From a virus: DNA of 32,828 nucleotides. The position numbers and the translations under genes were made by a program. The stretch covers positions 1 through 32,828 of IMG/VR virus record IMGVR_UViG_3300048102_000066; one strand, given 5' to 3'. Of this stretch, positions 1 through 32,828 are shown one piece after another (the stretch's first letter is position 1; each line of letters opens with the position of its first letter). The notes below the pieces were generated by a model, which made no database searches, was not told where the DNA came from, and saw only the letters and a program-made list of their open reading frames with translations.

Positions 1-127
1 GGCAAATGCTTCCTCTTGGATTTCTTTCATCCAAGCTTCTCTAGCTTCCTCGTCCTTCTGACCTAGCTTGCCTTCTAGTGATGAGTATGCTGTAGCCAGA
101 TCTTCTGCTGTCTTAAACTTTTCTGGC
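1..127. repeat. terminal direct repeat, left copy (assembly overlap)
   Basis: Bases 1-127 are identical to 32702-32828. The scaffold gene reads in frame through the overlap, so the contig represents a circular or circularly permuted molecule of 32,701 bp. A length of exactly 127 equals a common maximum k-mer of short-read assemblers, so I read it as an assembly overlap and not as a biological terminal repeat. Confidence 0.95.
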
Positions 128-228
128 AACCACTCAGGACGCTCGGATTCCGTTTGCAATAACGGATCGCCGCCCTCAGTAACAACATCACTTTCCTGTG
201 GTGCTTCTACTTGCGTTTCTTCATTCAT
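1..228 (-). CDS. capsid scaffolding protein, N-terminal part (continues at 32828)
   Basis: This is the first 76 codons of the scaffold (capsid assembly) protein of T7-like phages. The protein guides major capsid protein into a procapsid and leaves before DNA packaging. Translation from ATG 228 gives an acidic, Glu/Gln-rich start, then the family signature WLPEKFKTAEDLATAY (about residues 34-49), then LEGKLG. It runs off the window at base 1. Joined to 32198-32828 through the 127-bp overlap it makes a 243-aa protein, a normal length for the family. ATG 224 is out of this frame. The start overlaps the stop of the upstream 89-aa gene by a few bases, so translation is probably coupled. The order portal, 89-aa gene, scaffold, capsid supports the call. 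Confidence 0.88.
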   Translation of the reverse strand, partial: MNEETQVEAPQESDVVTEGGDPLLQTESERPEWLPEKFKTAEDLATAYSSLEGKLGQKDEEAREAWMKEIQEEAFA

Positions 229-490
229 CGTTTTTTGCCCTATGTGCGTGACGGATGCGTGACTCAATGAGGCCAACGATATATCGCTGTCCTTCCATAT
301 GGCGCAGTTCCGCATCGGAAACCCCTGCACCATGAACCTGTTCTATTGTGATTGATCTTAGATAGCGTAATACTTCTGCACCAGTATCAGTGCTGAAAAG
401 ACTAGCTAGGTTTAAGCTAATCTTTACATCTTCTTCTTTCTTACGCTGATAGCCATCAAGTCCTAAGTATGCGTTATTGTTGCGGCTCAA
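221..490 (-). CDS. conserved small protein between portal and scaffold
   Basis: This 89-aa protein is mostly helical and charged. I do not recognise a named domain. Its start lies inside the 3' end of the portal gene (about 17 bp overlap) and its stop overlaps the scaffold start, so the three are tightly coupled in the late operon. Small genes at this position are common in marine T7-like phages. The stretch around residues 50-75 (EQVHGAGVSDAELRHMEGQR, then YIVGLIESRI) looks like a helical assembly segment. A role in head or connector assembly is inferred from position only. Confidence 0.75.
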   Translation of the reverse strand: MSRNNNAYLGLDGYQRKKEEDVKISLNLASLFSTDTGAEVLRYLRSITIEQVHGAGVSDAELRHMEGQRYIVGLIESRIRHAHRAKNDE

Positions 491-2069
491 TTAATTGTTC
501 CTCTTGAGGTTGAGACATTTGTTGCTGTTGCATCGCTTGTGCCATAGCCACCATTTGTCTGCGTTCCTCAAGGTCGCGGATCAGTGTATCAGGGACGCCA
601 AACTTCTTAGCTAAGTAAGCGGCGGTATCTTCTGAATTGATAAGTAGGTTCATTACCTCTGGACCGAAACTGCCCTGCACAAGCTCAAGCCATCTAGCCA
701 CGGAGGATATGTCTTGGTTGGCCTGTGCCTGTGCAAGAGGTGATACTGAACGCACCTTTACTTCACGACCATTGATTGTCGGAAGTTCAATTCGCCCCTG
801 CTTCTTTAGAATATACACGACTCTTTGAAGAACAGGCTGAACAAGTTCTGCTTGCAGTCTGCCAAAAGCAGAACCAATACGGCGTGATAAATCTGACATA
901 CGCTCTGCAACCTCTGTAGCGGATGCAGGAGTACGATCAGGATTACCAAGCATATCATTGTATAGCGCACGTTTAATGTTCAAGCGCATGTCTGACAATA
1001 CAAGGTTAGCTACATCAAACGAACCAGCCGCACGAATAGGCTCAAGACCGCGTGATCCTGTAGCTTTTGGGATAACCGTTCCGGGGACTAGGTTAATCGT
1101 ATCTGGGTTTACTACTCCGTCATCTTCCATTTGATATATGCCTGAGATAGCCATTTGCGCGTTCTCAAGTATAAGTTCAATCGTAAGATTAGTAGTCTTA
1201 ATAGCACTAAGCGCATTGATGAGAGGACCCCGCCCATAGACTTCGCCACTGCATTTCGACCAACGGAAGCAAACAAAAGGATTTGACCCAACACCTCGGT
1301 ACTTCTCCTCTTTAACTATTTCTTTTGTATCACATTCAATAGCATAGAATAGGTAGGCATCTTCATTCTTAACGCTGTAATCCTTGCAAACTATTTCAAG
1401 GATCTTTACACGCTCATCAGGATAGTTGTTGATCTTGGTTTGTAGCTTGCTACTTAGCTTTGCCTTTGGGTACATGATTGCAATATCAGATGCACGAACC
1501 TGTCTTTCTCTATAGACATGATCGATCTTATCATCTGGTCCAGAGTCAAGAACAACGTGCGGCAAAGGTATTGCAGAAAAGACTACAGGATTAACAGCAT
1601 CGCCTTCTGCAACGCTTAGTACGCCTGTACCAACAGCCAGATCCATGAATGACTCATGCACTTCCTGACCAAAGTTTGAGTTCTGTATTACTTCAAACAC
1701 ATACTCTGTGACTTCATCTAACTCGTTATCAACGCTTTCGCGTGAGTCAGGTGGCACTTCACTTCCAGATGTAAAGTCTGCCCAACGTGCAAAGTTAGGC
1801 ACAAGACCCTGTTGCAAGCGGGATGCAAACTCTTGCACACCAACAACAGCAGTTTCGTCAAAGATTTTATCATCCCTGCGCTGACCAATCGTTTCATAGT
1901 AGAATGACTCGCGCTGTGGTAGCGCATACTCGTAACACTCCTCAAAGAGTGGCACAAAGTTTTCGCGCATAGATTTAGCTTTATCGTATTTTTTCAAATA
2001 CATAGCGGCAACTTTATCGTTACCACCGCCAGATCCACCAGAGGATGATGTGTCTGTATATGTTATCAT
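474..2069 (-). CDS. portal protein (head-tail connector, T7 gp8-like)
   Basis: This 531-aa protein matches the T7 gp8-type portal family, which forms the 12-subunit ring at the capsid vertex through which DNA is pumped and to which the tail attaches. Family hallmarks are visible: an N-terminal YALPQRESFY segment followed by the DDKIFDETAVVGVQEFASRL region (about residues 48-85), and later RTPASATEVAERMSDLSRRI (about 378-397), followed by GSAFGRLQAELVQPVLQR. The C-terminus is rich in Gln and Met. The length is typical (T7 gp8 is 536 aa). ATG 2069 overlaps the TGA of the 71-aa gene in an ATGA arrangement. The Gly/Ser-rich first 15 residues are probably disordered. Confidence 0.95.
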   Translation of the reverse strand: MITYTDTSSSGGSGGGNDKVAAMYLKKYDKAKSMRENFVPLFEECYEYALPQRESFYYETIGQRRDDKIFDETAVVGVQEFASRLQQGLVPNFARWADFTSGSEVPPDSRESVDNELDEVTEYVFEVIQNSNFGQEVHESFMDLAVGTGVLSVAEGDAVNPVVFSAIPLPHVVLDSGPDDKIDHVYRERQVRASDIAIMYPKAKLSSKLQTKINNYPDERVKILEIVCKDYSVKNEDAYLFYAIECDTKEIVKEEKYRGVGSNPFVCFRWSKCSGEVYGRGPLINALSAIKTTNLTIELILENAQMAISGIYQMEDDGVVNPDTINLVPGTVIPKATGSRGLEPIRAAGSFDVANLVLSDMRLNIKRALYNDMLGNPDRTPASATEVAERMSDLSRRIGSAFGRLQAELVQPVLQRVVYILKKQGRIELPTINGREVKVRSVSPLAQAQANQDISSVARWLELVQGSFGPEVMNLLINSEDTAAYLAKKFGVPDTLIRDLEERRQMVAMAQAMQQQQMSQPQEEQLIEPQQ

Positions 2070-2281
2070 TGATTAAACCTGTTATAGAATCCAGCACCAC
2101 CACCCGAACTGCGGATCAAAGATCTACGCCCTGAGCCTCTACGCATAGTTTGAACGGTTTCTTCAAGACGTTCTTGCTTTGCACTTTTCTTTTCTTCAAG
2201 GGCTTTGGCTTTATCAGCCTCTTGCTGTGCCTTTATAGCAGGATCGACTTGAGGTGTTTTTGGCGCACGACCCACACACAT
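2066..2281 (-). CDS. small conserved protein upstream of portal
   Basis: This 71-aa protein has a conserved-looking start (MCVGRAPKTPQVDP), a central charged helix rich in Ala, Lys and Glu (coiled-coil-like), and a C-terminus with GRRSLIRSSGGGAGFYNRF. I recall proteins of this pattern directly upstream of portal genes in marine and prophage T7-like heads, but know no proven function. The RBS is AAAGGAG shortly before ATG 2281. Its stop overlaps the portal start (ATGA). The 62-bp gap upstream, after the large terminase stop, carries a perfect 13-bp palindrome at 2323-2335. Confidence 0.8.
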   Translation of the reverse strand: MCVGRAPKTPQVDPAIKAQQEADKAKALEEKKSAKQERLEETVQTMRRGSGRRSLIRSSGGGAGFYNRFNQ

Positions 2282-2322
2282 GGCAATCTCCTTTATGACT
2301 ATCTATTGCTAACCACAATTTA

Positions 2323-2335
2323 TTGCAGTCTGCAA
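2323..2335. promoter_or_regulatory. 13-bp palindrome TTGCAGTCTGCAA, candidate operator
   Basis: This is a perfect palindrome (TTGCAG-T-CTGCAA) in the only sizeable gap (2282-2343) between large terminase and the portal block. Read on the - strand it is TTGCAGACTGCAA, differing at one base from the near-palindrome at 7759-7771 upstream of the next early promoter. Two such sites in separate intergenic gaps suggest binding by a dimeric regulator, perhaps one of the phage helix-turn-helix proteins. No convincing -10 element is seen here. Confidence 0.4.
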
Positions 2336-2343
2336 CTCACAAA

Positions 2344-3885
2344 TTACATTCTAGCCCATAAACCTTGGCGTTTTGCCTGTTTAGGTTTTCTTGCAAACAC
2401 ATCATATTCAGCCTTGGCATTGAAAGCTTTGGCTTGTCTTTGACCAGATATTAACTGTCTGCCCTCACCAGCACCCAGCATTAGATACTGTAGAGCATCG
2501 TGGATGTGTGAATACATATTCTTGTCAGGCTTGTCATCAAACCTTTCACCAGATACTTGCATACGCTTGTATCCATAGCCACCCTCAAAGCCTTTGATTA
2601 GGGTTGGGCAACGCCGATCAATCATAAATGCTGGCTTGCCCTCGACCATTTTGTTTAGATTGCTTGAAACAGCTTCTAGTCTAAGATCAACAGAATTACT
2701 ATGAGTTGGGTTTGCTCTTAGGCCAGCACCCCTAAGTATTTGAAAAGGTGTACTTTCATCAGTCTGTGCGCGGAAGTCACCAGCAGGATCGCCAAAGATA
2801 TGCACATCGTTAAGGCCAGCAAACCTAGTTGCTATCTCTTGGCGCAGTAGTTCAGCGAATCTTACTATGCCCATATCGATAGCTACAATCTCTGACTGTA
2901 TAAGCCATCTGCCTCTAACCTTCTGACCAAAGACAGCCGCAGGGGTAAGCCCAAAGTCAATGCCCACATACAAAGGCACACCAGCCGCAACTGGTATTTC
3001 TTCTTTGGCTATGTGCGTATCTGCAACAAACATAGGATATACAGGCTTTCCTTCTTGGATAGTGCCAAGTCTATTCATTACATAGACATCAATCCAGCTT
3101 TTTGTCTTACCGCGTATTAGATTAGGGTAATATGTCTTGAGCATATTGTTGCTGTTCTCAGCCTTGTTATTAGGCACATAGTCCAGCACACTACCATTGT
3201 CATCTGTCTTTTCTATCATGCCCTCTGGTTGCACATAGAAAGACCAGTTATCAGGCTTTACAAGCATCTTGGCTTGCTCTTGAGGAATATGGTCAGGGAT
3301 AGGAACTTCACCAGACATGATAGGCCACCAGTGATCTTCTTCTGGTGCGTTAGTATCTGCGATAACGCCAGACCAAGAAGGACCGCCATCACGCATAGAA
3401 GGGAAACGCCCAACACGCATAGTACACGCATCGATAATAGACTTAGGTATCTCCCTAGCCTCGTTGATCCAGATGCCTGTTAGTTCAAGGGAGAGCAACT
3501 TCTTGACATCTTCTGGTCTGTCGAGTGCTAGGAAGATTACTTCAAGTTCCAAGTCAGCTTGCTTTATCCAATGAGTGTATGGCACAGACCAAAGAAACTT
3601 ACCCCAATCATCTTCGGGGAACCAATCAAGCCATGTCTTGATGGTGGTTGTTCTTAGCTGTGGGTTGGTGTTACGAATGATTGCCCACCGACTACGGCGC
3701 ACTCCATCCTTATTGGGTTTCTGCTGTAAGGCTCTGCGGAATACTTCAACGCAACAGCCAACAGATTTACCCGATCCAACAGGACCGCGTATGCCACGAA
3801 AGAACGAATCGTTCTTCATAAAGGCTTTTAAGACTTCGCCATCAGGCTTGTACTTAAAGCTGGTCAACCTTGTGATCCTTACCAA
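2344..3885 (-). CDS. terL: terminase large subunit
   Basis: This 513-aa protein is the ATP-driven packaging motor plus nuclease that cuts concatemeric DNA and pumps it into the procapsid. The Walker A motif is GPVGSGKS (residues 34-41). Walker B with the catalytic Glu lies in ELTGIWINEARE (Glu about 142). The C-terminal RNase H-like nuclease shows YVGIDFGLTPAA and, further on, IFGDPAGDFR, supplying acidic metal ligands. The C-terminus is basic. The start at ATG 3885 lies 32 bp inside the upstream 64-aa gene. Unlike most phages, small and large terminase genes here are separated by about 2.5 kb of small genes. Confidence 0.96.
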   Translation of the reverse strand: MVRITRLTSFKYKPDGEVLKAFMKNDSFFRGIRGPVGSGKSVGCCVEVFRRALQQKPNKDGVRRSRWAIIRNTNPQLRTTTIKTWLDWFPEDDWGKFLWSVPYTHWIKQADLELEVIFLALDRPEDVKKLLSLELTGIWINEAREIPKSIIDACTMRVGRFPSMRDGGPSWSGVIADTNAPEEDHWWPIMSGEVPIPDHIPQEQAKMLVKPDNWSFYVQPEGMIEKTDDNGSVLDYVPNNKAENSNNMLKTYYPNLIRGKTKSWIDVYVMNRLGTIQEGKPVYPMFVADTHIAKEEIPVAAGVPLYVGIDFGLTPAAVFGQKVRGRWLIQSEIVAIDMGIVRFAELLRQEIATRFAGLNDVHIFGDPAGDFRAQTDESTPFQILRGAGLRANPTHSNSVDLRLEAVSSNLNKMVEGKPAFMIDRRCPTLIKGFEGGYGYKRMQVSGERFDDKPDKNMYSHIHDALQYLMLGAGEGRQLISGQRQAKAFNAKAEYDVFARKPKQAKRQGLWARM

Positions 3886-4048
3886 ACTTAATCATGCGTT
3901 CTACAATCTCAGGACCGATAGTTGCTATAACCTTGTCAGCCTCTAAGTCAGTACAGAACTCTTTAGGATGGTATGCTAGATGTACTTTTTTAACAACACG
4001 CCTTAGAACTTCACGTTCTTCAGCCTTAATAGTGTGCATGAAACTCAT
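3854..4048 (-). CDS. small conserved protein upstream of terL
   Basis: This 64-aa protein has several predicted helices and a conserved-looking core (TIKAEEREVLRRVVKKVHL, then PKEFCTDLEADKVI). I recall similar proteins beside the large terminase of marine short-tailed phages but know no function. Its ATG overlaps the stop of the upstream 81-aa gene and its 3' end overlaps the terL start by 32 bp, so it is likely co-translated with terminase. A role in packaging is inferred from position only. Confidence 0.75.
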   Translation of the reverse strand: MSFMHTIKAEEREVLRRVVKKVHLAYHPKEFCTDLEADKVIATIGPEIVERMIKFGKDHKVDQL

Positions 4049-4290
4049 CTGTATCGTGCCGCCTTCTTTGCGACATCCTTTGGTTGCTTGGCGAATTGCT
4101 TACCTTTTCGTATCGCCGCCCGCTTCGCTCTTGTGGTGCGTTGATACTCTGAGTCACTCATTGCTTCGATGGCTTTGCTTGGAAGGTAACGCTCACCAGT
4201 AGCCTTACTGCCTTGTGTGCTAGGCTTGCCAGACTTGGTGCGCCACTTTTGCTTAGTCCAAGCGCGTAATGATTTCTGCGGAGCTTTCAC
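4045..4290 (-). CDS. small basic protein (DUF5872-like)
   Basis: This 81-aa protein is strongly basic, rich in Lys, Arg and Gln. The motif WTKQKWRTKSGKPS followed by GERYLPSKAIEAMSDSEYQRTTRAKR resembles a family of unknown function found in marine phages and large DNA viruses (DUF5872, from memory). It probably binds nucleic acid because of its charge, which is inference. It sits in the row of small basic genes between the terminase subunits and overlaps the next gene by 4 bp (ATGA). Confidence 0.75.
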   Translation of the reverse strand: MKAPQKSLRAWTKQKWRTKSGKPSTQGSKATGERYLPSKAIEAMSDSEYQRTTRAKRAAIRKGKQFAKQPKDVAKKAARYR

Positions 4291-4314
4291 GATGTATATC
4301 CACCACCAGCTTTC

Positions 4315-4581
4315 TTATACAGCAGTGCTAGCCTTTGCGCTTTTCTTGCTGACCACTGACCCGCTTTTCCGCCCTTTGCTTCGCGCTTTACGCGGTTGAA
4401 CAGGCTTTTCCTCAGTTTGGGCTTCGTGTAGTTCCCCGCTTCGTTGACCGCCATCTTCTTTCTCCATAGGTATTAGTCGGCGTGAGTCTGGCATATAGGT
4501 TGCGCCAGAAAGAATACGTCCATCAGGCATCTTGATAGTCGGTCCTTCATAGGGAGTGCCATCTGTAAATGTGTACTTCAT
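4315..4581 (-). CDS. small conserved protein with basic tail
   Basis: This 88-aa protein has a compact N-terminal half with the repeated-looking pattern TDGTPYEGPTIKMPDGRILS and GATYMPDSRRLIPM, probably a small beta structure. The C-terminal half is disordered and Lys/Arg/Ser-rich, with a run like RKARSKGRKSG. I recall similar short proteins in marine myo- and podophages near structural genes but no function. ATG 4581 overlaps the TGA of the 50-aa gene upstream (ATGA). Confidence 0.75.
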   Translation of the reverse strand: MKYTFTDGTPYEGPTIKMPDGRILSGATYMPDSRRLIPMEKEDGGQRSGELHEAQTEEKPVQPRKARSKGRKSGSVVSKKSAKASTAV

Positions 4582-4730
4582 GATTGCTTCATCTTCGATT
4601 TAATAATTTTTTGTTGAAGTGCCTTTGGCAAAGAAGCTTGTTGTTTAGTCAGCAATGACCTTGCCGCCTTCTTAGCTTTCTTTTTGCCTTCGGCATTATA
4701 TGCAAATTTTTTTCCCATTACATTTGGCAT
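4578..4730 (-). CDS. very small basic protein, 50 aa
   Basis: Translation from ATG 4730 gives 50 residues beginning MPNVMGKKFAYNAEGKKK and ending in KIIKSKMKQS, strongly Lys-rich. The start codon follows the TAG of the 87-aa gene with no gap, and its TGA overlaps the ATG of the 88-aa gene. This tight fit, filling an otherwise empty 150-bp gap, is good evidence that it is real despite its size. Function is unknown. Its composition matches the other basic proteins of this island. Confidence 0.75.
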   Translation of the reverse strand: MPNVMGKKFAYNAEGKKKAKKAARSLLTKQQASLPKALQQKIIKSKMKQS

Positions 4731-4994
4731 CTAACTACCCCTCATCATTTTGAAATATTTAATTGCGGCACGTTTAATTGCTTTCCGATAAGAGTTAGGA
4801 TCATCATCACCACCAAGCATACCACCCAAAGCATCTCCATACTTTGCATTATCTTTTATATTCTCGGCAACATTGTCAGGAAGTAGGTCAATAAGGCCAA
4901 CCTTAGTAAGCTTTGGCTTAGAAGATGGTTCTTTCTTTTTGATTTCAGAAAGCACATCTTTTTTTACTTTCATTAATGAAATACCTTTTTGCAT
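4731..4994 (-). CDS. small hypothetical protein
   Basis: This 87-aa protein has a Lys-rich N-terminal helix, a middle with LPDNVAENIKDNAKYGDALG, and a C-terminal basic helix (YRKAIKRAAIKYFKMMRG). I do not recognise the family. ATG 4994 overlaps the TAA of the preceding gene (TAATG), which favours that start over the in-frame ATG 4973. It belongs to the small-gene island between the terminase subunits. Confidence 0.65.
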   Translation of the reverse strand: MQKGISLMKVKKDVLSEIKKKEPSSKPKLTKVGLIDLLPDNVAENIKDNAKYGDALGGMLGGDDDPNSYRKAIKRAAIKYFKMMRGS

Positions 4995-5296
4995 TATACT
5001 TTTCCTTTTTTAGCTTTGTTTCTGCGTGATATAGCCGCGCCGATACGCTTGGCCTCTGCTTTACTACCAGCACCCCAAGCCCTTAAGCTAAGAAGAAGTC
5101 TGGTTGGTCTGCCCTTCTCGTCCCTTTCAGGACCCCTCATGCCGCCCATGCGTTGCAGAAAAGATGCCCTGCGTGGGTTGTCACCTGACTTAACAGGGGC
5201 TTTTAAGGTGCCACCCTTGTAAGAGTCACGCCCTTTTTGATTCAATCCACCTTTAGGATTCTTACCCGCCTTGCGTGTCCATGCTGGTGTTTTCAT
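4994..5296 (-). CDS. small basic conserved phage protein (DUF6321-like)
   Basis: This 100-aa, highly basic protein has the signature TPAWTRKAGKNPKGGLNQKG, then RDSYKGGTLKAPVKSGDNPR and RASFLQRMGGMRGPE. I recall this as a widespread phage family of unknown function common in cyanophages and pelagiphages (annotated DUF6321, from memory). The C-terminus AGSKAEAKRIGAAISRRNK is a basic helix. It overlaps its neighbours by a base or so on both sides. Binding to DNA or RNA is plausible from charge but not shown. Confidence 0.82.
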   Translation of the reverse strand: MKTPAWTRKAGKNPKGGLNQKGRDSYKGGTLKAPVKSGDNPRRASFLQRMGGMRGPERDEKGRPTRLLLSLRAWGAGSKAEAKRIGAAISRRNKAKKGKV

Positions 5297-5982
5297 TAAC
5301 CAAGCCCCCGCTTGCCGAGGCTTCTAAGATTTACCAGTGAACGCCTAGATCCAAACGCAACACCGCGTCTGCCTGTACCACGCCTAGCCTTGGTGCTTCT
5401 ACCAACGCCAGCAACAACAGGTTCAACCTCGTCAGGCTCGTCCTCTATCTTGGGCTGTGAAGGCTCATCTCTGGTATCCTGCGTTGTGTCCATCTTAGGC
5501 TGACCAGTGTATGTGCCATCCTCATCAACACCAACAATGTTGCCATCCTTAAATTTAGGCTTGCCACCAGCAATAATTTTCTGAAGCATAGCCTCGTTCA
5601 TCTTTCTCTTGGCAATAGCCGCACCAGCAGTAGTTGCGCTAGGAATAACAATCTTTGTGTCACCCCTTGCCTCAGTCACCATCTTGCCAAGTGCATTAAA
5701 GTTGGAAGCACTTCCAAACTCAGAACGCCCAGCTAACGCCGCCGCATCCCTAGCACCTTGTCCAGTGCTACCTAACATTGCTTGGAAAGCCGCAGGACTT
5801 CTGCCCATCTGCGGTGCGGGTGCTTTAGCACCAAAGTTCGGATCTCTTGAAGAACCACTTGTATCAGTCGGAATACTGCGGGAACGCTCTCTAGCTCTTT
5901 CCTGCTGTCGTCTTGTTCTTGCCGCATCAGCGTTAGGATTATTATCCTGACCGCCACCGCCGCCACCACCACCAGAACCCAT
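5296..5982 (-). CDS. glycine-rich, disordered protein of unknown function
   Basis: This 228-aa, low-complexity protein starts with MGSG and a tract of about nine glycines (coded by a GGT/GGC repeat near 5951-5976). An Arg-rich stretch (about 21-36), a Ser/Ala/Gly middle, an acidic segment (about 165-190) and a very basic C-terminal 40 residues (RRGTGRRGVAFGSRRS) follow. No enzyme motif is visible. It is probably a largely unstructured, nucleic-acid-binding or virion-associated protein, which is inference. It sits directly after the HlyC-like gene, with start and stop nearly touching. Confidence 0.65.
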   Translation of the reverse strand: MGSGGGGGGGGQDNNPNADAARTRRQQERARERSRSIPTDTSGSSRDPNFGAKAPAPQMGRSPAAFQAMLGSTGQGARDAAALAGRSEFGSASNFNALGKMVTEARGDTKIVIPSATTAGAAIAKRKMNEAMLQKIIAGGKPKFKDGNIVGVDEDGTYTGQPKMDTTQDTRDEPSQPKIEDEPDEVEPVVAGVGRSTKARRGTGRRGVAFGSRRSLVNLRSLGKRGLG

Positions 5983-5983
5983 A

Positions 5984-6370
5984 TCAATTCCCCTTCAAAC
6001 TAAACCAGCCTAACTTGCCTGTCTCTGTACGAAGCCAGTAAGCATCACGATAACCCAAACCGCTAAACAAACCAATAAGCCCCTTAAATGATCTGGTAAT
6101 ATCAACTCTACCACCTAAACAAATAAAATCCACTAACCAAACTGTATCACCACCACCAGCAAACCAATCAGCATCGAACCTTCTAGTGGCTAAATATTTT
6201 TCTATCTGATCGTCACTCGGAAAACCCCAAGTGGCTAACAAACCATCCTCTACCAAACACTGCCCTAAACTAATAGGACGAGCAACGTACAATTCTAACT
6301 CTCTATCACCCCACCAACTGTGATAGTCACTGCTCTGAACCAAATGCTGTATCGTGCTTTTTTGAATCAT
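5984..6370 (-). CDS. HlyC-like (toxin-activating type) lysine acyltransferase homolog
   Basis: This 128-aa protein resembles the HlyC/RTX toxin-activating acyltransferase family (GNAT-like fold), whose members move a fatty acyl group from acyl carrier protein to lysines of a target protein. Visible matches are SSDYHSW (residues 13-19), whose His17 aligns with the catalytic His of HlyC, then ATWGFPSD (46-53), and DWFAGGGDTVWLVDFI (68-83), which parallels HlyC's DWTSGDRKWFIDWI and places Asp81 at the catalytic Asp. The His-Asp spacing is 64 residues (69 in HlyC). It is shorter than HlyC (170 aa). No toxin gene is nearby, so the target could be a virion or host protein. I rely on motif memory; other GNAT families remain possible. 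The RBS is weak. Confidence 0.6.
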   Translation of the reverse strand: MIQKSTIQHLVQSSDYHSWWGDRELELYVARPISLGQCLVEDGLLATWGFPSDDQIEKYLATRRFDADWFAGGGDTVWLVDFICLGGRVDITRSFKGLIGLFSGLGYRDAYWLRTETGKLGWFSLKGN

Positions 6371-6429
6371 AATGTTTGTGGTGGACCCCTTGCGAACATA
6401 ACAGTCGCACTTTTGACCCCCACCCCACC

Positions 6430-6801
6430 TTATCCAAGGTCTATAGACACCTTAATTTCGCCAGCATGTAGGTGCATATGCTTATCTGGTGCCTTGAAGC
6501 CAGCTCTGTCCAAGATATCCTTGCTAGCTTCTAGCTGAACGTACTCACTCTTGGCACCACCAGATAAGGACACAAGCCGAGCCGCGGCCAAGGTAGCACT
6601 CACGCCTAACTGTTCACCTATCGCTTGCATCATGTACGCCTGCACATGCGGGAGCTTGAGAGTCTTCTGTGCTGTCACTCTACCTGCATCACCCTTAGCG
6701 TAGCCAGCAATCTCAGCGGCATCTTTTATGGTACAGCCTCTTGCTACTAATGTATCCACCAAAGCAGTCTGTTTATCGGTTAGCTTAACTACACTTGTCA
6801 T
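6430..6801 (-). CDS. terS: terminase small subunit
   Basis: This 123-aa protein starts at ATG 6801. It recognises phage DNA and loads the large subunit. The N-terminal helix-turn-helix region reads LTDKQTALVDTLVARGCTIK followed by DAAEIAGYAKGDAGRVTAQK, typical of small terminases of the Terminase_2-like type. The C-terminal part has an AxRLVxLSGGAKSEYVQLEA segment probably used for oligomerisation. ATG 6801 follows GGGGGG at RBS distance. The frame can be extended to a TTG at 6855, but that TTG coincides with a TTGACA -35-like box, so I prefer 6801. It is the first gene of the late operon. Confidence 0.85.
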   Translation of the reverse strand: MTSVVKLTDKQTALVDTLVARGCTIKDAAEIAGYAKGDAGRVTAQKTLKLPHVQAYMMQAIGEQLGVSATLAAARLVSLSGGAKSEYVQLEASKDILDRAGFKAPDKHMHLHAGEIKVSIDLG

Positions 6802-6828
6802 CTGCCCCCCCTTTGGTTCCCCCCCACT

Positions 6829-6855
6829 TTCATACCTTTCTAAACGGCTTGTCAA
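6829..6855 (-). promoter_or_regulatory. candidate late promoter
   Basis: On the - strand a perfect TTGACA (6855-6850) is followed after 15 bp by TATGAA (6834-6829), 4 of 6 to the sigma-70 -10 consensus. The spacing is short, so strength is uncertain. It would start the late transcript just before the terS RBS. Its -35 overlaps that of the divergent early promoter. Confidence 0.35.
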
Positions 6856-6876
6856 CGCACAAAAAGAACATTTAAT
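6849..6876 (+). promoter_or_regulatory. candidate early promoter (leader RNA / 129-aa gene)
   Basis: TTGTCA (6849-6854, 5 of 6 to consensus) lies 16 bp before TTTAAT (6871-6876, 5 of 6). A start near 6883 would give a transcript containing the whole structured leader at 6977-7276 and the 129-aa gene. The -35 overlaps the divergent TTGACA, so the two promoters probably exclude each other. Confidence 0.5.
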
Positions 6877-6976
6877 ACATTTAAAGGATCAGTCATAACA
6901 CGATCCCCCTTGTTGTCAGAAGGATGTAGGTGACTGTCTTAGACAAAGACCTCCAATGACTATGTGACGCCGCCAA

Positions 6977-7276
6977 CCCCCGCTGTGAATCCTTAGCAGG
7001 TCATATACCACCAGCCGCGCAACGGCTGGCTCAATCAGGAAAGGCAAGCCGCGCCAACCCGCCGAACCATGTGAATCCTACGCGATGACATGCCTCCATA
7101 GCCCTTGGCTATTCCACCATGTAATCCCTGCCAAGCTATATCTCGTATGTATCTGGCGTTTGAGTAGTTCAACGCTTGGAGGATTCATCAGGCCCCGCGT
7201 CTTGTCTTTCCTGATTGTCCATGACCTTTAGGATTCATGGCGGGGGCAGTCCTCGCCACCTAATCAATGGAGGACT
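6977..7276 (+). ncRNA. large structured leader RNA with riboswitch-like SD-masking switch
   Basis: This 477-bp gene gap folds into nested long-range stems on the + strand. P1: 6977-6993 with 7230-7246, 17 pairs including two G-U. P2: 6998-7004 with 7221-7227, 7 perfect pairs. Side hairpin: CCAGCCG/CGGCTGG 7011-7029. P4: 7032-7053 with 7196-7217, 20 Watson-Crick pairs, one G-U and one mismatch, with the perfect 12-mer CAATCAGGAAAG outermost. P5: 7071-7079 with 7180-7188, 9 pairs including one G-U. Apical hairpins lie at 7098-7112 (closed by ACATG/CATGT 7088-7122) and 7131-7136 with 7174-7179. All G-U pairs would be A-C mismatches on the other strand, so the + strand RNA is the likely product. 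Downstream, AGTCCTC (7248-7254) pairs perfectly with the SD region GAGGACT (7270-7276). A competing hairpin 7239-7257 uses both the P1 3' strand and most of this anti-SD. No known RNA family is recognised. Confidence 0.7.
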
Positions 7277-7278
7277 AA

Positions 7279-7668
7279 ATGTCTAAGAAAGTAACCAACA
7301 ACCTTGTAGCTGACATCAAGCGTGACCATGTTCTGACAGATCGTACAGTTTACAGTCAACTCTCATATCGTTTTGAAAATATCATTCAATCTATACGTTG
7401 GAATATCAAAAACAAACAAGAAAAGATTGAAGCTATCGATCAAATCGTCCAAGATGGACATACATTCAACCAAGAAACAGGATCACAAATTGAGCCTGAT
7501 TGGGTACAGCTTTCTAACAACAGACAATGGCAAGTTGACCAACAGGATGTCGAACAAACACTGCTTGAATACTTCATCAAGGCACAGAAAGAACTGTTTG
7601 TTGATGATGTACACAAAGCTAAGTCACAGGCAGATGCCTTTGAATCTCTCAAGCGTATAGCCAGCTAA
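7279..7668 (+). CDS. unknown 129-aa early protein under the structured leader
   Basis: This soluble, helical, Gln/Lys/Asp-rich protein has no motif I recognise. N-terminal residues are charged (VADIKRDHVLTDRTVYS), the middle reads IRWNIKNKQEKIEAIDQIVQ, and the C-terminus is VHKAKSQADAFESLKRIAS. The start is ATG 7279 with GGAGG at 7269-7273. It forms a transcription unit of its own: promoter candidate at 6849-6876, roughly 300-nt structured leader, gene, then a strong terminator at 7681-7711. A leader that can mask its RBS implies that its level is tightly controlled. It could be an early regulator or host take-over protein, but nothing in its sequence decides this. Confidence 0.88.
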   Translation: MSKKVTNNLVADIKRDHVLTDRTVYSQLSYRFENIIQSIRWNIKNKQEKIEAIDQIVQDGHTFNQETGSQIEPDWVQLSNNRQWQVDQQDVEQTLLEYFIKAQKELFVDDVHKAKSQADAFESLKRIAS

Positions 7669-7680
7669 TCTCTCCCCACT

Positions 7681-7711
7681 GCCTCGGTGCTTCGGCATCG
7701 GGGCTTTTTTT
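7681..7711 (+). terminator. intrinsic terminator, UUCG loop and U7 tail
   Basis: A 10-bp stem GCCTCGGTGC/GCATCGGGGC closes on a TTCG tetraloop (7681-7704), with two G-U pairs, followed directly by seven T (7705-7711). It lies 13 bp after the 129-aa gene and isolates it from the rest of the early arm. Confidence 0.93.
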
Positions 7712-7755
7712 ATGGCTATATTTCACGCCGCCGCAGGGCAGACAACCAACATTAC

Positions 7756-7784
7756 TTGTTGCAGAGTGCAACTAACTGTTATAC
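7756..7784 (+). promoter_or_regulatory. candidate promoter with overlapping operator-like palindrome
   Basis: A promoter is needed after the 7681-7711 terminator. TTGTTG (7756-7761) and TTATAC (7779-7784) are 17 bp apart, with TATACA one base on as an alternative -10. The near-palindrome TTGCAGAGTGCAA (7759-7771) overlaps the -35 and spacer, as an operator would. It matches 12 of 13 bases of the palindrome at 2323-2335 read on the other strand. Confidence 0.45.
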
Positions 7785-7815
7785 ACTGCAAGTACGCAGT
7801 AGAACTGAGGAAAAA

Positions 7816-7968
7816 ATGTCAAACTTTCTTATCGGACTAGGTATTTTCGCAATGGTATTCGGCACATCAATGGCTGAACCAATGTCAACCAACGTATTCC
7901 TAATGCAAATAGGATTAATATTTGGCGGCCTAATCTCTGCCATTTACGGCGGTATCATCCGCAAATAA
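7816..7968 (+). CDS. small two-helix membrane protein
   Basis: This 50-aa protein starts at ATG 7816, with GAGGAAAAA directly before it. Upstream in-frame ATG 7687 is rejected because it lies in the terminator. Two hydrophobic helices are seen, about residues 4-19 (FLIGLGIFAMVFGTSMA) and 28-47 (FLMQIGLIFGGLISAIYGGI), ending in a basic IRK. The first could also act as an uncleaved signal. Function is unknown. It is the first gene of the second early transcript, just upstream of the DUF932 gene. Confidence 0.7.
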   Translation: MSNFLIGLGIFAMVFGTSMAEPMSTNVFLMQIGLIFGGLISAIYGGIIRK

Positions 7969-7992
7969 ATCGTTCAAAAAAGGAGAACCAGT

Positions 7993-8859
7993 ATGAATGA
8001 TATGACAACAGTACAGATCATCGAAAACGAATGGTCATTCCCTGTAGAAACATATGACTTATGGGCTACATCAGCATTGTCAAACACACCAGATGCAGAA
8101 GTGCCTCAGTCTATGGCTCGTGCGATTGTTCGCACAGATACAAACCAAGTTCTTGGTGTTCATGGCTCTAAGTACAAAGCAATCAAGCATGATGATGTAG
8201 TTAACTCTGTGCTTGATGCTGTAAAGCAATCATCTGTGTCTAATGATTACGAAACAAAAATCGAAATCTTTGACAACGGTGCAAAGCTACGCGGCACGAT
8301 AGACTTCAATGATCTGACTATCGAACCAGCAGTAGGTGACTACGTTAAGTTCCGTGTTCAGTTCTTCAACTCATATGATAGTAGCTGGGCGTTTCAACAA
8401 TCAGCTTTTGGCCTACGTTTATGGTGTTTGAATGGATGTACACACGCAGATACTGTAGCTAATACATGGGCAAAGCATACAACCAACGTCAATGTAGAAG
8501 GCAGTTCAAGCAAGATCAAAGCTGGCTTGGAATCTTTCTTGCAAACACCAGACATTTACAAGTCATGGATGTTAACTCATGTCGATGATGAAATGGCAGA
8601 GATGTTCTTTAAGCACAGTATGTGCCGTGTACCTAACAAGACAAGCACATTCAAATGGAATGAGCGTATGTTAGATGCACTCATGTCCTGCTGGTACAGT
8701 GACAAGTCAAAGCTAGGCTCAAACAAATGGGCTTTGTACAATGCTTGTACTTATTGGGCTAGTCATACCAGTGAATCACGTTCACCAGCTAACACACAAC
8801 GATTGCGTGACAATCAGCTAGCCAAGGTATTCAAGAAAGCTAACTGGCATAGTGTTTAA
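7993..8859 (+). CDS. DUF932 family protein
   Basis: This 288-aa protein belongs to the DUF932 family (phage/plasmid-like protein), frequent in phages and plasmids beside replication and recombination genes. Its biochemical role is unsettled. Family features seen: MARAIVRTDTNQVLGVHGSKY (about 41-61), GDYVKFRVQFFNSYDSSWAF (about 115-134), LRLWCLNGCTHA (about 142-153), and near the end NKWALYNACTYWASHTSE. The length is normal. The start has the GGAGAACCA motif (7982-7990). A 14-bp hairpin follows the stop, which may stabilise or limit this message relative to downstream genes. Confidence 0.85.
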   Translation: MNDMTTVQIIENEWSFPVETYDLWATSALSNTPDAEVPQSMARAIVRTDTNQVLGVHGSKYKAIKHDDVVNSVLDAVKQSSVSNDYETKIEIFDNGAKLRGTIDFNDLTIEPAVGDYVKFRVQFFNSYDSSWAFQQSAFGLRLWCLNGCTHADTVANTWAKHTTNVNVEGSSSKIKAGLESFLQTPDIYKSWMLTHVDDEMAEMFFKHSMCRVPNKTSTFKWNERMLDALMSCWYSDKSKLGSNKWALYNACTYWASHTSESRSPANTQRLRDNQLAKVFKKANWHSV

Positions 8860-8865
8860 TCGCTC

Positions 8866-8909
8866 GGCGTAACCGCCCCGCCCCACATAAGGCAGGGGGC
8901 GGTTGCGCC
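8866..8909 (+). promoter_or_regulatory. 14-bp hairpin after the DUF932 gene
   Basis: GGCGTAACCGCCCC (8866-8879) pairs with GGGGCGGTTGCGCC (8896-8909), 14 pairs including one T-G, with a 16-base loop. There is no T-run after it, so it is not a standard terminator. It could be an RNA-stabilising or attenuating element between DUF932 and the next gene. Confidence 0.7.
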
Positions 8910-8934
8910 TTGCTTCAACAATAGGAGAACCATA

Positions 8935-9144
8935 ATGAAAATATCATTTATTAACCAAGTCAATGATGTTCAAAGATCATTATCATTACTAAGTGAACGT
9001 GCATCTAATGAACAATCACAATTCAGCAGTCAAATCCAGCAAGCAATGTGGATTATAGATAGAGTCGCATCAACTTATGATGAAGTTCTAGCTAGAGATG
9101 CTAGCGAAGATCAATCATATCGCCCACCTTTGAAGGAGGTTTAG
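8935..9144 (+). CDS. small hypothetical early protein
   Basis: This 69-aa protein is helical, Ser/Gln/Asp-rich and partly coiled-coil-like (NQVNDVQRSLSLLSERASNE, then QSQFSSQIQQAMWIIDRVAS). No family is recognised. The start is supported by GGAGAACCA at 8924-8932. The next gene starts three bases after its stop, and its own last codons carry that gene's GGAGG site. Confidence 0.75.
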   Translation: MKISFINQVNDVQRSLSLLSERASNEQSQFSSQIQQAMWIIDRVASTYDEVLARDASEDQSYRPPLKEV

Positions 9145-9146
9145 AC

Positions 9147-9353
9147 ATGGCACTTATGCAACAACGTCATTACGAATATCTTGCAGACCATGTAGCACCA
9201 TTGATGTCTTGGCCTAGTGCTATTGTAGATATGGCTGAGGCATTGGTAGCTACTAATCCAAAGTTCAACAAAGAAAAATTTCTTAAACGTGCTATTGCCG
9301 CATGGGAATTACACAATCCAATACAGGAGATTGATGATGATATACCATACTAA
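9147..9353 (+). CDS. small protein with SSB-like C-terminal tail (DDDIPY)
   Basis: This 68-aa helical protein ends in EIDDDIPY, very close to the acidic tip of bacterial single-strand DNA-binding protein (DDDIPF), by which SSB recruits host repair and replication proteins. It lacks an OB fold, so it may imitate the SSB tail or help form DNA-bound complexes, which is inference. The phage SSB-like protein at 14289 ends in DDDIPF. The RBS GAAGGAGG is the strongest in this arm. The next gene starts inside its 3' end. Confidence 0.75.
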   Translation: MALMQQRHYEYLADHVAPLMSWPSAIVDMAEALVATNPKFNKEKFLKRAIAAWELHNPIQEIDDDIPY

Positions 9354-9612
9354 TATCACAGGTCGCATTGCATGTGAGGAGTATGTGCAATGCGATGGAT
9401 GTGGCTTTCAATTTTTTCAAGCTAATGTTGCTGATGAATGCCCACATTGTAAGTCAGATGCTTTCACCAGCTATCAACGATACACAGTTTATCAAACCAT
9501 CAATGCAAAAAATCCACAGGATGCAATCGATACCGCATTTGATATGGGTGAATGGCAAACCATGGATGGTTCGATAGTAATCGATTCAAAAGAAAGGATG
9601 AAAGCTTCATGA
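9334..9612 (+). CDS. small zinc-ribbon protein
   Basis: About 92 aa. I chose ATG 9334 (or 9337) because AGGAGA lies at 9325-9330; the in-frame ATG 9289 would sit well inside the upstream gene. A four-cysteine zinc ribbon is clear: CDGC (from EYVQCDGCGFQFF) and CPHC (ADECPHCKS), 15 residues between the pairs. The rest (AKNPQDAIDTAFDMGEWQTM) is a small mixed domain. The function is probably nucleic-acid or protein binding. The stop overlaps the next start (ATGA). Confidence 0.75.
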   Translation: MMIYHTNITGRIACEEYVQCDGCGFQFFQANVADECPHCKSDAFTSYQRYTVYQTINAKNPQDAIDTAFDMGEWQTMDGSIVIDSKERMKAS

Positions 9613-9806
9613 GTAATCCAGATGTAATCACAATCGAATGGTGTACTGATGATGTGATGGAGCATTGTCAGTGGCTAACAAATGAACAGGCCAGAGATGT
9701 ACTGCAAGCCATGTGTAACAATCATGATGCTTGTGTAGGTATATCATGGGATGTAATTTTTTATACAGCGCAAGCTATGTTTCCAGAAGGAGAACCAAAT
9801 GAATGA
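9609..9806 (+). CDS. small hypothetical early protein
   Basis: This 65-aa protein starts at ATG 9609, which overlaps the preceding stop. The in-frame ATG 9552 lies within the zinc-ribbon gene and is rejected. It is acidic, with two cysteines, and no domain is recognised. Its last codons, ending EGEPNE, are written by the GGAGAACCA start motif of the next gene, so the two genes overlap by 8 bp. Confidence 0.7.
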   Translation: MSNPDVITIEWCTDDVMEHCQWLTNEQARDVLQAMCNNHDACVGISWDVIFYTAQAMFPEGEPNE

Positions 9807-10122
9807 TCTATTCGACACGCCAGCGTTTAAGCTGGTACGCAATGATGATCCAAGCACAAGTCATGATGCCGCAGAGCAATTAGATGTAAGCAAAATGGAA
9901 CGCATAGTTCTTGCCGCTATCACATCCTTTGCAGATAAAGGCTGTATTTCTGATGATGTTTTGAATATCATTCCTAACCACAGATACAGCACAGTTACAG
10001 CTAGATACAAACAACTCAAAGAAAAAGGTTTGATCTTTGTAGACAATCGCAAACGCAAAGGTGAATCAGGCAGACAACAGCTAGTGATGTGGGCAAAACA
10101 ATTTTACAAGCCAGAGGAGTAA
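9799..10122 (+). CDS. winged helix-turn-helix protein
   Basis: This 107-aa protein has the pattern NDDPSTSHDAAEQLDVSKME, then RIVLAAITSFADKGCISDDV and YSTVTARYKQLKEKGLI, a winged-helix fold common in small phage proteins, with the recognition helix in the TVTARYKQL segment (about residues 65-75) and the wing in the basic NRKRKGESGRQ part. It probably binds DNA. Whether it regulates the arm or aids replication is unknown. The RBS is the GGAGAACCA motif at 9789-9797. Confidence 0.78.
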   Translation: MNDLFDTPAFKLVRNDDPSTSHDAAEQLDVSKMERIVLAAITSFADKGCISDDVLNIIPNHRYSTVTARYKQLKEKGLIFVDNRKRKGESGRQQLVMWAKQFYKPEE

Positions 10123-10125
10123 GCT

Positions 10126-10359
10126 ATGGGCAAGTATGTACTACATAAAGATGTAAGAAATTATTGCAAAACAACTGCTGGTTTATCGCATACAAAAAGC
10201 GATGCACTAAGACAGAAGCAAGACAGGGAGGGCTGGGAAAAAGTAGCCGCGTCTTTACCTGATGATGCTTTTGCCGATGATGTTGTTGTTGATGATCGTC
10301 ATGGAACTGTAAGCCGTAAGGTAACAATAGTTGAATCTAGCTTGTGGCATTACGATTAA
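10126..10359 (+). CDS. small hypothetical protein (histone-like character)
   Basis: This 77-aa protein has a basic, helical N-terminal half (HKDVRNYCKTTAGLSHTKSD, then ALRQKQDREGWEK) and a C-terminal beta-rich half (VVVDDRHGTVSRKVTIVES). The helical half resembles the charged dimerising helices of small DNA-binding proteins, but I cannot name a family. The start is ATG 10126 with GAGGAG before it. A candidate promoter for the next genes begins directly after its stop. Confidence 0.7.
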   Translation: MGKYVLHKDVRNYCKTTAGLSHTKSDALRQKQDREGWEKVAASLPDDAFADDVVVDDRHGTVSRKVTIVESSLWHYD

Positions 10360-10360
10360 C

Positions 10361-10389
10361 TTGACAATTACTGCGTTGATGCAGATGAT
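10361..10389 (+). promoter_or_regulatory. candidate internal promoter, perfect -35
   Basis: TTGACA (10361-10366) is a full consensus -35. After 17 bp comes GATGAT (10384-10389), 4 of 6 to the -10 consensus. Transcription would start at about 10395-10397, which is the ATG at 10396, so the message for the regulator downstream may be leaderless. It begins in the 36-bp gap after the 77-aa gene. Confidence 0.5.
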
Positions 10390-10395
10390 GTGTCC

Positions 10396-10602
10396 ATGCT
10401 TAGTTATATGGATACACTCAAAGAAATGTCTGCAAGTGCAAACGTCAGTCTAAAGAAAGCGTTTGTACATGCTGGGGTACGCGACTCTACTTACTATAGA
10501 GCAAAGCAGGGTCGTGACCTTAGACATAGCACTGCATTATTAGTGGAAGCATCGATTGGAAAACTTTCAGCACTTCAAGAGCGACATACAAGTTCCAGAT
10601 AG
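10396..10602 (+). CDS. small helix-turn-helix regulator, probably leaderless
   Basis: This 68-aa protein from ATG 10396 reads ASANVSLKKAFVHAGVRDST and YYRAKQGRDLRHSTALLVEA, which is a compact helix-turn-helix with the turn near AGVRDSTYY (about residues 28-36), of the kind used by Cro-like phage regulators. No ribosome-binding site precedes it. The start coincides with the predicted transcription start of the 10361-10389 promoter. GTG 10390 and ATG 10408 are alternatives. It overlaps the next regulator by 47 bp. Confidence 0.65.
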   Translation: MLSYMDTLKEMSASANVSLKKAFVHAGVRDSTYYRAKQGRDLRHSTALLVEASIGKLSALQERHTSSR

Positions 10603-10810
10603 CTACCAAGATTTAATATCTACAATGGTAACTAGACGTAACGAATTAAATATGTCGCAAGAAGAACTAGCACACAGGATAGGATGCGCTAAGTCTTTGA
10701 TTCATAAGTGGGAAAGATACAAACGAGTACCTTCTGGTTTTTTATTTAGCTGTTGGTTGGATGCCCTTGGCCTCAAGATCACGATCCATAAGAAAGAAAC
10801 TGTACGATAA
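10556..10810 (+). CDS. XRE/Cro-like helix-turn-helix regulator
   Basis: This 84-aa protein contains a typical XRE domain: VTRRNELNMSQEELAHRIGC, then AKSLIHKWERYKRVPSG (about residues 25-61), in which SQEELAHRIG is the first helix pair and AKSLIHKWER the recognition helix. It probably controls phage promoters. The start is uncertain: TTG 10556 gives 84 aa and overlaps the upstream gene, while ATG 10625 still keeps the whole domain. No integrase is present, so I do not call it a lysogeny repressor. Confidence 0.75.
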   Translation: MENFQHFKSDIQVPDSYQDLISTMVTRRNELNMSQEELAHRIGCAKSLIHKWERYKRVPSGFLFSCWLDALGLKITIHKKETVR

Positions 10811-11105
10811 GACAGGCAAGCCACAGAAATGTGATGCCTGTAGTACAGATACACCTTGGTTCGTTTGTTTGTTAGCTACAGAAAGTCCACCAACTTATCA
10901 TACAATCTGTATTGATTGTTACGAGGCAGATACATGGCAAGCAAGAGTCGCGCTAAAGGAGACTACCACGAAAGAAGATTCGTTGAGTGGCTCAAAGCCC
11001 TTGGCTTCAAAGCAAAAAGGCAACCGCTATCAGGAGCGTTGGGAGGAGAGTATAGCGGAGACATCATCTGGGAAGTCAGAGGCAACCCAATGGTGGTTGA
11101 AGTAA
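10761..11105 (+). CDS. zinc-finger protein whose frame runs into the nuclease gene
   Basis: The first 57 residues look genuine: KLYDKTGKPQKCDACSTDTP and HTICIDCYEADTW carry a CxxC...CxxC zinc site (24 residues between the pairs), and the pattern resembles small phage zinc proteins. The frame then stays open for 172 bp inside the next gene, ending at 11105 (114 aa in all). The C-terminal half is a Ser/Thr/Lys/Glu-rich stretch with no clear structure. Either the long overlap is real, or a frameshift or sequence error hides the true stop near 10934. It overlaps the XRE gene by 50 bp. Confidence 0.55.
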   Translation: MPLASRSRSIRKKLYDKTGKPQKCDACSTDTPWFVCLLATESPPTYHTICIDCYEADTWQARVALKETTTKEDSLSGSKPLASKQKGNRYQERWEESIAETSSGKSEATQWWLK

Positions 11106-11296
11106 AGTACAGAGACAAGTCTGGATTCCCGAATCCATTCACTGTAGTTAGAGATGTACTGTTCTACAAACGCAGGACAGGCACACCAAAAACATTAGTA
11201 ATCTTTGATGGCAATGTGTTCGCAGAAAAGATTGCACCATTATTATTGGAGAACCACAATGTCATTTCTACTGATGGCGAGGGCAATCAAGGCTGA
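10934..11296 (+). CDS. PD-(D/E)XK nuclease, Holliday-junction-resolvase-like
   Basis: This 120-aa protein starts at ATG 10934, preceded by GAGG at RBS distance. Motifs: a basic N-terminal helix with Glu13 (KGDYHERRFVEWLKALGF), then GGEYSGDIIWEV with Asp43, then VVEVKY with Glu56-x-Lys58. This is the PD-(D/E)XK metal site in the arrangement of small archaeal-type and phage Holliday junction resolvases. It would cut branched recombination intermediates before packaging, fitting the exonuclease, annealing and SSB genes downstream. Specificity is inferred. Confidence 0.78.
   Translation: MASKSRAKGDYHERRFVEWLKALGFKAKRQPLSGALGGEYSGDIIWEVRGNPMVVEVKYRDKSGFPNPFTVVRDVLFYKRRTGTPKTLVIFDGNVFAEKIAPLLLENHNVISTDGEGNQG
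11248..11256 (+). promoter_or_regulatory. GGAGAACCA start motif that fixes the 11259 start
   Basis: This is one of eight exact copies in the early arm: 7982-7990, 8924-8932, 9789-9797, 11248-11256, 11672-11680, 12336-12344, 12637-12645 and 13462-13470. Each lies 1-2 bases before an ATG (5 bases at 11672). Here it shows that translation begins at 11259 and not at the longer in-frame ATG 11205, which lies inside the nuclease gene. Confidence 0.85.
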
Positions 11297-11927
11297 TATA
11301 CCTGACTGCTATGCCAAATGGTTGATGGTCGTACTAGCTGACCATGCCAATGAAGATACTCATGAGTGCTGGCCTAGCCTAGCTAGGTTATCTGATCGCA
11401 CACAGATGAGCGTACCAACTATAACTAGAAAACTTAACTGGCTTGAAGAACAAGGGCTGGTAACTAGGGTGCGTGGATCTAATCAACGATCAACTTTGTA
11501 CACCATCTTCCCTATTGCACAGAGCAATACTACTGTTGCAGACAGAAACACCACTGTTGCAGAGGGAAACACTAACCTATCAACTAACCTATCAACTAAA
11601 AAGAAGAAGGCGGTGCCAGAAGATTGGTTGCCGAGTGAGGAACTAAAGCAGTCTATCGATCTTAAGCTACAGGAGAACCAAGACCATGAGTATGAAACGA
11701 ATCAATTCTGTTGTCACCACGCCAGCAAGGGAAGCACATTCGTCAACATCGACCTCGCTTACAGGGGCTGGTGCTATCGAGCCTTTAACTGGCGATCAGA
11801 TAGAGCAGGGTCTGGCAAGACTACTGGAACTGGCGAGTCCACACGAGGTAGACAGAAGGCTTCTCATTTCGCTGGAATCGCACACGGGCTATCCAGTAAG
11901 AGAAATAAGCAGGACGAAGTTCACTGA
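11259..11927 (+). CDS. helix-turn-helix replication-type protein, long 3' overlap
   Basis: 222 aa from the RBS-supported ATG 11259. The N-terminal domain reads IPDCYAKWLMVVLADHANED, then CWPSLARLSDRTQMSVPTIT and RKLNWLEEQGLVTRVRG (about residues 12-75). This is the winged HTH seen in phage replisome organisers and O-like proteins, which bind the origin and recruit host replication proteins. Then come a repeat (NTTVADRNTTVAEGNTNL, about 88-105) and a Lys-rich linker. After about residue 143 the frame overlaps the next gene for 242 bp and reads as composition-poor sequence, so the true protein may end near 11690, where a TGA lies in another frame. With no phage polymerase or helicase, this is the best candidate for the origin protein. 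Confidence 0.7.
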   Translation: MSFLLMARAIKADIPDCYAKWLMVVLADHANEDTHECWPSLARLSDRTQMSVPTITRKLNWLEEQGLVTRVRGSNQRSTLYTIFPIAQSNTTVADRNTTVAEGNTNLSTNLSTKKKKAVPEDWLPSEELKQSIDLKLQENQDHEYETNQFCCHHASKGSTFVNIDLAYRGWCYRAFNWRSDRAGSGKTTGTGESTRGRQKASHFAGIAHGLSSKRNKQDEVH

Positions 11928-12321
11928 TACAGATTATCAAACCATCGTTCAACGCTACGAGATTACATGCACCGACACAGATGGCATAGATAGGGCCATA
12001 ACCGCCGTTAAAAAGGCACTGGTGCCGCTTCCGAAGAATCAGATAGAAGATCAGCTAACCATGCTTGCAACGGTTGTGGTGAAGCCTTCTATGGAGAGTT
12101 CAGAAGATCAGCTAGTGCGAATAGAATCATTAGCTAGTTTATTGCATGAGTATCCAGCTGACATTGTACTCTATGCAATAGAACGAGTGACCAAGACATC
12201 TAAGTTTTGGCCTTCGTTCGCTGAGTTTTATCAGCACATCGATTGGATGTTGGCAAAACGCAACCTGATGTTAAGAGCATTGGAAAGTAAAAGGGTTGCA
12301 CTTACTGCACAGTTGCAGTAA
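11686..12321 (+). CDS. hypothetical early protein, 211 aa
   Basis: It starts at ATG 11686 with GGAGAACCA at 11672-11680 (5-base spacing; ATG 11692 in frame is an alternative). The first third is Ser/Thr-rich and probably flexible. The remainder is helical: IDRAITAVKKALVPLPKNQI, then RIESLASLLHEYPADIVLYA, then KTSKFWPSFAEFYQHIDWML. The last pattern (fixed Trp-Pro-Ser before a helix and Arg-rich end) recurs in small phage proteins near replication genes, with no function known to me. It overlaps the HTH gene by 242 bp. Its last codon carries the -10 box of the next promoter. Confidence 0.68.
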   Translation: MSMKRINSVVTTPAREAHSSTSTSLTGAGAIEPLTGDQIEQGLARLLELASPHEVDRRLLISLESHTGYPVREISRTKFTDTDYQTIVQRYEITCTDTDGIDRAITAVKKALVPLPKNQIEDQLTMLATVVVKPSMESSEDQLVRIESLASLLHEYPADIVLYAIERVTKTSKFWPSFAEFYQHIDWMLAKRNLMLRALESKRVALTAQLQ

Positions 12322-12324
12322 AAT
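12296..12324 (+). promoter_or_regulatory. candidate promoter for the recombination genes
   Basis: TTGCAC (12296-12301) and TAAAAT (12319-12324, 5 of 6 to the -10 consensus) are 17 bp apart. The spacer contains ACTGCA and GTTGCAGT, related to the TTGCAG palindromes at 2323 and 7759, so the same regulator could act here. Transcription would begin near 12331, just before the GGAGAACCA of the 102-aa gene. Confidence 0.45.
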
Positions 12325-12345
12325 ATTTCAGTAAAGGAGAACCAA

Positions 12346-12654
12346 ATGCCAAGAACATCTACAATATCAAATACAGAAGGACACAGAGAAGTCATCAAAG
12401 ATTTCTTTGATTCTTTCCCTGCCAATCGCAACACATACAAAGCTCCTGACGGTTATATGTTTGACACACATATATATCATCATAGTCGTAAAGACAGAAA
12501 GCATGGAGGCGATCATGTGTATGCGCCTAGAATTGGAGGCACTTGGTTAGGGTGCAAAGTTATAGCTAAAACACAATCTAAATGGCATGGAACTCGTGGT
12601 AATTACCGCGTTTATACAACCATGCTTTGTTTAATAGGAGAACCAAATGAATAG
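12346..12654 (+). CDS. hypothetical early protein, 102 aa
   Basis: This protein is rich in His, Tyr, Arg and Gly. Its middle reads MFDTHIYHHSRKDRKHGGDH, then VYAPRIGGTWLGCKVIAKTQ, suggesting a small beta-rich domain. I recognise no family or catalytic site. GGAGAACCA (12336-12344) supports ATG 12346. Its last codons, ending IGEPNE, are written by the start motif of the exonuclease gene, giving an 8-bp overlap and probable translational coupling. Confidence 0.7.
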   Translation: MPRTSTISNTEGHREVIKDFFDSFPANRNTYKAPDGYMFDTHIYHHSRKDRKHGGDHVYAPRIGGTWLGCKVIAKTQSKWHGTRGNYRVYTTMLCLIGEPNE

Positions 12655-13480
12655 GATAGGATTTATTGGCGGTAGCGATATGCGCCGCATCATGGATGGT
12701 GATTGGACATCGCTATGGGAAGAAAAGACAGGCAAGGTAGAGCCTGTTGATCTGTCAGATAACTTAGCGGTACAGCTAGGCACAATCACAGAACACTTCA
12801 ATAAAGAATGGTTCAACAAACAGCATACAAGTGAAGGCTGTGAGACCATTGCCGCAGGTCACAAAGGTGTAGGTCATGGCCTTACAGCAGAGATGAACTG
12901 GGAAGGTGTGCCCCTTAAGGGACAGGTCGATGGTCACATCATGGTGAACAGAAATTTCACTGATGAAATCATTGAGTGCAAACACACCTACGATATGAAC
13001 AAGATGGAGGCATGTCTGCAAATGTACATGCCGCAGATGCAGTTCTATATGTGGGTGCATCAGGCCAAGGGCTGTTACCTATCAGTTATCTTTGGAAATC
13101 GCAGATGGGAATCTGTCTATGTAACTAGGGATTGGGACTACATCCACAAGATGCAAGTTCACCTGACTGAGTTCTGGAGGCTTGTCAGAGATGACACACG
13201 CCCTTTCGCAGATGAGCAGATACCACCTGTGTCTATAGATAAGATCAAAGTTGATGGCCTAGTACGCAGGGATGCGTCATCTGATAACGAGTTTATCAGC
13301 AGATGCCATGACTACATTGAACATGAGCCAAATGCCAAGCTGTTCGATTCAGCCAAGTCTGAACTAAAAGCTATGGTTAGTAACGATGAGCGAGAAGTTT
13401 ACTGTGACCTTCTCACCATCAAGCGCGACAAGCGCGGATCACTTCGTGTCACAGTTAACAAGGAGAACCAAGATGTCTAA
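12647..13480 (+). CDS. YqaJ-type exonuclease (phage recombinase)
   Basis: This 277-aa protein fits the YqaJ/lambda-exonuclease-like family, which chews double-stranded ends 5' to 3' so an annealing protein can pair the exposed strands. Motifs: IGGSDM (7-12), GQVDGHI with Asp95, ECKHT with Glu110-x-Lys112 (the PD-(D/E)XK site), then QMYMPQMQFYMWV (about 125-137) with the family's Gln. RBS GGAGAACCA at 12637-12645. It pairs with the annealing protein directly downstream (8-bp overlap) as a Red/RecET-like system used for repair and for making packaging concatemers. Confidence 0.9.
   Translation: MNRIGFIGGSDMRRIMDGDWTSLWEEKTGKVEPVDLSDNLAVQLGTITEHFNKEWFNKQHTSEGCETIAAGHKGVGHGLTAEMNWEGVPLKGQVDGHIMVNRNFTDEIIECKHTYDMNKMEACLQMYMPQMQFYMWVHQAKGCYLSVIFGNRRWESVYVTRDWDYIHKMQVHLTEFWRLVRDDTRPFADEQIPPVSIDKIKVDGLVRRDASSDNEFISRCHDYIEHEPNAKLFDSAKSELKAMVSNDEREVYCDLLTIKRDKRGSLRVTVNKENQDV
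13462..13470 (+). promoter_or_regulatory. GGAGAACCA start motif that fixes the 13473 start
   Basis: This motif lies two bases before ATG 13473 and inside the last codons of the exonuclease gene, where it encodes part of KENQ. It shows that the annealing protein starts at 13473. The longer in-frame start at 13386 would be buried in the exonuclease gene. Confidence 0.85.
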
Positions 13481-13934
13481 TGATAATCTAAAACTATGGA
13501 ACACAGTGTCTAAGTCTGACCCTAAGTTCCTCAAGAAAGTATCGTTTGGATCACGCTCATTTACAGCTATTGATCCACAGTATCAGGTTAGATCAGCAAC
13601 AGAACAGTTCGGTACAATAGGCCACGGATGGGGGTGGAGCAACGAGACACGCTTCATCGACGTGTCGAATGGCGACACCGCCGTTATAGCTGACGTAACC
13701 ATATGGACAGGATCGCCTGACAATTCATTCGGACCTTTCTCTGGATGCAGAAAGTTTTTTGATTCTGCCAAAGGCAGGATGGCAGAGGACGCACCAAAGA
13801 TGGCAATCACCGATGGTCTTACCAAAGCTATGTCACATCTAGGATTCAATGCCGATGTGTTTCTTGGCGAAATGGATGGCAACAAATACGCCGCCGACTC
13901 AAAAGCTGGCAAGCAAACAAGCGGAGGATGGTAA
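13473..13934 (+). CDS. single-strand annealing protein, Rad52/Sak-like
   Basis: 153 aa from ATG 13473. Features are LWNTVSKSDPKFLKKVSFGS, then TAIDPQYQVRSATEQFGTIG with GHGWGW, and KMAITDGLTKAMSHLGFNADV followed by FLGEMDGNKY. The AxTDGxxxAxxxLGFxADVF segment is typical of Rad52-type phage annealing proteins. It would pair complementary single strands made by the upstream YqaJ exonuclease. The C-terminus (KAGKQTSGGW) looks flexible. I base the family on motif memory; an ERF-type alternative is possible but fits less well. Confidence 0.75.
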   Translation: MSNDNLKLWNTVSKSDPKFLKKVSFGSRSFTAIDPQYQVRSATEQFGTIGHGWGWSNETRFIDVSNGDTAVIADVTIWTGSPDNSFGPFSGCRKFFDSAKGRMAEDAPKMAITDGLTKAMSHLGFNADVFLGEMDGNKYAADSKAGKQTSGGW

Positions 13935-14287
13935 TGTTTTACGGAAACCAAATAGCATCTTTAGATGCAAAGCTAATCGATATAGATCGCAAGCTAGAGC
14001 AACTAATCTGGTCTATGAAAGAACCTGTGAAGAAACAGGTTAAGCCTAAACAAAGACAAAGGTCTGACCATATCAAACCATTTATAGATAGAATATCTGG
14101 AAGATATAAAAGCAAAGAAGATTTGGTAAAAGAAACAGGCTTAACATATCAAACAGTTACTACCTACATCAGACACGCAAGAGCTAGTGGATACAAAATT
14201 AACAGGCGTTCAATAAAGATGGCAGGACGAAATGGTCCACAAAGCTACGTTATGGTTTCACAATATAAATTAATAAAGGATAGTTAG
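13934..14287 (+). CDS. helix-turn-helix DNA-binding protein
   Basis: 117 aa from ATG 13934, chosen because GGAGG lies at 13923-13927 with 6-base spacing; ATG 13928 would be too close. It has a short coiled-coil start (IASLDAKLIDIDRKLEQLIW), a basic linker (VKKQVKPKQRQRSDHI), then an HTH: YKSKEDLVKETGLTYQTVTT followed by YIRHARASGYKINRR. It may regulate late expression or bind recombination intermediates. Its neighbours are the annealing protein (overlapping TAATG) and the SSB-like gene. Confidence 0.72.
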   Translation: MFYGNQIASLDAKLIDIDRKLEQLIWSMKEPVKKQVKPKQRQRSDHIKPFIDRISGRYKSKEDLVKETGLTYQTVTTYIRHARASGYKINRRSIKMAGRNGPQSYVMVSQYKLIKDS

Positions 14288-14288
14288 C

Positions 14289-14687
14289 ATGAACGATTAC
14301 GATAACACTAACAGAGGTGCGGCCTTCAAGCCGTTTCCAGAGCAACAGTTTATCCTGCAAGGTAAGCTAAACATCATGGGTGATGAGGGTCAAGTAGCAC
14401 TCATCATGGCTGAGTCTAAGGATGGCAGTAAGCGCATCGAAGTATATCAACGCGCTGGTGTTCTATTTGCAAACAAAGATAAGAGCGATGAAAACAAACA
14501 GCCAGATTATAGCGGACCTCTTGACGGTCTGCATCAAGACTGGCGCATTGCGGCATGGAAAGAAATGAAGGGTGACAATGCCTATATGTCACTCAGAGTT
14601 TCAGAAGTGCAAAAGAAACAAGAAGCAGAGGCAGAGTCGCAAGATGAACCATCTAGCAAACAGATTGATGATGATATACCATTCTAA
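14289..14687 (+). CDS. single-stranded DNA-binding-like protein with DDDIPF tail
   Basis: This 132-aa protein has an N-terminal domain of about 105 residues with beta-strand pattern (FILQGKLNIMGDEGQVALIM, then AESKDGSKRIEVYQRAGVLF), consistent with an OB-like fold. A Glu/Ser/Gln-rich linker follows and then the exact tip DDDIPF, the sequence by which E. coli SSB binds its partners. It probably protects single strands and recruits host proteins during exonuclease/annealing recombination. It is the last gene of the early arm. No strong RBS is seen, so it may be translated by coupling. Confidence 0.75.
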   Translation: MNDYDNTNRGAAFKPFPEQQFILQGKLNIMGDEGQVALIMAESKDGSKRIEVYQRAGVLFANKDKSDENKQPDYSGPLDGLHQDWRIAAWKEMKGDNAYMSLRVSEVQKKQEAEAESQDEPSSKQIDDDIPF

Positions 14688-14690
14688 TCT

Positions 14691-14718
14691 GCGATAGTTA
14701 GGTGGTTCTCCCTATCGC
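14691..14718 (+). ncRNA. hairpin with anti-RBS loop at the end of the early arm
   Basis: The stem GCGATAG/CTATCGC (14691-14697 with 14712-14718) displays a 14-base loop whose last nine bases, TGGTTCTCC (14703-14711), are the exact reverse complement of the GGAGAACCA motif at the start of eight early genes. It lies three bases after the last early stop codon. It may be the 3' end of the early transcript or part of a small RNA acting on early RBSs. That role is hypothesis. Confidence 0.55.
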
Positions 14719-14721
14719 ATA

Positions 14722-14755
14722 GCGGGTGAGCAGTCGTACCATTCTGCTCATCCGC
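14722..14755. terminator. 12-bp hairpin between the converging arms
   Basis: GCGGGTGAGCAG (14722-14733) pairs with CTGCTCATCCGC (14744-14755), one G-U pair on the + strand, with a 10-base loop. It lies in the 71-bp gap between the early and late 3' ends. There is no T-run on either side, so it may be a weak bidirectional terminator or protect both RNA 3' ends. Confidence 0.6.
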
Positions 14756-14758
14756 GAC

Positions 14759-15211
14759 CTAAATAGGGATCGCCAACAACTCAAGCCTAGCAATCAAACG
14801 ATCTGCTCTGTTGGTTACTTGCTTATAGTATCTACTATCTTTTAACTCAGCCCCAGCAGTTTCATAATCCTCTGCTTCTACAGCCGCAATAAACTTTTTA
14901 AACTTAGACATGCGCGGCCTACCCATATTAAACATTAGATTGCACAGAATGTGTTGCAGTTCATCGCTCTTATTATCCCAATCAGAATACAGGATCTTGC
15001 AATCTTCTATAGTTACAGCAACATCCAAAGCAAATAGCTGACGCACTCGCTCCTCAGATACATCTGTACCTACAGGCTGACCATACTCAGGCTCACCTTC
15101 TAGGATTAAATGACCGACACCACACGTTTCCAGACCTAAATGATCTAAATACACAGAATAAACACAGCCTTCATCATCAGCAATCTCTTGCCGCAACGTA
15201 TCTATGTTCAT
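14759..15211 (-). CDS. endolysin, T4-type lysozyme (GH24)
   Basis: This 150-aa muramidase would hydrolyse the glycan chain of peptidoglycan at lysis. The N-terminus aligns with T4 lysozyme: Glu14 (DDEG), Asp23 (VYLDHLG) and Thr29 (ETCGVGHLI) keep the exact spacing of the T4 Glu11-Asp20-Thr26 triad. Later ILCNLMFNMGRPRMSKFKKF matches the conserved NxxFNxG region. The length fits the family (T4 is 164 aa). No signal peptide is seen, so it depends on the holin encoded directly upstream (ATGA overlap). It is the last gene of the late operon. Confidence 0.93.
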   Translation of the reverse strand: MNIDTLRQEIADDEGCVYSVYLDHLGLETCGVGHLILEGEPEYGQPVGTDVSEERVRQLFALDVAVTIEDCKILYSDWDNKSDELQHILCNLMFNMGRPRMSKFKKFIAAVEAEDYETAGAELKDSRYYKQVTNRADRLIARLELLAIPI

Positions 15212-15567
15212 GGTTTTTTCCTTACGCTCTCAGCTAGGCCACCACCAAAGTAGAAGCCAACAATGATAAGCATAATCTCGCCTATCCAAAAATCACCGAG
15301 TATTGCTTTGACGCCCTCAATGTCTCCTTTGCCAGCCAGCGTCATGCCTAACGTGATGCTAAAACAAAGCAAGAATGTGAACGCAAACATCAAAGCTAAG
15401 TATCTCTGTGCTAGTTTAAATGGAGCATATGCAGATAATAAGTCAGTCTTGGCTTTACTAACTGCCGCAACTTCTTCCTCTGTTGAGGTGTGCATTGAGT
15501 CGATTAGCTTCATGCCCTTCTCAACTACATCACCACTTCCAAGCAACTTCATAATTACAGGTATCAT
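15208..15567 (-). CDS. holin, 3-TM type (GTA_holin_3TM-like)
   Basis: This 119-aa protein has hydrophobic segments at about residues 57-77 (RYLALMFAFTFLLCFSITLG) and 92-110 (FWIGEIMLIIVGFYFGGGLA), a weaker one at the N-terminus, and ends in ESVRKKP. The pattern resembles the 3-TM holin family found beside lysis genes in marine phages and gene transfer agents. It would open the inner membrane for the lysozyme. Start and stop overlap neighbours by 4 bp on both sides. Confidence 0.8.
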   Translation of the reverse strand: MIPVIMKLLGSGDVVEKGMKLIDSMHTSTEEEVAAVSKAKTDLLSAYAPFKLAQRYLALMFAFTFLLCFSITLGMTLAGKGDIEGVKAILGDFWIGEIMLIIVGFYFGGGLAESVRKKP

Positions 15568-16256
15568 TTTAACGCATCCTTTATGCTGTCCAAAGTATCT
15601 TTGAGTGAATAGCCCTTGGGTTTTGGATTGTATTCACACTGATAAGAGCGTGGGCATCCAAGATATAAAGCTGATGTGTGTTGTTCTTGTGTGTTGTTTG
15701 CACCACGATAGAAACAAATTACTTCTGATTTGCTTATTACTTCAGTGTGAGCAAGGCGACATGTAGTCATCTTGGGGATGGATGCACTAGCTTTGAATGC
15801 AACAAGCACAACCAAGCCTACAACCAGAACGCCCATGATTAGATAGAACAACATGCTTAGACCATCAAAGATTTCTTTGCGCTGTGCCGCTTTTTCTATA
15901 GCCGCTTGCCTAACACGTTCTTTCTGTGCCTGTATGCGTCTGGCTCGTTCTTCAACAATAGATTTCCATGTACCTGATCCAAAGCGTAGATCAACCAACA
16001 TAGAAACTTCGTATAGTTTTTCTTGAGCAAGTTTTGCATCTATCATTTCAGATGCCACGCCGCCAATGCCATCCATAGCACCAACACCAGAGCGTCTATT
16101 TCGTTCTTTGTTTACCTGTGACTGACCTTCAAACAGGTTATCGATATACCCAGCAATCTCACTAATATCATTGCATGTGCCGATAGCCGCTTTAATAGCG
16201 TCGGTAGCTCCTTTCACAAGCGCAATGCCAGCAAGGGCTGTGCTAATAGGTTCCAT
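15564..16256 (-). CDS. membrane-anchored protein common in marine phages
   Basis: This 230-aa protein has an N-terminal EPISTALAGIALVKGATDAI helix, a long charged coiled-coil region (about 85-130: FGSGTWKSIVEERARRIQAQ), one transmembrane helix (about 134-156: LFYLIMGVLVVGLVVLVAFK), then a cysteine-containing domain with four Cys that may lie in the periplasm. I recall this architecture from cyanophages and pelagiphages next to lysis genes, without known function. A spanin-like or tail-associated role is possible. The start overlaps the upstream small membrane gene. Confidence 0.75.
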   Translation of the reverse strand: MEPISTALAGIALVKGATDAIKAAIGTCNDISEIAGYIDNLFEGQSQVNKERNRRSGVGAMDGIGGVASEMIDAKLAQEKLYEVSMLVDLRFGSGTWKSIVEERARRIQAQKERVRQAAIEKAAQRKEIFDGLSMLFYLIMGVLVVGLVVLVAFKASASIPKMTTCRLAHTEVISKSEVICFYRGANNTQEQHTSALYLGCPRSYQCEYNPKPKGYSLKDTLDSIKDALK

Positions 16257-16428
16257 TTACTATTATGCCTAAAAGCAAAACTATGGTTGTGCCAGCCGTA
16301 CCAATCATTAATGCTTCTATTCTTTTTATTCGTGTGATTGTTTCAGTCCAACGCTCTGTACAGACCGCTTCATGGCGATCGATATGAGCTTGTACTGATA
16401 TTACAGTTGGCTTAGACACTATTTGCAT
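16243..16428 (-). CDS. small XhlA-like membrane protein
   Basis: 61 aa if ATG 16428 is used; the frame extends to 16476 but that start lies deep in the upstream gene. Pattern: AHIDRHEAVCTERWTETITR followed by IKRIEALMIGTAGTTIVLLL, ending GIIVNGTY: a His-Glu/Cys/Arg-Trp amphipathic helix then one C-terminal TM helix. This is like XhlA-type proteins that assist holins. GTG 16419, overlapping the upstream stop, is another possible start. Confidence 0.6.
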   Translation of the reverse strand: MQIVSKPTVISVQAHIDRHEAVCTERWTETITRIKRIEALMIGTAGTTIVLLLGIIVNGTY

Positions 16429-16687
16429 CCATTGCTGTCTGATAAGCAGTCTTAACTGCATCTGTCCAAACCGCATTGCAGATAGCTTGCACTTCTGTTG
16501 ACTCGCCGCTTATGTCTGTGTCAGCCCAAGAGTCACCTGACTTTGTGCTTGGTGCTACAACGTGCCGATGAAAGCCACGGCTAATCTCTACGCCATCACG
16601 CTTGATGACTGTGGCAGTGCGAATTTGCACAGATTTGTCGGCTGTTATTTCAATCTTATCTTCTAAGGTTTCTTCTGTTAGTGACAT
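16412..16687 (-). CDS. small conserved protein after the fibre genes
   Basis: This 91-aa, soluble, acidic protein reads LEDKIEITADKSVQIRTATV, then IKRDGVEISRGFHRHVVAPS and EVQAICNAVWTDAVKTAYQT. The first half looks like a beta-hairpin-rich domain, the second a helix. I recall similar proteins close to tail fibre genes in cyanophages and other marine phages, function unknown. RBS AGGAG lies before ATG 16687. It could be an accessory fibre or virion protein. Confidence 0.72.
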   Translation of the reverse strand: MSLTEETLEDKIEITADKSVQIRTATVIKRDGVEISRGFHRHVVAPSTKSGDSWADTDISGESTEVQAICNAVWTDAVKTAYQTAMDANSV

Positions 16688-16736
16688 TTTTATCTCCTAT
16701 GTCTGGACTGTCTGACCCAATCCCTGAGTGGGTTAA

Positions 16737-17621
16737 TTATACAAAATAGTGACCAAAGAATACAAACTGACTGTGATTACCGCCTGTTCCAAAATTAGAA
16801 AATTCAATTGCTGTAGACCCTGTGTCATCATTTACGTAAGGGGAAATGTACGTAGTGTTAGCTAGTATTCTTCCGCTATCTGGACTGTTGCTTGACCAAA
16901 GTGAAGTGACGTAGCTTGAAACACCACCCGTTTGATTGTTGGTTTGACCAAAACCAGAACTGGCAGATGTAAACGGTAAGCCTTGAACGGTTACAACGCC
17001 AGAAGCAGAACTATTTGACTGATATGATATATAGCCCTGTATATATACCATTCTCCCAATCTTTGTATATCTACCGCTACTGTTGTTGTTTGCGGTAATT
17101 GAACCAGAAGCAACGCCCCAAGTAGGCGTCCAACTGCCTTCTTCATAATCATCCAGAAGGTTTGCTGAACCAGTTCCGCCAATGTAAGCACCGCCAGAGA
17201 GATAGAGGTCTTTAAAACGACTATCAGAACGACCCAGTGTTGTAAGGTTGTCTGTAGTCGGTATAATCTGGTCAGCACTGTCAAAAAACCGCAATTCTGT
17301 ATTGACTGAACCGATGGAAATGTCTGTGCCGTTTTGTGCCTTAATGCTTCCTATTGTAGAACCATCTTTTTGCAATAATGCAATATCACCATCACTGCTT
17401 TTTCGGTTAAGAATAAGTGTGTGATTTCCATCTCTGGTTACAGCTAATTCACCAGCAGGTTTTACTTGTAGTCCATCATTAGCAGTACCTTGAGCAGTCT
17501 TGCCCACCAATACGTTCTCTGATGAGTCAATAGTAATAGCATTAGCGTCAGCGTTATCATCAATGCCTGTGCTGGCAAAGTTAGTGACTGTGCTATTAGC
17601 TTTATCTCTTGCTCTGGTCAT
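16737..17621 (-). CDS. second tail fibre / receptor-binding protein
   Basis: 294 aa. The N-terminal 30 residues are a short attachment-like segment. Residues about 33-150 are a beta-rich stalk of the pattern seen in fibres (RKSSDGDIALLQKDGSTIGS, then LTTLGRSDSRFKDLYLSGGA). Then LDDYEEGSWTPTWG introduces a C-terminal domain with many Gly, Ser, Asn and Tyr residues that probably binds the receptor. There is no S74 chaperone. The start ATG 17621 overlaps the TAA of the main fibre, so both are made together. It shares a stalk module with the upstream fibre, suggesting duplication or exchange. Confidence 0.78.
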   Translation of the reverse strand: MTRARDKANSTVTNFASTGIDDNADANAITIDSSENVLVGKTAQGTANDGLQVKPAGELAVTRDGNHTLILNRKSSDGDIALLQKDGSTIGSIKAQNGTDISIGSVNTELRFFDSADQIIPTTDNLTTLGRSDSRFKDLYLSGGAYIGGTGSANLLDDYEEGSWTPTWGVASGSITANNNSSGRYTKIGRMVYIQGYISYQSNSSASGVVTVQGLPFTSASSGFGQTNNQTGGVSSYVTSLWSSNSPDSGRILANTTYISPYVNDDTGSTAIEFSNFGTGGNHSQFVFFGHYFV

Positions 17622-20347
17622 TATTCAGCCTCCAACGCTGTGAGTCTCGACTCAATGTTTGCAAGTCGCTGTTCTGTTGCCGCACCCACGAAAGCCAACA
17701 GTTCTGGATAACGGACTCCCATACGAGTCTGGCTGTTGCCATCATCGTCAGTCCAAGTGTCACTGCACCAGAAAGCATAGTTAGCCGCATCCAGCCCAGC
17801 GTTGCTCATAGCGGTCTGGACTTCCTGAGCAATCACCCCTGTATGGGTACGAGCATCGTCACCTTTAGCTTCAACTTTATCGTTCCACTTGAAGGTCTTG
17901 AACAGTGCGCTGATAGCCTTTGCCGCAGTAATCTCTGCCGTAGTAAGGCTGGCAATCTGTTGCTTTTCGTTTTGGTCAGATGTTTGGATTGTGCCATTGG
18001 TAGCGAAGATGTCATCGAAGCGAACATTACTCACCCCCAAATCAACCGCATTATCTCGACCCGCTCCTGTAGCAGTACACGCAGAAACAAAATCAGAACT
18101 ATCATTAAATAAAAGACCAGTATCACCACCCACAATATATAAGTCGGTGTTTTCATTACTTCCAATAGACCCTATATTTGAGCCTTCTTTATAAAACAAA
18201 AGAATATTTCCATCGCTTGTATTTCTTCTGAAATATGCAACACCCGCACTGTCTCCATTCGGTAAACTGCGTGTGAATAAGGCTGTTCCATCTTGATGAA
18301 ACTCTTGTCCCACGTTACCAAAAGCTGAACTTGTTTTGCCGTTAAGTATGACGCCATCCGAATCAATACGCATCCGTTCAGCGGAGTTAGTTCCAAAAGC
18401 CATAGCATTATTGTTTTGCTCATACTGGATATAACCGCGATATTGGTCTGCACCAGAAGTACCATCAGCGAAAAACAAAGAACCATTGTTGCTTGTGCCA
18501 GAAGCAATAGTGATACCAGTTGAACCTGTGGTGGCTAGAACTAAATCATCTGCACCACTGTTGTAACTGGATGGTGACGCAGTGCCAATGCCCAAGTCGC
18601 CTGTTACAGTTGCGCCTGTAGAGGTGGTGGCTATCTTTGCACTGTCATTGTGAAACAAAGTTACTGCACCGTCTGGTGCCGCAGTTATCATGTTTTCAGA
18701 ATTAGCTGAGTTGTTCAAACGAAACTCTGCGGCTAGTAACTGTAAATGGCCTGTCCCTTGGTCAGAAATATAGCTGTTAGAACCATCGTGATAAATCTGT
18801 AAGTCAGACCCAGCACCAAACTGCGCTTTGTCGTTGTCACCAAAGTTAGCGTTAGCAGTGAACGCAACATCAGCCGCAAAAGTACCGCCAGAAGATGCAG
18901 ACACAGTGTCACTCACAGTGAATGACTTAAACGCATAGATGTTTAGTAAATCGCCAGTAGCCGCACCACTAGCCAGCACAACGCTTGTGCCGCTTGTAGC
19001 TGTAAAGTCTGATGGATCAAGTATCACACCATTCATTACAACTTGGATATTACCTACGCTGTAAGATAATGTTGCGCTGTTATCGTCACTTCCGCTAAAT
19101 GTAGTCTGGTTTGATGTAGCAGTGTACTCATACAGGATTAGGGATGCTGTACCAGCACTAGAAGCCGCAATCCAGTTAGCACCATCGTAAACACGCATCT
19201 CATTAGCACTGCTATTGAAGTACAATGCGCCAGTAACCAAAGCATTACCGTCATTGTCCGTTGATGGATCGCTAGTTTTTGATCCAAGGTAACGATCATC
19301 GAATGTATCATAAGCTGATGCCGCCGCCGCCGCAGAGTTAGCTGATGCAGTAGCAGAGTTGGCAGATGCAGTAGCAGAACTTGCACTTGCTGTTGCAGAG
19401 GTAGCTGATGCTGTAGCAGAAGTAGCCGATGCTGTCGCAGAGTTTGCGCTATTTGTGGCCTGAGTGCTTGATGTCGAAGCTGAAGTAGATGCGTTTGAAG
19501 CACTTGTAGCCGCTTCAGAGGCCTTTGTAGTGGCGGTTGTTGCATGACCAGATGCGGCATTAATGTTGCTTGCATTTGATACTGCCGCATTAATATTACT
19601 AGCATTAGAAACTGCCGCATTTATATTACTGGCATTGCTAACAGCAGAATTAATATTACTAGCATTACTAACGGCTGAGTTTATGTTGCTAGCGTTACCA
19701 GCCACACTTGTTACATTTGATGCTATCCCAGCCACAGTTGTAACATTAGCTTTTATAGCCGCTAGGCCAGATATAGCATCAGTTGCTGTAGTACCATCTT
19801 CAATGTCAGCTAATGTGGCTATGTCAGCAGTTACAGCAGATAGAGTTGATACGTCTGCAATCTTTGGTCCTGCTTCTGGCACACCAGTTGTTGCATTAAA
19901 GCCTAGAACAGTACCCGCTCTAGTCGCTTTGAGCGGAAGCTCCATTGAGCCAGCCGCGTCACTGTCTTGTAAGCGTAGTGAGCGATCTACAGCGTCTTTG
20001 CGATCTGCAAACTGTGCCGTAATCTTATCTAGTTCTGTGTTTAGTGAGCCGATCTGAAACGCACCAGAGGCAGGGAAGTCAGTGGTACGCTCAAGAGCAA
20101 TGTCTCTAGTTATAACTACTGTGCTACCGCCTGTTGCGCCTGTAACGCTCATGGTTACAGTACCAGTAGATCCGCTTCCACCAGATACAGTGTAGTGTGT
20201 GGTTATAGTTTTAAGTACGTTATCTACATATACGTTAAGATCAGCATCAGCAAAAAACTCAAACGAAACCGTAAAGGAAGTTTGAGTAACGCCCTGTGCT
20301 ACAGCATATGATACGCGTGGCGTATTATCTGATAAGTTAATAGTCAT
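17621..20347 (-). CDS. tail fibre, T7 gp17-like N-terminus with S74 chaperone
   Basis: This 908-aa protein binds the host surface. Residues 1-130 match the T7 tail fibre N-terminal domain that docks to the tail tube (ITRDIALERTTDFPASGAFQ and GSLNTELDKITAQFADRKDA). Residues about 217-265 are five copies of a NASNIN-type repeat, and 296-342 a SATASA-type repeat, both probably trimeric shaft. Beta-rich stalk modules follow. The C-terminal about 120 residues are a peptidase S74 intramolecular chaperone: the serine-lysine site is in TSDQNEKQQIAS (about residue 785), followed by HTGVIAQEVQTAMSNAGL, ending in a coiled coil. The chaperone folds the trimer and then cuts itself off. Confidence 0.92.
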   Translation of the reverse strand: MTINLSDNTPRVSYAVAQGVTQTSFTVSFEFFADADLNVYVDNVLKTITTHYTVSGGSGSTGTVTMSVTGATGGSTVVITRDIALERTTDFPASGAFQIGSLNTELDKITAQFADRKDAVDRSLRLQDSDAAGSMELPLKATRAGTVLGFNATTGVPEAGPKIADVSTLSAVTADIATLADIEDGTTATDAISGLAAIKANVTTVAGIASNVTSVAGNASNINSAVSNASNINSAVSNASNINAAVSNASNINAAVSNASNINAASGHATTATTKASEAATSASNASTSASTSSTQATNSANSATASATSATASATSATASASSATASANSATASANSAAAAASAYDTFDDRYLGSKTSDPSTDNDGNALVTGALYFNSSANEMRVYDGANWIAASSAGTASLILYEYTATSNQTTFSGSDDNSATLSYSVGNIQVVMNGVILDPSDFTATSGTSVVLASGAATGDLLNIYAFKSFTVSDTVSASSGGTFAADVAFTANANFGDNDKAQFGAGSDLQIYHDGSNSYISDQGTGHLQLLAAEFRLNNSANSENMITAAPDGAVTLFHNDSAKIATTSTGATVTGDLGIGTASPSSYNSGADDLVLATTGSTGITIASGTSNNGSLFFADGTSGADQYRGYIQYEQNNNAMAFGTNSAERMRIDSDGVILNGKTSSAFGNVGQEFHQDGTALFTRSLPNGDSAGVAYFRRNTSDGNILLFYKEGSNIGSIGSNENTDLYIVGGDTGLLFNDSSDFVSACTATGAGRDNAVDLGVSNVRFDDIFATNGTIQTSDQNEKQQIASLTTAEITAAKAISALFKTFKWNDKVEAKGDDARTHTGVIAQEVQTAMSNAGLDAANYAFWCSDTWTDDDGNSQTRMGVRYPELLAFVGAATEQRLANIESRLTALEAE
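19320..19455 (-). repeat. SATASA tandem repeats in the fibre shaft
   Basis: The gene codes for repeated SATASAT / SATASAN units of about 21 bp each, rich in Ala, Ser and Thr. Similar coding sequence between units makes this a likely site for slippage or recombination that alters shaft length. Boundaries are approximate. Confidence 0.75.
19557..19700 (-). repeat. 30-bp NASNIN tandem repeats in the fibre shaft
   Basis: Five tandem units of about 30 bp code for the ten-residue pattern AVSNASNIN(S/A). The unit copies differ at third positions, so they are old enough to have diverged. Such heptad-like repeats form trimeric coiled shafts. Boundaries are approximate. Confidence 0.8.
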
Positions 20348-20389
20348 GGCTAGATCCTACCTTTCATGTGGATATGGCTCAACTCACAA

Positions 20390-23300
20390 TTAGAAACGTC
20401 TTATTGTGTAATCCTCTTGCTCTTGATTTGGCAATGTACCAGCCAAAACATTAGAAAACTCATTTACATAATCATTCCATAGCCACAGTCTAGCTGTAGG
20501 TAAAGCTCTGATTATATCTTTAGACCCCTCACCAAAATCACCAGTTGTAAACTTATACAAACCTGTCAGAACATCTTGCCCATAGCTAGGACCAGCACCT
20601 AATAGGTTTACAGTTCCGTCTATAAAGCTTTCTTCTTGTGGGAATCTATCGTTAATAAATCCACCGCCAAGATCAGGACCACCAAATGCGGCAGAAGTTG
20701 ACATGGCTGTATAGAAACTATCTGACCATAAAGCCGCTAGACCAGACATATCAAACGATCTAGCTATCTTGTCCTGTATAGACATATTGTCCATGACAAA
20801 TGGGCGATTACGATTCTTTAACTCAAGACCAAGATAACCTAGCCCCATAGCCGCAACAGCCGCTACTGCTCTGTTTCTAGCCTGACCAGTGGCATATGCC
20901 GCAGTTATCTTATTTGCCGCCGCAAACGAATATGAATAGAACTGAAACGGCAATCCAAGCAATCCATTTTCTATACGAGAATATCCACGCACACGCGGAT
21001 CTTGTTCATACCCAAACTTCCTAGCAATGTGAAACGGAACATACGCAACACCATCAACAATGATTGGCTTGTCAGCAGGAGTACCCATAAGAATGGTGTT
21101 CATGATTCCGCTATTCATTGAAGATCTAAATTCCATCTGCAAATCTTTAGCTTCTGTAGGCCACTTGTCGCTGTTAGGTAGCCATAAACCAGAACCATTT
21201 TCTTTGGTATTTTCAATAATACCATCATCAACCAGCTTCTTAAACTCACGCGCCTTGCCAGCATCAATGCCATACCTAGCCAGATATTTAATTTCAAATG
21301 GCTTTGCATTGCCATCAGCCAGACGAATAGACATCTGTATTATAGAATGACCTCTAACTACAGCATCCAGCTTCTTCATTATGTTAGTGAGCGGCCCAAG
21401 TCCATTTAGATAAAAGAAACCGCTTTTAAGTTTGCCAACACCTTTGTCGTAAACACGATCAATACGATTACCTTCGCCAAAAGGATTGTTAGATATTTCA
21501 TCAACATGGCGCATATGCGATGAGCCTTGAATTATTTCTCTAGCCTCACCAGCGTATGATGCTTCCTTCATTGACATGCGTAATCTGCTATCACTTATAA
21601 GACCAAACAAACCACGGAAAATATCTTTAAGCTCATGCTCCATCATAATCTTGGCAAAGTCAGTTATGCTGGCAAAACCAGCAGAACCTAGATAGTTAAG
21701 CTGTGCGCCATCACGCAATACTTTAGCGGCTCTCATATCAAATGATGTTGGATCACGCCTCTGTACAGATCCAACAACACGATCATACATATGCGTAAAG
21801 TCGCGCCTAACTCGATTCATTTCTTTCATAGACTTGCCAGCCGCAAACATATCGTCATCAATATCTTCAAGCAGATCATCAAGGCTTTTGCCATCAAACA
21901 GCTTGGCAAACTGATACAATGGTGCAGTACGCATGGTATAAGCCCTCATTACAGCAAGAGGATCTTGCTCTATAAAGTCAAACACTAGCGCATTAGGTAT
22001 ATCTAACTTGCGATGCTTAAAATGCTTAGACTTGCCTTGCCCATAAAACGCATTAGCGTCATCAGCTACATCAGTTATACCCAGTATTTCATCAATAGTT
22101 TCATCAACTCTTTTCATTACAGACGCATCATCTGTAGCTAGAGTTTTCTTTAGAAACAATGGCACTCTGTTTCTAATGTCGGCATGTATTTCGCCCATGT
22201 ATTTGATTGCAGAATCATTAACGCGCATTTCCAAAGATATAAGATCTTCCTTATATTCTTGGCGGCGAATGTTGTGGCTTAACTCATGCAACAAAACAAA
22301 GTCTTGAAAGTCATTAAAGTTCTTAAAGCTACCAAAGTTATCAAGCATATACTTGCGTTGATGATACTGAATCTTTGCAGGATCTAGCTTTGCTAGGTTA
22401 GCATAAGCCTCCTCTGGATTAGACATAGCTTCTTGCAACTCTTTGTATCGCTTGTAAGCGCGAGTGCGATTTACATAAGCTATGCCTGTTGATTCATCTA
22501 AGTAAACAAATGTACCTAAAATTTTCTTGTCACCGATTGCAGGAATAGATTCTTTAGCATCTGTAACAATCTTTTTTACACCAAACTTTTCACCAAAGCG
22601 TAGTTGTATTTCACCATCAGATAGTTGCGATATGTTTCTTACAAAGTTGCCGCCCTGTGCATCAGGATTAGGCACATATATCTCTGGGTTTTCCTTGTAC
22701 CAATCAAACAATACTTGAGCAAACTCTTGCCGCCGTGTGCTAATCTGATCCCTGTCCCAATATCTAGGAAACATAACTTCTTCCATAGCTGGCACAGATG
22801 ACTCATCACCAGCCGCCGCTATCTGTACCTCAAGATCGATAAGCTCTGATTCTAATCTAGCTTGTTTTGTTCTTAGTATTTCTAAATAGCTAGTTTCACC
22901 CAATGAAAGACCAGCTTTGTTTGTATCGGCCTTCGCTTCAATTTTTGCTATATTATTTATAGTTTTTTGCAGATTGGCTTCTTTGTTAATAATCTGTGAT
23001 TGATATTTCTTTACGTTACCAATCTGTCCTGTTTCTCTAAGACGTGCTTCCCAATCTTTGTAGAAGTTAGCCATAAGTTCAATGGCTTCTTGTTCGCCTT
23101 TAGTGGCACCTTTAATGCCAGTTATATATTTTCTGTTTGCTTCTTTTGCAAAAGTAGTAAAAGAGCCATCAATATTAGATAGGTTAAGGTCTGTAAATGT
23201 GCTTACGCCTTTGCCAGAATGTTGCCCAAAACTCTGCAACATACTTGAGTAAACCTGTAACCATTCACCATTATGCGTTTGTGCATATTGATATACTGAC

Positions 23301-24466
23301 TTTGGGCTAGCTATTCCTAGCTGGTGCATCTTGAGCAAAACGCCAGAATCACCACCTAGCTTCACCATATGCTTCTTAACGCTATCAGGTATTGCACCTT
23401 GCAATGTTCTTTTAACAGGGGATGGCACAGCCTTATACATCCAGCTATCGGTAAACCAATTCTTAGCCATGCCGTGTGCATCTTCTGTATTAAGCTTTTG
23501 TATATCTTCTGCTCTGCGTATCTGTTGCTCTACGCGTATGTTATTCAAATCTTTTTTGTTGTTATCTAAGGCAGTCATCTTTGCCTTTTTTTCATCACGC
23601 AAAGCTTTAAGTTCTAATTCATCAGTTGCTGATGCGGCTTTTTCTACTGAATTTTTATGTGCTTCAATGCGAACCTCTAGGTCATTAACGCTTTCTTCTA
23701 GTGCGTCTATACTCTTTGGAAGGCTCTCTCTGCGTGTTGACAACACTTCATCTGTTTCGTTGCCAAGTATTCTTGCTTCTCTGTTGCCTATAGTTGCCGC
23801 ACTTTCTTGTGACAGATCGCCAGTAACTTCAAGAAAATCATCTAGCTCATGATTAGTTTTGCGTATAGCTGACGCTCTCCTGCTAGCAGGAACAGATACA
23901 GCACCACCTATTAGGCCACCAACAACAAAAGCCGAACCAATGTTCATAGCTACTTCTTCTGGTGTAGCTAACGGATCGAATGGTGCGCGACCAACCTCAA
24001 GGCCAGCTTGCAATGTACCAACAGATGCGCCTGATCTAAGGAACTGACGCCCTAAAGTTGCCGCCGCACCACCAAAAGGTAATGCCACAAGGTTAATTGG
24101 ATCTATAATGCCAGCACCAAGATTATAAACAAATGGTGACTCAGCCATAATCCTGCGGCGTTCTTGATTAAGATCGAGGCTAGCCTTCATTTCAGCCATA
24201 TGAGTTGGGTTACGAGCATTAATTAGGTGTGAAGCAAACTGCTCATAACCATCTATGTCATCAAGAGGATTGTAACCAACTTCAACTTCATCACGATACT
24301 TAAACTGATCGCGTACAGCTTCTGCTATCGGTATGTATTGATAACCAAGATTTGCTGGCAATGTGTCAGACCAAAACTTTGGCGACTCATCTTTGGTGAC
24401 ATCCTGCGAATACTGGATACCAGTAGTTTTTTGTACAGGTGTACTGGCGAATACGTTAGATGACAT
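20390..24466 (-). CDS. internal virion protein, T7 gp16-like, with HExxH motif
   Basis: This 1358-aa protein occupies the position and size of T7 gp16 (1318 aa), a core protein ejected into the host to form the DNA channel across the envelope. I see no lytic transglycosylase motif at the N-terminus, unlike T7. Instead HELSH (His727-Glu728-His731, in FVLLHELSHNIRRQ) is a zinc-metallopeptidase-type HExxH, with IKYMGEIHADIR downstream where a third ligand could be. Hydrophobic stretches occur near residues 115-190. Helical coiled-coil regions (about 250-310 and 500-550) fit a channel-forming protein. ATG 24466 follows the gp15-like stop directly. Confidence 0.82.
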   Translation of the reverse strand: MSSNVFASTPVQKTTGIQYSQDVTKDESPKFWSDTLPANLGYQYIPIAEAVRDQFKYRDEVEVGYNPLDDIDGYEQFASHLINARNPTHMAEMKASLDLNQERRRIMAESPFVYNLGAGIIDPINLVALPFGGAAATLGRQFLRSGASVGTLQAGLEVGRAPFDPLATPEEVAMNIGSAFVVGGLIGGAVSVPASRRASAIRKTNHELDDFLEVTGDLSQESAATIGNREARILGNETDEVLSTRRESLPKSIDALEESVNDLEVRIEAHKNSVEKAASATDELELKALRDEKKAKMTALDNNKKDLNNIRVEQQIRRAEDIQKLNTEDAHGMAKNWFTDSWMYKAVPSPVKRTLQGAIPDSVKKHMVKLGGDSGVLLKMHQLGIASPKSVYQYAQTHNGEWLQVYSSMLQSFGQHSGKGVSTFTDLNLSNIDGSFTTFAKEANRKYITGIKGATKGEQEAIELMANFYKDWEARLRETGQIGNVKKYQSQIINKEANLQKTINNIAKIEAKADTNKAGLSLGETSYLEILRTKQARLESELIDLEVQIAAAGDESSVPAMEEVMFPRYWDRDQISTRRQEFAQVLFDWYKENPEIYVPNPDAQGGNFVRNISQLSDGEIQLRFGEKFGVKKIVTDAKESIPAIGDKKILGTFVYLDESTGIAYVNRTRAYKRYKELQEAMSNPEEAYANLAKLDPAKIQYHQRKYMLDNFGSFKNFNDFQDFVLLHELSHNIRRQEYKEDLISLEMRVNDSAIKYMGEIHADIRNRVPLFLKKTLATDDASVMKRVDETIDEILGITDVADDANAFYGQGKSKHFKHRKLDIPNALVFDFIEQDPLAVMRAYTMRTAPLYQFAKLFDGKSLDDLLEDIDDDMFAAGKSMKEMNRVRRDFTHMYDRVVGSVQRRDPTSFDMRAAKVLRDGAQLNYLGSAGFASITDFAKIMMEHELKDIFRGLFGLISDSRLRMSMKEASYAGEAREIIQGSSHMRHVDEISNNPFGEGNRIDRVYDKGVGKLKSGFFYLNGLGPLTNIMKKLDAVVRGHSIIQMSIRLADGNAKPFEIKYLARYGIDAGKAREFKKLVDDGIIENTKENGSGLWLPNSDKWPTEAKDLQMEFRSSMNSGIMNTILMGTPADKPIIVDGVAYVPFHIARKFGYEQDPRVRGYSRIENGLLGLPFQFYSYSFAAANKITAAYATGQARNRAVAAVAAMGLGYLGLELKNRNRPFVMDNMSIQDKIARSFDMSGLAALWSDSFYTAMSTSAAFGGPDLGGGFINDRFPQEESFIDGTVNLLGAGPSYGQDVLTGLYKFTTGDFGEGSKDIIRALPTARLWLWNDYVNEFSNVLAGTLPNQEQEDYTIRRF

Positions 24467-27154
24467 TTATCGCTGTCCTATATAAGCTTCTGCTTCTAAT
24501 GATTGCGTTTGATCTATTTTCTTGCCAGTCCTTGCTTCTTCTTCCCTTACTCTTATCTGTCTTGGAGTAGGTTTATTAGCTTCTATTAGTGCTAATTTAC
24601 GCTCATTTTGTATGTTGTTTATTTCTTCGTTAGCTATATCACTTGAAATAACAATAGGCCCATCATCACCTAGTAGCGGAACAAGCTGACCATTTTTAAC
24701 ATGATGTGCAATATATCTTACAGCACCACCAGATATTGACTGATCTGGATACGGCACAAGGCTTACCTTTCTTTCTGCCTCGCCATAAAAATGCTCAGAA
24801 ATAACAAAACCACCGTCTGTTTCTTGTGATATTTTTTCTTGTGCCGCTACAATAAATGCTGTCTTAAAATCTGGATCAGGAAACACTCTATCAATAGCAT
24901 ATGGTGATTTATTAGTAGTACCGCTATTTGTATCTATTACTAAACCCTTTGTTTCGGCATAGAAGTCATTGTATAAATCAGTAACTTTGTTATTTATGTC
25001 ATCATATGAATGATCATTTGCCGCCATTGTTTCTATTATAGGGCTAAACATATCATGTGCGCGTAAGTTACTGCCAAATTTAGTGTTCAAATATTTTTTA
25101 AGTTTAGTTTCTGACCTTTTTACATCAGTAAATTTACCAGCAAACATTCTACTTAAACCATTTTCAATTTTTGCTGGGTTTCTTGCATTTGCAATAACAT
25201 TAGATAATGTTTGCGAAATATCTTCAACGCCTTGCACAGATGTTATTTGTACAACTGTTTCCATAATAGCCATAGCATCCTGACTTACACCTTTACCTAC
25301 TGATGGTGATAAAACATTTTGGAGGTCGCCATTAGGCATCAAGAAGTTTGAATACTTTTTATACATATTCACTGCATTGATGATTAATTGTGGATTTGTA
25401 ATAGATCCAGTAGAAACGCCGTTAAACATTGTAGAAATAGAATTTGGTACTATTCCTCTTGATAACAATTCTTCTGCTTTTCTTATTGCTGGCACTAATT
25501 CAGCACTTGGATTTGTTACATCAGTGGTAATCAAAACATTTGGCAATGAATCATTTTGCAAGTTTTCAGGTAAGCTTGCTACAACAATAGCATCTGCCGC
25601 TTTTCTGTCTGTAGTTGTGTTATTTGCAATGCCGCCATTTACTATATTGTTAATAGAACTATCCAATGCAGTAGGAGCGGAGGGCTTTACATCTTTAAGA
25701 AAGCCTTCCATTTCTCTGCGAACATAAGTTCTATCCTTGCTTGCATCATGCAAAGCAATGATTTTATCTGCAATAGGTTTTTGCTTTTCATTAAGCTGAC
25801 CTCTTGCACCATTGCTTTCAAGATACTCACCCAAAGCTATAGCTTCTTGATATTCGTTATTAGATCCTGAATGAACAGCAGACCTCATCATATCAAAAAG
25901 CAAATTTTGACGCACTCTAGTTTGTGACCTAAAAAGTTCAGATGTGCTTCTACCAGCTTCCGTATATATTTTTTGTTTTTGATCTATGAGCTTTGTGTAA
26001 TCCTCAAACAAGCTGATAGCATCGTCAAAATCACCTACAGATGTTTTTGCTAGTATATTGTCAAAAGCAGACTGCTCATCATCGGGGATGCCAGCTTGGG
26101 CTATTAAAAAAGCATCTTCAGCATTTTCACGATCTTGTCTATCCTTATCTGTTTCTTTTTGTCTTTTTGATTGCTCAAGCTTTGAAAGTTCTGCGCCACC
26201 GCCAGTAAGATCTTGGATTAAACCATCTTGGAAATCATAAAAGTCTTTATTTTCTACAAAACTCTTAACAAGTGGCTGTAGTTTTTCAGGCAACTCATCT
26301 AAGCCAACACCGCGAGAACGTATAACAATTCTAACTTTTGTTACATCATCAGATGTCATGGCTGGATCGTCAGCTATAGTCGACATGATACGCTGTGCTA
26401 ATCCACTATATTGCGATGCTTTGAGTTCTTTTATGTAGAGATTACCAGCATCTTCGGTAAACAGATTTGAATCAACGCCATTTTGTACAAGTGCTGTTTC
26501 TTCAGCAATTATTTTATCGATGTCTCCTTGAGTTACATCATTATAATTAAGTGACGATGCCATTGCCTTAATGTTTTTACGAGCTTCGCCTACGCTTAAT
26601 TCAATATCGCTAGCTTGATCTTTTCTGTCTCTGATAATTTTATCCTGCATCAAGGACATTTTGTTCGATGCAAGTAAGCTATTGCCTAGATTTTCTATAG
26701 CTTGTGCAAATCTTGGTGATGTGTTCTTTGCAGATTCATCAATGTATTTGCCAAATTCTGTTGAAAACATACCAACAGGATCTGAGTCAAACTGAAACTT
26801 TATAGCTATTTCAGAAGCTTTATTCTTAAATTCTGTTTCTGTTTGCTTTAGGTATCTAGCCTCAACTATTTCCTTGTAGGCTTCTTGTGCAACAGTTCCA
26901 AAGCCATCAGGGATAGTAAATGCTTTTATGTCGCCAGTAACAGGATCAATAACTCTTAGGTCTGCGGCAGACGCGGCCTGTGCAGTTTCAATGCCTTTCT
27001 CTTTGGCAATACGCTTTAGATCGTTAAAAGAGTTTTCAATAAACGTATCAGCTAGTTCGCCAACTTTTGCCCAAGACTGCGTTGCACCAGTGTCAGCACG
27101 AATGACTCCGATGTTGCTTGCAATGTTTTGTCTGCGTTGTCTAATAACTGCCAT
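24467..27154 (-). CDS. internal virion protein, T7 gp15-like
   Basis: 895 aa, a helical, Asp/Asn/Lys-rich protein at the place of T7 gp15 (747 aa), which forms the periplasmic part of the ejected DNA-translocation tunnel together with gp14 and gp16. The start is typical: IRQRRQNIASNIGVIRADTG followed by SWAKVGELADTFIENSF. Later parts are long helices with many amphipathic stretches. No enzyme motif is seen. The call rests on order and size more than on a sharp motif. Its stop abuts the gp16-like start. Confidence 0.78.
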   Translation of the reverse strand: MAVIRQRRQNIASNIGVIRADTGATQSWAKVGELADTFIENSFNDLKRIAKEKGIETAQAASAADLRVIDPVTGDIKAFTIPDGFGTVAQEAYKEIVEARYLKQTETEFKNKASEIAIKFQFDSDPVGMFSTEFGKYIDESAKNTSPRFAQAIENLGNSLLASNKMSLMQDKIIRDRKDQASDIELSVGEARKNIKAMASSLNYNDVTQGDIDKIIAEETALVQNGVDSNLFTEDAGNLYIKELKASQYSGLAQRIMSTIADDPAMTSDDVTKVRIVIRSRGVGLDELPEKLQPLVKSFVENKDFYDFQDGLIQDLTGGGAELSKLEQSKRQKETDKDRQDRENAEDAFLIAQAGIPDDEQSAFDNILAKTSVGDFDDAISLFEDYTKLIDQKQKIYTEAGRSTSELFRSQTRVRQNLLFDMMRSAVHSGSNNEYQEAIALGEYLESNGARGQLNEKQKPIADKIIALHDASKDRTYVRREMEGFLKDVKPSAPTALDSSINNIVNGGIANNTTTDRKAADAIVVASLPENLQNDSLPNVLITTDVTNPSAELVPAIRKAEELLSRGIVPNSISTMFNGVSTGSITNPQLIINAVNMYKKYSNFLMPNGDLQNVLSPSVGKGVSQDAMAIMETVVQITSVQGVEDISQTLSNVIANARNPAKIENGLSRMFAGKFTDVKRSETKLKKYLNTKFGSNLRAHDMFSPIIETMAANDHSYDDINNKVTDLYNDFYAETKGLVIDTNSGTTNKSPYAIDRVFPDPDFKTAFIVAAQEKISQETDGGFVISEHFYGEAERKVSLVPYPDQSISGGAVRYIAHHVKNGQLVPLLGDDGPIVISSDIANEEINNIQNERKLALIEANKPTPRQIRVREEEARTGKKIDQTQSLEAEAYIGQR

Positions 27155-27162
27155 GTTTATCT

Positions 27163-27615
27163 CTAATCAGTTTTGTATTGATGGTAACGATACATTCCAG
27201 TAACTATCGATGTTGTTGCACCAAGCAATGCTTCTCTGCCAGCATACCTACCTTTAGCCGCTTCCATACCAGCCATTGCTCTTTGCTGTGATACAGTCAT
27301 CATGCCAGTTGACTCTATTGACTCTACATCAGACAAGGCAATTTCTTTTTGCCGATCCATAAAAGCTTTCATAGATCTGTCAGATGTGTCTCTGTTCATA
27401 AAAGAAAAGAACGCCATGTTAGCAGACTGTGCAGATTCAAAGTCACGCATACGAATGTTTGCTTTTTGCAAAGCTTCTATTTCAGACTGCCTTGCTGATT
27501 GCTCATATTGCTGTCTGTTAAATGCGGCTTGACTCTTTGCCGCCTTGCCTTGCTGTATCTGTGAATACATTGAAAGGCCAGTAGCCGCTATCTGAATACC
27601 TAGTGGAATACCCAT
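27163..27615 (-). CDS. internal virion protein, T7 gp14-like
   Basis: This 150-aa protein has a hydrophobic N-terminus (IPLGIQIAATGLSMYSQIQQ), then a long Gln/Ala/Arg coiled coil (SQAAFNRQQYEQSARQSEIE, then ALQKANIRMRDFESAQSANM) and a C-terminal hydrophobic helix (ALLGATTSIVTGMYRY). This matches T7 gp14-type proteins, which insert into the outer membrane at infection to start the ejection channel. It lies between tail tube B and the gp15-like gene, sharing overlap bases with the tail tube gene. Confidence 0.8.
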   Translation of the reverse strand: MGIPLGIQIAATGLSMYSQIQQGKAAKSQAAFNRQQYEQSARQSEIEALQKANIRMRDFESAQSANMAFFSFMNRDTSDRSMKAFMDRQKEIALSDVESIESTGMMTVSQQRAMAGMEAAKGRYAGREALLGATTSIVTGMYRYHQYKTD

Positions 27616-29882
27616 TAGAACGATACCTCTGCTATAATACCATTAACTTGCAATGATAATGGTGCTGTTTGTGTAATGCTAACTGTTGGATCTTTACTAT
27701 ACCCCAACAATCTAAATTCTTCTTTGCCAGTGACAGGCGTTCTGGCAATACTAAAGTCATCTGTAACCTGACGAATAACCAGCCTCTTGTCATTAATCGA
27801 AACAGATAAGGTATCTAATAGATCCACGACTACCCTATTAACGGCGCGAGGTTCGCCTGTGAGTGGCCCTCCCGCTATCTGAGCATCAATCGGTAGTGTT
27901 TCTGCTCTTACATCAAATGCAAAGCCAATCTCGGCTGATGTTATTTCCTGCACAGCAGACACATCCACGTTGCCACTAGCTACAGTAAACTCACCTAGAT
28001 AGTCAGTGCCGTTCACAACTTTTACTTTTGCGCCATTGGCAAAGTGACTAGACACATCGAACACACCAGCAGAACCACTAAAGGTATCTGCAAAATCCAT
28101 GTTAAATGACGAGTTAAACTCCATCAAAATAAACTTCTCAGTGCCAGCACCCAAGTCATATTTAGCTACACAGAACACACGATCATCTACCACACACACA
28201 GAATGGAACTTGCCTGATGTAGTCCACTCAGACCATCCAGCCCTTTGCTCTGCTCTGTTAGATGTAAATACAGCAATCTTGCCAGTATCATTAAGGACAA
28301 AGGCATATGACTCAGGACGATTGATTGCACCACGCAAGATACACATCTGCACAGGATTGCTAATCAAATGTGGCGATAGTGTAGATATGCCAGTAGCTAC
28401 ATAAGCCGCTTCTGAATCTGAATAGATATACTCGCGCACCACAGAGCCAGTTTTTTGCACATAGATTGTTGCACCATCAAATGACTCTGGACGAACAAAG
28501 TTACTGCCATACGGAGTTTGTCTGCGTATCTGTGCATTAGTAGGCGTGATAGCTTTCTCAGTAAATGAAGGTATGTACATCTCTGATGTGCTAGTGAAAA
28601 TCTGTAGATCACGGTTAGACATTAGATGACGTATAGTATTAATTTCACCAATAGCCGCAGTTAGATCAATGGCATCGCCATCTTCACCATCACCTACATC
28701 AAAGTCAAAGTATGATGCTGGCTTACTAGCCCAAATACCATCAGGCTGTGCAACAGTGCCAGCCAACCACAATCTGTTTTCATGCAGAGTTACAGCCGCG
28801 GGAAATCCTCGTAATGTGCTGTATGATTGCTCACCCCACTCTGTAGTAGCGGCATGTGTTACAATCTTAGGCGAACCACCACCAACAGCAGAGGCATTGG
28901 CTGTGCCGCCAGATGTAACAACAATTACATTCTCATCAATAACTTCTTGCACAGTTTCAGTGCCGTTAATTTGATTAGCATTGATACCGCCAACAGCACC
29001 AGCATCACTTATAACAATGGTGTCTCCTGTGCTTAGACCATGCAGAGGGAATGTAATAAGTATATCAGCACTGCCATCAATGGTTTCTATCGCATCAGAA
29101 TCTAATCTTACAATCAGATTATCATGTATAATATTTCCTGTGGCCTGTGTTGCAGACTGCACAGAAGTTAATATGATTTCATTATTATGATAGCGCAGTG
29201 TAACGCCAACATGCTTTGAATCTGGATAGTTGCCACCTGATTGACTGCCAGTAGTATCAAAGTAACTTGCGCTTGTTGTTACTGTAATTCCTGTGCCAGT
29301 TGAGGCAGAGGGATCTAGCGTCATGCCTACTGGCTGAAACGAATAGAATGGTTCATTTGAGCGGAATCCATCTGCGCTTTCGTCAAAGGTCAGCGTTTCA
29401 ACTTGGAATGTTGTAAGCCCTGTGCGTACAAGTTTGCGAGTCATAAAGGTTTGATGCGCTATGAACATAACATCGCCAGCTTGTGCGTATGTAAGTTCTG
29501 GCAGTATAGCGTGACCAAACGGTAAAGCGGCTGAACCAGTGTCAGCAGTAATTGTTTGGATTAAAGATATTGCACCAGTGCTAGGGTTAATCTGAAAGAT
29601 TCTAATCTTTAGATTTTCTAGGCTTACAATGTAACGCTCATCATCAGAAAAGATAAACGGCACAATACGAACTTGCTGTGTAACTGTTGCGTCAACAGTA
29701 GTATCAAACTCATACAGCTTTTCAGTTCCAAATCTTTTAAGCAAGCCGCCTTCGTTGCGTAAGAAGAAGTTCTCTACCTTCTTTGCAGAATTGTTGTAGA
29801 TAGGCGTATCCGTCCTTGAAACCAAAGACGGACTGACTTCTCCAAACTGAAAGTTGCTAATAGGTACGCGAATACGAGCCAT
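27615..29882 (-). CDS. tail tubular protein B (nozzle, T7 gp12-like)
   Basis: 755 aa. The N-terminus (ISNFQFGEVSPSLVSRTDTP, then KKVENFFLRNEGGLLKRFG) is the hallmark of the family that forms the hexameric nozzle of the short tail. Further family features are AYAQAGDVMFIAHQTFMTRK-like segments near residue 120 and RGFPAAVTLHENRLWLAGT near 360. Beta-rich throughout. The length is close to T7 gp12 (794 aa). The start overlaps the stop of tail tube A by one base. It closes the tail tip with fibres attached at its rim. Confidence 0.93.
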   Translation of the reverse strand: MARIRVPISNFQFGEVSPSLVSRTDTPIYNNSAKKVENFFLRNEGGLLKRFGTEKLYEFDTTVDATVTQQVRIVPFIFSDDERYIVSLENLKIRIFQINPSTGAISLIQTITADTGSAALPFGHAILPELTYAQAGDVMFIAHQTFMTRKLVRTGLTTFQVETLTFDESADGFRSNEPFYSFQPVGMTLDPSASTGTGITVTTSASYFDTTGSQSGGNYPDSKHVGVTLRYHNNEIILTSVQSATQATGNIIHDNLIVRLDSDAIETIDGSADILITFPLHGLSTGDTIVISDAGAVGGINANQINGTETVQEVIDENVIVVTSGGTANASAVGGGSPKIVTHAATTEWGEQSYSTLRGFPAAVTLHENRLWLAGTVAQPDGIWASKPASYFDFDVGDGEDGDAIDLTAAIGEINTIRHLMSNRDLQIFTSTSEMYIPSFTEKAITPTNAQIRRQTPYGSNFVRPESFDGATIYVQKTGSVVREYIYSDSEAAYVATGISTLSPHLISNPVQMCILRGAINRPESYAFVLNDTGKIAVFTSNRAEQRAGWSEWTTSGKFHSVCVVDDRVFCVAKYDLGAGTEKFILMEFNSSFNMDFADTFSGSAGVFDVSSHFANGAKVKVVNGTDYLGEFTVASGNVDVSAVQEITSAEIGFAFDVRAETLPIDAQIAGGPLTGEPRAVNRVVVDLLDTLSVSINDKRLVIRQVTDDFSIARTPVTGKEEFRLLGYSKDPTVSITQTAPLSLQVNGIIAEVSF

Positions 29883-30472
29883 TAACTTCGCCTTTCAGTA
29901 ATGAACCTCGATGTTGGGATACTGCGTGTTGTCTGCTGTTGTGAATCAAGACTACGCGCCTTTGCCATAGCTTGTGTTGCAGATGCTTGCATTAGCTGTG
30001 CTAGGCTAGCGTCCCTTGCAATAGATGTGGCAAAGATGTTGGCAAGTGCATACTCTACTGCAATCACAAAGTATGAAGGCCAGTTTTCTTCTTCTGCTCT
30101 AAATGTGTAATCAACAATCAGAGTGTCATTAGTTGTTGTGTCACTAAATATCTTATCGCCGTAGATCTGATAATCAATAAGGTTATCGTTAATGGTAACG
30201 GAATGAACCATCAAAGTATCATTAGGCAACTGATGCGCCTGATCGTAACGACCAGTAGGTGCATCTGTAAGCAAGTTCATAACTGCTTGATTGGTAGCGA
30301 AACGCCACCGTGTATTTACCAGTGAAGCCCTAGCCACATCTTCATACATATTAACGGCAACAAGTGCTTCTGTACTGCCTTCGTCAAATGACGTAATTGG
30401 GTTTGCCCCAATCAAGATCAAAGCCCTAGAGCAAATATCAATAGCTGAGTCTGCGGTTGTGCTTACTGTCAT
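29882..30472 (-). CDS. tail tubular protein A (adaptor, T7 gp11-like)
   Basis: 196 aa, equal in size to T7 gp11 (196 aa). It forms the ring joining portal and nozzle. Typical segments: DICSRALILIGANPITSFDE, then MYEDVARASLVNTRWRFATN, and ENWPSYFVIAVEYALANIFA. No good SD sequence is seen before ATG 30472, because a GC-rich hairpin (30480-30499) sits there, so translation may be coupled or dependent on RNA processing. Confidence 0.92.
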   Translation of the reverse strand: MTVSTTADSAIDICSRALILIGANPITSFDEGSTEALVAVNMYEDVARASLVNTRWRFATNQAVMNLLTDAPTGRYDQAHQLPNDTLMVHSVTINDNLIDYQIYGDKIFSDTTTNDTLIVDYTFRAEEENWPSYFVIAVEYALANIFATSIARDASLAQLMQASATQAMAKARSLDSQQQTTRSIPTSRFITERRS

Positions 30473-30479
30473 GATAAGT

Positions 30480-30499
30480 GAGGGGGCTTTCGCCCCCTC
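30480..30499 (-). promoter_or_regulatory. 8-bp GC hairpin with GAAA loop before tail tube A
   Basis: GAGGGGGC/GCCCCCTC on the - strand closes on a GAAA tetraloop, a very stable RNA hairpin. It lies 8 bases before ATG 30472, and no T-run follows. It probably reduces or delays tail gene expression relative to the capsid genes or protects the 3' end of a processed capsid message. Confidence 0.7.
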
Positions 30500-30506
30500 C
30501 CCCTGA

Positions 30507-30770
30507 TTAGTCTGAGTCTGTCATTGTGAGGGCAGTACCGTCTGCTACATCAACAACAGTACCATTGTTTGACAGAACTACAGTCCATGCCATTGTTGGT
30601 GCGTCATTGTCGTAAACAGCTACGAGATCGCCTACATTCATTACAGAAGCCGCATCATTAAAATAACCTGATGCACGTACAGCAGAAAGAGCGTCAGCAC
30701 TTGTGTAATACCAAATGTTGTGACCGCCGCCTCCTGCCATGCGAGTTAGACCAGATGCTGAATAAGCCAT
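30507..30770 (-). CDS. small head-associated protein downstream of capsid
   Basis: This 87-aa protein reads GLTRMAGGGGHNIWYYTSAD followed by ALSAVRASGYFNDAASVMNV and GDLVAVYDNDA. This small beta-rich pattern (W-x-Y-x-T/S-x-D, GYF, VGDLV) recurs directly after capsid or fibre genes in marine phages and prophages. A head decoration or head-fibre role is probable but unproved. It follows the capsid stop by 13 bp and is followed by the 30480-30499 hairpin. Confidence 0.72.
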   Translation of the reverse strand: MAYSASGLTRMAGGGGHNIWYYTSADALSAVRASGYFNDAASVMNVGDLVAVYDNDAPTMAWTVVLSNNGTVVDVADGTALTMTDSD

Positions 30771-30783
30771 ATTCTAATCTCCT

Positions 30784-31596
30784 CTAGTTGTTGTCCAAGA
30801 CTTCATAGATGCCGTTGTCGTCAATAACGACAGCACCCATTGACATCATGGAAGTTGCAAGGTGTGAGACACGCTCTGGAACGTAGTTCAACTCAGTAGT
30901 AACGTCTGATCCAACACCCAGACCCACAGAAGATGTGTGGTATGCAATGTTCTTACCAGCAGTTACGGCTGATGTTGAAAAGATCTTGAAGCCCAAGAAC
31001 TCTTTCATGCTCATGCCGCCAGCGTAAGGAAGATTCTGCTCACCAACAAAGTCGCTAGAAGCAAACTCATTAATAGCAAACAGGTCAGCATAACCTTTCG
31101 GGTGCATAGCAAGATAGCGTCCACCGTCCTCTGGAATGTCAGCAGAACCAAATGTCTCAAACAGAGACAGTAGATCAGCCTTTTCCAAAGCAGAGCTTGT
31201 GTCGTGGATCTGAGTTGAGTTTGCGCCAGCATCCATAGCTGTAAGCAAAATCTCATCAGTCTTACGACCAAGTGCGGCGGCGGCAGATTTAGCCACAGCC
31301 TGACGCTCATCAATGTTAGTCTTGAGTTCATCAAGCTTGTCGATGTACTCAGCCGCATAGAAGTCAGACATTGTAGCTTCCACATTTGTATGTGTTAGCT
31401 CCATTGGTGCTACCATGCCGTTGCGTGATTTAGTTGAAGCAGAGCCAGTGCCGATCTTTTGGAAACGAACTACTGAACCGCTCACATTGCTTACTGTACG
31501 CACTGTGTTCCGCAATTTAGAACCCATGCGCTGATAAGCCATGTGAACCTCTGATTCAAACTGTTTAATAAAGGCGGTGTCGATAGTATTCGCCAT
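30784..31596 (-). CDS. major capsid protein
   Basis: This 270-aa protein forms the icosahedral shell. Segments typical of short capsid proteins of marine podophages: FIKQFESEVHMAYQRMGSKL near the start, MSDFYAAEYIDKLDELKTNI (about 95-114), GRKTDEILLTAMDAG (about 127-141), and LAMHPKGYADLFAINEF near 180, all consistent with an HK97 fold. It is shorter than T7 gp10A (345 aa) but of a common size for this type. RBS AGAAGGA before ATG 31596. An 87-bp gap upstream of it, with no certain promoter, separates it from the GNAT-like gene. Confidence 0.88.
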   Translation of the reverse strand: MANTIDTAFIKQFESEVHMAYQRMGSKLRNTVRTVSNVSGSVVRFQKIGTGSASTKSRNGMVAPMELTHTNVEATMSDFYAAEYIDKLDELKTNIDERQAVAKSAAAALGRKTDEILLTAMDAGANSTQIHDTSSALEKADLLSLFETFGSADIPEDGGRYLAMHPKGYADLFAINEFASSDFVGEQNLPYAGGMSMKEFLGFKIFSTSAVTAGKNIAYHTSSVGLGVGSDVTTELNYVPERVSHLATSMMSMGAVVIDDNGIYEVLDNN

Positions 31597-31683
31597 TTTA
31601 CAGTCCTTCTCTTAAAGGTTGTTGAGTTACAGTTTTGCGGTTATCTGTGCGGCATCCTCAACGCGAGTATCCTTGCGGGTCGC

Positions 31684-32205
31684 TCAGTGCATTACAGGCC
31701 GTGTTAATTCAGCAATAACACCTTTATGTTTCTCTCTGCAACGCACAAAACGCATCATAGTATGACCGCATATATCATACGTCACATCATCAAAGGTGAA
31801 CCCGCACCAGCTTAACCACATGATTGTTTCATGATGATCGGCTGGAACGTAGTTTTCTATGTATTCATAATCACTGTGAAGAAGATCAATAGCATCAGCG
31901 CATCCTCTAAGGAATGGCCTAAAATTATTAGTAATGCCGCTAGTCCCAAGCATCCATATCCTTGCGCCAGATTGATCTAACGGAACAGAGCCGCACATAG
32001 CGATGGGAGAGTCGTCTAATTTTATGGTGTATGTTTTTGCACCATGTATAGCTAAAGGCTCTGTAAGGGCTTCTAACGGCCTTAAACCGTATATTAAACA
32101 TTCCCTAAGATCGTGCAGTCGTAAGTCATCTGCTATCGCCTCTGCGTGATGGGGTAGGCTTTTGCTTAACGAGAGCCTACCAACTCGTATTAGATCCCTA
32201 GCCAT
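31684..32205 (-). CDS. GNAT-like protein, T7 gp13-type (DUF2833-like)
   Basis: This 173-aa protein has a GNAT-like pattern: TYTIKLDDSPIAMCGSVPLD, then ARIWMLGTSGITNNFRPFLR, then YIENYVPADHHETIMWLSWC followed by GFTFDD. It agrees with T7 gp13 and relatives, needed for virion assembly though not found as a clear enzyme. In this phage it lies between scaffold and capsid instead of after the tail tubes as in T7. It overlaps the scaffold 3' end by 8 bp. Acetyltransferase activity is not implied. Confidence 0.72.
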   Translation of the reverse strand: MARDLIRVGRLSLSKSLPHHAEAIADDLRLHDLRECLIYGLRPLEALTEPLAIHGAKTYTIKLDDSPIAMCGSVPLDQSGARIWMLGTSGITNNFRPFLRGCADAIDLLHSDYEYIENYVPADHHETIMWLSWCGFTFDDVTYDICGHTMMRFVRCREKHKGVIAELTRPVMH

Positions 32206-32828
32206 AAATCTTCTTGAAACCTGATTCTATCTGGCTGACGAAGTGAGGGTCGCGCCTAGCAGGATCATGATAGCGGGGATCTAACATCATAGCTTTTAAC
32301 TCAGCTTCATTTGTTTGCATAGCTGTTTCTGCATCATAAGCAGGACCAGATTGCTTTATCTGCTCCATAATATGCTCAAGAGCCATGATGCCATCGGCAG
32401 TTTCACACATACGCTCAATCGCGCCAATGTGTTCTTCTGGAAAGAACTGATTAGCAAACAGGCTAGCCGCTTCTGTTCTTGCCGAAGCATTGTCACCTAG
32501 TCTTGCAGTCTCAGCTTCAAAGTCAGGAACATCAGCGTTCAAAGCATCCATGTACATCTGTATGCCTTCCTGAAACTCCTCTTGGCTGTAGCCGTTTTCA
32601 TATGATTGATTAGCCCACCAGTTAAGTAACTCATTACCTTCTGCCAAAGTTTCATCAAAACCCTCTGGCAACTGATAGTCACCTACTTCTGCTGGACGAT
32701 TGGCAAATGCTTCCTCTTGGATTTCTTTCATCCAAGCTTCTCTAGCTTCCTCGTCCTTCTGACCTAGCTTGCCTTCTAGTGATGAGTATGCTGTAGCCAG
32801 ATCTTCTGCTGTCTTAAACTTTTCTGGC
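32198..32828 (-). CDS. capsid scaffolding protein, C-terminal part (starts at 228 across the junction)
   Basis: This is the remainder of the scaffold protein, open at the window end. It is helical and very acidic (EGFDETLAEGNELLNWWANQ, then YSQEEFQEGIQMYMDALNAD) with a C-terminus PRYHDPARRDPHFVSQIESG then FKKIYG, where a basic helix probably contacts the capsid protein, as in other scaffolds. An internal ATG at 32731 would give 177 aa, but the full gene starts at 228 in the window's other end and codes for 243 aa. Confidence 0.88.
   Translation of the reverse strand, partial: PEKFKTAEDLATAYSSLEGKLGQKDEEAREAWMKEIQEEAFANRPAEVGDYQLPEGFDETLAEGNELLNWWANQSYENGYSQEEFQEGIQMYMDALNADVPDFEAETARLGDNASARTEAASLFANQFFPEEHIGAIERMCETADGIMALEHIMEQIKQSGPAYDAETAMQTNEAELKAMMLDPRYHDPARRDPHFVSQIESGFKKIYG
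32702..32828. repeat. terminal direct repeat, right copy (assembly overlap)
   Basis: Identical to bases 1-127. One copy should be removed when the genome is closed, which leaves 32,701 bp and an intact scaffold gene. Confidence 0.95.

What the first reader, a model, noticed from the sequence alone, without database searches (positions are those of the whole stretch)
6977..7276. A large structured leader RNA with a riboswitch-like switch in front of an unknown phage gene
Seen: four nested, mutually consistent long-range stems pair 6977-6993 with 7230-7246 (17 pairs), 6998-7004 with 7221-7227 (7), 7032-7053 with 7196-7217 (22 positions, one mismatch) and 7071-7079 with 7180-7188 (9). Branch hairpins fill the space between. 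Of 55 positions, 50 are Watson-Crick, four are G-U on the + strand and one is a mismatch. The wobbles would be A-C on the - strand, which points to a + strand RNA. Downstream, AGTCCTC (7248-7254) can mask the SD region (7270-7276), while a rival hairpin 7239-7257 captures this anti-SD and the 3' strand of the closing stem. If the closing stem forms, the SD is hidden; if it opens, the rival hairpin frees the SD. Inferred: a ligand- or protein-sensing control element, or a functional phage RNA (a packaging RNA is thinkable, as terS lies just across). I recognise no known family.
Basis: partly seen in the sequence, partly recalled or inferred. Interest (0 to 1): 0.92.

Follow-up and report, generated by a model that had tools for sequence, protein, structure and literature searches.

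The report
Giant fold-back element in marine phages
Between the early and late genes of a large group of marine phages sits one very long hairpin, here about 457 bases, whose sequence changes quickly while its self-pairing is kept, even where it overlaps protein-coding sequence, and no known RNA family matches it.

Summary
The stems reported at 6977-7246 are real (-123 kcal/mol, z -8.8), but they are only the inner part of a larger object. In the window one imperfect hairpin spans about 6886-7342. Its outer arms pair the first ~85 nt of the intergenic region with the Shine-Dalgarno, start codon and first ~21 codons of gene 1. It is the only long palindrome in the window.

37 of 44 non-redundant relatives have the same fold-back, with little shared sequence. 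One apical domain shows double changes in 11 of 13 pairs. In locus L109 and in the cultured Pelagibacter phage EXVC031P Hodr the arms cover all of gene 1 and ~265 nt of terS. In Hodr this complementarity far exceeds synonymous-codon shuffles.

After correcting for mutation bias and alignment noise, one-sided changes favour G-U on the minus strand 2.6-fold, and unpaired bases have an RNA-like composition on the minus strand. Most likely this is a late-strand structured RNA, antisense to the start of gene 1, acting at the early/late switch. A single-stranded DNA element, or an RNA switch on gene 1, remain open. No promoter for a spanning transcript was found, so function is unproven. No Rfam family matches.

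The parts
6886..7342 (-). whole fold-back element in the window: one long imperfect hairpin with an apical branched domain
   Evidence: strand-neutral inverted-repeat alignment (score 42; shuffles at most 14) and minus-strand fold
6886..6969 (.). left outer arm, a degenerate inverted copy of the gene-1 start
   Evidence: pairs with 7253-7342, 66 Watson-Crick pairs
7253..7342 (.). right outer arm: gene-1 SD, ATG and first ~21 codons
7238..7258 (.). rival local hairpin that shares a strand with the closing stem; a hairpin at this distance (37-46 nt) from the gene-1 ATG recurs in most relatives
7279..7668 (+). gene 1 (129 aa), predicted helical coiled-coil protein, unknown function, conserved as a family
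7681..7704 (+). intrinsic terminator after gene 1
6430..6801 (-). terS, first gene of the late operon
   Evidence: PHROG terminase small subunit, E 2.9e-9; start codon from sequence
6805..6860 (-). conserved terS promoter region: TTGTGCGTTGACA, about 17-18 nt spacer, TATAAT-like hexamer, then two G-tracts
   Evidence: alignment of 33 loci

Best explanation
SHOWN: a single long intrastrand fold-back sits at the divergent early/late junction, and its base pairing is maintained while its sequence turns over, including in protein-coding sequence. SHOWN, moderately strong: the constraint acts on the minus (late) strand as a single-stranded nucleic acid. INFERRED: that strand is RNA, made by transcription running leftward through the start of gene 1 and the intergenic region toward terS. 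Its 5' arm is antisense to the gene-1 ribosome-binding site and first codons, and it is normally locked into a long rod by pairing with the RNA's own 3' arm. INFERRED function: a structured late-strand leader or antisense RNA acting in the early-to-late switch. By opening its base, for example through the conserved strand-swapping hairpin, it could silence gene 1 and tune late (terS) expression.
For: Inverted repeat in 37 of 44 non-redundant phages. It is the only such palindrome in the window, the 15.5 kb Hodr stretch and L011. One apical helix: 13 pairs, 11 with double changes, 100% paired in 10 sequences, versus 32-50% of all pairs when slid. In L109 and Hodr the arms extend over all of gene 1 and 264-265 nt of terS, with nearly the same end points. 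In Hodr the coding-coding complementarity scores 48 against a synonymous-shuffle maximum of 22. Strand: in locally well-aligned close relatives AC:GU (+ letters) is 255:90, neutral expectation 1.08, excess 2.6, leave-one-family-out 2.1-2.8. Bases unpaired in both folds are A 36, G 28, U 24, C 11% on the minus strand. The minus strand folds better in 43 of 44, partly a matter of base composition.
Against: No sigma-70-like promoter was found that would make a minus transcript spanning the element. The known terS promoter lies inside or left of it, pointing outward. The class A helix shows no wobble intermediates at all, unusual for RNA. Hodr itself shows no strand asymmetry. The rival hairpin sits at a fixed distance from the gene-1 ATG, and the left arm end often lies near where a + transcript starting from TTGTCA would begin; both fit a + mRNA at least as well. 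The same strand signal could come from single-stranded DNA.
Confidence: 0.42

Rival explanations
1. Plus-strand leader of gene-1 mRNA: the 5' end of the transcript pairs with its own SD, start codon and first ~20 codons, and the rival hairpin opens this lock. An RNA switch on gene-1 translation, close to the first reader's idea but with a different masking arm.
For: SD and ATG lie inside the outer stem across the family. The SD/start duplex matched or beat at least 198 of 200 shuffled leaders in 28 of 44 phages. The rival hairpin lies 37-46 nt before the ATG in most. The left arm ends about 30 nt after TTGTCA in many. Gene 1 plus terminator forms a complete + unit.
Against: Wobble tolerance is on the wrong strand: AC 255 versus GU 90, neutral ratio 1.08. 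G-U is below composition expectation in the arms, 45 versus 124. In L006, L086, L089, L109 and Hodr the arms run left through the terS promoter into or toward terS, where no + promoter was seen.
Confidence: 0.2
2. Single-stranded DNA element: the minus strand is exposed during replication or end resection and folds back, serving as a single-strand origin, primer or end-protecting hairpin.
For: No promoter outside the arms on either strand. The arms run across promoters and into both divergent genes in Hodr and L109. No wobble intermediates in the class A helix. The phage encodes a RecE-like exonuclease, an SSB-like protein and an O-like initiator.
Against: Unpaired-base composition looks like RNA loops. 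Tailed phages with terminase are not known to need a hairpin of 0.4-1 kb. No evidence that genome ends lie here.
Confidence: 0.23
3. By-product: an old inverted duplication kept palindromic by template switching during replication, with no function of its own.
For: Strictly coupled double changes without intermediates in one helix; similarity highest near the centre in Hodr.
Against: Pairing persists in coding sequence through bulges of 1-2 nt that conversion could not leave in frame, and beyond synonymous shuffles. Recurrent fixed architecture in very divergent phages.
Confidence: 0.1

Closest known systems
Phage T4 genes e, soc, 49, I-TevI leader structures (PMC3014915)
   Same: ribosome-binding site and start codon lie in a helix formed with upstream sequence, between transcription phases
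   Different: those are short + strand hairpins; here the fold is 0.4-1 kb, enters coding sequence, and strand evidence points to the opposite strand
GOLLD and ROOL large phage RNAs (PMC12286853)
   Same: large structured noncoding RNA in phages, function unknown
   Different: they have Rfam models and conserved cores, often near tRNA islands; none of that here
phi29 packaging RNA (pRNA), from general knowledge
   Same: structure kept while sequence diverges; lies near packaging genes here
   Different: about 174 nt and tied to a protein-primed packaging system; this phage has terL/terS
single-strand origins of rolling-circle replicons and parvovirus terminal hairpins, from general knowledge
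   Same: long imperfect intrastrand palindromes selected on one strand
   Different: no rolling-circle initiator or terminal location shown here

Membership tests
Any Rfam family (including riboswitches, GOLLD, ROOL, 6S, RNase P) | covariance-model match at gathering score | tested here: not met
   none in the window or relatives
Riboswitch | conserved ligand-binding core across relatives | tested here: not met
   interior is hypervariable and modular
Riboswitch | mutually exclusive closing stem and expression-platform hairpin next to an RBS | tested here: met
   38 hairpins; 18 with significant upstream complement to the 5' arm
T4-type RBS-sequestering leader | SD/AUG paired with upstream sequence in the mRNA | tested here: inconclusive
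   complementarity met; + transcript not shown, strand test against
phi29-type packaging RNA | protein-primed phi29-like packaging system | tested here: not met
   portal, TerL and TerS of tailed-phage type
Single-strand origin | strand-specific priming from folded ssDNA | not testable with these tools
   needs replication experiments

The most novel reading that the evidence does not exclude
A family-wide giant fold-back (0.4-1.1 kb) in double-stranded DNA phages, in which an early gene and the late packaging gene terS have co-evolved to be complementary within one strand, acting as a new kind of single-stranded nucleic-acid element (RNA or ssDNA) at the early/late switch.
Probability: 0.55. 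Interest if true: 0.92.

Novelty: categorically new. Interest (0 to 1): 0.85.

Why it matters
If right, an abundant group of marine phages, including one that infects cultured Pelagibacter HTCC1062, carries a structural element conserved by pairing rather than by sequence and so invisible to sequence searches and to Rfam. It constrains two protein genes at once and sits at the early/late divergence. A cultured phage-host pair makes it directly testable.

Tried and rejected
Rfam at gathering and permissive thresholds: nothing. blastn of the element against named phages: nothing. Gene 1: no PHROG or Pfam match; AlphaFold model (pLDDT 83) a coiled coil without a significant PDB match. Conserved anti-SD masking: rejected. 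GNRA or UNCG loops as strand markers: too few. First one-sided-change test (1334 AC, 839 GU) was nearly explained by base composition once normalised; only the noise-filtered version is used as evidence. The raw mismatch asymmetry is likewise inflated by composition. Minus- and plus-strand promoters for a spanning transcript: none convincing. Genome termini at the locus: many contigs end near it, but the ends are spread out, not sharp. Literature searches found no description; one pelagiphage genome survey searched for the terms does not mention it.

Full report
OBSERVATION. A scan of the whole window for imperfect palindromes gives one outlier, centred at 7150 (score 60), with the next best at 19.5. 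The interval given was too small. Alignment of the intergenic region with gene 1 in inverted orientation shows pairing of 6886-6969 with 7253-7342, which contains the SD, start codon and first ~21 codons of gene 1. The minus-strand fold of 6830-7400 is one continuous rod between about 6886 and 7342.

SURROUNDINGS. The phage is a podovirus-like tailed phage with terS, terL, portal and internal virion proteins on the minus strand, and with a replication initiator, a RecE-like exonuclease and an SSB-like protein on the plus strand. The element lies between divergent early and late operons. Gene 1 ends at an intrinsic terminator (7681-7704). A conserved terS promoter (TTGTGCGTTGACA, about 17-18 nt, TATAAT-like, then two G-tracts) lies left of it.

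RELATIVES. Gene-1 relatives and terS relatives (at least 593 matching stretches, 80 kept) gave 68 intergenic regions, of which 44 are non-redundant. Interiors are hypervariable and modular; lengths run from about 220 to 690 nt in the 44 regions of 700 nt or less. All 44 fold better than the mean of 20 shuffles (mean z -6.2 on +, -7.3 on -). The inverted repeat with gene 1 stands clearly above shuffles in 37 of 44. Most of the exceptions have another kind of first gene, and one (L112) falls just under the cut. L042's start codon was mis-assigned in some calls. In a 96-column domain found in 10 distinct sequences (A5, minus strand), 11 of 13 pairs of one helix change on both sides, every cell is paired, and sliding the partner by 1-3 columns drops pairing over the 18 pairs from 98% to 32-50%.

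EXTREMES. In most phages the arms end near +60 to +70 of gene 1 and about 30 nt right of the terS -35 box. In L109 they continue over all of gene 1 and into terS (z 26 for the part beyond the intergenic region), ending at +490 of gene 1 and 265 nt inside terS. The only named relative, Pelagibacter phage EXVC031P Hodr (OQ414635), has the same extent: +486 and 264 nt. Its hairpin has 372 Watson-Crick pairs out of 433 aligned positions, with 54 gaps (alignment to +469). Complementarity between the two coding regions scores 48, against a mean of 12.9 and a maximum of 22 in 200 synonymous-codon shuffles of both genes. Pairing is therefore selected beyond protein sequence.

WHICH STRAND. Three tests. 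(a) Mismatches in the arms: A.C 299, C.T 259, G.U 45, G.G 13 in + letters. On the minus strand this is G-U and G-A on top, but base composition explains a good part of it. (b) One-sided changes at strand-neutral pairs between close relatives: a first version was nearly neutral after correction. Restricted to locally well-aligned columns, it gives AC 255 and GU 90, with a neutral ratio of 1.08 from unpaired sites of the same alignments; the excess is 2.6 and stays at 2.1-2.8 when any of the 17 families is left out. (c) Bases unpaired in both folds are, on the minus strand, A 36, G 28, U 24, C 11%. Silent sites of early genes are also G-poor on +, so (c) alone is not decisive. Together they favour the minus strand and speak against the + strand reading. 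They do not tell RNA from single-stranded DNA.

SWITCH. A local hairpin 37-46 nt before the gene-1 ATG recurs in most phages. In 18 of 38 its 5' arm also has a significant complement upstream, so closing stem and hairpin exclude each other. The SD-masking sequence it named does not recur.

MECHANISM. Shown: a fold-back under selection at the early/late junction. Inferred: a late-strand RNA, antisense to the gene-1 start and folded on itself, that takes part in shutting gene 1 and setting late expression. Missing: a promoter and a transcript. The + leader and ssDNA rivals are therefore kept at substantial probability.

COMPARISON. T4 uses helices to hide ribosome-binding sites from early transcripts (PMC3014915), a functional parallel on a much smaller scale. 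GOLLD and ROOL are large phage RNAs of unknown function (PMC12286853), but no Rfam model matches here. I found no described element of this build.

Noticed in passing
window 6805-6827 (minus strand), and relatives: Two G-tracts (GGGGGG, 4-7 nt such as AACACAA, GGGGGG) are strikingly conserved directly after the terS -10 region, where the late transcript should start.
   Followed up: partly
window about 7757-7795 and relatives: A plus-strand promoter-like sequence after gene 1 is followed by a palindrome CTGCANNNNTGCAG in several phages, likely an early promoter with an operator.
   Followed up: no
L041, L023, L048, L015 apical domains: A hairpin module (CAAGCCGCGCTTATCATGCGC...GCGCAAGCGGCTTG) appears inserted at the same place in otherwise similar domains.
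   Followed up: no
L042, L048-L050, L099, L052, L074 between promoter box and rod: A second recurrent element GGCCGTTGCGACA ... TGACGGACGTTGCA in longer intergenic regions.
   Followed up: no
L064, L069, L086, L089, L094 and relatives: Conserved direct repeats CTCACAAAGCACTCACAG just right of the terS promoter.
   Followed up: no
contig ranges: About 30 of 80 contigs end within 1.5 kb on the early side of terS versus roughly a dozen on the other side, perhaps because the hypervariable hairpin breaks assembly.
   Followed up: partly
window 7681-7704: Gene 1 is separated from the rest of the early operon by a strong terminator, so it may be its own transcription unit.
   Followed up: partly
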